Notes under the pieces: model-generated | Database searches by the model: none | What the model was told of the DNA's origin: nothing | Seen by the model: only the letters and a program-made list of their open reading frames with translations | Position numbers and translations under genes: made by a program | Source: Janthinobacterium silvisoli | Lineage (GTDB): Bacteria > Pseudomonadota > Gammaproteobacteria > Burkholderiales > Burkholderiaceae_D | NCBI RefSeq assembly: GCF_014200725.1 | Contig: NZ_JACHCL010000002.1 | Location: 868,001 to 932,000, forward strand | Direction: 5' to 3' | Length of the DNA stretch: 64,000 nucleotides | Shown here: positions 1 through 64,000 of the stretch, piece after piece | How positions within the stretch are numbered: the first letter of the stretch is position 1 | Layout of the letters: every line of letters begins with the position of its first letter

Positions 1-1592
1 CAACCGCAGCTGCCGCAGCTGCCGCAGCGCAGCAAGCCGCACAGCAGGCGCATGCTGACGATACCGCCGCCGCAGCGGCCGCCACCAAGGCAGCCCTGTC
101 GCTGGCCGCGACCCAGGCCGCCCAGGCCGACGATGCAGCCGCCACCGTGGCGGCCACCAACGCCGCCAACGCCCATGCCGCCTACCTGGCTGCCATGGCC
201 GACGACGCCAGTGCCGCTACCCTGGCGGCAGCTGCGCAGGTAGCACAGGACGCCGCCACGGCAGCCCAGCATGCCGATGCTGTCGCTGCCGCTTCGGCAG
301 CCGCTGCCGCCGTCGCCCAGGCTGCGGCCATCAGCGCGCAACAAGACGATAATGCTGCCGCTACCGCCGTCGCCAGCGCGGCCCATGCCGCAGCGGCCTA
401 CCAGGCAGCGCTGGCCGCCGATGCGGCCGTCGCCACCACGGCCGCCGCCGCCACCGCTGCGCAAGCAGCGGCACAGTCAGCGCACAACGACGATGCAGCT
501 GCCGCCGCAGCTTCCGCCCAGGCGGCAACCTCGCTGGCAGCCGCGCAGCATGCCCAGGCAGACGATGCGGCAGCCGCGCAGGCAGCCGCCAACGTCGTCA
601 CCGCGCAGGCAGCCTACAACGCCGCCGTGGCAGCCGACAATGCGGCAGTGACAGCGGCCGCCGCCGCCGCCGCGTCGGCCGCTGCAACCCATGCGGCGCA
701 GGCCGATGATGCGGCAGCCGCACAAGCGGCAGCGTTCGCCGCCCAGGCACATGCGAATGCCGCCGCGGCCCATGCCGACGATGCGGCAGCCGCCCAGGCC
801 AACGCAGCAGCGGCAGCGGCCGATGTGGCGGCAGCGCATGCCCAGGCGATCGCCGATCAAACCGACGCAGTAGCGCTGGCACAGGTTTCGGATGCCGATG
901 CAGCCGCCGCCGCCCACGCCCAGACGATTGCCGACCAGACCGACGCCCATGCCCTGGGCCTGGCAGCCGATGCGGCAGCCGCGCAAGCAGCAGCCGCCGC
1001 CCATACGGCAGACCTGACCGATGCCCATGCATTGAGCCTGGCTGCCGATGCGGCAGCAGCGGCGGCAGCCCAGGCACAGGCGCATGCCGACCTGACGGAT
1101 GCGCCTGCGCTGACGGCCGTGGCAGATGCCGATGCGGCAGCGGCGGCCCACGCCCAGACAATCGCAGACCAGACCGATGCGGCCCATTTGCTGGCCTTGA
1201 GCCAGCAAGCGCAGAACAGTCCTCAGGTGCTCGATGGCTTCCATATCGGCGCACCGACGGCTGGCGGCGACGTCATCGATCTGTCGGGCATCGCCAACCT
1301 GGCGCCTGCGGTGGCGGTCGGCGTGAACCTGCATACCGACTTTGGCGCCGACAACCTGTTCATTTTCGACAACACGGCCGTGTCCATCCATGACGCTGCC
1401 GGCGCCATCGCCGCAGACAGCAGCATCTTGTCGGGCCAGGGCTACATCGTCATCGCCGATGCGCAAAACAATGGCGCGGTTACCGTCTACCACTCCAGTG
1501 ACCTCAGCAACGCCCATGCCATCGACACGGCACTGGTGGTGCTGAGCGGCGTGAATATCACGCAGCTGACGGCAGCCAACTTCCATGTCTGA
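1..1592 (+). CDS. Ala-rich type I-secreted surface protein/adhesin (5' end outside window)
   Basis: The frame is open from the first bases, so the N terminus lies outside the window; the frame ends at TGA 1590-1592. About 400 visible residues are alanine-dominated with recurrent ADD/DDAAAA motifs every 23-25 residues, then four 26-residue repeats that each start with ADxTDA (852-1163). The last ~120 residues change character: they carry a DVIDLS motif, a DNLFIFD segment, a YIVIADAQ strand and end in an LSGV...LTAANFHV tail. That layout is typical of C-terminal type I secretion signals on large non-classical RTX/Lap-type adhesins. The three genes downstream (TolC, ABC exporter, HlyD) are a complete type I system, which supports export as its role. 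The repeat region is presumably helical and extended; function as an adhesin is inference. Substrate identity and full length cannot be judged here. Confidence 0.8.
   Translation, partial: TAAAAAAAAQQAAQQAHADDTAAAAAATKAALSLAATQAAQADDAAATVAATNAANAHAAYLAAMADDASAATLAAAAQVAQDAATAAQHADAVAAASAAAAAVAQAAAISAQQDDNAAATAVASAAHAAAAYQAALAADAAVATTAAAATAAQAAAQSAHNDDAAAAAASAQAATSLAAAQHAQADDAAAAQAAANVVTAQAAYNAAVAADNAAVTAAAAAAASAAATHAAQADDAAAAQAAAFAAQAHANAAAAHADDAAAAQANAAAAAADVAAAHAQAIADQTDAVALAQVSDADAAAAAHAQTIADQTDAHALGLAADAAAAQAAAAAHTADLTDAHALSLAADAAAAAAAQAQAHADLTDAPALTAVADADAAAAAHAQTIADQTDAAHLLALSQQAQNSPQVLDGFHIGAPTAGGDVIDLSGIANLAPAVAVGVNLHTDFGADNLFIFDNTAVSIHDAAGAIAADSSILSGQGYIVIADAQNNGAVTVYHSSDLSNAHAIDTALVVLSGVNITQLTAANFHV
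852..1181 (+). repeat. Four 78-bp (26-aa) tandem repeats in the adhesin
   Basis: Units start at 852, 930, 1008 and 1086, with a truncated fifth ADQTDA at 1164. Each encodes ADxTDA, a short Leu-containing stretch, then an Ala-rich tract. The period is exactly 78 bp, so frame is kept. Units 1, 2 and 4 share the IADQTDA/HAQT wording, while the unit at 1008 has ADLTDA. Upstream of 852 the repeats are more degenerate, with 23-25 residue spacing between ADD motifs. Confidence 0.85.
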
Positions 1593-1720
1593 CCTCGCGG
1601 CCGGAAACAGGAGGTAAGCCAGCAACAAACACCGCAGGAGCAGCGCGATGAGGTGCTGCCCCTGCGGCAACGGTTGCCGACCATGAATGACCTTCAGGCC
1701 GCAAGGCTAGAAAATCACGA

Positions 1721-3037
1721 ATGACATTACGCAGTCTGCCAGCGTTGCATCACTCCCGTACCAGCTGGTCCGGGTTCCTGCCATCGATCACAGCCGTACT
1801 GGCGGCCGTGATAATGGTTTCTGCAGCATCCGCCGCCAGTGCCCAGAGCGCCACCGCCTGGACCTTCGACCAGGTCTTGCAGCAGGCGCTGCAAACCCAC
1901 CCCACCGTCCAGGGCAAACGCTCGGCGCAGGCGGCAGCGCAGGCCGACCTGGAAGGCGCACGCTGGCAGCGCTACCCCAGCGTATCGGCGGAAGTGCCTA
2001 CCGGCTCGCAGGAAGCAGGCGGCGTAATGCGGGTGGACCAGCCGCTATGGAGCGGCGGACGCATCAACGCCGGTATCGAGGCGGCAGGCAGCCGGCTCGA
2101 TGCAGCCGGCTCGGCCATCGAGGAAGAACGCCTGAACCTGTCGCTGCGCGTGATCGCCGCCTATACCGAAGCGCTGCGCCAGACAGCCCGCATGCGTTCG
2201 GCCGATGAAGGGCTGGCCGAACATCAGCGGCTGCTGGACATCATCAAGCGCCGCGTAACGCAGTCGGTCAGTTCGCAAACCGACCAGCGCCTGGCTGAAT
2301 CGCGCATGTACCAGGCGGCCAACGATGCCTCGAACGTGCGCCAGGCACTGGAAAACGCGCTGGCGCAACTGTCGCAGCTGGTCGGCAAACCCGTGCGCGT
2401 GGTCACCGGCACCGGCATCGGCGTGGCGGAACCCTTGCCCGACGCCACGCTCGACCTGGTGCTGCGCCAGGCTGTCGCCTATTCGCCCACCCTGCGCCGC
2501 CTCGACTTCGAGGCCCAGGCGGCCGACTCGGATATCGCCGTGCAGCGCTCGGCCTATATGCCCAAGGTCTTGCTGCGCCTGGAAAAAACCACCGGCGGCA
2601 TCAATGCCGACAACCATCCGCGCGCCATGCTGGTATTGCAGGCGCAGCCGGGCGCCGGCCTGTCGGCCAAGGCGGGCGTGGACGCCGCCGTGGCCAAACG
2701 CGAAGGCGCGCGCGCGGCCCACGATGCGGCTGAACGCGATGTGCGCGAACGCTTTACGCTGGACTGGAACGAGGCTGAAGCGAGCCGCCAGCGCCTGGGC
2801 AACGCAGGCGAGGCAAGCACCACCTCGACCCAGGTGTTTGAATCGTATACGCGCCAGTACGTGATCGGCCGCAAGACCTGGAACGATGTGCTCAATGCGG
2901 TGCGCGAAGCAACCCAGGCGCAGTTCACGCTGGAAGACACGCGCGCCCAGGCCATTGCCGCCAGCCTGCGCCTGGCCGCCCAGACGGGCACCTTGGCCGG
3001 GCGCACGGCGCCGGTCAGCGCGGCACGCGGCAATTAA
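1721..3037 (+). CDS. TolC-family outer membrane efflux/secretion protein
   Basis: A protein of 438 residues with an N-terminal signal-like hydrophobic segment ending near AASAQS (residues ~22-42). It then shows the TolC pattern: FDQVLQQALQTHPTV at the start of the first repeat, a PLWSGGR motif, and two long coiled-coil-like blocks rich in Ala, Arg and Glu. TolC proteins form a trimeric outer-membrane beta-barrel with a periplasmic helical tunnel. Position directly between a type I substrate and its ABC exporter says it is the dedicated outer-membrane part of this secretion system (AggA/LapE type). The start at ATG 1721 has only a weak upstream ribosome site. The 128-bp gap after the adhesin shows no clear terminator, so read-through is possible. 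Confidence 0.88.
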   Translation: MTLRSLPALHHSRTSWSGFLPSITAVLAAVIMVSAASAASAQSATAWTFDQVLQQALQTHPTVQGKRSAQAAAQADLEGARWQRYPSVSAEVPTGSQEAGGVMRVDQPLWSGGRINAGIEAAGSRLDAAGSAIEEERLNLSLRVIAAYTEALRQTARMRSADEGLAEHQRLLDIIKRRVTQSVSSQTDQRLAESRMYQAANDASNVRQALENALAQLSQLVGKPVRVVTGTGIGVAEPLPDATLDLVLRQAVAYSPTLRRLDFEAQAADSDIAVQRSAYMPKVLLRLEKTTGGINADNHPRAMLVLQAQPGAGLSAKAGVDAAVAKREGARAAHDAAERDVRERFTLDWNEAEASRQRLGNAGEASTTSTQVFESYTRQYVIGRKTWNDVLNAVREATQAQFTLEDTRAQAIAASLRLAAQTGTLAGRTAPVSAARGN

Positions 3038-3079
3038 CAGCATCAAAAAAATAGCATCAAAACACCAACAGGAGACAGC

Positions 3080-5212
3080 GTGGATACCTCCATCAAACAT
3101 GGCTTGCTGACATTGATCGAACGGGCCGCGCGGCTGACGGGCCAGCATCTGGCTGCCGCCCGCCTGGCCGACCTGCAGCGCCAGCTGGACGAAGTGAGTG
3201 AAGACGCCGGCCCCAGCGCCGTGCTGAGCGCCGTGTGGCTAGCGGCCGGGCTGGAAGGCACGGCGCGCACCTTGCACGATCCCACGCCGGGCGAACTGCC
3301 GTTTGCCATTTACAGCCCCAGCACCGGCTGGGGACTACTGCAGTCGCGCGGTTCGGACGGCGCCTGGCAGGGCGAAAGCGTCGACGGCCGCCCGCTGCAG
3401 CTCGAATCGCTGTCCGGCCTGGCCTGCGTGGGCTTGCCCCGGCGCAGCGAAAAGAGCGGCGCCCAGCCCGGTGCGCTGGGCCTGGTGCGCGATGCGCTGT
3501 GGCTAAAGAAAAGCGTGTTTGTCGACGCCGTGCTGGCCACCGCCCTGGTCACCATGCTGACCATGGCAACGTCGCTGTTTTCCATGCAGGTGTACGACCG
3601 CGTGATTCCCAACCAGAGCTTCAGCACCCTGTGGGTGCTGGTGGTGGGCGTGGCGCTGTCGATCATCCTGGAATTCATCCTCAAGCAGGTGCGCGCCCGC
3701 ATCGTCGACCACTCGTGCAATGAAGTCGACCACGATCTGTCGCAGTGGTTTTTCCAGCGCATGCTGGGCATCCGCATGGAAGCGCGCCCGCCATCGGTAG
3801 GCACCCTGGCGGCGCAGGTGAAGGGCTTCGAAATGGTGCGCGGCGTGCTGACCTCGACCTCGCTGTTCGTGCTGACGGATGTGCCATTCGCGCTGATCTT
3901 CCTGGCCATGATCACCATCATCGGCGGCTGGCTGGTGATGGTGCCGCTGGTCGCCCTGCCGCTGGCCCTGATCTGCGGCCTGATGTTCCAGCGCGCCATC
4001 CAGAGCCATACGCGCAAGAATCTGAACGCCAGCAACCGCAAGGCTGGCCTGCTGGTGGAAGCAGTCGATGGCGTGGAAACACTCAAGGGCAGCAGCGCCG
4101 AGTGGATGATGCAGGCGCGCTGGGCCGAACTGGTGGCCGAGACCAGCCACGCGGAACAGAATATCCGCGACTATGCAGCCCTGTCGCAAAACATCACGGC
4201 CGCCTTCCAGCAGCTGACCAACGTGGCCCTGATTTCCATGGGCGCCTGGTTCGTGGCGGAAAACCAGATGACCATGGGCGCCCTGATGGCGTGCACCATC
4301 ATCAGCAACCGCGCCCTGATGCCCATCGTGCAGCTGCCCGGCGTAATGGTGCAATGGGCGCATGCACGTGCCTCGATCGACGGCCTGGAGCAAGTCATCA
4401 CCTTGCCCAACGAGGCCGACAACGCCCAGTTCGCGCTGACGCCGCGCAGCCTGGAGACCGGACTGCGCTTCGAGCGCATCCGTTTTACCTACGGCGGCGC
4501 GCAAAAAGTGGCGCTGGAAGTGGACAACCTGGCCATCCGTCCCGGCGAGCGCGTCGGCCTGGTGGGCGCCATCGGCTCGGGCAAGACCACCTTGCTGAAA
4601 CTGGCGTCGGGCATGTATCTGCCGTCCGAAGGCAAGGCTTACCTGGGCGACGTGGACATGGCGCTGCTGGCGCCGCCGGTGGTGCGCGAAATGGTCGGCT
4701 ACCTGCCGCAAGAGACACGGCTGTTCAGTGGCACCCTGCGCGACAACCTGCTGCTGGGATTGGCCGACCCCGGCGAGGAAGCCATCCTGGCGGCAGCCAA
4801 GCGCACCGGCCTGATCGAACTGATACTGGGCCAGCCACGCGGACTGGCGCTGGCGATTACGGAAGGCGGGCGCGGCGTCTCGGGCGGCCAGCGGCAATTA
4901 ATCGCGGTGACGCGGCTACTGCTGGCCAAACCGAAGATCTGGCTGCTCGATGAACCGACGGGGGCCATGGATGCCAAAACGGAATCGCGCATCGTGGGAC
5001 TGCTGGGCGAGCTGGCGGCCGAGGGCGTGACCATGGTCGCCACCACCCATAAAAACGCCCTGCTGCCGCTGTTGGACCGGCTGGTGGTACTGCAGGCTGG
5101 CCGCGTGCTGCTCGACGGCCCGCGCGACGTTGTGCTGGCCAAGCTATCGGGCAAACCACAAGCCGTACCACCGGCGGCGGCACCAGTCAGCGCACAGGGA
5201 GCAGTGGCATGA
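3080..5212 (+). CDS. lapB: Type I secretion ABC transporter, LapB-like
   Basis: A 710-residue export ATPase/permease. The N-terminal ~130 residues resemble a C39-like domain without an evident catalytic Cys. Next come the membrane region (for example the segment around residues 150-200 with VDAVLATALVTMLTMATSLF) and an ATPase domain. The ATPase carries Walker A GAIGSGKTT, signature VSGGQRQ, Walker B IWLLDEPTGAMD and an H-loop TTHK. The start is GTG 3080, preceded by GGAGA at 3071, eight or so bases upstream. It overlaps the next gene by four bases (ATGA), so the two are translationally coupled. Role: ATP-driven passage of the upstream Ala-rich adhesin across the inner membrane. The LapB name is by architecture and neighbourhood. 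Confidence 0.9.
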   Translation: MDTSIKHGLLTLIERAARLTGQHLAAARLADLQRQLDEVSEDAGPSAVLSAVWLAAGLEGTARTLHDPTPGELPFAIYSPSTGWGLLQSRGSDGAWQGESVDGRPLQLESLSGLACVGLPRRSEKSGAQPGALGLVRDALWLKKSVFVDAVLATALVTMLTMATSLFSMQVYDRVIPNQSFSTLWVLVVGVALSIILEFILKQVRARIVDHSCNEVDHDLSQWFFQRMLGIRMEARPPSVGTLAAQVKGFEMVRGVLTSTSLFVLTDVPFALIFLAMITIIGGWLVMVPLVALPLALICGLMFQRAIQSHTRKNLNASNRKAGLLVEAVDGVETLKGSSAEWMMQARWAELVAETSHAEQNIRDYAALSQNITAAFQQLTNVALISMGAWFVAENQMTMGALMACTIISNRALMPIVQLPGVMVQWAHARASIDGLEQVITLPNEADNAQFALTPRSLETGLRFERIRFTYGGAQKVALEVDNLAIRPGERVGLVGAIGSGKTTLLKLASGMYLPSEGKAYLGDVDMALLAPPVVREMVGYLPQETRLFSGTLRDNLLLGLADPGEEAILAAAKRTGLIELILGQPRGLALAITEGGRGVSGGQRQLIAVTRLLLAKPKIWLLDEPTGAMDAKTESRIVGLLGELAAEGVTMVATTHKNALLPLLDRLVVLQAGRVLLDGPRDVVLAKLSGKPQAVPPAAAPVSAQGAVA

Positions 5213-6378
5213 ACGACGCAAAGCAGGTAACGAAACAGGAAACAAAACGCGGCCGCGTGCTGATCTGGAGCTGCACGGCGGCGCTGGGCGGCGTAATCGC
5301 CTGGTCATCGTGGGCGGAGCTGGACCAGGTCACGCGCGCCAATGGCCAGGTGATCGCCAGCTCGCGCAACCAGGTGATCCAGGTGGCTGACGGCGGCGTA
5401 CTGTCCGAACTGCGCGTGCATGAAGGCAGCGTGGTGAAGAAGGGAGAATTGCTGGCGCGCTTCGACCGCACGCGGGCCGAGACCAGCTACCTGGAAAGCA
5501 CGGCCAAGGCGGCCGGCCTGAAGGCGGCCGTGGCGCGCCTGCAGGCGGAAGTGTTTGGCGGCACGCCGAAATTCCCGCCCGAGCTGCAGGCGTACCCGGA
5601 ATTTCGCGCCAACCAGCTGACCCTGTTCAACAAACGCCAGGACGCCGTGCGGCAAGAAGTCAATGCGCTGGAAAGCGCCATGAAGCTGATCAAGGAAGAG
5701 CTGGAAATGAACTTGCCGCTGCTGGAAACGGGCGATGTGAGCCGCGCCGACGTGCTCAAGCTGCGGCGCCAGGTGGTCGACATCCAGGCGCAAATCACGA
5801 ACCGGCGCAACAAGTATCTGCAAGACAGCCAGACCGACCTGGTGAAAGCTCAGGAAGATCTGGCCAGCGTGCAGCAAACGGTGACCCAGCGCAAGGAGCA
5901 GCTGGGTTCGACCGACATTTACGCGCCTACCGACGGCATCGTGCGCAACGTGCGCCTGACCACCCTGGGCGGCGTGGCCAAACCGGGCGAGGAAATCCTG
6001 CAGATCGTGCCCACCGACGACGACCTGATCATCGAAGCCAAGGTCAAACCGGCCGACATCGCCTTCATCAAGCCCGGCCTGCCCACGGCAGTCAAGCTCG
6101 ACGCCTACGACTACGGCATCTACGGGCGCCTGCGTGGCAACGTCAGCTACATCAGCGCCGACACGCTCAGCGAAGACAACAAGGGCAATGAACAGCCGTA
6201 CTACCGCGTGCAGATCAAGACCAGCGGACGCAACCTGGTCGGCAAGAACGGCCTGCCGATCCTGATCCAGCCCGGCATGACGGCCACCGTGGAAATCAAC
6301 ACCGGCCGCAAGACCGTGCTGCGCTATCTCACCAAGCCGATCACGAAGACGTTTTCAGAGTCGCTGGGGGAACGGTGA
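5209..6378 (+). CDS. lapC: HlyD-family membrane fusion protein, LapC-like
   Basis: A 389-residue periplasmic adaptor. It has a single N-terminal membrane segment (LIWSCTAALGGVIAWSSWAEL, residues ~20-40), a biotinyl-lipoyl half (GQVIASSRNQVIQVADGGVLSELRVHEGSVVKKGELL), and a long coiled-coil hairpin (~85-225). The second lipoyl half (YAPTDGIVRNVRLTTLGGVAKPGEEIL) and the beta-barrel region follow. HlyD proteins bridge the ABC exporter to TolC. ATG 5209 overlaps the stop of the ABC gene (ATGA). Its 3' end overlaps the convergent downstream gene by 38 bases. With its two upstream neighbours it makes a complete type I secretion system. Confidence 0.92.
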   Translation: MNDAKQVTKQETKRGRVLIWSCTAALGGVIAWSSWAELDQVTRANGQVIASSRNQVIQVADGGVLSELRVHEGSVVKKGELLARFDRTRAETSYLESTAKAAGLKAAVARLQAEVFGGTPKFPPELQAYPEFRANQLTLFNKRQDAVRQEVNALESAMKLIKEELEMNLPLLETGDVSRADVLKLRRQVVDIQAQITNRRNKYLQDSQTDLVKAQEDLASVQQTVTQRKEQLGSTDIYAPTDGIVRNVRLTTLGGVAKPGEEILQIVPTDDDLIIEAKVKPADIAFIKPGLPTAVKLDAYDYGIYGRLRGNVSYISADTLSEDNKGNEQPYYRVQIKTSGRNLVGKNGLPILIQPGMTATVEINTGRKTVLRYLTKPITKTFSESLGER

Positions 6379-7180
6379 CGGGACTGCTCTCTTCAAGCCC
6401 GATCGGCACATGACTGCTGCCAAACTCGGCTTCGGCAAGTTCCCGCGCATGCAGGGACACAGGCGCCAGCAAAACTAGCTGCACCACGCTGCTTCCGCCG
6501 GGGGACATTTTCACTGGCGGATCGGCGCGTACGGCATCCATATCGATGCGCCCGTCTGCCTTGCGTTGCACGGCACGTACCTTGGCCGGCGTGATCTGGA
6601 AAAAAGCCAGGGAGGCGCCGGCTGCCACCGCGGCCTGGCGCAAACCCTCCGAAAATCCCATCTCATTATTCTTGATGAGCAGATCACTGCTACCGAGCAC
6701 CACAAATCCCTTGTTTTGCCATGTGGCCAGCATGCCTGGGAGCTCAGCCGTCCGCACCAGGCTGACTAGCGCCACCGGACAGACTTTGGGGCCGATGTGG
6801 GTGGAGGGTGCGACAGGAATACTATCGATGACGATGGTGGCTGCCCCATACCTGGGAGCAAGTTCCGCCTGCCTGCGCGCCGCCATCGATTGAGGTGCAA
6901 GATAAACAGGCTCGGGCGGCGACGGCGGGGGCCGGTAGATGACGAGCGATGCAGCAATGCTGACTGCATGGCGACAAAATGTTGCCCGTTCATGCTGGTT
7001 TTCGCTGGCAACATCAAGCCTGATGAAACCCGTTTGCTCCCACCGCTGCACTGCGGACTGCACATCCTGCGTGATATCAAACCAGATTTCCGCCAGCATC
7101 GATATGCCAGGCGCCAGATACGCCGCCTCAGGTTCAGCAGGCAGATAGTGTTCAAAGAACGCGTGCATTGTTGGACTCAT
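6341..7180 (-). CDS. Hypothetical protein with an apparent internal duplication
   Basis: About 279 residues, not recognised. The start is taken as ATG 7180; a TTG one codon upstream and an ATG at 7168 are alternatives, and no strong ribosome site is seen. Two segments look related. One is around residues 45-85 (WEQTGFIRLDVAS...AVSIAASLVIY). The other is around 160-200 (WQNKGFVVLGSSD...AAVAAGASLAFF). Both have W-x3-GF-x2-L followed by a helix ending in AAS/GAS-L. The linkers between them are proline-rich (YRPPPSPPEP). No signal peptide or membrane helix is obvious. It converges on, and overlaps, the end of the LapC-like gene. Function unknown; it may be a two-lobed domain of the kind seen in bacterial proteins with a GYxxLGxSxF motif, but this is a guess. 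Confidence 0.6.
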   Translation of the reverse strand: MSPTMHAFFEHYLPAEPEAAYLAPGISMLAEIWFDITQDVQSAVQRWEQTGFIRLDVASENQHERATFCRHAVSIAASLVIYRPPPSPPEPVYLAPQSMAARRQAELAPRYGAATIVIDSIPVAPSTHIGPKVCPVALVSLVRTAELPGMLATWQNKGFVVLGSSDLLIKNNEMGFSEGLRQAAVAAGASLAFFQITPAKVRAVQRKADGRIDMDAVRADPPVKMSPGGSSVVQLVLLAPVSLHARELAEAEFGSSHVPIGLEESSPVTVPPATLKTSS

Positions 7181-7454
7181 CAATAATGAAAATAGTTGTC
7201 TTGGCGTGCAGCTTCGAGCACGCCACCACCAGGCCGATGTTTGCCAGTGTAGCGTCTTCCTGAGCCAGTGCTTGATTTTTTAACCACCTTATCGATTTAG
7301 CCTTGCCCAAAGTGGCGCCACGTGGCCAGCAGCATCGATGCTGTGGCATATTTATTCTTGAGGGCAATATACTTCAGGTACTTCTGGTTAACAAAGATGG
7401 GCTAAACTTGGCTTTGAAGGCGCTAAAATAGCCGCCCTCTTTTCATCAGTCCGT

Positions 7455-8630
7455 TTGAGCAAGCTCACGCATCTCTTATTCATGGCACTCGACCCATCCA
7501 CCATCCTCATACTCACTACCGCCCTGGCCGCCGCCGCTGCACTCTATTTGGCCGTGGAATGGCGCAGCGTGCGCGAGGAATCGCTGCTGTTCTGGAGCGC
7601 TGGCTTCGCTGTCATCACGGTGGGATCCATTCTGGCGCTGTTGCGCAGCCATGGTTTTTTGCTGATCGGTATCTGGTTTGCCAACGGCTTGCTGATCGCC
7701 GCCCACTGGCTGTTCCTGGCTGGCGTGGCCAGATTCACACAAATTCGCTTGTCGCGCGCCTGGTATCTGATTGCCGTCGTCTGGCTGGCGATGCTGCTGG
7801 TTCCCAACGAACCCTGGTGGTCCAAGCTGATGTTCGTCATCCAGTCGCTGCTGATTGCCGGTCTGACCCTGCGCGCCAGCTTCCTGCTGCGCCCCCATGG
7901 CGTGTCCCTGAGCGTGGGCGCGGTGCAATTGCGCTATGTACTGCTGCTGCATGGCCTGTTCTATCTCGTCAAGGCAGGCGTGCCCGTGGCGCTCGATGCC
8001 TTCGTCGACCTGGCCGCCTTCCGTGGCGAAGTGATCCAGATCTCGCTGGTGGAAGGCACCATTGCAATCATGCTGATCGCCTTGTCGATGACCGGCACCG
8101 AACGTCACCGCCGCGAAGAACGCATCGAACAGATCGCTGCGCGCGACCCGCTCACCGCGCTCTACAACCGCCGCGCCCTGTTCATGCGCGCTCCTGAGCT
8201 GCTCGAACTGGCCTCGCCGGCCAGCCCCGGCGCCCTGCTGCTGATCGACATCGACAACTTCAAGCAGGTCAATGACTTGCACGGCCACGGCGCCGGCGAC
8301 AAATTGCTGGTGGCCCTGAGCGAAATCATCCGCAGCGCCCTGCCGCAAGACGCGCTGGCAGCACGGCTGGGAGGCGACGAGTTCGTGATACTGCTGCGTG
8401 TAGCCAGCAGCGAAAGTATCTTGATGCTGGCCAATCGCTTGCGCGAGGCATTCGGACAGATGGCGCAAGAAGCGTTTGCCACACCGAAGGCGGTGACCCT
8501 GAGCATCGGTGGCACCTTGTTCGAGCGGCCACCGGCAGGATTGACGGCCTTGCTGGAACTGGGCGACACGGCCTTGTACGAGTCCAAGCGAGGCGGGCGC
8601 GATAGCGTGCGGGTGGTGCTGGCGGCCTGA
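7455..8630 (+). CDS. Membrane diguanylate cyclase (GGDEF)
   Basis: A 391-residue protein. Residues ~12-215 hold about six or seven hydrophobic helices. A C-terminal GGDEF domain follows (~225-390), with DPLTALYNRR at its start, the metal-binding DIDNFKQVND and the intact active site GGDEF at 306-310. It should make c-di-GMP from two GTP at the inner membrane. The inhibitory RxxD site expected just upstream reads LPQD (296-299), so canonical product inhibition looks lost. No EAL domain is present. The start is uncertain: TTG 7455 gives the full frame, but ATG 7482 is also possible and neither has a clear ribosome site. Proximity to a Lap-type secretion system fits c-di-GMP control of adhesion, but no LapD/LapG is seen here. 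Confidence 0.9.
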   Translation: MSKLTHLLFMALDPSTILILTTALAAAAALYLAVEWRSVREESLLFWSAGFAVITVGSILALLRSHGFLLIGIWFANGLLIAAHWLFLAGVARFTQIRLSRAWYLIAVVWLAMLLVPNEPWWSKLMFVIQSLLIAGLTLRASFLLRPHGVSLSVGAVQLRYVLLLHGLFYLVKAGVPVALDAFVDLAAFRGEVIQISLVEGTIAIMLIALSMTGTERHRREERIEQIAARDPLTALYNRRALFMRAPELLELASPASPGALLLIDIDNFKQVNDLHGHGAGDKLLVALSEIIRSALPQDALAARLGGDEFVILLRVASSESILMLANRLREAFGQMAQEAFATPKAVTLSIGGTLFERPPAGLTALLELGDTALYESKRGGRDSVRVVLAA

Positions 8631-8774
8631 AAAAACGTCTTCAAAACCTGCCGTAATACCGTGCCCCGATGGCTGATAAACCATAGAAAATGGTAATATA
8701 CATAATACTTTCCATAGTCCAATTAAATCGCATATGATGTCGCCGTACACTTTCTTGAGCCAAAGGAGACAACC

Positions 8775-9284
8775 ATGCTCGTACTATCGAATCCACGCAC
8801 CAAAACCGGCCGCAGTGCCGGCAAACGCAGCCAGTGGCTGCCTGCCATGCTGGGCGCTGTCACCGCGCTGGAGGCACTGAGCGGACCGGCGCATGCCGCG
8901 CCGACCGAAGAAGAACGCGCCGTACTGGCGCCCTTGCTTACGCTGCTCGATGGCCTCAAGCTGCATGACAAGAATATGATGCAGTCAGTCCTGACGCCCG
9001 ATGGCAGCGCCAGCCTGGTACGCGATGGCAAGCTGGTGCAATTGAAGCTGTCGGTATTTTCCGACCGGATTCCGTTCGGCGCGGACAAATATGAAGAGCC
9101 GATTTACGATCCGCTGGTCAAGATAGACGACAATATCGCCATGATCTGGGCGCCGTATGACTTTATCCTCAATGACAAACTGCATCACTGCGGCACCGAT
9201 ATCGTGACCCTGGTGCGCCAGGATGGCCGCTGGCTCATTACCGGCATCGCCGACAATAGCCGTACGAATTGCAAGCCGCGCTAG
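8775..9284 (+). CDS. Secreted NTF2/SnoaL-like protein (putative lumazine-binding fold)
   Basis: 169 residues from ATG 8775, with a clear AAAGGAGA ribosome site about 8 bases upstream. The N terminus has a basic stretch, then a hydrophobic segment ending in GPAHAAP, which looks like a signal peptide with cleavage after AHA. The mature part follows the small cone-shaped NTF2-like pattern: a first helix with LLDGLKLHDKNMM, then alternating strands ending in GRWLITGIADNSR. Such domains serve as small enzymes or binding modules, and no catalytic residues can be assigned here. It converges on the FtrA-type regulator 12 bases downstream. Confidence 0.65.
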   Translation: MLVLSNPRTKTGRSAGKRSQWLPAMLGAVTALEALSGPAHAAPTEEERAVLAPLLTLLDGLKLHDKNMMQSVLTPDGSASLVRDGKLVQLKLSVFSDRIPFGADKYEEPIYDPLVKIDDNIAMIWAPYDFILNDKLHHCGTDIVTLVRQDGRWLITGIADNSRTNCKPR

Positions 9285-9296
9285 CAACACCGAGGT

Positions 9297-10289
9297 TTAT
9301 TGCACCTCACGTAACGTTTCCGGACCGCTGCAAAAACGTTGCCGATAGGCGCCTGGGCTGGTGGATACCAGCCGGCGGAAGTGCCGGCGCAACGATTCTT
9401 CCGAGCCGAAACCTGCCAGTTCGGCCACCTGCGCCAGCGGCGTGTGGGGCGACTCCAGCAGCTCCCGGGCAATTGCCACCCTTTCCCGTATCAGCCAGTC
9501 GATCGGCCCCAGCCCGCTGGCTTGCTGGAACTGGCGCTGCAAGGTGCGTGGACTCATGGCCGCATGCTGCGCCATCGAGCGCACAGTGTGCGGCAGCGCC
9601 GGATGCGCGCGCAGCCAGTCCATCAGGCCAGCCAGCCGGCCACCTTCGTCAAGCGACATGGGGCGCGGTACAAACTGTGCCTGGCCACCCTCGCGGTGCG
9701 GCGCAACGACTAAGCGCTGCGCCACCAGGTTCCCCACCCTGGCGCCATAGTCGCGGCGCACCAGATGCAGCAGCATGTCCAGGCCGGCGGCTGAACCGGC
9801 AGAGGTAATGATCTGTCCCACATCGACATACAGTGCGTCGGCCTCGACTTCAATCGCCGGATAGCGCAGGGCCAGGCGCTCGGCATATCGCCAGTGCGTG
9901 GTCGCTCGCTTGCCATCGAGCACCCCGGCCGCAGCCAACACAAAGACGCCTGAGCAAATCGAACACAGACGGGCGCCGCGCTGATGGGCGGTCCGAATCT
10001 TGTCCAGCAAGGCAGGCGGCGGCAATTCATCGGCATCGCGCCAGCCGGGAATGATGATGGTGTCGGCGCGGTCGAGCAGATCGAGGTCAAACGGCGCCAG
10101 CACCGAGATGCCGCCGGCGGCACGGATCGGCCCGGCTTCTGCCGCGCAGACGGCGAATGCATACCAGGGCACACCCAGCTCAGGACGATCCAGCGCGAAC
10201 AATTCAACCGTGCAACCGAATTCAAAGGTGCACAGCCGGTCATAGGCCAGCGCGACGACAAGATGCTTGTTCATGGCGTGATTCTTCAT
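9297..10289 (-). CDS. ftrA: GATase1-like/AraC-family transcriptional regulator (FtrA type)
   Basis: A 330-residue regulator. The N-terminal DJ-1/PfpI-like domain (residues ~8-190) has the nucleophile-elbow Cys in LCSICSG and the loop AGSAAGLDMLLHLVRRDYG. The C-terminal AraC DNA-binding domain (~220-325) has two helix-turn-helix units, including TLQRQFQQASGLGPIDWLIRER and VAELAGFGSEESLRRHFRR. In this family the N-terminal domain senses a ligand rather than acting as an amidotransferase. The start is ATG 10289 or ATG 10274; neither has a strong ribosome site. It is divergent from the rhodanese gene, with 95 bases between them, so it probably controls that gene. The ftrA symbol follows the database habit for this architecture. 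Confidence 0.82.
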   Translation of the reverse strand: MKNHAMNKHLVVALAYDRLCTFEFGCTVELFALDRPELGVPWYAFAVCAAEAGPIRAAGGISVLAPFDLDLLDRADTIIIPGWRDADELPPPALLDKIRTAHQRGARLCSICSGVFVLAAAGVLDGKRATTHWRYAERLALRYPAIEVEADALYVDVGQIITSAGSAAGLDMLLHLVRRDYGARVGNLVAQRLVVAPHREGGQAQFVPRPMSLDEGGRLAGLMDWLRAHPALPHTVRSMAQHAAMSPRTLQRQFQQASGLGPIDWLIRERVAIARELLESPHTPLAQVAELAGFGSEESLRRHFRRLVSTSPGAYRQRFCSGPETLREVQ

Positions 10290-10384
10290 GGCGCAATCTT
10301 ACCGCATATTGACGTTTGCGCCACTATCACAAGCTTCCACCGACATCGATAATCTGCCTACACCAACCCAAGCGGAGTTTGAAG

Positions 10385-10789
10385 ATGTCCATCGTTACTG
10401 AAATTGCTGCAGCACCCCAGGCCATCGCGCTGGCCCACTTTGAAGCCATCCTGCAATTCGAAACGGATTGCTGGGACGTGCACCATGCACTGGCCACCGG
10501 CCAGCACGATTTCATCTTGCTCGATGTGCGTGGCCCCGCACAATTTGCCGCTGGCCATATCAACGGTGCGCTGCATCTGCCGCATGGAAAGATCATCAAG
10601 AGCAGGCTGGCCCGGTTTCCGGCCGAAACGCTGTTCGTGGCCTATTGCGCCGGCCCCCATTGCAACGGCGCGGCGCGCGCGGCGATCCGTCTGGCAAGGC
10701 TGGGACGCCCCGTCAAGATCATACCGGGAGGAATTACCGGCTGGATCGATGAAGGGTTTTCTCTGGAAACTTCTGCGGTAGTTGCCTGA
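10385..10789 (+). CDS. Rhodanese-like sulfurtransferase
   Basis: 134 residues from ATG 10385 ([12 protein letters not shown]); a longer open frame to 10316 reaches into the promoter region and is less likely. Single rhodanese domain: [25 protein letters not shown], then the active-site loop [17 protein letters not shown] with the persulfide-forming Cys, and the closing [12 protein letters not shown]. These small enzymes carry sulfur from donors such as thiosulfate or polysulfide to acceptors such as cyanide or protein thiols. It is divergent from the FtrA-type regulator, which is its likely controller. Confidence 0.85.
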
Positions 10790-10952
10790 GCAATCACGCC
10801 TGTCACTTGCGACTTCACTGCGGCAGCGGGGGCGCGCACGGCAAAACGCATGCCCAGGCCGGTTTCTGGCTATACTGGCTCATACCGCAATGCAGCATTT
10901 CCAGCCTTTCGATTGCGGCATCCATGCAACGCCAACCGGGAGCTTTATTGCC

Positions 10953-11711
10953 ATGACCGAAGATGACGTCCTCCGCAATGCCTTTGCCATGCCCATCAAC
11001 AACCCTGCTTTTCCGCCTGGTCCTTACCGCTTTGTCGATCGCGAATACCTGATCATCAGCTACCGTACCGATCCGGACGCCTTGCGCGCATTGATCCCCG
11101 CGCCACTGGAATTTGTCGAGCCGGTAGTGAATTTTGAATTCATCAACATGCCCGATTCGACCGGTTTTGGCCACTATTGCGAGTCGGGCCAGGTGATCCC
11201 CGTCACGCTCGACGGCGTGGCTGGCGGCTTCGTGCTCAGCATGTATCTGAACGACCACCCGCCGATCGCCGCCGGGCGCGAATTATGGGGTTTCCCGAAA
11301 AAACTGGGCGATCCGGAGTTGCGCATCCACAAAGACACCTTGAGCGGCACGCTCGACTACAGCGACTTCCGCGTTGCCACCGGCACCATGGGTTATAAAC
11401 ACCGGGCGCTGGACCTGGCGACAGCCAAGAAATCGCTGGAAGCACCCGCATTCCTGCTCAAGATCATCCCCCACGTGGATGGCACGGCGCGCATCTGCGA
11501 ACTGGTGCAATACAGCCTGACCGAGGTGAACGTCAAGGGCGCCTGGACCGGCCCCGGCGCATTGCAGCTCAATGCCCACGCGCTGGCGCCTGTCGCAGTG
11601 CTGCCGGTACTGGAAATCCTCTCGGCCCGACATATCCTGGCCGACCTGACGCTGCCGCTAGGGACCGTCGCCTATGATTATCTCAATCCAGCCCATCGCG
11701 GGAAGATGTGA
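10953..11711 (+). CDS. Acetoacetate decarboxylase family protein
   Basis: 252 residues from ATG 10953, with GGGAG upstream; the open frame extends to 10782 but that part is not family-like. The Schiff-base lysine region is present as [12 protein letters not shown], and the family start [29 protein letters not shown] is clear. Acetoacetate decarboxylase turns acetoacetate into acetone and CO2, and many family members act on other keto acids. Length is close to that of clostridial Adc (~245). In a PHA-producing organism acetoacetate is a plausible substrate, but this is inference. It stands alone, convergent with yceH. Confidence 0.82.
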
Positions 11712-11738
11712 GAGCCGGTATTGCCTGGTGTATGCTGC

Positions 11739-12434
11739 TTATTCGAACTGTTTCTTGAACGCTTCGAACTGCGCTGCCAGGCCGTCGAAGTCGCTGCGCA
11801 GTTGCAGCACTTCCTGTTCCAGCTGGGCCACCCGGCTGCCTTGTTGCGGTGCACTGACAGCGCCTGCGTAGCCGGCCGCTGTCTCGATCTGGGCCAGCGC
11901 TTCTGCACCACCCAGCAAGTGGCCGTAGCGCGGCTCTTTCGCACCGGGAGCGACGGCCAGTTTCGCGACCAGCGGCGGGTATTTATCGATCAAAAATTGC
12001 AAGCCGGACTCCACTTCGGCCACCGACTTGAATTCATGGATGCGGCCACTGCGGCTGCGGATTTCGCCGGCCGTCTGCAAGCCGCGCAGCATCAAAATGG
12101 TCAAGATGGCCAGCTTGTCCTGTTCCAGCGACCACTTGATGCGCATGCGGTGTTCATACTTGGCGACGCGCGCGCCAGCCTGCGTAATGCCGTTGACGAA
12201 TTTACGCTGCATCAAGCGCTGCAGCACGTCGTACACGGTTTCTTCGCTCAGGGCCATCACGGGGTCGCGGCTCGACAGCTGGTTGCAGCCATTGGTCAGC
12301 GCATTGAGCGACAGCGGATAGCTGTCTGGTGTCAGCGCCTCTTTTTCAGCCAGCACTGCCAGTACGCGGATCTCGAACGGATCGAGCAGATTGGGGTTAT
12401 CGCTACTTGTTTCAGCCGTTACTTCTGTACTCAT
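11739..12434 (-). CDS. yceH: YceH family (DUF480/UPF0502) winged-helix protein
   Basis: 231 residues. It opens with an acidic tail, then LLDPFEIRVLAVLAEKEALTPDSYPLSLNALTNGCNQLSSRDPV, the hallmark of the YceH family, forming the first of two winged-helix domains. The second begins near LAILTILMLRGLQTAGEIRSRS. The C-terminal ~45 residues form a coiled coil (RVAQLEQEVLQLRSDFDGLAAQFEAFKKQFE). Biochemical function is not established for the family. Ten bases separate it from the stop of cysE upstream on the same strand, so cysE and yceH may be co-transcribed. Confidence 0.9.
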   Translation of the reverse strand: MSTEVTAETSSDNPNLLDPFEIRVLAVLAEKEALTPDSYPLSLNALTNGCNQLSSRDPVMALSEETVYDVLQRLMQRKFVNGITQAGARVAKYEHRMRIKWSLEQDKLAILTILMLRGLQTAGEIRSRSGRIHEFKSVAEVESGLQFLIDKYPPLVAKLAVAPGAKEPRYGHLLGGAEALAQIETAAGYAGAVSAPQQGSRVAQLEQEVLQLRSDFDGLAAQFEAFKKQFE

Positions 12435-12444
12435 GCATTTATCC

Positions 12445-13194
12445 TTAATCGACCAGCTTGTTCATTTGCTCAGAATCCAATTTATCACATTCCGGCACAG
12501 CCTGGCAGCAGATGCCCGCCGCCTTCAGGGTCGCCAGGATGGTTTCGATGCGTTCTTCCTGCGCCACCGCGTGCGTGATCAAGCCTTGCAGCGCTTTCGA
12601 CAGGGGATCATCACCGTTCGGCGTGACGCCATAGGCGGCAAACAGATGGGCCGTGCTGCCTTCACGCAGGGCGTTGATATCCTTTTGCACGATGTGGGCC
12701 GGGTTGCCGACGGCCGTGGCGCCAGCCGGCACGGGTTTCAGGAGCACCGCGTTCGAACCCACCTTGGCGTACTCGCCCACCGTAAAACTGCCCAGTACCT
12801 GCGCGCCGGCGCCGACGATCACGCCGCGCGACAGGGTCGGATGGCGCTTGGTGCCGCTGTGCAGGGACGTGCCGCCCAGGGTCACGCCCTGGTAAATGGT
12901 GCAGTCGTCGCCAACCACGGCCGTCTCGCCGATCACCACGCCGAAGCCATGGTCGATGAAGACGCGCCGGCCAATCACCGCGCCCGGATGAATCTCGATA
13001 CCCGTGATGATGCGGGCGATATAGGAAATAAAGCGCCCTACCCACTTCAGGCCACGCAGCCAGCACCAATGCGCCCAGCCATGCATGACGATCGCGTGCA
13101 GGCCCGCATAACAGGTCAGCACCTCCCAGCCATTACGGGCAGCCGGGTCACGTTCAATGATGCTGTTGATATCTTCGCGCAGGTGGTGGAACAT
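12445..13194 (-). CDS. cysE: Serine O-acetyltransferase
   Basis: 249 residues from ATG 13194 (MFHHLREDINSIIERDPAARN). An earlier in-frame start gives an unlikely extension. The N-terminal helical domain is followed by the left-handed beta-helix of hexapeptide repeats with IHPGAVIGRRVFIDHGFGVVIGETAVVGDDCTIYQGVTLGG, which contains the catalytic His/Asp region and acetyl-CoA site, and then KRHPTL. The enzyme makes O-acetylserine from serine and acetyl-CoA, the first step of cysteine synthesis. The tail after residue ~190 is longer than the minimal core and has a CC pair (AAGICCQAVPECDK), so it may differ in feedback by cysteine. Ten bases upstream of yceH on the same strand. Confidence 0.93.
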   Translation of the reverse strand: MFHHLREDINSIIERDPAARNGWEVLTCYAGLHAIVMHGWAHWCWLRGLKWVGRFISYIARIITGIEIHPGAVIGRRVFIDHGFGVVIGETAVVGDDCTIYQGVTLGGTSLHSGTKRHPTLSRGVIVGAGAQVLGSFTVGEYAKVGSNAVLLKPVPAGATAVGNPAHIVQKDINALREGSTAHLFAAYGVTPNGDDPLSKALQGLITHAVAQEERIETILATLKAAGICCQAVPECDKLDSEQMNKLVD

Positions 13195-13263
13195 AATAAA
13201 AAACTGTAAGGTGGGAGGCAAATGGTAGCGTATTCGGCGGGGAAATGCTGGAGGCGAAAGCAA

Positions 13264-13294
13264 ATCGGCCGCCAGCGTCAGGCTGGCGGCCGAT
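13264..13294 (-). terminator. Terminator of the rnr-rlmB operon
   Basis: Perfect 13-bp inverted repeat ATCGGCCGCCAGC / GCTGGCGGCCGAT with a 5-base loop (13264-13276 and 13282-13294). On the minus strand it is followed by a T-rich run (TTTGCTTTC). It lies 30 bases past the rlmB stop, before cysE. Confidence 0.75.
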
Positions 13295-13324
13295 CAAGAT
13301 GAGCTACAAAACGTTCAGAACGTT

Positions 13325-14068
13325 TCAGCCTTCCTTGGCGATGCGCTGGCGGCGGGCTTCGTACAGACAGACACCGGAAGCAACCGACACGTTCAAGCTC
13401 TCGACGGAACCGAACATCGGGATGTTGACCAGAATGTCGCAGGTGTCGCGCGTCAGACGGCGCATGCCTTCGCCTTCGGAACCCATGACGAGGGCCGTCG
13501 GGCCCGTGAAATCGGCTTCGTACAAGCCTTTTTCGCCATCATCGGAGGTGCCGATCAGCCAGATACCGCGCTCTTTCAGGTCGCGCATGGTGCGCGCCAG
13601 ATTCGTTACGGTAATGTAAGGCACGGTTTCGGCGGCGCCGCTGGCGACCTTGGCGGCGGTGGCGTTCAAGCCCACGGCGCGGTCTTTCGGCACGATCACT
13701 GCATGTGCGCCAACGCCGTCGGCCACGCGCAGGCAGGCGCCCAGGTTGTGCGGATCGGTGATGCCGTCCAGGATCAGCAGCAGCGGCGGGCCATCGATGG
13801 CGTCCAGCAATTCATCGAGGTTGCGGGCCAAGGACAATTGCGAGGCAAACGCGATCACGCCCTGGTGGCGGCGCGTGCCGACGATCTTGTCCAGGCGTGC
13901 CGAATCGACCGGCATCACGCGGACATTGGCCGCCTTGGCGGCGGCGATCATGTCTTTCATGCGGCCATCGACGCGGCTGGCGTCGACGAAAATTTCTTCC
14001 ACGGTCGCCGCTTCATGACGCAGGCGCGAGGTGACGGCGTGGAAGCCGAAAATCATTTTATTCTTCAT
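13325..14068 (-). CDS. rlmB: 23S rRNA (guanosine-2251 2'-O)-methyltransferase
   Basis: 247 residues, normal for RlmB. The N-terminal substrate-binding domain ([24 protein letters not shown]) leads into a SPOUT methyltransferase fold with its three motifs: [31 protein letters not shown] and [18 protein letters not shown]. The last two form the trefoil knot that binds S-adenosylmethionine. It methylates G2251 in the peptidyl-transferase P-loop of 23S rRNA. It lies 25 bases downstream of rnr on the same strand, the same gene order as in E. coli, and is followed by a strong terminator. Confidence 0.95.
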
Positions 14069-14093
14069 TGTTTATCGCTTCTTCTATCGCTGA

Positions 14094-16658
14094 TTACTTC
14101 TTTTTGCTTGTTTTTGATACAGTTTTTGCTGCACGTGGTGCCGCCGTAGCGTTTTTGCTGCGTTTAGGTTCAGCCTTGGCAACGGCCGTGGCTTTAGCCT
14201 TCGGAGCAGCTTTCGCGACTGCCTTTGGCGCTGGTGCTGGCGCAGCCTTGGCAACCGGCTTGGTCTTGCCAGCCTTTGCAGGCGGCTTGGCGCCATTACC
14301 GCCATGGTTCACATTGACGCTGGCCTTGATTTCATGGCGCTGTTCCGTCGCCGGACCTGGCTTGACCATGGATTTTTTCTCGCCCTTGCGCTTGGCGCCG
14401 TTTGGCTTGGCAGCGGCTTCTTCGCCCGCCAGTTCGGCGTCGGTGACCAGGCGCAGATCGATCTTGCGCGTTTCCAGGTCAACCCGGGCTACCTGCACCG
14501 TCAGACGGTCGGTCAGCTGATAGCGCTTGCCCGTGCGTTCGCCGCGCAATTCATGGCGCGCATCGTCGTACTGGAAGTAGTCGGTGCCCAATTCGGTGAC
14601 ATGCACCAGGCCTTCGACAAACAGGGTATCGAGCTGCACGAACACGCCGAAGGTGGTCACGCCGGTGATGGTGCCGGTGAACTGCTCGCCCAGCTTGTCC
14701 TGCATGAAGTAGCACTTCAGCCAGGCTTCGACATCGCGCGACGCTTCGTCGGCGCGGCGTTCGTTGGCCGAGCAATGCACGCCCAGCGCATCCCAGATGG
14801 TCGGATCGGCCTTCTTCGGCTTGCCCTCAGCCTTGTCCTTGGCCTGCTGCTTGCGCGTGGCGTTCGACACATTGGTGTTCAGCACGGTCTTCTCGGACAG
14901 CTTCGGCTCGTACTTTTTGCCTTGCAAGATGGCCTTGATAGCGCGGTGCGTCAGCAAGTCCGGGTAGCGGCGGATCGGACTGGTGAAGTGGGCATACGCC
15001 TCGTACGCCAGACCGAAGTGGCCGATATTGTCCGGGCTATAGACGGCTTGCTGCATCGAACGCAGCAACATCGTTTGCAGCAGGGCCGCGTCGGGACGCA
15101 GCTTGATCTGCTGCATCAGGGTCTGGTAATCCGAGGCCGATGGCGTATCGCCACCCGTCAGGTTCAGGCCTACCTGTTTCAGGAAGGTGCGCACTTGCGT
15201 GAGCTTTTCCTTGGTCGGGCTGGCGTGAATGCGGTAAGTGCCTGGATGCTTGTTACGCAACAACAAATCGGCGGCGCAGACGTTGGCCGCCAGCATGCAC
15301 TCTTCAATGATCTTGTGCGCTTCGTTGCGCGTGCGCGGGATGATCTTTTCGATCTTGCCGGCCGTATTGCAGACGATATAGGTTTCGGTCGTCTCGAAAT
15401 CGATGGCGCCTCGCTCCGTGCGTGCTTTCAGCAAGGCGCGGTACACCAGTTCCAGGTTTTGCAGGTGCGGCAGAATGTCTGCGCGGCGGGCCGCTTCCGG
15501 ACCCTTGGTGTTGCCCAGCACGGCGGCCACTTCGTCATACGTCAGGCGCGCAGCCGAATGGATTACGGCCGGATAGAACTGGTAAGCCTTCAGTTCGCCC
15601 TTGTCGCTGACGACGGCGTCGCACACCAGGGTCAAGCGGTCAACGGCTGGATTGAGCGAGCACAGGCCATTCGACAGTTTTTCCGGCAGCATCGGGATCA
15701 CGCGGCGCGGGAAGTAGACGGAGGTGCTGCGTTCGAGCGCGTCGCCATCGAGCGCATCGTTCGGCTTCACATAATGGCTGACGTCGGCAATCGCCACGAT
15801 CAGGCGGAAGCAGTTGGCGCGGCCAACTTTGACCGGCTCGCAATACACGGCATCGTCGAAGTCGCGCGCATCTTCGCCATCGATAGTGACCAGAGGCACG
15901 TCGCGCAGATCGACCCGGTCTTTCAGGTCGGCGTCGCGCACTTCGAACGGCAGTTTTTCAGCCTGTTTCAGTGCGGCAGCGGAAAAGACATGCGGCACGC
16001 CGAATTTGCGCACGGCGATTTCAATTTCCATGCCGGGGTCGTCGAGCGCGCCCAGCACTTCGACGATCTTGCCAACCGGCTGCTTGAAGCGCATCGGCTG
16101 CTCGGTCAGTTCGACGCTGACGATCTGCCCTGCCTTGGCCTTGCCAACCGAGCCCGTCACCAAAATATCCTGGCCGATGCGCTGGTCTTCCGGCGCCACC
16201 ACCCAGCTACCGTTTTCCTGGATCAAACGGCCGATCACGTGGGTGTTCGCGCGGTGCGTGACTTCCACGATCGTGCCTTCCGGACGGCCACGGCGGTCCG
16301 TGCCGACGATGCGGGCCATGACCTTGTCGCCATGCAGTACTTTCTGCATTTCCTTTTCAGGCAGGAACAGGTCGGCACTGGCGTCGTCGGGAATGACGAA
16401 ACCGAAGCCATCGCGGTGGCTCATGACCCGGCCGGCGACGAGCGCGCTCTGGTCGGCCAGCACGAAGATCCCGCTGGCGTCAGACTTGAGCTGTCCGTCG
16501 CGCTCCATCGCCTTCAGGCGACGCAGCAGGACATCCATGGAATCGGCATGCACTTGCAGCGTTTTCCCGAGTGACTGCGGATCGAGAGGCGCGTTGACGC
16601 TGCGGAATATGCCGAGAATGTCCTCCCGGCTGGGGATGGTGTGGGTATTTTGGCTCAA
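14094..16658 (-). CDS. rnr: Ribonuclease R
   Basis: 854 residues. Order: N-terminal winged helix (IPSREDILGIFRSV, AMERDGQLKSDASG), cold-shock domains, RNB catalytic domain with VTIDGEDARDFDDAVYCE (the four Asp that hold Mg2+), then LTHRAIKAIL, an S1 domain (FTGTITGVTTFGVFVQLDTLFVEGLVHV) and a long Lys/Ala/Pro-rich tail (~745-854). It degrades structured RNA 3' to 5' and works with tmRNA in quality control. The start is TTG 16658, giving MSQN-like as in E. coli; an in-frame TAA lies just upstream, so no ATG is available. It heads the rnr-rlmB operon. Confidence 0.95.
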   Translation of the reverse strand: MSQNTHTIPSREDILGIFRSVNAPLDPQSLGKTLQVHADSMDVLLRRLKAMERDGQLKSDASGIFVLADQSALVAGRVMSHRDGFGFVIPDDASADLFLPEKEMQKVLHGDKVMARIVGTDRRGRPEGTIVEVTHRANTHVIGRLIQENGSWVVAPEDQRIGQDILVTGSVGKAKAGQIVSVELTEQPMRFKQPVGKIVEVLGALDDPGMEIEIAVRKFGVPHVFSAAALKQAEKLPFEVRDADLKDRVDLRDVPLVTIDGEDARDFDDAVYCEPVKVGRANCFRLIVAIADVSHYVKPNDALDGDALERSTSVYFPRRVIPMLPEKLSNGLCSLNPAVDRLTLVCDAVVSDKGELKAYQFYPAVIHSAARLTYDEVAAVLGNTKGPEAARRADILPHLQNLELVYRALLKARTERGAIDFETTETYIVCNTAGKIEKIIPRTRNEAHKIIEECMLAANVCAADLLLRNKHPGTYRIHASPTKEKLTQVRTFLKQVGLNLTGGDTPSASDYQTLMQQIKLRPDAALLQTMLLRSMQQAVYSPDNIGHFGLAYEAYAHFTSPIRRYPDLLTHRAIKAILQGKKYEPKLSEKTVLNTNVSNATRKQQAKDKAEGKPKKADPTIWDALGVHCSANERRADEASRDVEAWLKCYFMQDKLGEQFTGTITGVTTFGVFVQLDTLFVEGLVHVTELGTDYFQYDDARHELRGERTGKRYQLTDRLTVQVARVDLETRKIDLRLVTDAELAGEEAAAKPNGAKRKGEKKSMVKPGPATEQRHEIKASVNVNHGGNGAKPPAKAGKTKPVAKAAPAPAPKAVAKAAPKAKATAVAKAEPKRSKNATAAPRAAKTVSKTSKKK

Positions 16659-16685
16659 AAGTATTTCTATAGTTTGTTATTGACA

Positions 16686-16706
16686 GTGATCAAACGGTGA
16701 TCAAAC
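16686..16706 (-). promoter_or_regulatory. Direct repeat GTGATCAAAC x2 upstream of rnr
   Basis: Two copies of GTGATCAAAC at 16686-16695 and 16697-16706 are spaced by exactly 11 bp, one helical turn. They lie 28-48 bases upstream of the rnr TTG start. Each contains the palindrome TGATCA. An inverted repeat GTCAATA-N5-TATTGAC lies just beyond, at 16731-16749. These could be a protein-binding site in the rnr leader. No known regulator is assigned. Confidence 0.35.
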
Positions 16707-16897
16707 GAGACACAGGCCGATGACATCACCGTCAATAGTCAATATTGACACGGCGATACCCGCTAGTGTACCGGAGGTCGCCCCGGTTTGCCTAACGGAC
16801 AGTGCCTTCTTGTGTGGTGCAAGCGGCGCATCAACAGAGTTTGGAACAGGCCAGTCAGGACGTCGATGAAAAAAAGTGAAAAAGGCGCGCAAGGCAT

Positions 16898-16925
16898 TTG
16901 ACTTCGACAAATATTGCTCTATAAT
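16898..16925 (+). promoter_or_regulatory. Sigma-70 promoter reading toward the first tRNA-Leu
   Basis: TTGACT (16898-16903), 16-bp spacer, TATAAT (16920-16925). This is the best-matching sigma-70 promoter in the 422-bp gap between rnr and the tRNA genes. Transcription would start near 16932 and give a ~150-base leader before the tRNA at 17081. A second TATAAT at 17039-17044, close to the tRNA, has no good -35. The rest of this gap holds no convincing protein gene. Confidence 0.6.
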
Positions 16926-17080
16926 CTTGGTCTCTTGCAGCGACAAACCTTCATCGGTGTGCAGTTGCAGGATAGCGGTACAGGGTTGATGTGCAGTATG
17001 GAACGAAAGTTCATCTGGCGCAAAACTCTTCAAGTCGCTATAATAGCAGAGTTGCAGTAATATGTAGTTGAAGCATCAGT

Positions 17081-17165
17081 GCCCACGTGGCGGAATTGGT
17101 AGACGCGCATGGTTCAGGTCCATGTGCCTTTGGGTGTGGGGGTTCGAGTCCCTCCGTGGGCACCA
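17081..17165 (+). tRNA. leuT: tRNA-Leu(CAG), copy 1
   Basis: 85 bases with encoded CCA. Acceptor stem GCCCACG/CGTGGGC, discriminator A. Anticodon arm CATGG-TTCAGGT-CCATG gives anticodon CAG, which reads CUG. The long variable arm (class II) and TTCGAGTCC of the T-loop are present. This copy has TTT in the variable-arm loop (cctTTGgg), as does copy 4. It is followed at once by a rho-independent terminator. The symbol is only generic. Confidence 0.97.
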
Positions 17166-17178
17166 TTACCGAATTCGC

Positions 17179-17216
17179 AAAAAAGCCGCAGACTTTCACG
17201 AGTTTGCGGCTTTTTT
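17179..17216 (+). terminator. Terminator after tRNA-Leu copy 1
   Basis: Stem GCCGCAGACT / AGTTTGCGGC (17185-17194 and 17201-17210) with loop TTCACG, flanked by A6 and T6. One stem position is a G-U wobble. It is nearly identical to the terminator after copy 4. Confidence 0.9.
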
Positions 17217-17404
17217 CATTTCCACTCCGCATCGCGTCGCATGAATACCCCGGATACTGAACCGCACCTCCCGCCCCTCATTCACTGCACTCGCAGAAAA
17301 CTTCATATCCGCTGAAAAAACAGGCATTTATCTGCCCGAGAAGAAGGAAATCCGCATTTTTCACATAAAAATGAACTTTCTTGAAGAAAACACCGAAATC
17401 CTCA

Positions 17405-17433
17405 TTGACCGAATGGCCGCCACCCCTTATGAT
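17405..17433 (+). promoter_or_regulatory. Promoter of the tRNA-Leu tandem array
   Basis: TTGACC (17405-17410), 17-bp spacer, TATGAT (17428-17433), about 55 bases upstream of copy 2. This is a near-consensus sigma-70 promoter at the right distance for a stable-RNA operon. The remaining sequence between the first terminator and this promoter (17217-17404) shows no gene. Confidence 0.7.
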
Positions 17434-17488
17434 TTTGTCCTCGCTGCAGAACACGCAGCGATAGCAAAGAGTAGCAAGCAGTAACAAT

Positions 17489-17573
17489 GCCCACGTGGCG
17501 GAATTGGTAGACGCGCATGGTTCAGGTCCATGTGCCTTCGGGTGTGGGGGTTCGAGTCCCTCCGTGGGCACCA
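17489..17573 (+). tRNA. tRNA-Leu(CAG), copy 2
   Basis: Same as copy 1 except TTC for TTT in the variable arm. CCA is encoded (17571-17573). It is the first unit of a 172-bp tandem repeat made of an 85-base tRNA and an 87-base spacer. Confidence 0.97.
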
Positions 17574-17660
17574 CTACCAGCGGCGAGTTGTTCATCGCTG
17601 TAGTCCGCAGTAATAGCAGTAGCAATACGAGTAGTACGCAGTAAAAATAGCAGTATCAAT

Positions 17661-17745
17661 GCCCACGTGGCGGAATTGGTAGACGCGCATGGTTCAGGTC
17701 CATGTGCCTTCGGGTGTGGGGGTTCGAGTCCCTCCGTGGGCACCA
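17661..17745 (+). tRNA. tRNA-Leu(CAG), copy 3
   Basis: Identical to copy 2. Anticodon CAG, CCA encoded. The 87-base spacers on both sides (17574-17660 and 17746-17832) differ from each other at only a few positions. Confidence 0.97.
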
Positions 17746-17832
17746 CTACCAGCAACGGGTTGTTCATCGTTGTAGTCCGCAGTAATAGCAGTAGCAATAC
17801 GAGTAGTACGCAGTAAAAATAGCAGTATCAAT

Positions 17833-17917
17833 GCCCACGTGGCGGAATTGGTAGACGCGCATGGTTCAGGTCCATGTGCCTTTGGGTGTGGGGGTTCGAG
17901 TCCCTCCGTGGGCACCA
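17833..17917 (+). tRNA. tRNA-Leu(CAG), copy 4
   Basis: Matches copy 1 in the variable arm (TTT), and its downstream flank matches that of copy 1 through the terminator. It is the last unit of the tandem array. Confidence 0.97.
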
Positions 17918-17930
17918 TTACCGAATTCGC

Positions 17931-17968
17931 AAAAAAGCCGCAAACTTTCACGAGTTTGCGGCTTTTTT
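17931..17968 (+). terminator. Terminator of the tRNA-Leu array
   Basis: Perfect stem GCCGCAAACT / AGTTTGCGGC (17937-17946 and 17953-17962), loop TTCACG, flanked by A6 and T6. Confidence 0.92.
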
Positions 17969-18020
17969 CATTTGGGCCCAGCAATGTGATGGCGCCGTAG
18001 CGCCATCCTCACTTCTTACC

Positions 18021-18872
18021 TCACTTGGCTAATGCAGCCTTGACCGCTTCCGCCAGGGTGCGCGTCGGACGCTTGATCAACGCGCTCAATTGCTTGCCAT
18101 TGTCTTCCAGGGCACCCTTGGCCGCGCCCGCATCGGAATCTGACAGCAGGTCGGCAAAACCTTCCGGCACGCCCACGCCAACCAGCGCCGCCTTGAAGTC
18201 CGCCTGCGGCAAATCCTTGTAGACGATGGCCTTGCCCGACTGGCGCGCCACTTCGGCGGCGTAGTCGCTCAGGGTGAAACCACTATCGCCGGCCAATTCG
18301 TACACGGCTTGCGGTGTATCCGCGGTCAGTACGGCAGCAGCAGCAGCCGCATAATCGTCGCGCGCCGCCGACGAGAAACGTCCTTGCTGGGCCGCGCCCA
18401 AGACCACGCCATGCTCCAGCACGGGCGCCAGGTGCTCCACATGGTTTTCCAGGTACCAGCCATTGCGCAAGATGCTCGATGGCAGGCCAGAAGCACGAAT
18501 GGCTTTTTCAGTCGTGACATGTTCGGCCGCCAGGCCCAGCGGCGTGGTGTCGGCACGCAGCAAACTGGTGTAGGTCAGCAGGCTGACGCCGGCGCGCTTG
18601 GCCGCATCGATCACGTTCTGGTGCTGGGTAGCGCGCTGGCCCACTTCGCTCGATGAAATCAGGAGGATTTTCGTCGCGCCCTTGAAAGCAGCGTCGAGAC
18701 TGGCGCCATCGTTGTAATCAGCCTGGCGCACTTGCACACCTTGCTCTGCCAGATGAACGGCCTTGGCCGGATTGCGCACGGCGGCGATGATATTGCCTGC
18801 AGGTACGGTTTTGAGCAGGTTGGCGATGACGAGCTGGCCCAGATTGCCTGTGGCGCCGGTAATGACGATCAT
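18021..18872 (-). CDS. qorB: NAD(P)H:quinone oxidoreductase, QorB/YtfG type
   Basis: 283 residues, close to E. coli QorB (286). Atypical short-chain dehydrogenase of the NmrA-like group: nucleotide-binding ITGATGNLGQLVIANLL at the N terminus, then ILLISSSEVGQRATQHQNVIDAAKRAGV, LLRADTT and LRNGWYLENH, all typical of QorB. It reduces quinones with NADPH and is thought to protect against quinone and electrophile stress. It is divergent from an HxlR-type regulator 121 bases away, the same arrangement as ytfG/ytfH in enterics. Confidence 0.9.
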   Translation of the reverse strand: MIVITGATGNLGQLVIANLLKTVPAGNIIAAVRNPAKAVHLAEQGVQVRQADYNDGASLDAAFKGATKILLISSSEVGQRATQHQNVIDAAKRAGVSLLTYTSLLRADTTPLGLAAEHVTTEKAIRASGLPSSILRNGWYLENHVEHLAPVLEHGVVLGAAQQGRFSSAARDDYAAAAAAVLTADTPQAVYELAGDSGFTLSDYAAEVARQSGKAIVYKDLPQADFKAALVGVGVPEGFADLLSDSDAGAAKGALEDNGKQLSALIKRPTRTLAEAVKAALAK

Positions 18873-18905
18873 GATTTTTCCTTTGAAGGTGAGTGGTGTG
18901 GATCT

Positions 18906-18955
18906 ATAATACGGTCATTACTTTCGAATTGTAAGTACGTACCTTTTTGTAAGTA
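18906..18955 (-). promoter_or_regulatory. qorB promoter and putative HxlR operator
   Basis: On the minus strand, TTACAA (18934-18929), 17-bp spacer and TATTAT (18911-18906) form a good sigma-70 promoter for qorB. The word TTGTAAGTA occurs at 18929-18937 and again at 18947-18955, 18 bp apart, with a palindromic TACGTA between them. The first copy covers the -35 box, a fitting place for the divergent HxlR-type repressor. Confidence 0.5.
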
Positions 18956-18993
18956 TGAAGATAAACGTATCAGACGCCCCAAGGAACCCTATC

Positions 18994-19422
18994 ATGGACA
19001 TCGACACACCCGGCGCCAGCCTGCGCGCTGCCCTGACCCGCCAAAACCAGGGCGCGCAGCTGATGGCAGCCGCCTGCCCGTCACGCGCCGTGCTCAGCCA
19101 CCTGACCAGCCGCTGGGCGGTGCTGGTGCAAGTATTGCTGCTGAGCGGTACGCGCCGTTTCAGCGAATTGCGCCGTGAAGTGGGTGGCGTCAGCGAAAAA
19201 ATGCTGGCGCAAACGCTGGACGCCCTTGTCAGTGACGGTTTTGTGCTGCGCCAGGCTTACCTGGTGATCCCGCCGAAAGTCGAATACAGCCTGACGCCGC
19301 TGGGACGCGAAGCGGCCGAACGGCTGGCGGTGCTGGTCGACTGGATAGAGGATAATTATCCACGCATCGAACAGGCGCGCGAGGACGTCAAAGCCGCCGG
19401 GGACGTCGCCAGGGCAGCTTGA
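18994..19422 (+). CDS. HxlR/DUF24-family transcriptional regulator (QorR/YtfH-like)
   Basis: 142 residues from ATG 18994, with AAGGAA upstream; ATG 18955 in the same frame overlaps the operator-like repeats and is less likely. Single winged helix: a Cys near the N terminus (AACPSRAVLSHLTSRWAVLVQVLLLSG), then RRFSELRREVGGVSEKMLAQTLDALVSDGFVLRQAY and VEYSLTPLGREAAERL. HxlR proteins often sense electrophiles or quinones through that conserved N-terminal Cys. Its divergent neighbour qorB is the obvious target. Confidence 0.88.
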   Translation: MDIDTPGASLRAALTRQNQGAQLMAAACPSRAVLSHLTSRWAVLVQVLLLSGTRRFSELRREVGGVSEKMLAQTLDALVSDGFVLRQAYLVIPPKVEYSLTPLGREAAERLAVLVDWIEDNYPRIEQAREDVKAAGDVARAA

Positions 19423-19531
19423 TCAAGCAGGCTTTACCAACGAAAATTATCGTATTGATAATATACTTTCCATTACCTTGATGTAATATCAGCGACACGG
19501 ATCTGCAGACAGGCATAAGGGGTGCAATGCC

Positions 19532-21790
19532 ATGAATCAGTTGATGTCCTCACTCGCTGACCGGGCCAAGGTGCTACTGGTCAGCAATGCGACAAATGAC
19601 GTGCGCGAACTGCTGTATGTGCTGGACCGGCATAACCTCGGCACGGGTGTGGCCGGCGATATCGATGAAGGCGTGCAACTGGCCGCCCACGGCACCGATC
19701 TGATTTTGCTCGACGCGGCGCTGGCTGGCACGAATATCGGCGCGACCTGCATGCGGCTGCGCAATGCTGGCGGGCGCCATGGCGTGCCGCTGCTGCTGAT
19801 GTCGGCCACGCCCAGCGCCGAGGAGCAGGGCCGCAGCGTAGGCGCCGGCGCCAGCGACTATATCAAGATGCCCTTCAATGCGCGCGATGTGGCAGAAAAA
19901 ATCCTGATGGAACTGGCGCTGTACAAGGCAGATGCAAAGGAAAATACCAAGGCAGCCGCGCCCCCGCCTGCCGCTGCCGTCCCACCGCGCCCCTTGCATC
20001 CACAGACACTGGAAGTCAATTACCACTCGATCCTGGCCGGTTCGCCCGACGCCGTGCTGCTGTTCGATATCGATAATGAGGTGCTGATCGATTCCAACCA
20101 TCTGGCGGAAGAACTGTTCGGCTTGCCACAGGCAGCGCTGCTGCAAGGCGGCCTTGTGCCGCTATTTCCGCAAAAACAGGCCGACGGCCAGCCGTCGATG
20201 CAACTGCTGCAGCAAAAGCTGGACGCCACCCTGCAAGGCAGGATCGCAGCCTTCCGCGCCACCTGCCGCCATCGCGACAATCACCCTATCGAGTGCGAAA
20301 TCCGCTTGATGCGCCTGGCCGTGCCGGGCCGCCAGCTGGTGCATACGCGCGTGGCCGACTTGACCGAACGCAACCTGGCCGAAGCCTTGCGGGCGGGACA
20401 AAATACCTTGCTGGAAATGGTGGCCAAGGGTGCGCCGCTGATCCCCACGCTGGACCGGCTACTGCTGCTGATCGAAGGCCAGTCGCGCGGCGTGTATTGC
20501 TCCATCATGCTGCTCGACGACGATGGGCGACATATGCACAGCGCGTCCGGACCCAGTTTGCCGCCCGAGTACATGGCCTTGCTGGAAGGCGCGGAAATCG
20601 GCCCCGGTGTGGGCTCCTGCGGTACCGCCATGTTCCGGCGAGAAGCCGTGGTCGTCAGCGACATCATGCACGATCCGCTGTGGGCGCCCTACCGCGAACT
20701 GGCCGCGCAATTCGGCCTGCGCGCCTGCTGGTCGCGGCCCATCTTCAGCCAGGATGGCGTCGTGCTGGGCTCGTTTGCCATGTATTACCGCGAAGTGCGC
20801 AGCCCTAACGCGCAAGACCTGAGCCTGATCGATGCGGCGACCGACATGGCCGGCATCGCGATCAGCCGCATGCGCCATGAACGCGAACTGCAGCGCCACC
20901 GCACCCACCTGGAAGACCTGGTGGCCGAACGCACGGCCGCCCTCACCCTGGCCAAGGAACAGTCAGAGCAAGCCAACCGCGAACTGGCAGCCGCGCTGGA
21001 AAACCTGTCCATCACGCAGGCCGAACTGGTACGGCGCGACAAGCTGGCCGCGCTGGGGGCGCTGGTGGCCGGCATCGCGCATGAACTCAATACGCCGATC
21101 GGCAACAGCCTGGTAGTGGCCACCACCATGGCCGAAAACACGCGCAACATCCAGGCTGGCCTGCAGGATGGCTTGCGCAGATCGGAACTGGACACCTACC
21201 TGGCGCAGGCAGGCGAAGCGGACGCCATCATGCTGCGCAACCTGCAGCGCGCGGCCGACCTGGTGTCGAGCTTCAAGCAGATCGCCGTGGACCGCACCCG
21301 CTCGCAACGGCGCCATTTCCAGCTGCGCCAGTTCATCGCCGAACAGATGGTGCCGATGTCGGCGCAACTGAAAGAGGCCCGCGTGAGCCTGGCACAAGAC
21401 GTGCCGGACGACCTGGCCATGGACAGCTACCCCGGCCCGCTGGGGCAAGTGCTGGCCAATCTGCTGGAAAACTGTTTGCGGCATGCCTTCGATGGCCGCA
21501 GCGGCGGCGCCATCATCATCGCAGCGCACGGCAGCGACGATGGACAAACGGTCACCGTCTCGGTATCCGACAATGGCACGGGCATCAGCGCCCACGACCT
21601 GCCGCATATCTACGACCCCTTCTTCACCACCACGCTCGGTTCCGGCAGCTCGGGCCTGGGCCTGCACGTGGCGCACAACATCGTCACGGGTGTGCTGGGC
21701 GGGCATATCGACGCTGCCAGCGATGCAGGCGGCGGCACCACCTTTACCATGCAATTGCCCGCCGTGGCGCCCCAGCCGGCCGACTCTTGA
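19532..21790 (+). CDS. Hybrid sensor histidine kinase: REC-PAS-GAF-HisKA-HATPase
   Basis: 752 residues, AAGGGG ribosome site. Receiver domain (residues ~12-130) with phosphoacceptor Asp in LILLDAAL and conserved Lys in YIKMPF. PAS domain (~160-285). GAF domain (~300-440) with GVGSCGTAMFRREAVVVSDIMHDPLW. A coiled coil (~450-500) leads to the H-box LVAGIAHELNTPIGNSLVVA and the ATPase with N-box LLENCLRHAFD, SDNGTGIS and SSGLGLHVAHNIV. No membrane segment, so it should be cytosolic. The N-terminal receiver suggests input from another kinase. The output regulator is not in the window. Upstream, an ATTATC-N5-GATAAT inverted repeat lies at 19446-19462. Confidence 0.9.
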   Translation: MNQLMSSLADRAKVLLVSNATNDVRELLYVLDRHNLGTGVAGDIDEGVQLAAHGTDLILLDAALAGTNIGATCMRLRNAGGRHGVPLLLMSATPSAEEQGRSVGAGASDYIKMPFNARDVAEKILMELALYKADAKENTKAAAPPPAAAVPPRPLHPQTLEVNYHSILAGSPDAVLLFDIDNEVLIDSNHLAEELFGLPQAALLQGGLVPLFPQKQADGQPSMQLLQQKLDATLQGRIAAFRATCRHRDNHPIECEIRLMRLAVPGRQLVHTRVADLTERNLAEALRAGQNTLLEMVAKGAPLIPTLDRLLLLIEGQSRGVYCSIMLLDDDGRHMHSASGPSLPPEYMALLEGAEIGPGVGSCGTAMFRREAVVVSDIMHDPLWAPYRELAAQFGLRACWSRPIFSQDGVVLGSFAMYYREVRSPNAQDLSLIDAATDMAGIAISRMRHERELQRHRTHLEDLVAERTAALTLAKEQSEQANRELAAALENLSITQAELVRRDKLAALGALVAGIAHELNTPIGNSLVVATTMAENTRNIQAGLQDGLRRSELDTYLAQAGEADAIMLRNLQRAADLVSSFKQIAVDRTRSQRRHFQLRQFIAEQMVPMSAQLKEARVSLAQDVPDDLAMDSYPGPLGQVLANLLENCLRHAFDGRSGGAIIIAAHGSDDGQTVTVSVSDNGTGISAHDLPHIYDPFFTTTLGSGSSGLGLHVAHNIVTGVLGGHIDAASDAGGGTTFTMQLPAVAPQPADS

Positions 21791-21839
21791 ACGCTGGTAG
21801 CGCTACAATATGCGCAAGCATTCTTCTGGAGCCACAAGC

Positions 21840-22037
21840 ATGATGAAATACTGTATCGCCGTCGCCCTGCTGGCCGCCTGCGCTGGCGCCTCGGCCGAAC
21901 CGGCACCCTGGTACAAATGGCGCAGCAAGGTCGATGGCACCCTGTCGTGCGCCCAGTCCACGCTGGGATTTGGCTGGGAACTGGCCTCCGGCCCCTACAA
22001 AGATAGCCGTTGCGAAAAACCGGCGCCTGTTAAATAA
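21840..22037 (+). CDS. Small secreted protein, unknown function
   Basis: 65 residues from ATG 21840 (or 21843), GGAG eight bases upstream. Residues 1-20 form a signal peptide (MKYCIAVALLAACAGASA). The mature ~45 residues carry PWYKWRSKVDGTLSCAQSTLGFGWELASGPYKDSRCEK, with two Cys that could form a disulfide in the periplasm. Such short W/Y-rich secreted proteins are seen in related bacteria without an assigned role. It lies 49 bases after the kinase gene and could be co-transcribed with it. Confidence 0.65.
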   Translation: MMKYCIAVALLAACAGASAEPAPWYKWRSKVDGTLSCAQSTLGFGWELASGPYKDSRCEKPAPVK

Positions 22038-22159
22038 TGGGGGCATAACAACACGGGGCAACCGGCTTGACCTTAAGCGCTGGCAGTTAGCAGTTGACAA
22101 TGAGCGGCGTCGAACAAGTATGAAAGATAACAAGTATCTATTCAAACCGAGGAGACCAC

Positions 22160-22747
22160 ATGTTTACCAATCCCGAACAATTCGCAACGGCCACCAAGGC
22201 CCTGTTTGAATTCCAGCTGATGACCTTCAACACCCTGACCACCAAGGCCGTGCAAGGCGTGGAGCAGGTCTTGGCGCTGAACATGGCCACCGCCAAATCC
22301 GGTATCGAAGACAGCATCGCAGCCGGCAAGGAAATCAGTCAGGCCAAGGACCCGAAAGCAGCCGTGGCTGCGGCAGCCGCCCAGTTGCAACCGGGTGTGG
22401 CGGGCGCGAAAGCGTATAAGCAGCAACTGGACGACATCATCAAGGAAATCCATACGGAATTCACCACGGCCGCCGAAGCCCATGTGGCTGAAGCGAAAAG
22501 CAATTTGAGCGCGCTGATTTACGACGTGACGAAAAACGTGCCGCCCGGTTCGGAAAACGCCGTCGCCATCGTCAAGGCCGCCATCGACAACGCCTTCCTC
22601 GGCTACGAGCAAGTGACCAAGGCCACCAGGCAGGCCGTCAAGACCGTGGAAGAACAGATCGCCAAGGCCTCGGCGCAGGTAGCGCAGGCATCGGAAAAGG
22701 CGACGGAGGCAAAACCTGCCGCCAAGCCCAAGGCTGCCAAGAAGTAA
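22160..22747 (+). CDS. phaP: Phasin family protein
   Basis: 195 residues, GGAG ribosome site. Begins MFTNPEQFATATKALFEFQLMTFNTLTTKAVQGVEQVLALNMATAKSGIEDS, the standard phasin opening, then long amphipathic helices (~1-165). The last ~25 residues are Lys/Ala/Pro-rich (KPAAKPKAAKK), like PhaF-type tails that can touch DNA. Phasins coat polyhydroxyalkanoate granules and control their size. A TTGACA lies 61 bases upstream, with a TATGAA 19 bases further, as a possible promoter. No other PHA genes are in the window. Confidence 0.9.
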   Translation: MFTNPEQFATATKALFEFQLMTFNTLTTKAVQGVEQVLALNMATAKSGIEDSIAAGKEISQAKDPKAAVAAAAAQLQPGVAGAKAYKQQLDDIIKEIHTEFTTAAEAHVAEAKSNLSALIYDVTKNVPPGSENAVAIVKAAIDNAFLGYEQVTKATRQAVKTVEEQIAKASAQVAQASEKATEAKPAAKPKAAKK

Positions 22748-22757
22748 AACCAGGAAA

Positions 22758-22787
22758 CAGGAGCTGGTCCTCGGATCAGCTCCCGAC
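22758..22787. terminator. Hairpin between convergent phasin and SufR-like genes
   Basis: GGAGCTGGTCC and GGATCAGCTCC pair around a very short loop. No strong T-run follows on either strand, so it may be a weak bidirectional terminator. Confidence 0.35.
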
Positions 22788-23402
22788 TGGCACTATCTTG
22801 TACACGCAGCGCCTGCCACCATCAAGCAGGTGCTCACTACGCTCCACCGTGCAATCATCCCCCAGCACCCGCTGAAAAATAGCCAGCTCCGAACGGCAGA
22901 AATTCTGGCATGCCGTGGCAGCCGCGCAGATGGGGCAATGGTTTTCCACCAGTAGCACGCTGCCGTCATCCTGCACTTCCGCATTGGCCATATAGCCTTC
23001 ACCATCGCGGGCCACGGCCAGCAAGTTCACCCGCTGCAGCAAAGTGCTGTCGCCGTCGATCAGCTTGCGGTAAGCCGCTTCACTGCTCTGCTCGCGCGCG
23101 GCGATCAGTTTATCAAGGCCTGCCTCACCAAACAGCGTTTTCACTTGCGCGATCAATTCCAGGGTCAGGTCGGCATGGCGGTCGGGAAAGCGCGCATGGC
23201 CTGCCTCGCTCAATTGCCAGCGCCGCGACGGACGGCCCACCTTGTCGGCCACGTCCTCGAAGAGCAGCAAGCCTTTCTCTTGCCCCGCCTCCAGCTGGCG
23301 GCGCGCGCCCATCGACGTAATGTCGAGCAGGACCGCCAGTTGCTGCGCCGTTTGCGGCCCCCGCATCTTCAGCAGGAACAAGGTCTGCTCAAAGGTATTC
23401 AC
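22776..23402 (-). CDS. SufR-like winged-helix regulator with Cys-rich C-terminal site
   Basis: 208 residues. N-terminal helix-turn-helix: FLLKMRGPQTAQQLAVLLDITSMGARRQLEAGQEKGLLLFEDVADKVGRPSRRWQLSEAGHARFPDRHADL, which is typical of the DeoR/SufR group. The C-terminal domain has HCPICAAATACQNFC around residues 155-170, giving four Cys that could hold an iron-sulfur cluster as in cyanobacterial SufR. It is the second gene of an operon with the MFS gene and overlaps it by four bases (ATGA), so it likely regulates that transporter. Whether it senses Fe-S status, nitrosative stress or a drug cannot be told. Confidence 0.82.
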   Translation of the reverse strand: MNTFEQTLFLLKMRGPQTAQQLAVLLDITSMGARRQLEAGQEKGLLLFEDVADKVGRPSRRWQLSEAGHARFPDRHADLTLELIAQVKTLFGEAGLDKLIAAREQSSEAAYRKLIDGDSTLLQRVNLLAVARDGEGYMANAEVQDDGSVLLVENHCPICAAATACQNFCRSELAIFQRVLGDDCTVERSEHLLDGGRRCVYKIVPVGS

Positions 23403-24622
23403 GCTACCACCTCTGGCGCGACAGCGTCGCTGCTGGCCAGTTCGCGGCGCCAGTTATTCAGGCGCCAGGCGGCCCAGGCACCGCTGCAGGCGCCGGCGAT
23501 GAGGATCAAGCGCGTATCGATCAATATCAGTGCGGAGCCTGCCAGCGCGACGACGATATTGGCAATGCAAAAAGTGGTGGCCAGCAAACCCATCACGGCG
23601 CCCTGCCCGTGTGCGCTGAAGCGCTCGGCGCACCAGCCCTGGATCACGGTGTTATACAAGGCATTCGGTATGCCGAATAGCACGATGGCCACGATGCCTA
23701 CCCAGATATTGCCCAGCGCCAAGATCCCTACGGCCAAGGCCACGCCACAGGCATACCAGCTGGCGCGCAACAACGGTGGTAGCCGGTTCGGCCCGCCCGT
23801 CAGCAGCGAAGTGATGGTCATGGTGCCGCACAGACCCACATTCACCCAGGAAATCGCCTGCGCATTGTAGCCAGCCATTTCAACCAGCCAAAGAGGATAA
23901 AATTCGTAGAAACTGGCCACGCCGCAAGTCAGCGCCAGCTGCACGATAAACAAGGTACGCAATTGCTCGTGGCGCAGCAAGTTCAGCGAATGACGGTCGC
24001 GCGCCACCTGCCACCACGAGGTGGTCAGCAGCGATGGCGCTTCACGCGGCAAGGCGATGGCCACCAGCGGCACCACCAGCAGCAAGGCGATCGCCGCAAT
24101 CCAGAATGGCACGGTAATGCCCCACACCAGGGTAGCCCCCGCCAGGATAGGGCCCAGCAGCCAGCCCAGATAAAATGCACCGTTCAGCCAGGACATGGCG
24201 CGCAAACGCAAGGAACCCTGCAACTGGTCAGCCAGCATGGCGCGGGCCACGGAGCTGTTACCTTCCAGCAGCCCGGTAATAAAACGGGCCACGATAAACA
24301 GCGGATACGACTGGATTACCAGCGCCCAGGCCGTAATCGCATGGCCTAGCGCGGCGCCCAGCGCCGTGAGCATCAGCAAGGGGCGGCGGCCATAGCGGTC
24401 CGACAGCGGGCCCAGCACGGCTGAACCGATCAGCAAACCCAGCGGATTGATGGTCAGCGCCAGGCCGAACAGCAATTTGGACGGCAAGCCCAGGAAATGA
24501 TTGAAATTATTGGCTGCTTCGGCCGCGAACAGCGGTGGCAGTATCGGGTAAGGAAGGGAGGCGCCGATGGTGGAAAGCAGCCCCAGCAAACAGGCGGCAG
24601 TGATCAGGATGACATTTTTCAT
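23399..24622 (-). CDS. MFS transporter
   Basis: 407 residues from ATG 24622 (MKNVILITAACLLGLLSTIGASLPYPILPPLF); an upstream in-frame start at 24679 would run into the promoter. Twelve hydrophobic segments are visible. The signature loop between helices 2 and 3 reads GPLSDRYGRRPLLML, and ARFITGLLEGNSSVARAMLAD lies in helix 4/5, as in drug/H+ antiporters of the TetA type. Substrate unknown. It is transcribed first, with the SufR-like regulator following by ATGA overlap. Confidence 0.85.
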   Translation of the reverse strand: MKNVILITAACLLGLLSTIGASLPYPILPPLFAAEAANNFNHFLGLPSKLLFGLALTINPLGLLIGSAVLGPLSDRYGRRPLLMLTALGAALGHAITAWALVIQSYPLFIVARFITGLLEGNSSVARAMLADQLQGSLRLRAMSWLNGAFYLGWLLGPILAGATLVWGITVPFWIAAIALLLVVPLVAIALPREAPSLLTTSWWQVARDRHSLNLLRHEQLRTLFIVQLALTCGVASFYEFYPLWLVEMAGYNAQAISWVNVGLCGTMTITSLLTGGPNRLPPLLRASWYACGVALAVGILALGNIWVGIVAIVLFGIPNALYNTVIQGWCAERFSAHGQGAVMGLLATTFCIANIVVALAGSALILIDTRLILIAGACSGAWAAWRLNNWRRELASSDAVAPEVVA

Positions 24623-24662
24623 GCGAGCTCGGTGGGTATCTTGATTATGTGTGTATGGAAAG

Positions 24663-24691
24663 AATATACGCGGGAGCACAATATAAGTAAA
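24663..24691 (-). promoter_or_regulatory. Promoter of the MFS/SufR-like operon
   Basis: On the minus strand, TTTACT (24691-24686), 17-bp spacer and TATATT (24668-24663), about 40 bases upstream of the MFS start. Good sigma-70 spacing. Confidence 0.5.
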
Positions 24692-24766
24692 CTAAAATGT
24701 TTATTTATGTGTGCAGGCAGGTCAGAAAGATGAAATCGCTGGGCAAGCAGCGGGCGAAGGTTTAAA

Positions 24767-24782
24767 CTGTATATAAACACAG
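24767..24782 (+). promoter_or_regulatory. LexA (SOS) box upstream of the FAN1/helicase operon
   Basis: CTGTATATAAACACAG is an exact CTGT-N8-ACAG match with an A/T-dominated centre and flanks A...TA, close to the enterobacterial SOS consensus. It lies 38 bases upstream of the fan1 ATG and directly precedes a TAAAAT -10-like box (24783-24788), so LexA bound here would cover the promoter. The same site is 145 bases from the divergent MFS start, probably too far to control it. Confidence 0.8.
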
Positions 24783-24819
24783 TAAAATCTTCTTATTTTA
24801 GAATTACCCTATCGTCACC

Positions 24820-26478
24820 ATGTTGAGAGTCCTGGAAAATCCCCTGTACTATCTGGACAATTTCCAGGGCGTGCTGAACTGGATCAGCGAGCGTTATGCC
24901 GATTTGCTGAGCCCTGAAGAAACGCGCTTCATTAGCCGGTTCGCATTATTGCCGCTGCCTTCGCGCGCACTATTTGTGCGTCTGGTGATGCGCAAGGGTT
25001 GTCTGTTCCGCGCCAGCAAACTCAACTACGAGGAAATCGGCGACACACGCGCCGCCGCCCTGCCCTTGCTGGAATTAAAATGGGTAGAGCTGGACCCTGC
25101 CATTTCGCTTGATGCACTGTTTGAGTTGCTGCTGAAACCCGAAATCAGCCAGGCATTCCAGCTTGCCGCTCCCTTGAAAGCGGCCCGCAAGGCCGAGCAA
25201 CTGGAAGCGCTGCGCGAGCAATATTCGCAGGAGCAAGCCTTCTCGGCCTGGTATCCGGCATCCGATGATCTGCTGTACCGGATTGACAATCAAGACCTGT
25301 GCGACCGGCTGCGCCTGATTTACTTTGGCAACTACCACCAGGACTGGTCGGAATTCGTGCTGTCCGACCTGGGCGTGTACCAGTACGAAAAAGTGGAATT
25401 TTCCAGCCAGTCGCGCGGTTTTGGCACGCGCCAGGATATCGAGCTTTATGAAATGCTGCACCAGTGCCGCGAGCGCTTCAATGAAGGCGTAGAGCCTGCC
25501 GACGTGCTGCTGCAACTGGGAACGCTGGCGGCGCGCGATGCACACAATCCCTGGCTGGCCAGCCGCCGTGAAAAGCTGCAATTCCAGATCGGGCAGCACC
25601 TGGAGAAATGCCAGGATTGGCTCGCCGCCTACCGCGCTTATGCCGATTGCCGCTATCCCGGTGCGCGCGCCCGCGCCATCCGCGTGCTGGAAAAAGATAC
25701 ACAGCCGCAAGCGGCCTATGACAGGCTGATCATCGCGCTGGAAGCGCCGGAAAGCGAGGCAGAGCGCCAGTTGCTGCTACGCATGGCGCCCCGCTTGCGG
25801 CGCACGCTCGGCCACCCGAAACAGCCGGCAGTCGCGGCCGTGCAAGCGGTCCGCATCGACCTGCTGCTGCCGCCGCCACAGCAAGCGTGTTATGTGGAAG
25901 CGGTAGTGCAACAACACCTGGCGCAAGACGACGCGCCCGTGTATTACGTGGAAAATACCCTGCTCAACTCGCTGTTTGGCTTGCTGTGCTGGCAGGCCAT
26001 CTTCAAGGCTATTCCCGGCGCCTTTTTTCACCCGTTTCACCGGGGTCCGGCCGACTTGCACAACGCTGACTTTTACCCACGCCGCAGCGGCGATTTCCAG
26101 GCTTGCCTGGCAAAGCTCGACAGCGGCGCCTACCAGGCGACGATACGCTCCACCTACGCTGCCAAGGCAGGCATCGTTTCGCCATTCGTCAGTTGGGAAG
26201 TCCTCGATGATGGCTTGCTGGAGCTGGCACTGACTTGCATCCCCGCCATGCATTTGAAAAAGGCGTTTGAACGTATCTTGCTCGACATCAAAAGCAACCG
26301 CAGCGGCTTGCCCGACCTGATCCAGTTCTGGCCAGCCGAACGGCGCTACCGCATGATCGAAGTCAAAGGCCCGGGCGACCGCCTGCAAGACAACCAGCAG
26401 CGCTGGATCGCCTATTGCGCCCAGCACGCCATGCCGATCAGCGTGTGCTATCTGCAATGGCAGGACGTACGCGTATGA
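24820..26478 (+). CDS. fan1: FAN1-type VRR-NUC nuclease
   Basis: 552 residues, close to Pseudomonas FAN1 (~559). N-terminal winged/SAP-like region (LLSPEETRFISRFALLPLPSRALFVRLVMRKGCLFRASKL), a helical TPR-like middle, and a C-terminal VRR-NUC domain (~430-552). The PD-(D/E)XK catalytic set is visible: D499 in SGLPDL, E514 and K516 in IEVKGPGDRL, with the QRWI that follows in the family. The 15-residue spacing between D and E matches the bacterial enzyme. FAN1 cuts 5' flaps and digests DNA past interstrand crosslinks. The next gene starts inside its stop codon (ATGA). An upstream LexA box suggests SOS induction. Confidence 0.92.
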   Translation: MLRVLENPLYYLDNFQGVLNWISERYADLLSPEETRFISRFALLPLPSRALFVRLVMRKGCLFRASKLNYEEIGDTRAAALPLLELKWVELDPAISLDALFELLLKPEISQAFQLAAPLKAARKAEQLEALREQYSQEQAFSAWYPASDDLLYRIDNQDLCDRLRLIYFGNYHQDWSEFVLSDLGVYQYEKVEFSSQSRGFGTRQDIELYEMLHQCRERFNEGVEPADVLLQLGTLAARDAHNPWLASRREKLQFQIGQHLEKCQDWLAAYRAYADCRYPGARARAIRVLEKDTQPQAAYDRLIIALEAPESEAERQLLLRMAPRLRRTLGHPKQPAVAAVQAVRIDLLLPPPQQACYVEAVVQQHLAQDDAPVYYVENTLLNSLFGLLCWQAIFKAIPGAFFHPFHRGPADLHNADFYPRRSGDFQACLAKLDSGAYQATIRSTYAAKAGIVSPFVSWEVLDDGLLELALTCIPAMHLKKAFERILLDIKSNRSGLPDLIQFWPAERRYRMIEVKGPGDRLQDNQQRWIAYCAQHAMPISVCYLQWQDVRV

Positions 26479-28730
26479 AGTACACCATTGCAGTACGGGC
26501 CCTGTGCGAATTCACGGCCAAAATAGGTGATCTGGACCTGCGCTTCACGCCCTCGCCCACTTCGCAGGAAGGCATCGCCGGCCACGCCACCGTCACGGGC
26601 CGGCGCAATGATGATTACCAGCGCGAAATCAGCCTGGCCGGCGACTTCGGTCCGCTACATGTGCGGGGCCGCGCCGATGGCTACGACCCGGCCCGGCGCC
26701 AGCTGGAAGAAATCAAGACCTATCGGGGCGAACTGGACAAGATGCCGGCCAACCACCGGCAATTGCATTGGGCACAGGCGCGCATCTATGGCCATTTGCT
26801 GTGCCAGCAATTACAACTGCCCATGCTGCGCGTGGCGCTGGTGTATTTCGATATCGCCAGCCAGAAAGAAACCGTGATGCACGAGGAATGCACGGCCGAG
26901 GCGCTGCGCACCTATTTCGAGCAGCATTGCAGCTTGTTCCTGGAATGGGCAGAACAGGAGCTGGCGCACCGGCAAGCCCGCGATACACAATTGAAAGCAA
27001 TGAGCTTTCCCCATGCCACATTTCGCCCGGGTCAGCGCCAGCTGGCAGAAGCCATGTACAAAGCCAGCACCCGCTCCTGCTGCCTGCTGGCGCAAGCGCC
27101 GACGGGCATCGGCAAATCGGTAGGCAGCCTGTTTCCCATGCTCAAGGCTACGGCCGCGCATGGCCTCGATAAGGTGTTTTTTTTGGCGGCCAAGGTACCG
27201 GGGCGGCAAATGGCGCTCGACGCCTGCGCCATCGTGAAAAACAGCGCCCCGCTGCTGCCGCTGCGCGTGCTGGAATTGAGCGCCAAGGCCAGCGCCTGCG
27301 CGCATCCTGATAAAGCTTGCCACGGTGAATCATGTCCGCTGGCACGGGGCTTTTATGACCGCTTGCCGCTGGCGCGTGCGGCGGCACTGGCCAGCGGCTT
27401 GATACTCGACAAGGAAGCCGTGCGCGCCATCGCCTTGCAGCTGGACGTGTGCCCGTACTACCTGGGCATGGAACTGGCGCGCTGGAGCGATGTCGTCATC
27501 GGCGACTACAACTATTATTTTGACCACAGCGCCATGCTGTACGGCATGACGGTCGCCAACGACTGGAAAGTCAATGTGCTGATCGATGAAGCCCACAATA
27601 TGGTGGCCCGCACGCGCGGCATGTACACGGCCGAACTGGAGCAGGCCGAACTGAAAATGCTGCGCAAGATCGCGCCAGAAGCACTGAAAAAGCCGCTGGA
27701 CCGGGTATCGCGCCAGTGGACTGCGTTGCTGAAGGAACAGGATAGCGATTATCTGGTTCACCCTGCCCTGCCGGAAAAATTCTTTGCGGCCTTGCAAAAC
27801 GTGGCCACGGCTTTTGGCGACTATATGACCGAACACGCGGCCGCGCTCGATGAAGAGTTGCAGCGCTTTTATTTTGACGTGCTGCTGCTGAACCGGCTGG
27901 CCGAAAGCTTTGGCGACCATTCCTTGTTCGACGTCAGCAAAACGGCCAGCGGTTCCACCGTCTGCATCCGCAATATCGTGCCAGCGCCGTTCCTGAAATC
28001 GCGCTTTGAAGCGAGCCGCAGCACGGCCCTGTTTTCCGCCACCCTGAGTCCCTGGAATTACTACAGCGACACTCTGGGCATGCCGGAGAGCACGGCCTGG
28101 GTCGATGTGGAATCGCCATTCCAGGCCGAGCAGCTGGCCGTGCGCGTGGCCGATACCATTTCCACGCGCTACCAGCATCGCGCCGCATCGCTGTTACCCA
28201 TCGCCGAGCTGATGGCGCGCCAGTATGCGGAAACACCGGGTAATTACCTGGCGTTCTTCAGCAGCTTTGATTACATGGAAAAGACGGCCACCTTGTTCGC
28301 GCAGCACTTTCCTGACGTCCCCATCTGGCTGCAACCACGCCGCATGGACGATGGCGCCCGGACGCAATTTTTAGGACGTTTTGGCCTGGAAACGCGCGGC
28401 ATCGGCTTTGCCGTGCTGGGCGGCGCATTTGGCGAAGGTATCGACTTGCCTGGCGCGCGCCTGATCGGCGCCTTTATCGCCACCTTGGGCTTGCCGCAGA
28501 TCAATCCCGTGAATGAACAGATACGCCAGCGCATGGGCGACATTTTCGGCGCCGGCTACGACTACACGTATTTATATCCCGGCATGCAGAAAGTGGTGCA
28601 GGCGGCCGGCCGCGTGATCCGCACGCAATCGGACAAGGGAGTGGTCTACCTGATCGACGACCGCTTTGCGCGGCCGGAAATCCGCCAGCTGCTGCCCATC
28701 TGGTGGGATGTGCAGCTGGCCGAACGGTAG
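26475..28730 (+). CDS. PD-(D/E)XK nuclease-XPD/DinG-type Fe-S helicase fusion
   Basis: 751 residues from ATG 26475, overlapping the fan1 stop. An N-terminal RecB/Cas4-like nuclease domain is visible: D68 (GRADG), E79 and K81 (EEIK), then Q101-x3-Y105. An SF2 helicase follows with Walker A APTGIGKS (K214) and DEAH box 371-374. Four Cys at 275, 282, 287 and 326 sit between motifs I and II, as in the Fe-S cluster of XPD, FancJ and DinG. Late motifs include FSATLSPWNYYSDTLGMP and QAAGRVIRTQSDKGVVYLIDDRF. Such helicases unwind 5' to 3'. Coupling to FAN1 points to joint processing of crosslinks or flaps. Confidence 0.9.
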   Translation: MKYTIAVRALCEFTAKIGDLDLRFTPSPTSQEGIAGHATVTGRRNDDYQREISLAGDFGPLHVRGRADGYDPARRQLEEIKTYRGELDKMPANHRQLHWAQARIYGHLLCQQLQLPMLRVALVYFDIASQKETVMHEECTAEALRTYFEQHCSLFLEWAEQELAHRQARDTQLKAMSFPHATFRPGQRQLAEAMYKASTRSCCLLAQAPTGIGKSVGSLFPMLKATAAHGLDKVFFLAAKVPGRQMALDACAIVKNSAPLLPLRVLELSAKASACAHPDKACHGESCPLARGFYDRLPLARAAALASGLILDKEAVRAIALQLDVCPYYLGMELARWSDVVIGDYNYYFDHSAMLYGMTVANDWKVNVLIDEAHNMVARTRGMYTAELEQAELKMLRKIAPEALKKPLDRVSRQWTALLKEQDSDYLVHPALPEKFFAALQNVATAFGDYMTEHAAALDEELQRFYFDVLLLNRLAESFGDHSLFDVSKTASGSTVCIRNIVPAPFLKSRFEASRSTALFSATLSPWNYYSDTLGMPESTAWVDVESPFQAEQLAVRVADTISTRYQHRAASLLPIAELMARQYAETPGNYLAFFSSFDYMEKTATLFAQHFPDVPIWLQPRRMDDGARTQFLGRFGLETRGIGFAVLGGAFGEGIDLPGARLIGAFIATLGLPQINPVNEQIRQRMGDIFGAGYDYTYLYPGMQKVVQAAGRVIRTQSDKGVVYLIDDRFARPEIRQLLPIWWDVQLAER

Positions 28731-28755
28731 TTGAGCCAGCTATACGCGCGGGACT

Positions 28756-29154
28756 TTACTGCTTGGCAGCCGGCTTGTCCGCCGCGGCAGTTTTTTTCTT
28801 GGCCGGCGTGCCATCTGCGTCCAATTCTGGCGGGCGAAGAAAATTGCGCAGCTCGATACGCGTCCCGTTTTGCGCCACCACCGACAACTCCAGGGTCATG
28901 CCCAGCGATTGCAGGAAACGGCGCAAGGTCGAGACATAGGTATCGGAACGCTTTTCGAGTTGCGAAACGGCATGCTGCTGGATGCCGAGCTCCCTGGCCA
29001 CTTCTGCCTGGGTCTTGCCCACGGCCTTGCGAAAATCCGTCAAGGAACTGGCGTGCGCTATCATCTCTGCTACTTTTTCCTGAGAAAGCGCGGCGATCCT
29101 TGCCTGCCGCTCGACGGGCAAACCATCAATGACTTCCTCCAGCTTTCTGCCCAT
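28756..29154 (-). CDS. XRE-family antitoxin (HigA-like)
   Basis: 132 residues from ATG 29154, six bases after AGGAG. A helix-turn-helix is clear at ~40-95 (TDFRKAVGKTQAEVARELGIQQHAVSQLEKRSDTYVSTLRRFLQSLGMTLEL). The C-terminal ~25 residues are Lys/Ala/Pro-rich (PAKKKTAAADKPAAKQ), an unusual basic tail for an antitoxin. It lies 18 bases downstream of the toxin gene, the reversed toxin-first order of higBA. It should neutralise the toxin and repress the shared promoter. Confidence 0.82.
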   Translation of the reverse strand: MGRKLEEVIDGLPVERQARIAALSQEKVAEMIAHASSLTDFRKAVGKTQAEVARELGIQQHAVSQLEKRSDTYVSTLRRFLQSLGMTLELSVVAQNGTRIELRNFLRPPELDADGTPAKKKTAAADKPAAKQ

Positions 29155-29172
29155 TTTCAACTCCTTTTACCT

Positions 29173-29553
29173 TTATTTCGCCATGGCGTTCAGCTTGTTC
29201 ACATGCCTGTCATACCGTTCATTCGCCCTGGCCAGCAAATCCCTGTAAAACTTTTCTTCACTCACACCCTGCTTGGCCGCTGCGACTAAAATCACCGCCT
29301 CACGCGTGGTATCGAAAGCAAAGGCGGCCCGCCATACTTCAGCGCCGTGATGGGCCTTGAAACGCAGTTCTTTCATGTTCGGATGTCTGGCGTTTTTCAA
29401 GCTGCCCACCAGGGGGCGCCCGGCAGCAGGCCCCAGCTTCGACAGCGCATCGGCGCTTGCCAGTAACTCATCCTGAACATCGGGCGAAAAAGCGTCGAAC
29501 TCTGCATCGAAGTCATCGTGAAACGTGACCGGCCAACTCTTGGGCGCATCCAC
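29173..29553 (-). CDS. RelE/HigB-family toxin (Gp49-like)
   Basis: 126 residues from GTG 29553, behind a strong GGAGGTG ribosome site. Core features: FHDDFDAEFDAFSPDVQDELLASADALSKLGPAAGRPLVGSLKNARHPNMKELRF, then VWRAAFAFDTTREAVILVAAAKQGVSEEKFYRDLLARANERYDRHV. This is the phage-derived Gp49/HigB pattern. Such toxins cut mRNA at the ribosome. The pair is the only toxin-antitoxin module in the window. Confidence 0.85.
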   Translation of the reverse strand: MDAPKSWPVTFHDDFDAEFDAFSPDVQDELLASADALSKLGPAAGRPLVGSLKNARHPNMKELRFKAHHGAEVWRAAFAFDTTREAVILVAAAKQGVSEEKFYRDLLARANERYDRHVNKLNAMAK

Positions 29554-29566
29554 TTATCACCTCCGA

Positions 29567-29603
29567 ATGATATCATACTAGGATGATTATGCGCTCAATG
29601 CAA
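29567..29603 (-). promoter_or_regulatory. Promoter and operator of the toxin-antitoxin operon
   Basis: Minus-strand TTGCAT (29603-29598), 17-bp spacer, TAGTAT (29580-29575). The -10 is embedded in overlapping inverted repeats: the palindrome ATGATATCAT (29567-29576) and TATCAT-N6-ATGAT. This arrangement suits autorepression by the antitoxin. Confidence 0.6.
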
Positions 29604-29648
29604 GGTCAAGGTATGGAAAATGCTCAAAGTGAGGCCTTAAAGCACTGC

Positions 29649-30389
29649 CTAACCCACCAATAACTTGAGCTTTTGATAGCCCGCCTTGCTCACAGGAATC
29701 CGCGTTTCGTCGCGCAAAATCGCCACATGGCTATCCTTGGTAAGCGCTTCGATACGGCTGATACCATCGATGTTGAGCAAATAGGAGCGGTGCACGCGCA
29801 GGAATTTCGCCGGGTCGAGCTGGCTTTCCAGTTCCGACAGGCGTTGGCTTTTCAGATAAGACTTGCCTTCCGAGCGGATGCTGACGTAATCGTCCTGGGC
29901 TTCGATATAAGCTATCCTGGCGCTGGCGATCACATGGACTTTCGCACCGTCGCGTATCAGCACGCGGTCCAGGGGCGCGTCGCGCACAGCTGCCTGGCGC
30001 GCCGCCGCTGCCACGCTAGCCACTGGCGTGCGATGGGTGCGCGCATGGGCCAGCGCCTGTTCGAAGCGCTGTTCGCTGTACGGTTTCAGCAGGTAGTCGA
30101 GCGCATGGCACTCGAATGCCTTCAGGGCATACTGATCGTAGGCGGTCACAAAAATGAAGCGCGTCTTCGCCCCCACCAGTTCAGCCACTTCAAAGCCATC
30201 CAGGCGTGGCATCTGTATGTCCAGAAACACCAGTTCCGGTTCCAGCTCCGTAATCGCCTTGACGGCTTCAAAACCGTTGGCGCATTCGGCCACGATCTCG
30301 ATATCGTCGTGGCGGGCCAGGTATTCGCGCAGCAAGCCGCGCGCCAGCATTTCATCGTCGACGATGGCTACCCGCATCTTCGCTTGCAT
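29649..30389 (-). CDS. LytTR-family response regulator
   Basis: 246 residues. Receiver domain with VAIVDDEMLARGLLREYL, phosphoacceptor Asp in LVFLDIQMP, Thr in FVTAYDQYA and Lys in YLLKPYSEQRF. A LytTR DNA-binding domain follows (~145-246): IAYIEAQDDYVSIRSEGKSYLKSQRLSELESQLDPAKFLRVHRSYLLNI. AlgR/LytR-like. The start ATG 30389 has a G-rich ribosome site upstream; ATG 30377 is an alternative. It is the last gene of a four-gene operon with its kinase and two LiaF-type membrane proteins. Confidence 0.9.
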   Translation of the reverse strand: MQAKMRVAIVDDEMLARGLLREYLARHDDIEIVAECANGFEAVKAITELEPELVFLDIQMPRLDGFEVAELVGAKTRFIFVTAYDQYALKAFECHALDYLLKPYSEQRFEQALAHARTHRTPVASVAAAARQAAVRDAPLDRVLIRDGAKVHVIASARIAYIEAQDDYVSIRSEGKSYLKSQRLSELESQLDPAKFLRVHRSYLLNIDGISRIEALTKDSHVAILRDETRIPVSKAGYQKLKLLVG

Positions 30390-30404
30390 CGTATAGTCCC
30401 CCCC

Positions 30405-31478
30405 TTATTCCTCGCTGGGGCCGGTCTGCGCCGGCATCGATATCGTCACCATAAAACAGTCATCCTGCCGCGCCCAGTGCACGCTGGCTTCGTGGCCATA
30501 GGCGCCCGCCAGCCGCTGGCGCACATTCTCCAGGCCGACGCCATTGCCCCGCTCCGATCCTTGTTCCGCATCAACAGGATTACGCACTGCAATTTGCAGC
30601 AGGCTGCCGGCCCGCCGCGCCGTGATCGCGATCAAGCCGCCTTCCGTCAAGCCGCAGATGCCATGCTTGACGGCATTTTCCACCAGCGGCTGGATCAGCA
30701 TGGGCGGCAGCAAACAGGGCAGCGCTTGCGGGTCGATATCTTCACAAACTTGCAGCCGTTCACCGAAGCGCACACGCTCGATGGAAAGAAAATGACGGAT
30801 CAGCGCCAGCTCTTGTTCCAGTGCAATATGGGTATGCGCCTCCATGCTCAGGCTCTGGCGAAAGAAGCTGGCCAGCTCTACTGTCATCGTGCGCGCGCCC
30901 GCCGCATCGATGGACGTCAGCGCACTGATGGAATTGAGGCTGTTGAACAGGAAGTGCGGATCGATCTGCGTGCGCAGCAAACGCAATTGCGCCTCTTGCG
31001 CCATCAGCTGCGCTTCCAGCCCCCGCTGTTCGGCGCCCTTGGCGCGCACGAATTCCAGCAACAGATAATGCACGGCGACAGCCAGGCAATACAACAATGC
31101 CCCCAGGCCAAAGAACAAGGCCAGCAAGGATGAACTGAGCGGCACGCCCAACCAGTGCACGTCGGGCAACAGCATCAGGCTATTCAGAAACTGCAGCAGG
31201 GTCGCCCACAGCAGCCCCGCGAACAGGGCCGCCACGCCCATCACGCCAATAATGGCGGCCGGGCGGCGCTGCGCCAGCGGATAGGCGCGGCACAGGTAAA
31301 ACGCGGAAAAACCCGTACCGATCGCATACACCAGGGTGGTGGGCACCAGCAGCAGGACGGCATTCATCCAGGCGAGCCCGGCTACCCTGGTCAGCATGGC
31401 GGCCAGGGCCAGGCCCAGCGCGATGCAGACCAGGACAAGCACGGCGGCGCTGCGCCGCTTCGACAATACCGCGACCAC
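30405..31478 (-). CDS. LytS-type sensor histidine kinase
   Basis: 357 residues from GTG 31478. Five hydrophobic segments (~12-160) form the membrane part. A His_kinase (PF06580-type) domain follows, with the phospho-acceptor region LRTQIDPHFLFNSLNSISAL and later QPLVENAVKHGI, a typical N-box, plus NGVGLENVRQRLAGAYG. It pairs with the LytTR regulator 15 bases downstream and lies 8 bases after a LiaF-like gene, a grouping that recalls cell-envelope stress systems. Confidence 0.9.
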   Translation of the reverse strand: MVAVLSKRRSAAVLVLVCIALGLALAAMLTRVAGLAWMNAVLLLVPTTLVYAIGTGFSAFYLCRAYPLAQRRPAAIIGVMGVAALFAGLLWATLLQFLNSLMLLPDVHWLGVPLSSSLLALFFGLGALLYCLAVAVHYLLLEFVRAKGAEQRGLEAQLMAQEAQLRLLRTQIDPHFLFNSLNSISALTSIDAAGARTMTVELASFFRQSLSMEAHTHIALEQELALIRHFLSIERVRFGERLQVCEDIDPQALPCLLPPMLIQPLVENAVKHGICGLTEGGLIAITARRAGSLLQIAVRNPVDAEQGSERGNGVGLENVRQRLAGAYGHEASVHWARQDDCFMVTISMPAQTGPSEE

Positions 31479-31486
31479 GCGGCGCC

Positions 31487-32290
31487 CTAGTTGCGCACTT
31501 CCAGGCCACCCATGATGGCGTAGCCTACCACGTACAAACGCTTGTCCTGGTTGGCTGGCACGATGGTCTTTTCTTCAAAGCCACCGAGTATCGGCGTGCC
31601 CTGCAAGATCACGCTCCAGTCGGGCGGCACCTTGATCGTGATGCCGCCGCAGATGGCGAACACGTTCAGTACAGCCTCGCCTTCGATCGAGGCCTGGCGC
31701 AAGTCGATTTCACAACCGGCCATGATGACATTGATGTCGCCGCCACGGAAGCGCTGCGACGATACGCGCCGCACGAAGCCGCCCAGGATGGCGGTCACTT
31801 CGATGATGCTGTCTTCATCGGCCGCGCCAGTGCTTTCATGGCTTGCCGGCGTCTTGTCCAGCGAGACGGCGCCGTTTCTCGGCTGGCCAAACGGGTCGCT
31901 CTGTGCCTTCTCATCTGGCTCGGCCATGAAGCGGCGCCGGCGCTGCCGCTGGCTGGCGCCAGGCAGCGACATCGATACCACGGCCACGCCGACACCGATA
32001 ATGACCAGCGGCCACAGCATGCTCCAGTTCACATAGAAAAAGCCCATGGCTTTCAAGGTCCACATCACGCCCAGCAACACCATCACGCCGCCCACCACAT
32101 AACCGGAGCGCGTACGGCCCTGCGAGATTTTCAGCAGGCCAAAAATGATCAGGATAGTGGGCCAGAAACGGAAGGTGTAGCGTACATTGATAAAGCCCAG
32201 GTTATCGAGCAGGAACAGCAGCCCCAGCCCGATCACCAGCACGCCCAGCACGATTTGCGTAGCGGAATCCAGTGGTGGTTTATTTTTCAT
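31487..32290 (-). CDS. LiaF-like membrane protein (DUF5668 plus LiaF C-terminal domain)
   Basis: 267 residues. Four short membrane helices (~10-105; for example IVLGVLVIGLGLLFLLDNLGFI and TILIIFGLLKISQG), a polar basic linker, then a beta-rich C-terminal domain (~160-267). That domain holds ILGGFVRRVSSQRFRGGDINVIMAGCEIDLRQASIEGEAVLNVFAICGGITIKVPPDWSV, the LiaF/DUF2154 pattern. LiaF proteins in Firmicutes restrain the LiaS kinase until envelope damage; here it probably modulates the adjacent LytS-type kinase. It overlaps the upstream small membrane gene by 11 bases. Confidence 0.85.
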   Translation of the reverse strand: MKNKPPLDSATQIVLGVLVIGLGLLFLLDNLGFINVRYTFRFWPTILIIFGLLKISQGRTRSGYVVGGVMVLLGVMWTLKAMGFFYVNWSMLWPLVIIGVGVAVVSMSLPGASQRQRRRRFMAEPDEKAQSDPFGQPRNGAVSLDKTPASHESTGAADEDSIIEVTAILGGFVRRVSSQRFRGGDINVIMAGCEIDLRQASIEGEAVLNVFAICGGITIKVPPDWSVILQGTPILGGFEEKTIVPANQDKRLYVVGYAIMGGLEVRN

Positions 32291-32663
32291 GTTCGGACTC
32301 CCGGTAAGCCATAAAATGTTTGTTCAAGACCGGTTCCAGCACCAGCCCGACGCCCCAGGCAATCAGCAATGCGGCCCAGCTATTATAGAAAGACAAGCCC
32401 CATAATTCTTCGTACGAAACATACCACCAGGCGGCGAAAAAGATCAGCCACAAACCGCTCAATATCTGCCTGGCCGACACGGGCGCCAATAACTTGTTGA
32501 TGCCGAAAACCACCATGATCGCTGGCCAATAATGCCAAAACGAATAATAGTCACGCGCGGCGATCATGCCCAGCCGGTCCAGCAGGATGACGGCGCCAAT
32601 GGCGATCAACAACAGTCCCCACAGCAGCTGGGTACGGCGGTAATGCGCTTGCTCAGGTTTCAC
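32280..32663 (-). CDS. DUF5668/LiaI-LiaF-like small membrane protein
   Basis: 127 residues from GTG 32663, with an AAAGGGG ribosome site. Four hydrophobic segments (LLWGLLLIAIGAVILLDRLGM, YWPAIMVVFGINKLL, LSGLWLIFFAAWWYVSY, SWAALLIAWGVGLVLEPVL) match the N-terminal half of its neighbour, so it looks like a LiaF transmembrane module without the beta domain. First gene of the operon with LiaF-like, LytS and LytR. A near-palindrome lies just upstream at 32689-32704. Confidence 0.8.
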   Translation of the reverse strand: MKPEQAHYRRTQLLWGLLLIAIGAVILLDRLGMIAARDYYSFWHYWPAIMVVFGINKLLAPVSARQILSGLWLIFFAAWWYVSYEELWGLSFYNSWAALLIAWGVGLVLEPVLNKHFMAYRESEHEK

Positions 32664-32688
32664 GATATCCCCTTTGTACCTCAGTGAA

Positions 32689-32704
32689 TCAGTTAATTGA
32701 CTGA
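32689..32704 (-). promoter_or_regulatory. Candidate operator of the LiaF/LytSR operon
   Basis: TCAGT-TAATTG-ACTGA, a near-perfect 16-bp palindrome 26 bases upstream of the first gene. LytTR sites are usually direct repeats, so another regulator is equally possible. Confidence 0.35.
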
Positions 32705-32750
32705 ACGTAAAGATACGCGGATTTTAAAACGGGCGAAACCATTGTTCGGC

Positions 32751-32797
32751 GAATGGCGGCTAGCAGGCGGTGAATGGCGGTGGCGCGGTGAATGGCG
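32751..32797 (+). repeat. Three GAATGGCG repeats
   Basis: GAATGGCG at 32751, 32772 and 32790, each in a G-rich context (cggtgaatggcgg). Spacing is 21 and 18 bp. They abut the hairpin at 32798-32824. Purpose unknown. Confidence 0.5.
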
Positions 32798-32824
32798 AAA
32801 AAAAAGGCCGGCATATGCCGGCCT
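32798..32824 (-). terminator. Strong intrinsic terminator reading on the minus strand
   Basis: A perfect 20-bp palindrome AGGCCGGCATATGCCGGCCT (32805-32824) followed on the minus strand by T8. It sits ~135 bases upstream of the LiaF/LytSR operon and after 400 bases with no convincing gene (32825-33224). It therefore ends either an unannotated small RNA or a leader transcript of that operon. Confidence 0.7.
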
Positions 32825-33224
32825 GGAAGGGGTTAATACTGAAAAGTTTAACACCGGAGAACTGATGGATAGCAGCTTATAAACACTGCGCTCCCACATG
32901 GCTGGGGTTGCACCATGCGGGCAAAATCTGGTGCCGATCCTTGAGGCGACCGGCTGACCTGCTGGAAGATCGAACATGCCGCCAACTTCACGGCAGTGCG
33001 TCTCGACCACGCAGAAACATCATACCGCCAATCCTGAAAAAGCACCGTTCGCTAGCGCACACAAGAAACAAGTTTGTCGCCGCCCTATTCCGATAAAGTT
33101 TTTCTTTCGATATCTGACAGCTAATCTGGTTTGTAAGCAAGTGAAAATCGGAGAAAAATACAGCCATTGATGCAGCGAATCACGATACGCGCATCGTCCC
33201 TTTCATTACTCATCAGGAAATATC

Positions 33225-34001
33225 ATGCATACATTTTCTTCCAAGGTTGCCATCGTCACCGGCGGCGGTTCCGGTATCGGTAAAGAAGTCGCCACACGCC
33301 TGGTGCAGGCAGGCGCCCAGGTCATCATCGGCGGGCGCGACGAAGCCAAGTTGCAGCGCGCAGCGGCAGAGATCGACCCGAGCGGCGCCAAGGTGCGCTA
33401 CCACGCGGGCGACATCGCCCAGCCGGCCACGGCAGCAGCGCTGGTAGCACTGGCCACGCAAGCATTTGGCGGCGTCGATATCCTTGTCAATAACGCGGGT
33501 GTATTCCGCCCCAAGGCCTTCCTCGAGGTCGACGAGGCTGAGTACGACTGGTTCCTCGACACCATCCTCAAGGGTAAGTTTTTCATGGCGCAAGCGGCCG
33601 CGAAGGCCATGCAGCAACGGGGCGGCGGCGCTATCGTGCAAACCGGTTCGCTGTGGGCCTTACAAGCCATCGGTGCGACGCCTTCGGCCGCCTACTCGGC
33701 CGCCAATGCCGGCGTGCATGCCTTGACGCGCAACCTGGCCATCGAACTGGCAGCAGCCAACATCCGCATCAACACGGTCGCCCCTGGCGTGGTGGAAACA
33801 CCGGTCTACAACACCTTCATGACCGATGAACAGGTGAAGGACACCCTGCCGTCGTTCAACGCCTTCCACCCACTGGGCCGCAATGGCCAACCGGGCGACA
33901 TCGCCGACGCCATCCTGTTCCTCGCTTCGTCAAATGCGTCGTGGATCACCGGCACCGTGTTGCCAGTGGACGGCGGTGTCATGGCTGGCCGCCAGGCCTG
34001 A
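33225..34001 (+). CDS. SDR-family oxidoreductase with altered catalytic Lys
   Basis: 258 residues, AGGA ribosome site. Rossmann motif VTGGGSGIGKEVA, NNAG at 89-92, catalytic Ser142 and Tyr157, and the classical C-terminal ILFLASSNASWITGTVLPVDGG. The YxxxK motif reads Y157-S-A-A-N161, so the active-site Lys that lowers the Tyr pKa is Asn. That is unusual and may mean weak or altered activity. First gene of a five-gene redox operon (to 37167) with very short gaps. The upstream 33070-33224 shows no clear promoter. Confidence 0.88.
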   Translation: MHTFSSKVAIVTGGGSGIGKEVATRLVQAGAQVIIGGRDEAKLQRAAAEIDPSGAKVRYHAGDIAQPATAAALVALATQAFGGVDILVNNAGVFRPKAFLEVDEAEYDWFLDTILKGKFFMAQAAAKAMQQRGGGAIVQTGSLWALQAIGATPSAAYSAANAGVHALTRNLAIELAAANIRINTVAPGVVETPVYNTFMTDEQVKDTLPSFNAFHPLGRNGQPGDIADAILFLASSNASWITGTVLPVDGGVMAGRQA

Positions 34002-34035
34002 ATCTCATTAGCAATCAATCTAAAGGAGTTTTATC

Positions 34036-34380
34036 ATGATGCAAGACTGGAATACTTACCGCGACAGCCTGCTGCAACGCGTGGGTGACGTAGCCAAGCT
34101 GACACCTGACGTGATGCGCGGGCTGATGACTATCGAGGGCGCAGCCATGAAAAGCGGCAAGCTGGAGCCGAAAATCCACGAACTGATCGCGCTGGCCGTG
34201 GCCGTCACCACGCGCTGCGATGGCTGCATCGCCGTGCATACAAAAAAGGCGGTCGAGCATGGCGCTAGCCTGGAAGAAATTACCGAGGCGCTCAGCGTGG
34301 CGATCGCGCTCAACGCGGGCGCCGCCCTGACCTATTCGGCCCGCGTGCTCGAAGCGCACGCGGCGCTGGCAGTCAAGTAA
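34036..34380 (+). CDS. AhpD-like carboxymuconolactone decarboxylase family protein
   Basis: 114 residues, AAGGAG ribosome site. Contains the CxxC-x3-H motif TTRCDGCIAVHTKKAVEHG of AhpD-type peroxidase helpers, within the helical CMD fold (ELIALAVAVTTRC, EITEALSVAIALNAGAAL). Such proteins reduce peroxides or peroxiredoxin partners through the Cys pair. Its stop overlaps the next start by one base (TAATG). Confidence 0.88.
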   Translation: MMQDWNTYRDSLLQRVGDVAKLTPDVMRGLMTIEGAAMKSGKLEPKIHELIALAVAVTTRCDGCIAVHTKKAVEHGASLEEITEALSVAIALNAGAALTYSARVLEAHAALAVK

Positions 34381-35066
34381 TGGATACCGGGAACATCTTG
34401 CTGATCCACGCAGATTACACGCGCCGCGCCACAGTTGTTCCCGGCCAGCATCGCTGGCTGGCCTCGCCGCAGGGCGGGGTCGATCGGGTGATGCTGGACC
34501 GCTTGGGCGGCGAACGGGCGCGCGCCACCAGTCTCGTGCGTTATGCGCCCGGCGCCCATTTCCCGGTGCACCAGCATCCTGGCGGCGAGGAAATCCTGGT
34601 GCTATCCGGTACGTTCTCAGCTGATGGCGAGCAGTATCCAGCAGGCAGCTATCTGCGCAATCCGCCCGGCTCGTCGCACCACCCTTCAAGTAGCGATGGC
34701 GCCGTGCTGTTCGTCAAGCTATGGCAAATGACGGACGACGAACAGGCTGTGCTACGCATCGATACCCGCGATTCGACACACTGGCAAGATCAAGGGGATC
34801 GCGATATCTGTCCGCTATTCAGCAATAAAAACGAACAGGTCAGCCTGCAACACCTGGCGCCGGAAGCAGTGTTATCCATCGATGACGCGGAACTGCTGGT
34901 GCTAGAAGGTGAACTGCTGTCCGATGGACTGTGCTTTCCGCGCCACAGCTGGCTGCGCCTGCCACCCGGCGACAGGCTGACGCTGAGCGCCAGCACACAC
35001 GGCGCCACCATCTACCTGAAAACCGGCCACCTGGCTTACCTCAGCAGCCTGGGGGCGCCATGCTGA
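34380..35066 (+). CDS. ChrR-like cupin protein
   Basis: 228 residues in two related halves. The first half has the cupin metal motif HFPVHQHPGGEEILVLSGTFSADGEQYPAGSYLRNPPGSSHHP, as in the C-terminal domain of the anti-sigma factor ChrR. The second half (~130-228) repeats the fold but lacks most His ligands. No zinc-binding anti-sigma N-terminal domain is present, so it is probably a cupin enzyme or sensor rather than a true anti-sigma factor. It overlaps the following gene by seven bases. Confidence 0.8.
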   Translation: MDTGNILLIHADYTRRATVVPGQHRWLASPQGGVDRVMLDRLGGERARATSLVRYAPGAHFPVHQHPGGEEILVLSGTFSADGEQYPAGSYLRNPPGSSHHPSSSDGAVLFVKLWQMTDDEQAVLRIDTRDSTHWQDQGDRDICPLFSNKNEQVSLQHLAPEAVLSIDDAELLVLEGELLSDGLCFPRHSWLRLPPGDRLTLSASTHGATIYLKTGHLAYLSSLGAPC

Positions 35067-36148
35067 CGCCCCGCATCGTCATAGTTGGCGGCGGCCTGGC
35101 TGGCTTGTATGCCGCGTATCTGCTGGAACAGCGCGGCGTGACTGACTATGTGCTGCTGGAAGCGCGCGAGCGCTTCGGTGGACGCATCGTGTCCACACCC
35201 GGAGGCCATGACCTTGGCGCAACCTGGTTCTGGCCCGAATTGCAGACGCAATTGAGTGAACTGATCGACGAAGTGAAATTGCAGCGTTTCGAACAATACG
35301 CCAGCGGCGACATGCTGATCGAACGCTCGCGCCATGCTGCCCCCGAACGCATGGCCAGCTATTTCTCGGCCCCACCGTCCATGCGCCTGGCCGGCGGCAT
35401 GACGGCACTGACCGATGCCCTGCAAGCGCACATACCGCCAGAACGCACCATCACCAATCAATATGTGAGGCGAGTGCAGCGCATGGACGCGCATAGCGAG
35501 ATCGAGGCTGACGATGGACAAGGCAAACCGGTCCGCTACCGCGCCAGCCATGTCTTGCTGGCCCTGCCACCCCGGCTGGCCGCAGCCATCGCATACACCC
35601 CGGCACTGCCCGCAAGCCTGATGGATACATGGCAAGACACGCCAACCTGGATGGCGCCGCACGCCAAATATGTGGCCGTCTATGCACACGCCTTCTGGCG
35701 ATCACAAGGTTTATCGGGCCATGCGCGCAGCGCGGGCGGGCCACTGGCTGAAATACACGACGCCAGCGGCGAGCATGGCTCGCCTGCCCTGTTCGGTTTT
35801 CTTGGCGTGCCTGCCATGAACCGCCAGAACGTGGAGCAGCAACTATTGCTGGCGCATTGCCGCGCGCAACTGGTGCGCCTGTTCGGACCGGAGGCCGGAT
35901 CACCGGTAGCAGAATACCTCGAGGATTGGGCGGCAGACAGCAGCACGGCCACGCCAGCCGACCTGCACGGGCGTGGCGAACACGCCGAAGCGCCCGCCGC
36001 ACAGACTGATGAAGGCCGGTGGAAAGGCAACATCACAGGCATCGCCAGCGAATGGTCGCCCCAGTTCCCCGGCTACCTCGCTGGCGCCATCGACGCGACC
36101 CGGCGCGGCGTCGATATCTTATTTCAAACAGGGAAAATCACATCATGA
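35060..36148 (+). CDS. FAD-dependent amine oxidase family protein
   Basis: 362 residues from ATG 35060 (MLTPRIVIVGGGLAGLYAAYLLEQRG). FAD-binding GxGxxG motif at the N terminus, then LLEARERFGGRI, the amine-oxidase second motif, and a late FAD loop GIASEWSPQFPGYLAGAIDATRRG. Rather short for monoamine oxidases (~450). Substrate unknown. The start lies inside the cupin gene and its stop overlaps the next start (ATGA), so it is tightly coupled in the operon. Confidence 0.82.
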   Translation: MLTPRIVIVGGGLAGLYAAYLLEQRGVTDYVLLEARERFGGRIVSTPGGHDLGATWFWPELQTQLSELIDEVKLQRFEQYASGDMLIERSRHAAPERMASYFSAPPSMRLAGGMTALTDALQAHIPPERTITNQYVRRVQRMDAHSEIEADDGQGKPVRYRASHVLLALPPRLAAAIAYTPALPASLMDTWQDTPTWMAPHAKYVAVYAHAFWRSQGLSGHARSAGGPLAEIHDASGEHGSPALFGFLGVPAMNRQNVEQQLLLAHCRAQLVRLFGPEAGSPVAEYLEDWAADSSTATPADLHGRGEHAEAPAAQTDEGRWKGNITGIASEWSPQFPGYLAGAIDATRRGVDILFQTGKITS

Positions 36149-37167
36149 AAACCACTTACCGGGCCATGCAGGTCAGCCAGCCAGGCGTTCTGGAACTGGT
36201 GCAGCGCGTCACTCCGACACCAGGCGCGGGCGAAGTCTTGATTGCCGTTGAAGCCTGCGGCATTTGCGGCGCGGATGCCGGCGCCATCGAAGGCGATGAA
36301 AGGGGCACACAATTGCCGCGCGTGCCCGGCCATGAAGTGGTGGGACGCATCGCCGCCATCGGCGCCGGCACGCCTGCCTGCTGGAAGGTGGGCCAGCGCG
36401 TGGGCGTGGGCCGGCTGGGTGGCCATTGCTATGCATGCGAGCAATGCCACCGGGGTCAGTTCCAGCTTTGCATGGACCAGCCAGCCATGGGTAGTACCCG
36501 CGATGGCGGTTATGCGGAAATGATGCTGGCCCGCAGCACGGGACTGGTGAGGATTCCCGATGAACTCGATGCGGAACACGCGGCGCCCCTGCTATGCGCC
36601 GGTATTGCTACCTTTAATGCATTGAAGAAATCAGGCGCGCAAGCCGGTGACCTGGTGGCCATTCTCGGCATTGGCGGGCTGGGGCATCTGGCGGTGCAAT
36701 ATGCGCGCAAGATGGGCTATCGGGTAGTGGCTATCGGACGGCGCGCCGAACTTGCTGTCGATGCACCCGCACTGGGCGCGCATCGCCATATCGACAGTAG
36801 CCAGGAAGACGCGACCGCCGTGCTGCAAGCCATGGGCGGCGCGCAAGTGATTCTTTCCACTATCACCGACAGCGCTGCTACCTCGATGCTGTTGGCTGGA
36901 CTGGCGCCGCAAGGCAGGCTGGTCGTAGTCGGGGCGGGCAAGCAAGCCTTGACCATTGCGCCCGGCGCGCTGGTGGGTGGCGAGCGTTTGGTGCAGGGAA
37001 CGATCACGGGCACGCCCCATGAAGCGGGCAAGACGCTCGACTTCAGCATCCTGGCCGACATACGCCCACTGGTCGAAACCATGCCTTTGGCGCAGGCGAA
37101 CGAGGCGTACCGGAAAATGCGCTCGGGCCAGGTCCGCTACCGCATGGTGCTGACGATGCAGTCTTAA
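36145..37167 (+). CDS. Zinc-dependent alcohol dehydrogenase family (MDR)
   Basis: 340 residues from ATG 36145. Catalytic zinc ligands are visible: Cys in EACGICGADAGAIEGD, and the GHEVVGRI motif (PRVPGHEVVG). Structural-zinc Cys lie in HCYACEQCHRGQFQLC. Nucleotide-binding ILGIGGLGHLAVQYARKMG. This is the group that oxidises or reduces alcohols and aldehydes with NAD(P). Last gene of the SDR/AhpD/cupin/FAD operon; its stop overlaps the convergent epimerase gene. Confidence 0.9.
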   Translation: MKTTYRAMQVSQPGVLELVQRVTPTPGAGEVLIAVEACGICGADAGAIEGDERGTQLPRVPGHEVVGRIAAIGAGTPACWKVGQRVGVGRLGGHCYACEQCHRGQFQLCMDQPAMGSTRDGGYAEMMLARSTGLVRIPDELDAEHAAPLLCAGIATFNALKKSGAQAGDLVAILGIGGLGHLAVQYARKMGYRVVAIGRRAELAVDAPALGAHRHIDSSQEDATAVLQAMGGAQVILSTITDSAATSMLLAGLAPQGRLVVVGAGKQALTIAPGALVGGERLVQGTITGTPHEAGKTLDFSILADIRPLVETMPLAQANEAYRKMRSGQVRYRMVLTMQS

Positions 37168-38066
37168 TGAGGTGGGCTCAGCATATCCTTGCTGATCCAT
37201 TCGAGAACCGACGGCCCTGTTGGCTGCCAGCCCAGCAGCTTGCGCGAGCGTTCGCCGCGCACGCGGCTATTGGAACCGAGGCCGTACGAGGCCATTTCAT
37301 AACCCCATTCGGCGATGGCTTCGGGCAGCGGCCAATCCTGCGCCGGGCCCAGGTCCAGCGCCTCGGCCATTGCCGCCGTCATGTCGCGGAAGGCGGCTTC
37401 GCCCGACTCGACAAAATAGAAAGTGCCGGCTGGCGATTTTTCCAGCGCCAGCAGATACAGGCTGACCACGTCGTCGATGTGCACGTTGGACCAGATATTA
37501 CGGCCCGGTCCTACGTGGCGCACGATGCCGCTCTTGCGCGCCTGCTTGAGCAAACGCGGCAATTGCACGCTGTCGCGCGGCAAGGCGCCATGGCCATAGA
37601 TCAGGGTATTGCACAGCACGCTGGCGCGCACGCCTTGCGCGCCGCTGGCCAAAATCAAGTCGTCGATGGCCACGCGGGCAGCCTTGTCGGCGGTCGGCGC
37701 GGGCAGCTTGTCTTCATAATAAATCTGTTCCGTGCCCTCGCCGCCCGAAGCGTCGCCCACGATGGACGAGCCGCTGGTGTGCAAATACACCTTGTTGCTG
37801 CCGGCCAGCGCTTCGAGAATGGCTTCCACGGCGCCGCGGTGGTCGCTGCTGGCTGCATTGATGACGGCGTCGGCGGCGCGCGCCTGCTCGATGATCAGTT
37901 CGCGGTCATTCAAGTTACCCAATACGCCTTGCACGCCGATGGTCGCCAATTCAGCCACTTGCTCGGGTTTGCGCACCAGGCCCGTGACCTGATGGCCGGC
38001 GCGCACCAGGCCCGCCGCGATGGAACTGCCGATAAAACCTGCCGCACCTGTCAAAAATACTTTCAT
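37164..38066 (-). CDS. NAD-dependent epimerase/dehydratase family protein
   Basis: 300 residues, extended SDR. GxxGxxG motif FLTGAAGFIGSSIAAGLVRAGHQV at the N terminus, then AVINAASSDHRG, VYLHTSGSSIVG, and YYEDKLP in place of the usual YxxxK region. Later NIWSNVHIDDVVSLYLLALEKSPAGTFYFV as in the WcaG/YeeZ-type group. Substrate unknown. Convergent with the zinc dehydrogenase, sharing TTAA at the stops. Confidence 0.82.
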   Translation of the reverse strand: MKVFLTGAAGFIGSSIAAGLVRAGHQVTGLVRKPEQVAELATIGVQGVLGNLNDRELIIEQARAADAVINAASSDHRGAVEAILEALAGSNKVYLHTSGSSIVGDASGGEGTEQIYYEDKLPAPTADKAARVAIDDLILASGAQGVRASVLCNTLIYGHGALPRDSVQLPRLLKQARKSGIVRHVGPGRNIWSNVHIDDVVSLYLLALEKSPAGTFYFVESGEAAFRDMTAAMAEALDLGPAQDWPLPEAIAEWGYEMASYGLGSNSRVRGERSRKLLGWQPTGPSVLEWISKDMLSPPH

Positions 38067-38158
38067 GCTTAGCTCCTCAGTTGGTTGGGATGATTCATCT
38101 CACCAAGCGAGTATGCGCTGTTTATGTCATTGCAAAAAGTAGTCGTGCGGCAAATGAT

Positions 38159-40117
38159 TTATGACTTCGAAGCAACAGTCTTGGCTTTAAGCTGCAGGGC
38201 GGCAATATAACGGCTTTGGTGAGCCGGGTCTTGCGGCGTGAGCAAGCTCAATCTGTCCCGGGCGCGCGTGGCCGCCACATAGAAGCGGTTTTCCTCTTCC
38301 AGCGGGTCGGTCTTGCTGCGCGGAAATTCATCGATAGCCAGATAGGGCAAGATCACATGGCTATATTCCAGGCCCTTGATCTGGTCGATGCAGGCGATCA
38401 CGATCTTGGCCTTGCCGCTGGTCACGGCGACAGCCTCTTCCATTTCACCTAACCAGCTTGCGAAGTCGCCCAGCGACGTTTCCGCTTCCGTGCAGACGGC
38501 AATAAAACCGTGCAGCGAGCGCGCTACCACCCTCGCCTGCGCCGGATCGACATAGATGCGGCGGGCCGTCTGTTCCAGCTGCATCAAACCAAAGATATGC
38601 TGCAAGGCGGCGCCCGCCGGCGCCTCGGCAGGCAATGTCCGCAGATAGTCGACGGCGGCCAGGGTCAAGGCCGCCTTGTCCTGGTTGACAGACTTGGCCA
38701 GCTGATTGGTCAAAAAACCTTCCAGCAAGTCCGGGTAATTGGCAACGTCGGCCTTGGCTTGCTGCAACTGGCTGCGTGTAAACGGGATTTCTGCAAACGC
38801 CACCAGCGCTTCGAGGATCTCGCCACGGCGCGGGCCGTTCTTGATCGCATGCAAGTCCTTGCGGGCGATGGCGACCATGCCGCGCAGCATCAGCACTTCC
38901 TGGCTCAGCAAATAACTGTGCATGTCGAGCAAGTCATACGCGATGCCGCTCTGAAACAGCGCTGTTTCCACGCGAATAGCCTGGTCGCGGTCGCGCAGCA
39001 AAATCGCCGTGGTGCCGGCATGGGCGTGTTCGAGGGCGGCGATCAGCTGCGCACTGCAGGCTTGCGGCTGGGTGTGTTCGTAATGCAGCACCTCGATTAC
39101 AGTGGCACGGTTCAAGGCAGACACGCTGGCCTTGTTTTTCAGCGTACCCACCGCTAACGCCAATTGCGTGCCGTAGCGGTAGGATGCCGTCAGCGGCAAG
39201 CGCTGCAAGGTGGGGAATTCCTGCTCGAAACGCTGGCGCAGGAAACGGTGATCGGCGCCCGACCAGGTATAAATGACCTGGTCCTTGTCGCCCGCGCCGC
39301 AGAAAAAAGCGTTGCCACGGCGTATCAGCATGGTCAGCAAGCGAAACGATGCTTCATTCAAATCGTGCAATTCATCGGCCACGATGATCTGGAATGCCGG
39401 CAATTGCTGGCGCAGCGGTTCATCGTCGGTCAGCAAACGCACCAGGTCATACGTGGCGTCGAACGGGCCACGGAACTGGATATCGCCCGTATCGGCGCCG
39501 CGCAAGCCTTCATATTCACGGCTCCACAGATAATGCGTGCGCGACATGCCCAGCATTTCCAGATTGTCTTCCATGGAATTGCTTTCAAAGTCGGCGCCAT
39601 GCAAATCGAGCCGCGCCTTGCTACGTAGCTGCAACTTCAAAAATTCGGCGATGGCGGCATTAGTGGTATTGATTTCCAGCGGGTAACGGTCGGCATATTT
39701 TTCCGCCACTACGGCCAAAGCTTCCCAGGCAACAGGGCGCAACTCTTCATTGCTGCGCATGGCTGCCACTTGCATGCCTTCCATTTGCAGCAGCACTTTG
39801 GCGGCAAAGGCATCGAAGGTATCGATGGTCAGCCGCTTGACCACGCCCAGCGGCACACCGACTTCCAGCAAGCGCTGGCGCAAGGCCACGCGCGCTGCTT
39901 CCGTGAACACCAGGGCCAGCATGCGTTCGGGCGCGCGGCCCCGGTGCAGCGCTTCGGCCAGGCGCAGGGCCAGGGTGGTCGTCTTGGCGGCGCCGGCATT
40001 GGCGTCGATCAAGACGATTTTTTTCTGCGCCGTCTGGATGGCGACCTGTTCCGGCGTTGGCGTGATGCGTTTGGGAATGAATTGCGGGGCGTTATCTGTA
40101 CTCAAAGCTGTACTCAA
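38159..40117 (-). CDS. UvrD/Rep-like SF1 helicase with variant motifs
   Basis: 652 residues. Q-motif TPEQVAIQTAQ, then a P-loop that reads ANAGAAKTTTL (K45), where the usual Gly before Lys is Ala. Motif Ia LVFTEAARVALRQRL, motif II VADELHDLNE instead of DEAQD, motif III GDKDQVIYTWSGAD, motif IV TASYR and motif VI RFYVAATRARDRL are present. Shorter than UvrD (~720). Probably a 3' to 5' DNA helicase or translocase, with altered ATP-site residues. Its neighbours (epimerase, EgtB-like) give no hint. Confidence 0.85.
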   Translation of the reverse strand: MSTALSTDNAPQFIPKRITPTPEQVAIQTAQKKIVLIDANAGAAKTTTLALRLAEALHRGRAPERMLALVFTEAARVALRQRLLEVGVPLGVVKRLTIDTFDAFAAKVLLQMEGMQVAAMRSNEELRPVAWEALAVVAEKYADRYPLEINTTNAAIAEFLKLQLRSKARLDLHGADFESNSMEDNLEMLGMSRTHYLWSREYEGLRGADTGDIQFRGPFDATYDLVRLLTDDEPLRQQLPAFQIIVADELHDLNEASFRLLTMLIRRGNAFFCGAGDKDQVIYTWSGADHRFLRQRFEQEFPTLQRLPLTASYRYGTQLALAVGTLKNKASVSALNRATVIEVLHYEHTQPQACSAQLIAALEHAHAGTTAILLRDRDQAIRVETALFQSGIAYDLLDMHSYLLSQEVLMLRGMVAIARKDLHAIKNGPRRGEILEALVAFAEIPFTRSQLQQAKADVANYPDLLEGFLTNQLAKSVNQDKAALTLAAVDYLRTLPAEAPAGAALQHIFGLMQLEQTARRIYVDPAQARVVARSLHGFIAVCTEAETSLGDFASWLGEMEEAVAVTSGKAKIVIACIDQIKGLEYSHVILPYLAIDEFPRSKTDPLEEENRFYVAATRARDRLSLLTPQDPAHQSRYIAALQLKAKTVASKS

Positions 40118-40160
40118 AAGAAATCCTGAAGTGGGTGCCTGGCGCGCTTGCTCTATCTAC

Positions 40161-41357
40161 TTACCAGGCGCAGGTGCGCAAGCCGGCAAACACGTCGCCG
40201 CGCTCTGGCCCATGAAAGGTCCGCATGCGGGGCGAAACCAGACGGGGCGGCGTGACAAAGGCCGCGCCGCGCAAGACCTGGTATTGCATGAAATACGGCG
40301 CCGAATAGTCGCGCCAGGGGCCGGCAACAAAACCAGGATACGGTTCAAACGGCGTCGCCGTCCACTCCCACACCTGGCCCCACTGGAAACGCGGATGGCC
40401 GGACAGCGCAGCATACTCCCATTCCGCCTCGGTCGCCAGACGGCGCCCGGCCCAGGCGCAATACGCTTGCGCTTCATACAGATTGATATGGCGCACGGCT
40501 TCCTGCAGCGGCAAGGTGACGGGCTGGCCAAACCTGACTGTGCGCCATTGCATGCCGTCCCGTAACCAGTACAGGGGCGACGAGCGCTCCTGCTGCATCA
40601 GCCAGGCGCTGCCTGCCGCGCTCCAGAACTGGCGGTTCTGGTAACCGCCATCGAACACGAATTCGGCAAACTGGGCATTCGACACGGGCACGGCGTCGAT
40701 GGTAAATGGCGGCACATAACAGGCGTACGGTGGGCATTCATTGTCGAAGGCAAAGCCCGCTTCATGGCTGGACCCTAGCTCGATGCTGCCACCAGGAAAA
40801 GCAATCTCGTTCGCCGACACTGGCAACGATGGGCTGGCAGCCAGCGTGTGCGGCGCTGGCAATTCCAGCCGCTGCAAACCGACCAGCATGGCTTCGCCGC
40901 ACAAGTCTTCATGGGCCAGCGCCAAGCGATAGGGATACAGGGCGCTATCGACATTGGCCTCGCGCGAGAGTTTATCGAGCACCCGGTCCAGCACTTCATG
41001 GCAATAGGTTTTCACGGCGCCCGGGCTGGGCAAGTCCAGGTTCCAGCGCGCCCGGTGGGACACGATATTGGCGTCGAACAAGTCGTCGCCGCGCGTCAGC
41101 AGGCAATTATAGAGGGCGTCGGCCGGATGGCTAGATGGCGCTTCGCGCAAGATGAACCACTCGGCAAACCAGGCGATATTGCCTAGCTGCCACAACGGCG
41201 GATTCAGATGCGGGAGTTGCGGTACGCGGCTGGCCAGTTCATAGCCGGCCGCCGCGTAGCAATCGAACAGCGCCATGGTTTTCTGGCGCGCCGCCAGCAG
41301 CGATTGCGCCAGTTGCTGCGCACCCGCGTGGCGGAAATTGGTATTGATCAGAGTCAT
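40161..41357 (-). CDS. EgtB/SenA-like protein with altered iron ligands
   Basis: 398 residues. N-terminal DinB_2-like bundle (LWQLGNIAWFAEWFIL, LALAHEDLCGEAML) and C-terminal FGE-sulfatase fold (PGGSIELGSSHEAGFAFDNECPP, PVSNAQFAEFVFDGGY, TEAEWEYAAL, WEWTATPFEPYPGF, QVLRGAAFVTPP). This matches ergothioneine/selenoneine synthases (EgtB, SenA), non-heme iron enzymes that add sulfur or selenium to hercynine. The three expected His ligands appear as N60, H149 and C153, so the iron site looks changed. No EgtD or SenB homologue is in the window. It lies after phoR on the same strand (66-base gap). Confidence 0.82.
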   Translation of the reverse strand: MTLINTNFRHAGAQQLAQSLLAARQKTMALFDCYAAAGYELASRVPQLPHLNPPLWQLGNIAWFAEWFILREAPSSHPADALYNCLLTRGDDLFDANIVSHRARWNLDLPSPGAVKTYCHEVLDRVLDKLSREANVDSALYPYRLALAHEDLCGEAMLVGLQRLELPAPHTLAASPSLPVSANEIAFPGGSIELGSSHEAGFAFDNECPPYACYVPPFTIDAVPVSNAQFAEFVFDGGYQNRQFWSAAGSAWLMQQERSSPLYWLRDGMQWRTVRFGQPVTLPLQEAVRHINLYEAQAYCAWAGRRLATEAEWEYAALSGHPRFQWGQVWEWTATPFEPYPGFVAGPWRDYSAPYFMQYQVLRGAAFVTPPRLVSPRMRTFHGPERGDVFAGLRTCAW

Positions 41358-41423
41358 GGTCCGATTGTAACGACTTTTGCAAGCATTGCACCAGTCGCAG
41401 CAGACATCACCGGACCCTCCGGC

Positions 41424-42743
41424 TTATTTCACCAGCAATTCACCATGATGCACAGGCGAAATGACAGACTTCGGCATGCTGACGATAAAGCTGCTGCCCT
41501 TGTCCGCCACGGACTGGATCGCCAGGGTGCCGCCATGGCGCAGCAGCACGTGCTTGACGATGGCCAGGCCCAGGCCCGTGCCCTGGGTTTCACGCGAACG
41601 GCTCTTGTCGACCCGGTAGAAACGTTCGGTCAAGCGCGAAATATGCTCCGGGCTGATGCCGATGCCCGTATCCTGGGCAATAAATTGCGGACCGGCCGGG
41701 CCATCTTGCCAGCGCAGGGTAATGCTGCCGCCGGCCGGCGTGTAGCGCACGGCGTTCGAGGCCAGGTTGCCGAACGCGCTGTAGAGCTCGTCGTAACTGC
41801 CCAGCACGTCGGGACCGTTGCATTCCATGCTGATCTGGTGCTTGCCAGCCGACAAGGCCTTGGCGTCGCGCAAAACCTGCGCCATCAGCTTGCGCACATC
41901 GACCGGTTCGGGGCGCAGCGGATAATCGACCGACTCCAGCCGCGACAGGGTCAGCATGTCTTCGATCAGATGCTGCATGCGGTGGCCCTGCTCCGTCATC
42001 AGCTTGATGTGGGCGGCGCGCGTGGCGGCGTCCAGGTCCAGCTCGGTAGAAGCGATTTCCAGGAAACCGACGATTACCGTCAGCGGCGTGCGCAATTCAT
42101 GCGAGGCGTTGGCGATAAAGTCGCGCCGCATCATTTCGATGCGTTCCGTTTCCGTCACATCGTGCGTGACCAGGATCTGGCGGCGGTTTTCGAATGGAAT
42201 GATTTGCACGATCAGCTTGCGGTTGCGGAACGTGATCGTCAGCGGCTGGTCGTAGCGCCCCAGAATAATGTAATCCATGAACTCGGGGCTGCGGATCAGA
42301 TTGGTGACGCGCATGCCCTTGTCGCGTTCATGCGTGAGACCCAGATGCTTTTCGGCGGCCGGGTTGCACCATTCCAGGAACAGCACGTCATCCATGATGA
42401 CCACGCCGTCTGGCAACAGATGCATGGCCTGGCGGAAACGCGCCAGCCACTCAGTCAGCTCGGCCTGGTTTTTTTCATCGTCGCGGCGCATGCGGTACAG
42501 GCGCGCGAAAATGCTGGTCCAGGCGCCCCAGCCGTCAGGCAGCTTGGCGCTGTGCGGATTATCGAGCCAGTTACTGAGTTGAAACAGGTACGACAGCTGC
42601 ACAAACACCATCATGGCCATCAGCACGAAGGCGATGCCCAGCGCATAGGTGGCGCCAAACAGGTACCACACCACGGCCACGCCCAGCAAGGACAACACCA
42701 TGCGCAAGGCGGCCGGCACCCAGAACAGCAATTTCGGATTCAT
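41424..42743 (-). CDS. phoR: Phosphate regulon sensor kinase PhoR
   Basis: 439 residues. Two N-terminal membrane helices (ALRMVLSLLGVAVVWYLFGATYALGIAFVLMAMMVFVQL), a basic linker, PAS domain (~100-200), H-box FIANASHELRTPLTVIVGFLE and ATPase motifs NLASNAVRYTPAG, DTGIGIS and GTGLGLAIVKHVL. PhoR phosphorylates PhoB at low phosphate. Follows phoB by 37 bases as the last gene of the pst-pho cluster. Confidence 0.95.
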   Translation of the reverse strand: MNPKLLFWVPAALRMVLSLLGVAVVWYLFGATYALGIAFVLMAMMVFVQLSYLFQLSNWLDNPHSAKLPDGWGAWTSIFARLYRMRRDDEKNQAELTEWLARFRQAMHLLPDGVVIMDDVLFLEWCNPAAEKHLGLTHERDKGMRVTNLIRSPEFMDYIILGRYDQPLTITFRNRKLIVQIIPFENRRQILVTHDVTETERIEMMRRDFIANASHELRTPLTVIVGFLEIASTELDLDAATRAAHIKLMTEQGHRMQHLIEDMLTLSRLESVDYPLRPEPVDVRKLMAQVLRDAKALSAGKHQISMECNGPDVLGSYDELYSAFGNLASNAVRYTPAGGSITLRWQDGPAGPQFIAQDTGIGISPEHISRLTERFYRVDKSRSRETQGTGLGLAIVKHVLLRHGGTLAIQSVADKGSSFIVSMPKSVISPVHHGELLVK

Positions 42744-42780
42744 AAGAAACGGGCTTTATAAACAGGCTTTACTTCAGGCT

Positions 42781-43470
42781 TTATTTTTCAGACAACATGT
42801 AGCCAACGCTGCGCACCGTCTTGATCAGGCTTTCCGCCTCCTTCAAGGCTTTGCGCAAGCGCAATACGTGGACATCGACCGTGCGTTCCTCGATCACCAC
42901 ATGGTCGCCCCACACCTTGTCGAGCAGCTGGCTGCGCGAAAACACGCGCTCGGGATGGGCCAGCAAGAACTTCAACAGTTTATACTCGGCATGACCAATA
43001 TCGATTTTCTGTTCATCCATCGTCACCGTGCAGCTGACCGGATCGAGCGCCACATTGCCAGCGCGCATGGGCGCCTGCGCGTGTTCCGGGCTCTTGCGGC
43101 GCAACAGTGCCTTGGCGCGGGCCAGCAGTTCGCGCGGCGAGAATGGCTTGGTGACGTAATCGTCCGCCCCGCTGTTCAGGCCGGCAAGCTTGTCTTCTTC
43201 CATACTCTTGGCGGTGAGCATGATGACGGGAATGGCTGCAAAATTGCGGTCGGCGCGGATGCGCGACAGCAAGCGCAAGCCTGTCTGATCCGGCAACATC
43301 CAGTCCAGCAAGATCAGATGCGGCGTGCGATGCTGGATGAAATCCCAGGCATCGGCAACGTTTTGTACAGAACAGCAATTCCAGCCAGATTCGCGCAATG
43401 AATAGGTCACCAGTTCAACAATGGCCGGCTCATCTTCAACGATCAATACTGTAGTTTTATCAGAGGCCAT
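42781..43470 (-). CDS. phoB: Phosphate regulon response regulator PhoB
   Basis: 229 residues. Receiver with VLIVEDEPAIVELV, phosphoacceptor Asp in LILLDWMLP, Thr/Ser in VIMLTAKSME and Lys in YVTKPFSPREL. OmpR-type winged helix DNA-binding domain (~125-229) with LLKFLLAHPERVFSRSQLLDKVWGDHVVIEERTVDVHVLRLRKAL. Activates genes through Pho boxes, two of which lie upstream of pstS and ppk here. Starts 5 bases after phoU. Confidence 0.97.
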   Translation of the reverse strand: MASDKTTVLIVEDEPAIVELVTYSLRESGWNCCSVQNVADAWDFIQHRTPHLILLDWMLPDQTGLRLLSRIRADRNFAAIPVIMLTAKSMEEDKLAGLNSGADDYVTKPFSPRELLARAKALLRRKSPEHAQAPMRAGNVALDPVSCTVTMDEQKIDIGHAEYKLLKFLLAHPERVFSRSQLLDKVWGDHVVIEERTVDVHVLRLRKALKEAESLIKTVRSVGYMLSEK

Positions 43471-43475
43471 AAAGC

Positions 43476-44186
43476 TTACTCAGGGAGCTCCTCGGAAATC
43501 GCGGGAGACGCCACCTTGGTATGGCGGATATCCTTGCCCTCGACCACATAAATCACGTATTCGGCGATGTTTTTTGCATGGTCGCCGATGCGTTCGATGG
43601 CCTTGGCCACCCACAAGGTGTCGAGCGCGGCTGAAATCGTGCGCGGGTCTTCCATCATGAAGGTGATCAGGTTGCGCATGATGGTCTTGAATTCATGGTC
43701 GATCACGGCGTCTTGCGCGATCAGCTGCAGCGCTTGCTGGCCATCATTGCGCGCGAAGCAGTCCAGCGCATCGTGCAGCATATCGCTGGCCGTGGTGGCG
43801 ATACCACGCACCATTTCGTAATGGTTGACGACGGCGTTGCCGCGCTTGTGCAGGTTTTTTGCCACGCGGGCAATCTTGGTCGCCTCGTCGCCCACGCGCT
43901 CGAGGTCGGTAATTACCTTGATGGTGGCCATGATGGTGCGCAAATCGTTGGCGGCTGGCTGGCGGCGCACGATCAAATGGCTGCAAGCGTCGTCGAGCGA
44001 CACTTCGAGCTGGTTGACGACGTCATCTTCGCGCATCACGCGGTCGGCGCGCTCGGCGTTGCCGATGCGGAAACACGTCATCGCATCGAGGAACTGGGTT
44101 TCAACGATGCCGCCCATGAGCAGCACTTTCGAGCGGATCGCTTCGAGTTCGTTGTCGTATTGCTTGGATGAATGTTCGCCTATCAT
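43476..44186 (-). CDS. phoU: Phosphate signalling protein PhoU
   Basis: 236 residues. Two three-helix bundles of the PhoU fold: LEAIRSKVLLMGGIVETQFLDAMTCFRIGNAERADRVMREDDVVNQLEVSLDDACSHLI and the ExxxD-type metal motif in VIDHEFKTIM. RRQPAANDLRTIMATIKVITDLERVGDEATKIA is typical. PhoU keeps PhoR in the off state by acting at the Pst transporter. Between pstB and phoB. Confidence 0.96.
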   Translation of the reverse strand: MIGEHSSKQYDNELEAIRSKVLLMGGIVETQFLDAMTCFRIGNAERADRVMREDDVVNQLEVSLDDACSHLIVRRQPAANDLRTIMATIKVITDLERVGDEATKIARVAKNLHKRGNAVVNHYEMVRGIATTASDMLHDALDCFARNDGQQALQLIAQDAVIDHEFKTIMRNLITFMMEDPRTISAALDTLWVAKAIERIGDHAKNIAEYVIYVVEGKDIRHTKVASPAISEELPE

Positions 44187-44231
44187 GCTGTCTCTCCGTA
44201 TTCAGTTGTCTGGTGGTATTGCGGGGCCGGA

Positions 44232-45026
44232 TCAGCCGAAACGGCCGGTAATGTAATCCTGGGTTTCCTTGCGGGCCGGATTCATGAAGATCTGATCCGT
44301 CTCGCCGAATTCCACCAGTTCGCCCAAATACATATATGCCGTGTAATCAGAGCAACGGGCCGCCTGTTGCATGTTATGCGTCACGATGGCGATCGTGTAA
44401 TCCTGTTTCAGTTCGCTGATCAGCTCTTCCACTTTCGAAGTCGAGATCGGGTCCAGCGCCGAAGTTGGCTCATCGAGCAGCAGCACGTCCGGTTTCACGG
44501 CCACGCCGCGTGCGATGCACAGACGCTGTTGCTGGCCGCCCGACAGCGACAAGCCACTCTTGTTCAGCTTATCCTTGACTTCACCCCACAGCGCTGCCTT
44601 TTTCAAGGCCCATTCCACGCGCTCGTCCATCTCGCCTTTCGACAGGTCTTCATACAGGCGCACGCCGAAAGCGATGTTGTCGTAGACCGACATCGGGAAC
44701 GGCGTCGGCTTCTGGAACACCATGCCGACCTTGGCGCGCAGCATGTTGACGTCCTGGTCGGCGTCGAGCACATTGCGGCCGCGGTACATGATCGAGCCCT
44801 CCGCGCGCTGGCCCGGGTACAGGTCATACATGCGGTTCAGGGTGCGCAGCAGGGTTGATTTACCGCAACCGGACGGGCCAATAAAGGCCGTGACTTTTTT
44901 CTCGTGGATATCGAGATTGACGTTATGCAGGCTCTGGGTCTTGCCGTAAAAAAAGTTCAGGCCCGAGATCTCGATGGTTTTTTTCTTAGGCGCCAAGTCG
45001 GGGCTGGTATGGATTTGGGTATTCAT
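44232..45026 (-). CDS. pstB: Phosphate ABC transporter ATPase PstB
   Basis: 264 residues. N-terminal basic tail, then [21 protein letters not shown], Walker [10 protein letters not shown], signature [14 protein letters not shown], Walker [14 protein letters not shown] and switch His in [14 protein letters not shown]. The C-terminal YITGRFG is characteristic of PstB. Drives phosphate import with PstA and PstC. Confidence 0.98.
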
Positions 45027-45068
45027 AGTTTCGCTTCGCTTTAATGAGCTGGTTTGAGCTTATTTGAA

Positions 45069-45956
45069 TTAGTTAGGAACTTTTTGGCTGAACATGGTAC
45101 GCGACAGGATGTTCAGGGCCAGCACGCTGAAAGTGATCAGCAAAGCGCCACCCCAGGCCAGCGAACGCCAGTTGTCGTACGGGCTCAGCGCGAACGAAGC
45201 AATGACGGACGGCAAGTTGGCCAACGGTGCATTCATGTTAAAGCTTTGGAACTGGTTATTCAATGCAGTGAACAGCAGCGGCGCTGTTTCGCCAGCGATA
45301 CGGGCCAGGGCCAGCAGCACGCCCGTGATCACACCGGCCTTGACGGCGCGCAAGCGCACCAGGGTCGCTACCTTCCAGCGCGGCGCGCCCAGGGCAAACG
45401 CGGCTTCCAGCAGGCTGTTCGGTACCAGGCGCAGCATATTGTCCGTGGTACGCACCACCACTGGCACGGCGATCAGGGACAGGGCGATCGAACCGGCATA
45501 ACCGGAGAAATGCTTAACGTGCGCTACATACAGGGCGTAGACAAACAGGCCGATCACGATCGAAGGCGCCGACAGCATGATGTCGGTGACGAAGCGCGTG
45601 ACTTGCGCCAGCTTGTTTTCTTCGCCGTATTCGGCCAGGTAGACACCGGCCAGCACGCCGATCGGGGTGCTGACCAGGGTGGCCAGGCCGACCATCATGG
45701 TACTGCCGACGATCGCGTTGATCAGACCGCCACCATCGCTGCCTGGGGCTGGCGTGGTTTGCGTGAACATGTCGACGGACACGGCGCCGAAGCCCTTGAC
45801 GATCAGGGTGAACAGGATCCAGGCCAGCACGGCCAGGCCCAGGGTCATGGCGGCCACCGACAGGGCGATGCCGATGCGGTGCATCAGCAAACGCTTGCGA
45901 TAGACAGGATTCATGGCCGGCTTGGCCGGTGCGTTCATGGCGGAGACTTGGCTCAT
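45069..45956 (-). CDS. pstA: Phosphate ABC transporter permease PstA
   Basis: 295 residues, six hydrophobic segments. Typical segments include [64 protein letters not shown], the coupling helix with the EAA loop ([11 protein letters not shown]). Inner-membrane partner of PstC. Overlaps pstC by four bases (ATGA). Confidence 0.96.
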
Positions 45957-46972
45957 TTCGTGCCTTCCTTGCGAGACATGCCAGCCAGCATCAGCTTGGC
46001 GGCGGATAAAACGATGAGGGTGATGACAAACAGGATCAGCGCCAGCGAGAACAGCGACGACACGTGCAGCGCCGATTGCGCTTCGCCAAATTCATTGGCC
46101 AGCAGCGAGGTGATGCTGTTACCGGGCGCAAACAGCGACCACGACAGCTTGTTGGTGTTACCGATCACGAAGGTGACGGCCATGGTTTCGCCCAGCGCGC
46201 GGCCCAGGCCCAGCATAACGCCGCCGACCACGCCGGTCTTGGTATAAGGCAAAACGATCTTGCGCACCACTTCCCAGCGCGTGCAGCCCAGGCCGTAAGC
46301 CGATTCTTTCAGGACGGCAGGGACGATTTCAAATACGTCGCGCATCACCGAAGCGATGAAAGGGATGATCATGATGGCCAGCACCAGGCCGGCCGTCAGG
46401 ATGCCGATGCCCATCATCGGGCCGCTGAACAGCTGGCCGATGACAGGCAGCTTGCCCAGGGTGCTTTTCAACACCGGCTGGACGTAATCGGCAAACAGGG
46501 GCGCGAACACGAACAGGCCCCATATACCGTAGATGATGCTGGGCACACCGGCCAGCAGCTCGACGGCCGTACCCAGCGGACGGCGCAGCCAGGCTGGGCA
46601 GATCTCGGTCAGGAACAGGGCGATACCGAAGCTGACAGGGAAAGCGATCAACAGGGCGATCACGGAGGTGATCAGGGTACCGACGATGGGGATCAGGGCG
46701 CCGAACTGGTCATTGACAGGATCCCACTCGGCCGAAAAGATAAAACCCAGGCCAAAGGTCTTGAAGGTCGGCACCGATTCCATGATCAGCGAAATGATGA
46801 TGCCCACCAGCACCAGCAGCACCGACAAGGCGAACAACATCGTCACCTTGTGGAACAGGAAATCCTGGATACGCTGCTTGCGCATGGTGGAAAGCATTTG
46901 CGCGTGACTGATGGAGTCGGTCATGGTGCCGCCGGGCATGGGGATCGTGGAGGAAGTGGATTGTGCGCTCAT
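45953..46972 (-). CDS. pstC: Phosphate ABC transporter permease PstC
   Basis: 339 residues, with an N-terminal extension before the first helix ([23 protein letters not shown]). [69 protein letters not shown] carries the permease coupling loop. ATG 46972 has only a weak ribosome site; later Met codons within the extension are possible starts. Confidence 0.95.
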
Positions 46973-46995
46973 ATTCTGCCATGTGTGGTGATACT

Positions 46996-47046
46996 GTTTT
47001 ACTACTTGTTTTTACTACTTGTTTTTACTGCTTATTTTTACGGTGC
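46996..47046. repeat. 13-bp short tandem repeat between pstC and pstS
   Basis: About 3.5 copies of GTTTTTACTACTT starting at 46996, 47008, 47021 and 47034, the last degenerate. It lies right upstream of pstC. On the mRNA (minus strand) it gives AAGTAGTAAAAAC runs, A-rich and unstructured. Confidence 0.7.
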
Positions 47047-47108
47047 TGCTCTTGTTCGTTTAGCCGGGAGCGCCTGCAAGCTCTTGCGGGCGGTCCTGGC
47101 TAACTCCC

Positions 47109-47139
47109 TGCCCTGCTGCCGTGTTGCTGGCGCAGGGCA
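47109..47139 (-). promoter_or_regulatory. Hairpin between pstS and pstC
   Basis: TGCCCTG (47109-47115) and CAGGGCA (47133-47139) pair around an inner GCC/GGC. No T-run follows, so it may be a processing or stability element that favours pstS message over the permease genes, rather than a full terminator. Confidence 0.35.
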
Positions 47140-47170
47140 AGGATGATCATTCAATACTCAGCGTATCGGA

Positions 47171-48220
47171 TTAGTAGATTGCTTTACCTGCGGAATCTTT
47201 CAGGTTGGCTTTCCACGAGTCTTGCACCAGTTTTACGACCGATGCTGGCAGTGGAACGTAGTCCAGGTCAGCAGCAGCAGCGCCACCGTTTTTGAAGGCC
47301 CAGTCGAAGAATTTCAGGACTTCTTTGCCTTTGGCGGCATCAGCTTGTGCTTTGTGCATCAAGATGAACGATGCGCCGGTGATAGGCCAGCTGTTTTTGC
47401 CAGCCTGGTCGGTCAGCACCACGCCGAAACCTGGCGTTTTGCTCCATTCAGCGCTGGCAGCAGCTGCTTTGAACGCGTCGTCGCTAGGCTGCAGGAAGGT
47501 GCCTTCCTTGTTTTGCAGCTGGGTGTGGGTCATCTTGTTTTTCTTGGCGTAAGCCCACTCGACATAACCGATCGAACCCTTGATGCGCTGTACGTTCGCA
47601 GCAACGCCTTCGTTACCCTTACCGCCTACGCCAACTGCCCATTTCACAGCCGTGCCAGCGCCGATTTTCGATTTGAATTCAGCGTCGGTTTTCGACAGGA
47701 AGTCGGTGAACAGGAACGACGTGCCCGAACCGTCAGCGCGGTGTACCACGGTGATGTCTGCGTCTGGCAGCTTGATGCCGCTATTCAGGGCAACGATTTC
47801 AGGGGCATTCCACTTGGTGATCTTGCCCAGGTAGATGTCGCCAACGACTTTACCAGTCATTTTCAGTTGACCAGGAGCCACACCGTCCAGGTTGACAATG
47901 GTAACCACGCCGCCCATGATGGCTGGGAATTGGGTCAGACCCGACTCATCCAGCTCTTCTGCCTTCAAAGGCATGTCGGACGCGCCGAATTCAACGGTCT
48001 TGGCTTTGATTTGCTTGATACCAGCGCCGGAACCGACGGATTGGTAGTTCAGGCCATTGCCGGTAGCGGCTTTGTAGGATTCAGCCCATTTGGCATAGAT
48101 TGGGTACGGGAAGGTTGCACCAGCACCTGTCATATCTGCCGCCATGACGGAAGCGGAAGAAAATGCCATCGCTGCCGAAGCACCCACGACGATAAATTTG
48201 AACATTTGCTTCATTTGCAT
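47171..48220 (-). CDS. pstS: Phosphate-binding periplasmic protein PstS
   Basis: 349 residues from ATG 48220 with TGAGGAC upstream. Signal peptide ~1-27 (FIVVGASAAMAFSSASVMAA), then ADMTGAGATFPYPIYAKWAESYKAATGNGLNYQSVGSGAGIKQI, VVHRADGSGTSFLFTDFLSK and GSIGYVEWAYAKKN, all signature PstS segments that hold the phosphate. First gene of pstSCAB-phoU-phoB-phoR. A Pho box lies 67 bases upstream. Confidence 0.97.
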   Translation of the reverse strand: MQMKQMFKFIVVGASAAMAFSSASVMAADMTGAGATFPYPIYAKWAESYKAATGNGLNYQSVGSGAGIKQIKAKTVEFGASDMPLKAEELDESGLTQFPAIMGGVVTIVNLDGVAPGQLKMTGKVVGDIYLGKITKWNAPEIVALNSGIKLPDADITVVHRADGSGTSFLFTDFLSKTDAEFKSKIGAGTAVKWAVGVGGKGNEGVAANVQRIKGSIGYVEWAYAKKNKMTHTQLQNKEGTFLQPSDDAFKAAAASAEWSKTPGFGVVLTDQAGKNSWPITGASFILMHKAQADAAKGKEVLKFFDWAFKNGGAAAADLDYVPLPASVVKLVQDSWKANLKDSAGKAIY

Positions 48221-48270
48221 ATCAAGTCCTCAGGGTTGTTAGGGCGGAAAGCCCCGGTTGAATGCTGCGC

Positions 48271-48304
48271 AGTCTAGCAAGCGAATATGACAGCTTTATG
48301 ACAT
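48271..48304 (-). promoter_or_regulatory. Pho box and promoter of pstS
   Basis: On the minus strand ATGTCAT-AAAG-CTGTCAT (48304-48287) is two 7-bp direct repeats with a 4-bp A-rich spacer, the PhoB consensus form. A TAGACT -10 (48276-48271) lies 10 bases downstream, the usual PhoB-activated spacing without a -35. Confidence 0.82.
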
Positions 48305-48396
48305 GGCTGAAATTTCTTGAAATATTTGCCTACGCCCCGGAAACAGGCCTTTTTGAAGGCCATCATGACAAGGATTCTCACCAATTATTACAAGCA

Positions 48397-48430
48397 ATGT
48401 CATGGTTACGTCACATTACATCATTACACT
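48397..48430 (+). promoter_or_regulatory. Pho box and promoter of ppk
   Basis: ATGTCAT-GGTT-ACGTCAC (48397-48414), a weaker two-repeat Pho box with 11-bp period, followed 10 bases later by TACACT (48425-48430) as -10. Suggests ppk and the divergent pst operon are both PhoB targets. Confidence 0.6.
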
Positions 48431-48491
48431 TATTGCGCGTCACACAAGTAGAAATATCGCTAGAATTAACTATCTGCAAAGACAAAAGAAT

Positions 48492-50585
48492 ATGAAACCT
48501 GACCTGCACACGGAAGTGACCAAATCGGGCATCCTGCTGGACCGCGAGTTGTCGCAATTGACTTTTAATAAACGCGTGATGGCGCAGGCGGAAGACCCCA
48601 GCATCCCCCTGCTCGAACGTCTGCGTTATCTGTGCATCGTCAGCAGCAATATGGATGAGTTCTTTGAAGTGCGCGTGGCCAGCCTGCTGGCAGCCGGCAG
48701 CATCGGCGGCTCGCTGGCCGGCCACCCTGCACTGATCGCCAACCTGGAACGCATCGGCAAGGAATGCCATGCGCTGGTCGAGCGCCAGTACGAGATATTA
48801 AATAACGATGTCTTGCCGGCGCTGCGCGAAGCGGGCGTGCACTTGCTGCGCGATAATGACCGTAACGATGCGCAGCGCGCCTGGGTGAAGGAATATTTCG
48901 ACCGCGAAGTGCGCCCCCTGCTCACGCCGATCGGCCTCGACCCGGCCCACCCATTCCCACAGGTCGTCAACAAGAGTCTCAATTTCATCGTCTCGCTGAG
49001 CGGCAAGGATGCGTTCGGCCGCGGCACGGCGATCGCCATCGTCAAGGCGCCACGCGTGCTGCCACGCGTGATTAAACTGCCCGACGAGATTTCCGGCGAC
49101 GGCGTATCGTTCTGCCTGCTCTCTTCCATCATCCACGCGCATATTTCCGATTTGTTTGCCGGCCGCGAAGTGATTGCCTATTCGCAGTTCCGCGTCACGC
49201 GCGACAGCGACCTGTGGGTCGATGAAGATGAAGTCAAGAACTTGCGCCAGGCATTGAAAGGCGAGTTGGTCGGCCGCCAGTTCGGCACCTCGGTGCGCCT
49301 GGAAGTGGCCCGCAACTGTCCGCCAGAACTGTCGCAATTCCTGCTCGACCAGTTCAGCCTGGACCAGAGCCGCCTCTACCGCGTGAATGGCCCCGTCAAC
49401 CTGGTGCGCCTGACGGAAATGATCGACCACGTAAAACAGCCCACCTTGCGTTTCCCGCCATTTTTCCCGGGCCTGGCGCACAAGGCCATCGGCAACGATA
49501 TCTTTGCCGCGCTGAACAAGCACGACATCCTGCTGCACCATCCTTACCAGTCGTTCCAGACGGTCATCGATTTCGTCCGCAGCGCCGCCTACGATCCGGC
49601 CGTGGTGGCCATCAAGCAAACCATCTACCGCACCGGCATGAACTCGGACTTGATGGAGTCGCTGATCACGGCCGCCAAGCTGGGCAAGGAAGTGACCGTC
49701 ATCGTGGAATTGATGGCGCGTTTCGACGAAGAAGCCAACATTAACTGGGCCGACAAGCTGGAGCAGGCTGGCGCGCAAGTGGTGTATGGCGTAGTCGGCC
49801 TGAAAACCCACGCCAAGGTCGCGCTCGTCATCCGCCGCGAAGAAGGCGCGCTACGCTTTTATGCCCACCTGGGCACCGGCAACTATCACCCGACAACGAC
49901 CAAGCTGTACACGGACTTTGGCTTGCTGACGGCCAAGCAAGACCTGGCGGTGGAAGTGAACGAAGTCTTCATCCACCTGACCAGCCTGACCAAGCCGCAT
50001 AACCTGAGCTTGCTGTGGCTGGCGCCGTTCGGGCTGCAAAGCGAAATCATCAAGGCCATCCGCAACGAAGCCAAGATCGCCCGTTCGGGCCGTCGCGGCC
50101 GCATCATCGTCAAGATCAATGCGCTGGTCGACGAATCGGTGATCCGCGCGCTGTATGCGGCCTCGGGCGATGGCGTGAAGATCGACCTGATCGTGCGCGG
50201 CGCCTGCACCCTGAAGCCGGGCGTGCCGGGCTTGTCGGAAAACATCAAGGTGCGCTCCGTGATCGGGCGTTTCCTGGAACACAGCCGCATCTATTACTTC
50301 CGCAACGACCTGGCGCACGATGTGTATCTGGCCAGCGCCGACTGGATGAGCCGCAACCTGTTCCGCCGCGTGGAAGTCGCTTTCCCCGTGCTGGACCGCG
50401 CCTTGAAGCGGCGCGTGATTGCCGAAGGCCTGAACCCGTATTTGAAGGATAATACGAATGCGTGGGAGCTGGAACCGAGCGGCCAGTATGTGCGCCGCAA
50501 GCCACGCGCCAAACAAACCCTGTTCAGTGCCCAGCAATACCTGATGCAAACACTGGGCACGCCGGGCGCGGAGGTCGGGGAATAG
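48492..50585 (+). CDS. ppk: Polyphosphate kinase 1
   Basis: 697 residues from ATG 48492 (MKPDLHTEVTKSG...LLDRELSQLTFNKRV); an in-frame start at 48402 lies within the Pho-box promoter. Catalytic His in GLKTHAKVALVIRREEGALRFYAHLGTGNYHP, second His in FLEHSRIYYFRND. Makes polyphosphate from ATP at the inner face of the membrane. Divergent from pstS; storage and uptake of phosphate are under one control region. sixA follows 30 bases downstream. Confidence 0.97.
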   Translation: MKPDLHTEVTKSGILLDRELSQLTFNKRVMAQAEDPSIPLLERLRYLCIVSSNMDEFFEVRVASLLAAGSIGGSLAGHPALIANLERIGKECHALVERQYEILNNDVLPALREAGVHLLRDNDRNDAQRAWVKEYFDREVRPLLTPIGLDPAHPFPQVVNKSLNFIVSLSGKDAFGRGTAIAIVKAPRVLPRVIKLPDEISGDGVSFCLLSSIIHAHISDLFAGREVIAYSQFRVTRDSDLWVDEDEVKNLRQALKGELVGRQFGTSVRLEVARNCPPELSQFLLDQFSLDQSRLYRVNGPVNLVRLTEMIDHVKQPTLRFPPFFPGLAHKAIGNDIFAALNKHDILLHHPYQSFQTVIDFVRSAAYDPAVVAIKQTIYRTGMNSDLMESLITAAKLGKEVTVIVELMARFDEEANINWADKLEQAGAQVVYGVVGLKTHAKVALVIRREEGALRFYAHLGTGNYHPTTTKLYTDFGLLTAKQDLAVEVNEVFIHLTSLTKPHNLSLLWLAPFGLQSEIIKAIRNEAKIARSGRRGRIIVKINALVDESVIRALYAASGDGVKIDLIVRGACTLKPGVPGLSENIKVRSVIGRFLEHSRIYYFRNDLAHDVYLASADWMSRNLFRRVEVAFPVLDRALKRRVIAEGLNPYLKDNTNAWELEPSGQYVRRKPRAKQTLFSAQQYLMQTLGTPGAEVGE

Positions 50586-50615
50586 AGAACGACTTTTAAC
50601 ACAGAGGAGTACAGC

Positions 50616-51074
50616 ATGGATCTGATCTTGTGGCGACATGCGGAAGCCGAGCCGGGCGTGCCCGACCTGGAACGCGCCTTGACGGCCAAGGGGCAAAAGC
50701 AGGCGCGCCGCATGGCCGACTGGCTGGGTTCGCAACTACCCGACAATTGCCGTATCCTCGTCAGCCCGGCCCTGCGCACCTTGCAGACGGCCGAGCCGCT
50801 AGGGCGCAAGTTCAAGCTGGTGCCTGAACTGGCGCCGGGCGCCGAAGCGGAAGATATCCTCAAGGCCGCCAACTGGCCGGGCAACAAGGAAACCGTGCTC
50901 ATCGTCGGCCACCAGCCCACCCTGGGCCAGGCCGCCGCCCTGCTATTGACGGGCGAAGTGCAAGACTGGGAAATGCGCAAGGCCAGCGCATGGTGGTTCT
51001 CCCAGCGCGAGCCAGGCGACGCGCTTAGCGTTTATCTGAAAGCCGTGATGGCGCATGACCTGGTGGTCAAGTAA
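50616..51074 (+). CDS. sixA: Phosphohistidine phosphatase SixA
   Basis: 152 residues, AGAGGAG ribosome site. Histidine phosphatase motif LILWRHAEAEPG at the N terminus with the nucleophile His, Arg in SPALRTLQTAEPL, and second His in VLIVGHQPTLGQAA. SixA removes phosphate from His on proteins such as ArcB or NPr. Follows ppk. Its last 36 codons have a diverged second copy just downstream (51088-51200). Confidence 0.93.
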   Translation: MDLILWRHAEAEPGVPDLERALTAKGQKQARRMADWLGSQLPDNCRILVSPALRTLQTAEPLGRKFKLVPELAPGAEAEDILKAANWPGNKETVLIVGHQPTLGQAAALLLTGEVQDWEMRKASAWWFSQREPGDALSVYLKAVMAHDLVVK

Positions 51075-51087
51075 GAAATCTCAAGCA

Positions 51088-51200
51088 GGGAAATGCGCAA
51101 GGCCAGCGCGATCATGGACAGGTTCTCCCAGCGCGAACCGGGAGACGCACTCAGCGTCTACCTGAAGGCAGTGATGGCGCATGACCTAGTGGTGAAATAA
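51088..51200 (+). pseudogene. Remnant of a second sixA allele (3' end only)
   Basis: Matches 50968-51074 with a 120-bp offset. From the shared Phe codon to the stop, 25 codons encode exactly the same peptide (FSQREPGD...HDLVVK), yet 12 codons differ, every one at a synonymous third position. Just before, Trp-Trp of sixA is replaced by Ile-Met-Asp-Arg. No start or catalytic region exists, so it cannot make SixA. The pattern is that of a diverged homologous allele, not of a recent copy. Confidence 0.85.
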
Positions 51201-51274
51201 CGGTGCTCAAATCAGGCAGATGCGCAAAAAATGCGCTGGGACAAATACTGTTGAGATTGGCAACATAGGCGAGC

Positions 51275-51302
51275 TTGTAAAGTGCTGACTATCTGCTAGA
51301 GT
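51275..51302 (+). promoter_or_regulatory. Candidate promoter of the small membrane protein gene
   Basis: TTGTAA (51275-51280), 16-bp spacer, TAGAGT (51297-51302), ~85 bases before ATG 51388. The rest of 51201-51387 shows no gene. Confidence 0.4.
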
Positions 51303-51387
51303 TTAATTGCGTCAACTACGTGTTGGAGCGCTGCTCTGACACCTTGAGCAACCCAGCGGGCGGCCGCTCAACAGCGGCTGAAACATC

Positions 51388-51519
51388 ATGTCCATGTCCA
51401 TCTTGCTAGTGTTTCTGTTTATCGCCATTTTCGCGGCCATCATCGGCTTCATCGCCTTTGAACTGATCGAGGAAATGCGCGGCAGTCGTCATAAACTGGT
51501 CGACCGCTATCACGAGTAG
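51388..51519 (+). CDS. Small single-pass membrane protein
   Basis: 43 residues: MSMSI, then a 23-residue hydrophobic helix (LLVFLFIAIFAAIIGFIAFEL), then a charged tail IEEMRGSRHKLVDRYHE. The basic, short C-terminal tail fits a cytoplasm-facing regulator or subunit. No strong ribosome site is seen, which lowers confidence. Stop TAG 51517-51519. Not recognised as a named family. Confidence 0.5.
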   Translation: MSMSILLVFLFIAIFAAIIGFIAFELIEEMRGSRHKLVDRYHE

Positions 51520-51585
51520 CGCACACATCAGCAATATCGAATGGCGCCAGCGACGGCATCACCGTCTCTCGCGCCATCCTTGTTT

Positions 51586-52713
51586 TTACACCCCGGTTTT
51601 AAACTTCGTATAGATCCGCGTCATCAGGCGGCGGATATCGGCCGTGGTCGCTTCCGGCGCGGCCATCCGCTGCTTGTCGGCGTCCGGCAGGAAGATGGCC
51701 TTGTTTTCGCCAATATCCTTGCGCACATACTTGATGCTGGCTGGATTCGGGTTGGCGTAGAACACCTTGTTGCTCAGACTGGCATGCACTTGCGGGCGCA
51801 AGATGTAGTTGATGAACAGATGCGCATTGTTCGGATGCGGCGCGTCGGCAGGAATGGCCATGGTGTCGAACATCAGGGCGGCCGTCTTCGGCACCAGCAC
51901 CTGGATCACATTGCCATTCTTCGCATCGATGGCGCGCTGGCGGGCGATATTGATGTCGCCGGACCAGCCCAGCGCCACGCACACGGCGCCGTTGGCCATG
52001 TCATTGATATAGCCTGACGAGCTGAACAAAGTCACGTACGGACGGATGGCCTGCAGCACCTTTCCCGCTTCCTGGTAGTCGGCAGCCGACTTCGAATACG
52101 CTGGCTTGTTCAGGTATTGCAGCGCGGCCGGCAATACTTCGGATGGCGAATCGAGGAAAGACACGCCGCACGATTTCAGCTTCGATGCATATTTGGGGTC
52201 AAAGATCAGGTCCCAGGCGTTGTCAGGCATGGGCAAGCTGCCCAGCGCCGCCTTGACCTTGTTGACGTTGATGCCCACCGTGGTGTAGCCCCACAGCCAG
52301 TCGACCAGGTAGTCATTGTTCGGGTCGATCTTCGACAACTTGGCTTGCAGCGATGGATCGAGGTTGCCCAGGTTCGTCAGCTTGCTCTTGTCGAGCTTGC
52401 GCAACAGGCCCGCATCGATTTGCAGGCGCGCCCACTGGGCCGTCGGTACGACGATGTCATAACCGGACTTGCCCGCCACCAGTTTCGCATTGAGGATTTC
52501 GTTATTGTCGAAAACATCATAGCGCACCTTGATGCCGGTTTCCTTCTCAAAATTCTTGATCGTATCGTCGCCGATATAGTCCGACCAGTTATAGATGTTG
52601 AGAACTTTTTCTTCCTGGGCGTGGGCAGGCAAGGCCAGCACGGCCGCCGCCAAGGCCAAGGCCGAGCTCATTCCCAATGCTACGCGCCGTCCAACTTGCC
52701 ATGTGCTTGCCAT
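51586..52713 (-). CDS. potF: Putrescine/polyamine ABC transporter substrate-binding protein (PotF-like)
   Basis: 375 residues from ATG 52713, GGAGGGTGGGAT just upstream. Signal peptide ~1-30 (MSSALALAAAVLALPAHAQ), then VLNIYNWSDYIGDDTIKNFEKETGIKVRYDVFDNNEILNAKLVAGKSGYDIVVPT, a classic PotF/SpuD opening with the polyamine-binding W/D residues (IYNWSDYI). Later GWSGDINIARQRA. Periplasmic. No potGHI partners are in the window, so the permease is elsewhere. Confidence 0.93.
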   Translation of the reverse strand: MASTWQVGRRVALGMSSALALAAAVLALPAHAQEEKVLNIYNWSDYIGDDTIKNFEKETGIKVRYDVFDNNEILNAKLVAGKSGYDIVVPTAQWARLQIDAGLLRKLDKSKLTNLGNLDPSLQAKLSKIDPNNDYLVDWLWGYTTVGINVNKVKAALGSLPMPDNAWDLIFDPKYASKLKSCGVSFLDSPSEVLPAALQYLNKPAYSKSAADYQEAGKVLQAIRPYVTLFSSSGYINDMANGAVCVALGWSGDINIARQRAIDAKNGNVIQVLVPKTAALMFDTMAIPADAPHPNNAHLFINYILRPQVHASLSNKVFYANPNPASIKYVRKDIGENKAIFLPDADKQRMAAPEATTADIRRLMTRIYTKFKTGV

Positions 52714-52759
52714 ATCCCACCCTCCAGGTAAATTCAGAAAATATTGCGCATGATAGCAA

Positions 52760-52796
52760 CAAGGGCGCAATCAGGTCTAGCCTGATTGCGCCCTTG
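52760..52796 (-). terminator. Strong hairpin between potF and clpB
   Basis: Perfect 16-bp stem CAAGGGCGCAATCAGG / CCTGATTGCGCCCTTG with 5-base loop (52760-52775, 52781-52796). Modest T content follows on both strands. Best read as the clpB terminator on the minus strand. Confidence 0.6.
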
Positions 52797-52845
52797 CTTT
52801 ACATTATCTCGACGTTAGCTTACGCCAACACCATACAGCATAAAA

Positions 52846-52877
52846 CTGGGGTCAGACCCGACGGGTCTGACCCCCAG
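52846..52877. repeat. REP-like palindrome GGGGTCAGACCC
   Basis: GGGGTCAGACCC-GAC-GGGTCTGACCCC, a 12-bp perfect inverted repeat with a 3-base centre (52848-52874) just past the clpB stop. From memory, similar GGGGTCAGACCC palindromes are scattered in related betaproteobacterial genomes. It is the only copy seen in this window. Confidence 0.6.
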
Positions 52878-52898
52878 CATTTGCCGCTGGGATAAGAA

Positions 52899-55505
52899 TT
52901 ACGCCTTGTCCAACCCTACCGCAGCCGAGCCAAACGTCAGCGCACCGTTCTGCGCATCGATGCGTATCTCGTCTTTCGCCCCAAACTTGCCTTCCAGTAT
53001 CAGCCTCGACAGCGGATTTTCGATCTGCTGCTGGATCGCCCGTTTCAACGGCCGCGCCCCATACACGGGATCGTAGCCGGCTTCGGCAATCTTTTGCAGG
53101 GCGGCATCGGTGATGCTCAACTGCATGTCCATGCGGGCCAGGCGCTGTTCGAGGATTTTCAGCTGGATCTTCGCGATCGCACCGATATTTTTCTCGTCCA
53201 GGCCATGGAACACCACGATTTCATCGATACGGTTGATGAACTCGGGACGGAAGTGCGAGCGTACCTCGGCCATCACGGCCAGCTTGACGACACCAGGATC
53301 ATCGCTTTCCATCGCCTGGATTTTATGCGAACCCAGGTTCGAGGTCATGATGATGACGGTATTCTTGAAGTCCACCGTACGGCCCTGCCCGTCCGTCATG
53401 CGGCCATCGTCCAGCACTTGCAGCAGCACGTTGAAAACGTCCGCATGGGCTTTTTCCACTTCGTCGAGCAGGATCACGCTATATGGCTTGCGGCGCACGG
53501 CCTCCGTCAGGTAACCGCCTTCGTCGTAACCCACGTAGCCGGGCGGCGCGCCGATCAGGCGGGCCACAGAATGTTTCTCCATGAACTCGCTCATATCGAT
53601 ACGTATCATCGATTCTTCCGTATCGAACAGGAAAGTCGCCAGTGCCTTGCTCAGCTCGGTCTTGCCGACACCGGTAGGCCCCAGGAACATGAAGGAACCA
53701 TACGGACGGTTCGGGTCGGACAGGCCCGCGCGCGAACGGCGGATGGCGTCGGCCACGGCATTGATCGCCTCGTCCTGGCCCACCACGCGCTCATGCAGTT
53801 TCTCTTCGATATGCAAGAGCTTGTCGCGCTCGCCCTGCATCATGCGCGACACGGGAATACCGGTGGCGCGCGACACCACTTCGGCGATTTCCTCGGCGCC
53901 TACTTGCGTGCGCAGCAGCTTTGGATGGCCGGCATCGATCTTGGGAAGACCGCTGTCGGCCTGCTTGAGCTGCGCCTCCAGCTGCGGCAGCTTGCCGTAC
54001 TGCAGCTCGGACACCCGCTGCCAGTTGCTTTCGCGCGTGGCTTGCTCCATCTGCAGCTTGATTTGCTCGATTTCTTCCTTGATGTGCGTGCTGCCCTGCA
54101 CCACGGCTTTTTCCGCCTTGAGGATTTCCTCGAAGTCGTTGTACTCGCGCTGCAGCTTGATGATTTCTTCATCGATCAAGCCCAGGCGGCGCAGGGATGC
54201 CTCATCTTTTTCCTTCTTGACGGCTTCTTTTTCGATCTTCAGCTGTATCAAGCGGCGTTCCAGCTTATCCATTACTTCCGGCTTGGAATCGATCTCGATC
54301 TTGATCTTGGCCGCTGCTTCATCGATCAGGTCGATCGCCTTGTCGGGCAAAAAGCGGTCGGTGATGTAGCGGTGCGACAATTCAGCGGCCGCGATAATTG
54401 CCGCGTCCGTAATTTCCACCTTGTGATGCAGCGCGTACTTGTCTTGCAAACCGCGCAGGATGGCGATCGTCGCCTCGACGGTAGGCTCATCGACCAGTAC
54501 TTTCTGGAAACGCCGTTCCAGCGCCGGATCTTTTTCTATGTATTTACGGTATTCATCCAGGGTGGTGGCGCCCACGCAATGCAGTTCGCCACGCGCCAGC
54601 GCGGGTTTGAGCATATTGCCGGCGTCCATCGCGCCTTCGGACTTGCCCGCGCCCACCATGGTGTGCATTTCATCGATGAAGACGATGGTCTGGCCTTCAT
54701 CCATGGCCAGTTCCTTCAGCACGGCTTTCAGGCGCTCCTCGAATTCACCGCGGTACTTGGCGCCGGCCAGCAAGGCTGCCATGTCCAGCGACAGTACGCG
54801 CTTGCCTTTCAAGGATTCCGGCACTTCGCCATTGACGATGCGCTGCGCCAGGCCTTCGACAATAGCTGTCTTGCCGACACCCGGTTCGCCGATCAGCACG
54901 GGGTTGTTCTTGGTGCGGCGCTGCAAGATCTGGATGGTACGGCGGATTTCATCGTCGCGGCCGATCACCGGGTCCAGCTTGCCCTTGCGAGCCCGTTCGG
55001 TCAGGTCCAGCGTGTATTTTTTCAGCGATTCGCGCTGGCCTTCGGCCTCTTGCGAGTCTACCTTGTTGCCGCCGCGCACAGCCTCGATGGCCGAAGCCAG
55101 CGCCTTGCGCGTCAAGCCATTTTCGCGCGCCAGCTTGCCGCCGTCAGACTTGTCTTCCGTCATCGCCAGCAAGACCATTTCACTGGAAACGAACTGGTCG
55201 CCCGCTTTTTGCGCTTCCTTGTCAGCCAGGTTCAGCAGGGCCACGAATTCGCGGCTGACCTGCACGTCGCCGCCCGTGCCCGATACCTTGGGCAAACGTT
55301 CCATCGAGGCAGTCAAAGCCTTGGACAAGCCGCCCACGTTGACGCCTGCGCGCTGCAGCAAGGAACGGGCGCCGCCATCGTCCTGGTTCAACAGGGCCGT
55401 CAGCAGATGGACAGGTTCGATATAGGGATTGTCATTACCCACGGCCAAGCTTTGCGCGTCGGCCAGGGCTTCTTGCAGTTTAGTGGTTAGTTTATCTTGT
55501 CGCAT
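52899..55505 (-). CDS. clpB: ATP-dependent disaggregase ClpB
   Basis: 868 residues, full length. N-domain (~1-145), first AAA+ with [18 protein letters not shown] and [13 protein letters not shown], coiled-coil M-domain (~400-525) as in disaggregases, second AAA+ with [15 protein letters not shown] and [14 protein letters not shown]. Hexamer that extracts proteins from aggregates with DnaK. Start ATG 55505, GGAG 8 bases upstream. Sigma-32 promoter just upstream; hairpin downstream. Confidence 0.98.
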
Positions 55506-55539
55506 GTAAAGCGCTCCCGAATTAATTAGTTATGTAACA

Positions 55540-55566
55540 AATTGGGGTAAGGCGGCACTTTTCAAG
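55540..55566 (-). promoter_or_regulatory. Sigma-32 (heat-shock) promoter of clpB
   Basis: On the minus strand CTTGAAA (55566-55560), 12-bp spacer and CCCCAATT (55547-55540), close to the RpoH consensus CTTGAA-N13/14-CCCCATnT. Transcription would start ~25 bases upstream of clpB. Confidence 0.8.
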
Positions 55567-55633
55567 CATACACAAACAAACTCATTACTGCGCTGACACA
55601 ACTTTCAGTTGTGCGGCAGTGATTTGATACGAT

Positions 55634-56113
55634 TCAATTTGCCTTTTTTGACCATTTGGACAGGGCAGCCTCGTCGCTGACACGGGCGTCGACCCAGCGC
55701 GCTCCGGCCGGCGTATCTTCTTTCTTCCAGAACGGCGCTTCCGTCTTCAGGTAATCGATGATGAATTCGCAGGCCGCAAACGCTTCGCCCCGGTGCGCGG
55801 CCGAGACCGCCACCAGCACGATCTGCTCCTGCGGCTTGAGCGGGCCGACCCGGTGGATCACCAGCGCGCCAGCTACCGGCCAGCGGGCGCTGGCCTGGGC
55901 CAGAATCGTCTCGATGGCTTTTTCCGTCATGCCAGGATAATGCTCCAGCTCCATGGCAGCCACGTCCAGGCCATCGTTCAAGTCGCGCACGGTGCCGACA
56001 AAACTGACCACCGCACCCACCTTCGGGTTACCCGCACGCAAGTTTGCGATTTCTTGACTCAAGTCAAAATCGGCTTGCTGTATGCGGACACTGAAGGTGG
56101 AGCGGGACGTCAT
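55634..56113 (-). CDS. moaE: Molybdopterin synthase catalytic subunit MoaE
   Basis: 159 residues from ATG 56113; a longer frame to 56194 is within the upstream gene. Family features: VGAVVSFVGTVRD, VAAMELEHYPGMTEKAIETI, VIHRVGPLKPQEQIVLVAVSAAHRGEAFAACEFIIDYLKTEAPFWKKE, with the catalytic Lys pair near the end. Uses MoaD thiocarboxylate to place sulfur on precursor Z. No moaD in the window. Overlaps the stop of the DUF349 gene (ATGA). Confidence 0.95.
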   Translation of the reverse strand: MTSRSTFSVRIQQADFDLSQEIANLRAGNPKVGAVVSFVGTVRDLNDGLDVAAMELEHYPGMTEKAIETILAQASARWPVAGALVIHRVGPLKPQEQIVLVAVSAAHRGEAFAACEFIIDYLKTEAPFWKKEDTPAGARWVDARVSDEAALSKWSKKAN

Positions 56114-58677
56114 TTTGCGCCAGCGCCTATGCGGCGCAGCAAGGCTTCGATGCGGCTGGCCGTGCGCACGTCGCTCAGCGCAGGAATCGCACACAGTTGC
56201 ATCAGTTGCGACACTTGCGTGAGCGGCTTCTGGCCTGATTTCAGCGACGACTGCAATACTTCCACCTGCATTTTCAGGCGGTCGCGCGCATATTCGGCGC
56301 CGCTATCGACACCGGCAACGATTTCCAGGCGCAACACTTCTTCCTGCAATCGTGGCAGGTTCGCTTGCAATTGCTGGGCGTAGGCGGCACGGCTATCGCC
56401 ATCCAGCGCCGCTTGCGCGGCGGCAAAACGCTGATGCAGGCTGCGTTCGTAGTGCGCGTCCAGCGGCGGCAAGGCGCTCCAGCGCTCGCCCCAGGCCTGC
56501 GCCTGAGCTTGCTCACCACCATCATTGACCGCCGTTTCCAGCGCCTGGCACAGACGCAGCTTGTCGCGCAAGGCATTCGCTTGTGCAGCGCCGGCGCGCT
56601 CAGTGATGGCGTCCGCTTGCGCTTGCACTAACGCAACGGCGGCCTGGTAGCGCTGCTCGATTTTCGCTTCGCTGGCGCGCGGCACGGGGCCGGTGGCGTT
56701 CCAGGCGGAGCGCGTGTCGCGCAGCAACTGATGAATGGCCGCCGTGCGGGCCTTGTCGTCGCCGTCAGGAATCACGGCCGTTTCCAGGCTGGCGCACAGC
56801 GCTTCGCGTGCATGCAAGTGTTCACGGCGCTCGTGGTCGGCCGCGTGGGCGGTTTCCTTGCGTTTAGCAAAGATATCGTCGCAGGCGGCGCGGAAACGCT
56901 GCCACAGAGCCTGCTCGGCGCGGCGCTCCAGCGGCAAGGCCTTGGCCAGTTCCTGCCATTTATCCTGCAGCGCGCGCAGCATGTCGACCGTATTTCGCTC
57001 GGACGGTTTCAGCAGACCCACTTCGACGATCAATTGTTCGCGGCGCGCCGTTTCGATCTGGCGCTGCGTTTCCAGCGGTTTCGACAACGCGTCGAGGGCA
57101 GCGCCAAATTCGCCATCCAGGCGTTTCTTTTCCTTGCGGTCGATGGTGCCCAGACGGGTCCAGGCCTGGCGCACGCGCTGCGAGGCGGCCGCGACATGTT
57201 TCCAGTCCGTGCTTTGCTGGGCGGCCAGGGCCGCCGTTTCATTGATCAATTCCTGCGCCTTGGCGGCATTACCCTGGCGCTCTTCGGCCAGTTGCTTGAA
57301 ATGCTGGGCAGCAGGCGCATACGCCACGCTGCACGCAGCATCAAAACGTTCCCACAGCGATTTCGGCGCCGGGCCGGACAAGGTGTCGAGCGATTTCCAG
57401 CGTTCGCGCAAGCTGCCCACTTTCTTGGCCAGTTCGCTCATGGCCAAGCCTTGCGCCGGCAATTCCTCGCCGGCCTTGACCAGTTCTTCGCGCGAGACGT
57501 TGCCGCCCCAGCGCGCCCAGTCGGCCAGTTGCTTGAATTGTGCGCGTACATGCGCCAGGCGGTCTGACTGGGCTGGCGTCAGACGGCCATGTTTGCTGTC
57601 GCGCAAAGTCTTGTCATGCTCGGATGCCACATGCAGCAAGCCTTCCTGCAAAGCCGCTTCCATGCCGTCGAGCGCCTTGAAAAATTGCTCGCCAGCTTCC
57701 TTCGGCGGCAAGGCACGCTCTTCCTTGACCTTGCGTGGCGCAGCCTCTGCTGCTGGAGCCGGGGCGGCAGTGGGCGCAGGCACGCTGGCCAGCAGGGCGG
57801 TAAATTGCTGCTGCAAGCTGTCCGACAACGGCGACTCTGGCAAGCGCGGCAAGGCTGACCATGCACGGCGCAAGGTGTCCGCATCCAATGCTGCGCTGTC
57901 TTGCGCCTGCCATTGCTGCAACGCAGCCTGGCGCGCATCGAACGCGGCCTGGTGTTGCTGCAAGCCTTGCAGGGCAGATTGCGCCTGGGTACGGGCCACA
58001 CTGAAATCGGTCAGCAAGTGTTTCGGCAGCGACGCGCGCTCGGGCGATTGCGTGTGCTGTGCGTGTTCAAGATCGAGGCGTTCCAGCGCCTGCGCCAGCT
58101 CGGCAGCGGTGCCGCCGGCCGCAGCCAGGCTGCGTACGGCGGCCACGGCGTCGATCACGGCGCGCTGCAAAGCCACTTGTGCTTCCAGGCGGGCAGCCAG
58201 CGCGGCGCGGGCAGCGTCAAAAGCCGCCGCCAGTTCCGGCGTGGACTTGATGACTTGCCACAGGCGGTCGAGTTCAGCCACCTGGTTAGGACTGAGTTTT
58301 TCATCGTGCAGCAAACGCTGGGCCGTATCGATGCTGGCCTGGGCGCGCAGGGTTTCCGCCGTCAGATGGCGGATCAGGTCGATGCGGCCCTGCATTAGCT
58401 TGGCAACGCGGCGGTCCGTATTGCGCATGGCTGCGTGGACTTTTTCCAGCAAGGGCAGCGTGTGGACGTGTTCGGCCGCGATCAAACGGGCATCGGCAAA
58501 TTCGCTGGAAATGATGAACTCGGCAGCGGCGGCTTCATTGCCAGCCACGGCCTGGGCACGCGCCACTTGTTCGGCGCGGCGCGATGCGCTCTGCGCCGTG
58601 GCGGCGACTTGCTCTGCCACTACTGGATCCGGTTCGGAAGACTTGCTGGCAGTGCGCTTGAAAAGGAATTCGAACAT
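56110..58677 (-). CDS. DUF349-repeat protein, coiled-coil rich
   Basis: 855 residues from ATG 58677 (MFEFLFKRT); an ATG at 58710 is possible, and neither has a clear ribosome site. Almost wholly helical, Ala/Gln/Arg-rich. DUF349-like units include WKSLDTLSGPAPKSLWERFDAACSVAYAPAAQHF, WTRLGTIDRKEKKRLDGEFGAALDALSKPL, WQELAKALPLERRAEQALWQRFRAACDDIFAKRK and WNATGPVPRASEAKIEQRYQAAVALVQAQAD. Family function is unclear. Overlap with moaE is by ATGA, though no link to molybdenum is known. Confidence 0.82.
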   Translation of the reverse strand: MFEFLFKRTASKSSEPDPVVAEQVAATAQSASRRAEQVARAQAVAGNEAAAAEFIISSEFADARLIAAEHVHTLPLLEKVHAAMRNTDRRVAKLMQGRIDLIRHLTAETLRAQASIDTAQRLLHDEKLSPNQVAELDRLWQVIKSTPELAAAFDAARAALAARLEAQVALQRAVIDAVAAVRSLAAAGGTAAELAQALERLDLEHAQHTQSPERASLPKHLLTDFSVARTQAQSALQGLQQHQAAFDARQAALQQWQAQDSAALDADTLRRAWSALPRLPESPLSDSLQQQFTALLASVPAPTAAPAPAAEAAPRKVKEERALPPKEAGEQFFKALDGMEAALQEGLLHVASEHDKTLRDSKHGRLTPAQSDRLAHVRAQFKQLADWARWGGNVSREELVKAGEELPAQGLAMSELAKKVGSLRERWKSLDTLSGPAPKSLWERFDAACSVAYAPAAQHFKQLAEERQGNAAKAQELINETAALAAQQSTDWKHVAAASQRVRQAWTRLGTIDRKEKKRLDGEFGAALDALSKPLETQRQIETARREQLIVEVGLLKPSERNTVDMLRALQDKWQELAKALPLERRAEQALWQRFRAACDDIFAKRKETAHAADHERREHLHAREALCASLETAVIPDGDDKARTAAIHQLLRDTRSAWNATGPVPRASEAKIEQRYQAAVALVQAQADAITERAGAAQANALRDKLRLCQALETAVNDGGEQAQAQAWGERWSALPPLDAHYERSLHQRFAAAQAALDGDSRAAYAQQLQANLPRLQEEVLRLEIVAGVDSGAEYARDRLKMQVEVLQSSLKSGQKPLTQVSQLMQLCAIPALSDVRTASRIEALLRRIGAGAK

Positions 58678-58818
58678 GACGGGTTTCGCGTGGATCAAAA
58701 CCAACATCATAACAAAGCCGGGGGCATTGCATCGGACAGCACCACAGTCGTTATCAAACAGGCATGATCAATATTTTCCCTATGAGAAATTGCCCAATGA
58801 ATCACCCTCGCCTGGGGG

Positions 58819-59442
58819 TCAGGCCCGCGCCCGGCATGCCGAGCCAGTACCCACTTCCGGCGCAACGGGCCTGGGGGCGACAAACGGCAAGACTTGCGCC
58901 TTGCTGCGGCGGTCTTCCTCGGCGCGCGCATCGTGGGCCAGGAATTGATAGGCGATGGCAAACCAGGCTTCGCCGCCTATCACCTTGCGCGCCAGCGCGA
59001 ACAATTCGCGTTCTTCTTTTTCCAGCCGCGCCAGCAGCGCCTGGCAAAAAGCATCGATGCTGGCAGACAGTGTTTCGATTTGCGCTTCGATCTGCTGTTG
59101 CGAGTTGTCTACAGTAACGCCGGCTCGCTGCTGCACGGTATTGACGCTCTCCAGCGCGGCATGCTGCAAGTGGTTGAGTTCAGCGATCAAGCCATCGGCA
59201 TGTGGCGTGGCCTGGCGGATCGCGGGGATCAGGTACAGCTCCACCTTGCGCCAGTAGCCACTTTGATAAAGCCGGTTCAACCAGTCGGCCGCATATTGCC
59301 ACTGGGCCAGAGTCAGCTGATTTTGATGATGCAGCTGCGTATGCAACTGTGCATGCATGTATTTTTGAAACGCCAGCAGGCTCACGCGGATGCTCGCCTG
59401 TTCAACCGATAAGGAAACCAAAGTATATGTCGCCGTTAGCAT
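58819..59442 (-). CDS. Hypothetical helical protein
   Basis: 207 residues, not recognised. Mostly alpha-helical, with many His/Gln near the start (HAQLHTQLHHQNQLTLAQWQYAADWLNRLYQ) and amphipathic helices after (IEAQIETLSASIDAFCQALLARLEKEERELFALARKVIGGEAWFAIAYQFL). The pattern of spaced His and Glu might suit a four-helix, hemerythrin-like bundle, but this is speculative. Stands alone between the DUF349 and Pat-like genes. Confidence 0.6.
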   Translation of the reverse strand: MLTATYTLVSLSVEQASIRVSLLAFQKYMHAQLHTQLHHQNQLTLAQWQYAADWLNRLYQSGYWRKVELYLIPAIRQATPHADGLIAELNHLQHAALESVNTVQQRAGVTVDNSQQQIEAQIETLSASIDAFCQALLARLEKEERELFALARKVIGGEAWFAIAYQFLAHDARAEEDRRSKAQVLPFVAPRPVAPEVGTGSACRARA

Positions 59443-59554
59443 GCACTCACTCCCAAAATGCGCCCCGAATACGTACGAAATCGCTGGATGAAAGTGAAAG
59501 TGTAAAGACTAGCGACAAGGGCGGGTTTGATCCTGCACAAACCCGTGACGTGCT

Positions 59555-62224
59555 TTAACTGCGACGCAGGCCGATATGCAGATTGACCACACCAGGCTCT
59601 TCCGACGGGCTGACCTCGCCGCCAAAACTTTTTACCAGCCGCTGCATGCCCTTGTTGCGCGCCATCGCCTCGCCCACCAGCGCTTCCGTGCCGCGGCTGC
59701 GGAAATAATCGACCAGCTTTTCAAACAGGATATGGCCCAGGCCCTTGCCCTTCAGCGCCGAGCGCACGGCGATGGCGAAATCGGCCGTGATATTGTCCGG
59801 GTCGGCCACGGCGCGCACCACGCCTAGGGTTTCCGGCTGGCCGTCAGGCCCCGTGTGCGTGGCGATAAACGCCATGGCGCGGTCGTAATCGATCTGCGTC
59901 AAACGCGCCAGCTGCGACAGCGGCAGTTCGCGCATGGAAGTAAAGAAGCGCAGGCGCACGTCGTCCGGGTCCAGCGCATGGAACATGGCCAGGTGCTGCG
60001 GCGCGTCTTCCGGGCGTATCGGGCGCAGCAAAATGGGCTGGTCCATCCATGTCACCCACTGTTCCAGTTCCTGCGGATACGGGCGTATCGCCAGGCGGTC
60101 GCTTTTTTGCCCCGGCTGCAGGCGGATGCGCGCGTCGAGCGCGATCACGCCATCAGCGTCGGCCACCAGCGGGTTGATATCGAGTTCGGCCAGCTCGCCG
60201 ATATCGGCCACCAGCTCTGCCACCTGGATCAGCGCATGGCAGATGGCGTCGACATTGGCGGCCGGCTGGCTGCGATAGCCAGCCAGCAGTTTCGACACGC
60301 GGGTGCGCGCCAGCATGTCGCGGGCCAGGACCATGTTCAGCGGCGGCAAGCCGATCGCATGGTCGGCCGTCACTTCCACCGACAGGCCACCCTGCCCCAC
60401 CAGGATCACGGGACCGAAGGCGGCATCGGTGGTCACGCCGACGATCAATTCATGCGACTGCGGCCGGCGCGCCATCTGCTGCACCGTAAAGCCGTCGATC
60501 TGCGCATCGGGACGCATGCGGCGCACGCGTTTGAGCATGGCTGCAGCGGCCGTGCGCAAAATATCAGGCGTATCGAGGTCCAGCGCCACGCCGCCCACAT
60601 CCGATTTATGCGCGATGTCGGGCGCATGGATTTTCAGCGCCACCGGGTAGCCAATCTCCGCCGCCACGGCCAGCGCCTCTTCCACGTCGGCGGCCATGCG
60701 CGTGCGCGCCACGGGTATGCCGTAGGCCGCCAGAATCTCTTTCGAGCGGCATTCACCCAGCACCGTCTGGCCGGCCGCCAGCGCGGCGGCGACAATCTCG
60801 CGCACGCGGGCGCGGCGCGGCGTAGCCGACATCGGCAGTTGCGCCGGCACTTGCATCAGCATTTCCTGGTTGCGCCGGTACTGCACGATCTGCATGAAGC
60901 CATGCACAGCTTTTTCCGGCGTATCGTAAGTGGGAATGCCAGCCCGGTTGAACACCTGCCGCGCGGGCGACACTACACTGCCGCCCAGCAGGCAAGTGAG
61001 CACCGTGCGCGAGGTGGCCTTGATCAGCGGCGTGACCGCTTCGGCGATATCCACCGACGACACCATGGCCGTGGGCGCATGCAGCAACAGCAAAGCGTCG
61101 GCCTGTGGTTCATCGAGCAGCGGCTTGATGGCGCCCACATAACGCTGCACGGGCGCGTCGCCAGCCAGGCCCACCGGGTTATCGTGCGACCAGCCCCGTG
61201 GCAGCGCCTTTTCCAGCGCGATCACGGTATCGGGCGACAGTTCGGCCAGGGTGCCCCCGCTGCCCACCAGCGCATCGGTAGCCATCACGCCCAGGCCGCC
61301 GCCATTGCACAAAATCGCCAGCCGCTCGCCGCGCTGGGCGCGGATATGGGTGAGCGTTTCGACCGCATCGAACAATTCCTCGGCCGAATACACGCGCAGC
61401 ATACCGGCGCGGCGGATGGCGGCATCGTAGACGGCGTCGGAGCCAGCCAGCGCGCCCGTATGCCAGGCCGCCATCGCCGCACCGGCCGCCTCGCGTCCTG
61501 CTTTCAAGACGATCACAGGTTTGCTGCGCGACGCCGCCCGCGCCGCCGACATGAATTTGCGCGCCGCCTGGATATCTTCCATGTACAGCAAAATAGCGGC
61601 TGTATCGACGTCGCCCGCCAGATAATCGAGCAAGTCGCCAAAATCGACATCAAAGCTGCCGCCCAGCGAAATGAACTTGGAAAAGCCCACACCATGCGCA
61701 TGGGCCCAGTCCAGCACGCCCGAGACCAGCGCCCCCGATTGCGATATGAAAGCGATCTTGCCTGGCGTTGCCGGCACGTGGGCGAAACTGGCGTTCAAGC
61801 CCAGTCTGGGCACCAGCAAACCCATGCTGCCGGGGCCCAGGATGCGCAACAGATGCGGCTTGGCCGCCTTCAGCATGGCCTGGCCCAGCTTTCCATGCTC
61901 CGCACCACCATCAAGGCTAGCCGTCATGACGATGGCCGCGCGCGTACCCAGCGCACCCAGCTCGCGGATCAAGCCAGGTATCGTCGCCGGGGGCGTGCAG
62001 AGTATCGCCAGGTCTGGCGCCTTGGGCAGCTGCGCCAGCTTGCGGTAGCAGCGATGGCCTTGCAGTTCATCGTACTTCGGGTTGACGGGCCAGACTTCGC
62101 CCTGGAAACCGCCGCCCAGCAGATTGGACAGGGTAATGGCGCCCAGGCTGTGTTCACGCGCAGAGGCGCCGATCAGGGCAACCGAAGCCGGCTTGAACAG
62201 CTTGTCGAGATTACGGATACTCAT
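59555..62224 (-). CDS. NDP-forming acyl-CoA synthetase-GNAT fusion (Pat/YfiQ-like)
   Basis: 889 residues from ATG 62224. CoA-binding domain at the N terminus (FKPASVALIGASAREHSLGAITLSNLL), succinyl-CoA-synthetase-like domain (FISQSGALVSGVLDWA), a His at 255 in AWHTGALAGSD, ATP-grasp (EILAAYGIPVARTRMAADVEEALAVAAEIGYPVALKIHAPDIAHKSDVGGV), then a GNAT domain (~730-889) with VRSALKGKGLGHILFEKLVDYFRSRG. Protein lysine acetyltransferase of the PatZ type and/or acyl-CoA ligase. Its retained His differs from enteric Pat as I recall it. Confidence 0.88.
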   Translation of the reverse strand: MSIRNLDKLFKPASVALIGASAREHSLGAITLSNLLGGGFQGEVWPVNPKYDELQGHRCYRKLAQLPKAPDLAILCTPPATIPGLIRELGALGTRAAIVMTASLDGGAEHGKLGQAMLKAAKPHLLRILGPGSMGLLVPRLGLNASFAHVPATPGKIAFISQSGALVSGVLDWAHAHGVGFSKFISLGGSFDVDFGDLLDYLAGDVDTAAILLYMEDIQAARKFMSAARAASRSKPVIVLKAGREAAGAAMAAWHTGALAGSDAVYDAAIRRAGMLRVYSAEELFDAVETLTHIRAQRGERLAILCNGGGLGVMATDALVGSGGTLAELSPDTVIALEKALPRGWSHDNPVGLAGDAPVQRYVGAIKPLLDEPQADALLLLHAPTAMVSSVDIAEAVTPLIKATSRTVLTCLLGGSVVSPARQVFNRAGIPTYDTPEKAVHGFMQIVQYRRNQEMLMQVPAQLPMSATPRRARVREIVAAALAAGQTVLGECRSKEILAAYGIPVARTRMAADVEEALAVAAEIGYPVALKIHAPDIAHKSDVGGVALDLDTPDILRTAAAAMLKRVRRMRPDAQIDGFTVQQMARRPQSHELIVGVTTDAAFGPVILVGQGGLSVEVTADHAIGLPPLNMVLARDMLARTRVSKLLAGYRSQPAANVDAICHALIQVAELVADIGELAELDINPLVADADGVIALDARIRLQPGQKSDRLAIRPYPQELEQWVTWMDQPILLRPIRPEDAPQHLAMFHALDPDDVRLRFFTSMRELPLSQLARLTQIDYDRAMAFIATHTGPDGQPETLGVVRAVADPDNITADFAIAVRSALKGKGLGHILFEKLVDYFRSRGTEALVGEAMARNKGMQRLVKSFGGEVSPSEEPGVVNLHIGLRRS

Positions 62225-62342
62225 ATTGGCCTCATGGGCGTATGGTGCTGGGAATAATGTCACGGGCCAGTGTATAGGAGGCGCCGTCAAAAAAACTTGA
62301 CCTTGTGCTGGCTTTCACAAAAAACAGTGCACGCATCAAGGA

Positions 62343-63335
62343 CTACCAGCGCGAGCGGTGGTTTTCCGTCACGCCGGCCAGCTGCGCCACGATACGCTTC
62401 GGTGCATTCACGCTGCTGCGCACCCAGCCGCTGAAAGTACCGATAGGCTGGATATAGCGGCTGGAGGCAAGCCACAGGTTTTTATCTTCGCGGCGCGCCC
62501 CTTCGGCCCTGAAATGCAGGTCCAATAAATCGTCGTCGGTCCACACATGCCATGGCGCCAGCGGATTGTCCGGATTGAAGTCGAAATGGGCGCGGCCCAG
62601 CGCAAACAGCTGGCCATCGAGCCACAGTGCGTTTTCCTGTCCGCCAAAGTACCCTGCCTGCAAATTGAAACCCAGGTCCAGGCTATGCGCCGACGCCCAG
62701 CGCCATTCCGTCTCGCGCGCCAGCAAGCCATTCGAATAATCAAAGCTGGCCACGCCGTCATCGAGGCTGTAGCCCATGGCGCCGCAGCGCACGGTGCCCC
62801 ACAGCGGCAAGCCGCCCGATTTTTGCGTTGCATGCACGCAGCCGCCCTCGCCCACGGGACCGAAGGCCAGCAAGGCTGGGGACACGGGCGGGCCGAATTC
62901 GGCATCGATGGCAAAGTGGCCGCAGTCGAGCAGCAAGCGGTGGCGCTGCTGGCTGGCAGCTTCGATGACGATGCTGTTCGACAGGAAGCGGAAACGGCTG
63001 CTGCCACCCGCATGCGGCGCCACCCGGCAGCCCATGCCAGGCATGCCGTTTTGCGAAAATGCGGCCACGACCTTGCCCTTGTGACGGTCGAAAGCGTAGG
63101 CGAAGGCGGTGCTGGCCCAGCCCAGGTCGACGATGGCGACGCCGCAAAACAGCGCCGGGGTCGACAGCGCCACATAATGCCAGCGTTTGTGGTGGAACCG
63201 CCGCCAGATTGCGCCGCGCGCATGGGGCGCAGCCAGCGCAGCCCAATCGAATTGCTCGACCAGCCCCGCATAGCGACCGAAGCGGGGAACACCATCCCCG
63301 TCGAGCAGCGCTGGCGGAGACGGTGGCAATATCAT
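62343..63335 (-). CDS. DUF2804 family protein
   Basis: 330 residues. Trp/Phe/His-rich with a largely beta pattern (VARFHHKRWHYVALS, GHFAIDAEFGPP, CVHATQKSGGLPLWGTVRCG, DYSNGLLARETEWRWASAHS, HFDFNPDNPLAPWHV). Matches the DUF2804 layout, whose function is unknown. It follows the YcaQ-like gene by ATGA overlap, so the two are probably co-translated. Confidence 0.8.
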   Translation of the reverse strand: MILPPSPPALLDGDGVPRFGRYAGLVEQFDWAALAAPHARGAIWRRFHHKRWHYVALSTPALFCGVAIVDLGWASTAFAYAFDRHKGKVVAAFSQNGMPGMGCRVAPHAGGSSRFRFLSNSIVIEAASQQRHRLLLDCGHFAIDAEFGPPVSPALLAFGPVGEGGCVHATQKSGGLPLWGTVRCGAMGYSLDDGVASFDYSNGLLARETEWRWASAHSLDLGFNLQAGYFGGQENALWLDGQLFALGRAHFDFNPDNPLAPWHVWTDDDLLDLHFRAEGARREDKNLWLASSRYIQPIGTFSGWVRSSVNAPKRIVAQLAGVTENHRSRW

Positions 63336-64000
63336 GCGGCCAGCCTGTCCGCAGGTATCGCCAGCGCGGCGGCCAGCAGCGCGCCGAATGCAGCCGGCTG
63401 CGACTGCGTCACGTCAACCTGCGGGCAAGCATGCCAGTTGGCCAGGCGCTGCACGGCGCCGGCTACGTCATGCACCAAACGCGCACTCATACGCACGCCG
63501 TCTTCCAGCGCCAGCGACTTGATTTCAAAGCGTCCTTGCGCGCGGTGCGCCTTGGCGTCGATACGCCCCACCAGCGCGCCACGGCGCAGGATCGGCAGGG
63601 TAAAGTAGCCGTACTGGCGCTTCTCCGCGGGCGTATAGCATTCAAGCCGGTAGTCAAAGCCGAACAGTTCCAACGCGCGCCGGCGGTCCCAGACGACCGG
63701 ATCGAACGGCGACAAGATCGTCGTCAGGGTAGGCGACAAGCGTCCTTCGGCCGCCGTGCGCGCCAGCGCCGCATGGTCCGCATGCACATACACGGGATCA
63801 TCCCAGCCAGCCACCTGGCAGCGCAGCAAAGCGCCTTCCTCGACCAGCGCCTGCAGATCCTGCAGCAGGCTGGCCCGCGGCTGTCTGGTGCGGAAATAAT
63901 CGCTGATCCAGCTGGCCCGCGCCAGGCCCAGCGCCTTCACGCTGGCCAGCAGCAGGCTGCGCCGCACTTGCTGTTCAGACGGCAGTTGGACATCGTCCCA
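63332..64000 (-). CDS. YcaQ/AlkX-like DNA glycosylase family (5' end outside window)
   Basis: At least 222 residues visible; the frame continues past 64000 (WDDVQLPSEQQVRRSLLLAS). Winged-helix HTH_42 hallmark PTLTTILSPFDPVVWDRRRALELFGFDYRLECYTPAEKRQYGYFTLPILRRGALVGRIDAKAHR. E. coli YcaQ unhooks DNA interstrand crosslinks; the catalytic motif lies in the part not visible here. The visible internal GTG is not the start. Overlaps DUF2804 by ATGA. Confidence 0.88.
   Translation of the reverse strand, partial: WDDVQLPSEQQVRRSLLLASVKALGLARASWISDYFRTRQPRASLLQDLQALVEEGALLRCQVAGWDDPVYVHADHAALARTAAEGRLSPTLTTILSPFDPVVWDRRRALELFGFDYRLECYTPAEKRQYGYFTLPILRRGALVGRIDAKAHRAQGRFEIKSLALEDGVRMSARLVHDVAGAVQRLANWHACPQVDVTQSQPAAFGALLAAALAIPADRLAA

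Follow-up and report, generated by a model that had tools for sequence, protein, structure and literature searches.

Upstream of a bacterial FAN1 nuclease gene in Janthinobacterium silvisoli lies a match to the SOS (LexA) operator, and directly downstream lies the gene for a protein that joins a nuclease to a helicase. The locus raises the question of whether the two genes are switched together by DNA damage and, if so, what their products would do. The answer bears on how interstrand crosslinks are unhooked beyond UvrABC in bacteria outside the enterics. Structures of bacterial FAN1 exist, and the literature covered here (Gwon 2014 and Jin 2018 lie outside its scope) describes no pathway, helicase partner or LexA control for the enzyme. 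In the window (the whole 64 kb stretch of DNA that was analyzed), the following features were located:

24761..24766, + strand: −35-like hexamer TTTAAA (consensus scan, 9/12 together with the −10, spacer 16)
24767..24782, + strand: LexA (SOS) box CTGTATATAAACACAG, occupying the whole promoter spacer
24783..24788, + strand: −10-like hexamer TAAAAT (consensus scan)
24820..26478, + strand: fan1, bacterial FAN1 nuclease, 552 aa
24844..25089, + strand: FAN1_HTH domain, residues 9–90 (PF21315, 123 bits)
25102..25251, + strand: FANC_SAP domain, residues 95–144 (PF18081, 55 bits)
26125..26454, + strand: VRR-NUC nuclease domain, residues 436–545, with PD499...E514-x-K516 (PF08774, 113 bits)
26475..26478, + strand: ATGA overlap of the helicase gene start with the fan1 stop (from the sequence)
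26475..28730, + strand: EndoDinG, RecB/Cas4-type nuclease fused to an XPD/DinG helicase, 751 aa
26475..26999, + strand: EndoDinG N-terminal PD-(D/E)XK domain, about residues 1–175 (H37, D68, E79, K81, Q101, Y105)
27093..27119, + strand: EndoDinG Walker A region QAPTGIGKS, residues 207–215
27297..27452, + strand: EndoDinG Fe-S cysteine region (C275, C282, C287, C326)
27585..27596, + strand: EndoDinG DEAH box, residues 371–374
28224..28709, + strand: EndoDinG helicase C-terminal domain, residues 584–745 (PF13307, 129 bits)

The upstream protein is a bacterial FAN1, as the original prediction had it. The HTH, SAP and VRR-NUC domains occur in that order, each above the cut-off of its Pfam model, and the P. 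aeruginosa protein of known structure, 4r89, is matched at 607 bits. That enzyme (PA1865, PDB 4r89/5y7g) shares the full-length domain set and the catalytic D, E and K with the window FAN1; among 20 sequences, D499 and K516 of the PD...ExK motif are invariant and E514 is conserved in at least 90%. FAN1 orthologs are reported to cut 5' flaps in the available part of PMC4103454, and by analogy the window protein is a predicted 5' flap nuclease.

The stop codon of fan1 overlaps the start of the 751-residue protein, with the ATG lying over the TGA at 26475. Among 77 named pairs whose genes adjoin, at least 36 show the same 4-base ATGA overlap, as counted by eye. The downstream protein had been described as a RecB/Cas4-like nuclease (D68, E79, K81) joined to an XPD/DinG-type helicase with a four-Cys Fe-S site, and this description held. 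H37, D68, E79, K81, Q101 and Y105 are invariant in 32 aligned homologs, as are C275, C282, C287 and C326, which occupy the positions claimed. The nuclease residues of the class are represented by H37, D68, E79 and K81, the further acidic residue given in its review having no one-to-one assignment, and the CCCC Fe-S domain with two motor domains corresponds to an XPD-type fold. The best XPD match was 8rev, whose structure shows stalling at an interstrand crosslink, tied with the matches listed next. Nuclease-helicases of this class have already been named EndoDinG (Cheng 2025, PMC11981726 section 3.7), and endonuclease activity is mentioned there for B. bacteriovorus as unpublished data; class membership makes the window protein a predicted nuclease and helicase.

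Related systems resemble the pair in part. The main text of the EndoDinG review (Cheng 2025, PMC11981726; F. magna DinG, PDB 9kqh) refers neither to FAN1 nor to VRR, and SOS control is absent from its EndoDinG section, unlike the situation proposed for the window gene. The LexA-controlled DinG and YoaA (PMC11981726) are SOS-induced XPD-family helicases, as the window helicase would be, but no FAN1 partner is named for them and the window helicase has an extra nuclease domain. Assignment of the window helicase to DinG or YoaA in the strict sense was rejected, its scores being far under the NCBIfam cut-offs (YoaA, 81.9 against 680 bits; DinG, 74.9 against 598 bits). Archaeal XPB-Bax1 (PMC7293015) likewise combines an SF2 helicase with a nuclease carrying a VRR-NUC-like domain; it differs in using XPB rather than XPD, in serving excision repair and in lacking a second, fused nuclease.

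The exact CTGT-N8-ACAG LexA box claimed before fan1 was found (CTGTATATAAACACAG at 24767–24782), although the gap to the FAN1 ATG (24820) is 37 rather than 38 bases. It is the sole exact match in the window, which is unsurprising on the bare pattern because 0.47 are expected per 64 kb; a box with an AT core and up to three mismatches to CTGTATATATATACAG is surprising, since 0.03 are expected. With a PWM built from ten boxes of the same genome, the fan1 box scored 23.9, against 21.3–27.5 for those ten, and so resembles the organism's own LexA operators. Exact boxes in this genome precede lexA (two), recA, radA, nadK, recN, imuA and the genes for an error-prone DNA polymerase, topoisomerase subunit B and SRAP; a 16-mer identical to the fan1 box precedes the polymerase gene. 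By the comparative tests given here and below the match is beyond chance, and we read the sequence as a probable LexA box. At Janthinobacterium loci L082–L085, the six letters of TTTAAA are identical and the initial five of TAAAAT also occur.

Absence of the box from close relatives had been set in advance as grounds for abandoning SOS control. Across the 79 nearest named loci having upstream DNA, a box (score ≥12) was present in 77, as against 38 of 7,900 shuffles, and an exact box in 55, as against 8 of 7,900, so that SOS control was not refuted on this ground. In a sample of 300 genomes of the order, the box was found in 14 of 15 FAN1 genomes with LexA and in 0/7 without it, the latter coming from two families and thus representing few independent events; the one exception, G120, has LexA and no box and counts against the reading we favor. 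Where the two genes lie apart (G119), each has its own exact box, CTGTATATGCATACAG for fan1 and CTGTACATCCATACAG for EndoDinG. The scan of Pseudomonas fan1 homologs that had been suggested gave a box in 25/25 genomes of one genus (that of genome G711), and an overlapping EndoDinG start in 24/25. LexA control of the pair in this lineage, as first proposed, is strongly supported and very probably correct, because the box matches the genome's own regulon, is conserved, is absent without LexA and is found separately when the genes are apart.

Box occurrence at greater distances counts against a general form of this reading. The box is often missing from distant FAN1-EndoDinG pairs. In a phylum sample, 27 of 36 genomes with both genes reached the threshold (23 after four borderline scores of 12.1–12.4 were dropped). 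Five of the nine failures (families f234, f58 and f238) have nothing box-like upstream, and LexA was present in 3/3 of these that were tested. In a class sample, the threshold was reached at only 4/15 scored FAN1 loci and at 3/10 with an adjoining EndoDinG. Where FAN1 occurs without EndoDinG, the box was absent in 9/9.

The suggested pairing of FAN1 with such helicases in other bacteria was borne out. EndoDinG was found in 22/22 FAN1 genomes of the order sample and was adjacent in 21; in the phylum sample the genes were adjacent in 35 of the 36 genomes that have both. In the class sample, EndoDinG lay within 1.5 kb downstream at 10/15 FAN1 loci, at identities down to 26%. Protein distances of FAN1 and EndoDinG correlate across 75 loci (r = 0.91). 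In 4/13 genomes lacking FAN1, EndoDinG is preceded by a different PD-(D/E)XK-like protein, which matches nothing in Pfam or NCBIfam. Recurrence of the same pair and switch in many related bacteria points to a common means of repairing heavily damaged, perhaps cross-linked, DNA.

We propose that LexA would sit between the −35 and −10 and hold the operon off until RecA-triggered cleavage of LexA turns it on. Judging from the box, promoter and ATGA overlap, FAN1 and EndoDinG would then be made together from a single message by coupled translation. They would probably unwind and trim branched structures where forks are blocked or DNA is crosslinked, in steps modeled on the respective families: EndoDinG, with an XPD-type motor (5'-to-3' by family), would unwind beside the lesion and present a 5' flap, FAN1 would cut the flap strand and thereby unhook the crosslink, and the EndoDinG nuclease domain might trim the displaced strand, as in Dna2. 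We hold with moderate confidence that this is an SOS operon whose two LexA-switched products act on branched DNA, both at forks that are blocked and at crosslinks; by analogy, crosslink repair by the pair is plausible. More tentatively, the locus may exemplify a LexA-switched proteobacterial crosslink-repair module built on EndoDinG, whose nuclease partner could be exchanged (FAN1 in most cases, the PD-(D/E)XK-like protein in others), a bacterial counterpart of FANCJ-FAN1 in which PA1865-PA1866 would be unrecognised LexA targets.

A coincidental box before neighbors with no joint function, to which the chance expectation of the bare pattern lends something, is scarcely credible given that the box is conserved, depends on the presence of LexA and stands before each gene in the genome where the two are separated. 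It is unlikely, to a far lesser degree, that the products are a general SOS pair trimming 5' flaps, R-loops and resected ends, with crosslinks one substrate among many. DinG-family helicases act broadly in replication stress and the RecB-type N-domain resembles resection nucleases (PMC11981726); PA1865, moreover, responds to both UV-C and ciprofloxacin in the available part of PMC12796719. Against such generality, FAN1 recurs beside one helicase class, and its documented eukaryotic role, in the accessible sections of PMC4103454 and PMC6550410, is crosslink repair.

A nuclease-helicase resembling CasDinG of type IV-A systems, directed at plasmids or phages and placed under SOS control, is very improbable. 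The helicase does match the PADLOC model 'typeIV_DinG, CAS-IV-A associated' (387 bits), presence in the order is patchy (22/300 genomes), and relatives of EndoDinG were found in 14 plasmid records, among them three Legionella plasmids of 74–137 kb and others as large as a chromosome. However, FAN1 has no PADLOC match and none among phage records at E 1e-10, it co-diverges with EndoDinG, and it is present in all 25 genomes sampled from one Pseudomonas genus. Identity with a type IV-A CRISPR CasDinG was rejected: no cas model matched among ten neighbors and no CRISPR-like array was found in 19.5–34 kb.

For the SOS operon reading, LexA control of the pair in Burkholderiales and Pseudomonas-type genomes would give bacterial FAN1 both a regulator and a partner, and yields a testable prediction for PA1865-PA1866. 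Both genes are UV-C-induced in P. aeruginosa, with no known regulator given in the available part of the 2026 report (PMC12796719); LexA would explain this response, which agrees with the control proposed here. In the same portion, the known LexA targets PA1044/PA1045 are unresponsive and PA1865 is repressed by H2O2, both of which count against our reading, as does the fact that a UV-C response gives no pointer to crosslinks. The pair also offers a simple system for the question, posed in plants and animals, of how FAN1 works with an Fe-S helicase. In DT40 cells, combined loss of FAN1 and FANCJ is synergistic (cited in the accessible part of PMC6550410), which indicates separate pathways and is unfavorable to our reading. 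Favorable to it, the same sections place Arabidopsis FANCJB, an Fe-S helicase, and FAN1, encoded by separate genes with no operon, in a common mitomycin C pathway by epistasis.

The host genome (G000) has one LexA gene above the Pfam cut-off, with two boxes immediately upstream of it, and 61 exact CTGT-N8-ACAG sites genome-wide. Boxes were scored with a position weight matrix (PWM) built from ten boxes of this genome, with a threshold of 12. The operon under study consists of:

24767-24782, LexA box of fan1
24820-26478 (+), fan1, bacterial FAN1 nuclease
26475-28730 (+), EndoDinG, a RecB/Cas4-type nuclease fused to an XPD/DinG helicase, its start overlapping the fan1 stop

Among the 50 exact sites listed (of 61), the fan1 box ranked joint seventh by PWM. 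Neighbouring genes were read from 20 genomic stretches spanning 23 of those 50 sites. By sequence matches, the genes behind high-scoring boxes encode RadA, a PA0069-type radical SAM protein, an error-prone DNA polymerase, ImuA, topoisomerase subunit B, RecA, NAD kinase and RecN, and SRAP and PAP2 genes are likewise preceded by such boxes. The fan1 16-mer has the same letters as that ahead of the error-prone DNA polymerase gene (G000:C1:1340054, L034). The topoisomerase IV/gyrase subunit B gene has an exact box 79 bases upstream (G000:C1:1989094, L036), and the PAP2-family phosphatase gene follows two tandem LexA-like boxes (G000:C2:1192381 and 1192400, L040).

The original prediction proposed a scan for LexA boxes upstream of fan1 homologues in Oxalobacteraceae and Pseudomonas, and the box proved to be conserved there. 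From 566 confirmed relatives the best 80 were used, a set of close kin mainly from these two groups; upstream DNA was present for 79 (L139 begins at the gene itself). A score of at least 12 was found upstream of FAN1 at 77/79 loci versus 38/7,900 dinucleotide shuffles, the two failures being L130 and L147, and an exact box at 55/79 versus 8/7,900. A same-strand EndoDinG adjoins FAN1 in 77 of the best 80, a count that takes in two loci cut by a contig end and one whose gap was misjudged by the script (L096); none adjoins at L144, L149 or L150. In the genus of G711, probably Pseudomonas given that the FAN1 of G1028 is 93% identical to that of P. aeruginosa (PaFAN1, PA1865), FAN1 is present and preceded by a box in each of 25 genomes (exact in 8; right half CCAG in 17). 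Pseudomonas lexA promoters too contain CCAG/CTGG half-sites. EndoDinG starts at the FAN1 stop in 24 of the 25; in the remaining one (G1033) FAN1 is split in two.

Within the order (300 genomes), EndoDinG was found in 32 genomes and FAN1 in 22, with both in 22 and adjacent in 21. A genome with an 18-bit partial FAN1 match (G062) was left out; the FAN1 match of G267 and the EndoDinG matches of G219, G207 and G267 each come in two pieces. Fourteen of the 15 FAN1 genomes with LexA above the cut-off have the box (exception, G120), versus none of the seven without it (G208, G177, G297, G188, G151, G249, G219; Fisher 4.7e-5, treating genomes as independent, the seven being from two families). LexA has apparently been lost in these families. 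The seven genomes, which carry both FAN1 and EndoDinG, are 98-100% complete. In G119 the two genes lie inside different contigs, with an exact box ahead of each. Of ten EndoDinG-only genomes, two reached 12 ahead of EndoDinG (G098 and G158, the latter with an exact box).

The pairing, which the original prediction had mentioned for other bacteria, recurred across the phylum (398 genomes). FAN1 was found in 45 (E<1e-100) and EndoDinG in 43 (E<=1e-60), with both in 36, adjacent in 35, FAN1 only in 9 and EndoDinG only in 7. These counts omit 14 genomes with weaker FAN1-profile matches, none of them among the 43 EndoDinG genomes; in five (G773, G906, G759, G691, G804) the match spans most of the profile, and counting them raises FAN1-only to 14. 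In the class (369 genomes), 18 besides the host had FAN1 matches, and EndoDinG starts within 1.5 kb downstream at 10 of 15 loci looked at. Because EndoDinG stays next to FAN1 there while its identity falls from 60% to 26%, the pairing is old. FAN1 and EndoDinG distances correlate (r = 0.91, 75 loci), as expected of joint inheritance, a value that species descent alone can also yield.

Control by LexA is more restricted. The threshold of 12 was reached in 27 of the 36 phylum genomes that carry both genes: 7/7 from the order, 16/16 from f210 (Pseudomonas-type), 4/8 from f221 and 0/5 from f234, f58 and f238. Four of the phylum scores (12.1-12.4) are borderline, since the largest of 381 control windows was 12.1. 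No box was found at the nine FAN1 genes without EndoDinG in this sample. In the class, 4 of 15 FAN1 loci reached the threshold (L051 at 12.1, L052, L055, L065), 3 of 10 where EndoDinG is next door; LexA was present in all eight distant genomes tested (G592, G488, G657, G350, G562, G555, G650, G359). The box is missing from many distant pairs and from the FAN1-only genomes of the phylum sample, and the pair therefore predates its SOS control and extends beyond it. The class sample broadens the range of the pairing and restricts the SOS claim, which is firm for Burkholderiales with LexA and for Pseudomonas-type genomes.

Four genomes that carry EndoDinG but lack FAN1 (G131, G204, G005, G1010; L219, L221, L223, L293) encode, directly upstream of EndoDinG, a protein of about 300 residues with invariant D148, E167 and K169. 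A profile search found it in 7/13 EndoDinG-only versus 0/16 FAN1 genomes (Fisher 0.001), and in 0/6 with neither. Nothing scored above cut-off in Pfam or NCBIfam, and nothing of weight was found among PDB sequences; a modest model (pLDDT 61.9) matched 3dnx, a protein of unknown function. Motif and model suggest a PD-(D/E)XK-like nuclease with a winged helix. It stands in FAN1's place ahead of EndoDinG, at times preceded by a LexA-like box of its own: a 7-of-8 box was found in G204 and a similar one, by eye, in G1010, and none lies upstream in G131 or G005. In G171 it is apart from EndoDinG, with the exact box CTGTATGAAAGTACAG.

One study (PMC12796719) reports PA1865, described as the crosslink-unhooking nuclease, and PA1866 among the UV-C-induced genes that belong to none of the known regulons of LexA, PrtR and AlpR; PA1865 goes up with ciprofloxacin and down with H2O2. 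Gene order in G1028 suggests that PA1866 is EndoDinG. FAN1 orthologues, including that of P. aeruginosa, are described as processing 5' flaps (PMC4103454). In Arabidopsis, FANCJB and FAN1 show epistasis for mitomycin C, while chicken DT40 data differ (PMC6550410).

Genes, domains, residues, box, conservation and co-occurrence are observed directly; the following scheme is proposed. LexA would sit between -35 and -10 and repress the operon, whose two genes are probably translationally coupled. EndoDinG may unwind DNA toward a 5' flap, FAN1 would incise so that the crosslink is unhooked, and the EndoDinG N-domain could do the trimming. For this lineage, we consider LexA control very likely and a joint DNA-repair role almost as likely; crosslinks are somewhat favoured as the main substrate. 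As these gradings concern this lineage, the class-sample result leaves them unaffected.

Fourteen plasmid records contain EndoDinG relatives, from Burkholderia (4), Legionella (3), Cupriavidus (2), Listeria (2) and three genera with one record each; identity never exceeds 60%. Two further features were recorded in the window:

28756-29553 (-), genes for an HTH and a Gp49-like (DUF891) protein, resembling a toxin-antitoxin pair and in convergent orientation to the operon
17477-17922, 172-base unit in 2.6 copies, with three consecutive tRNA-Leu (CAG) genes
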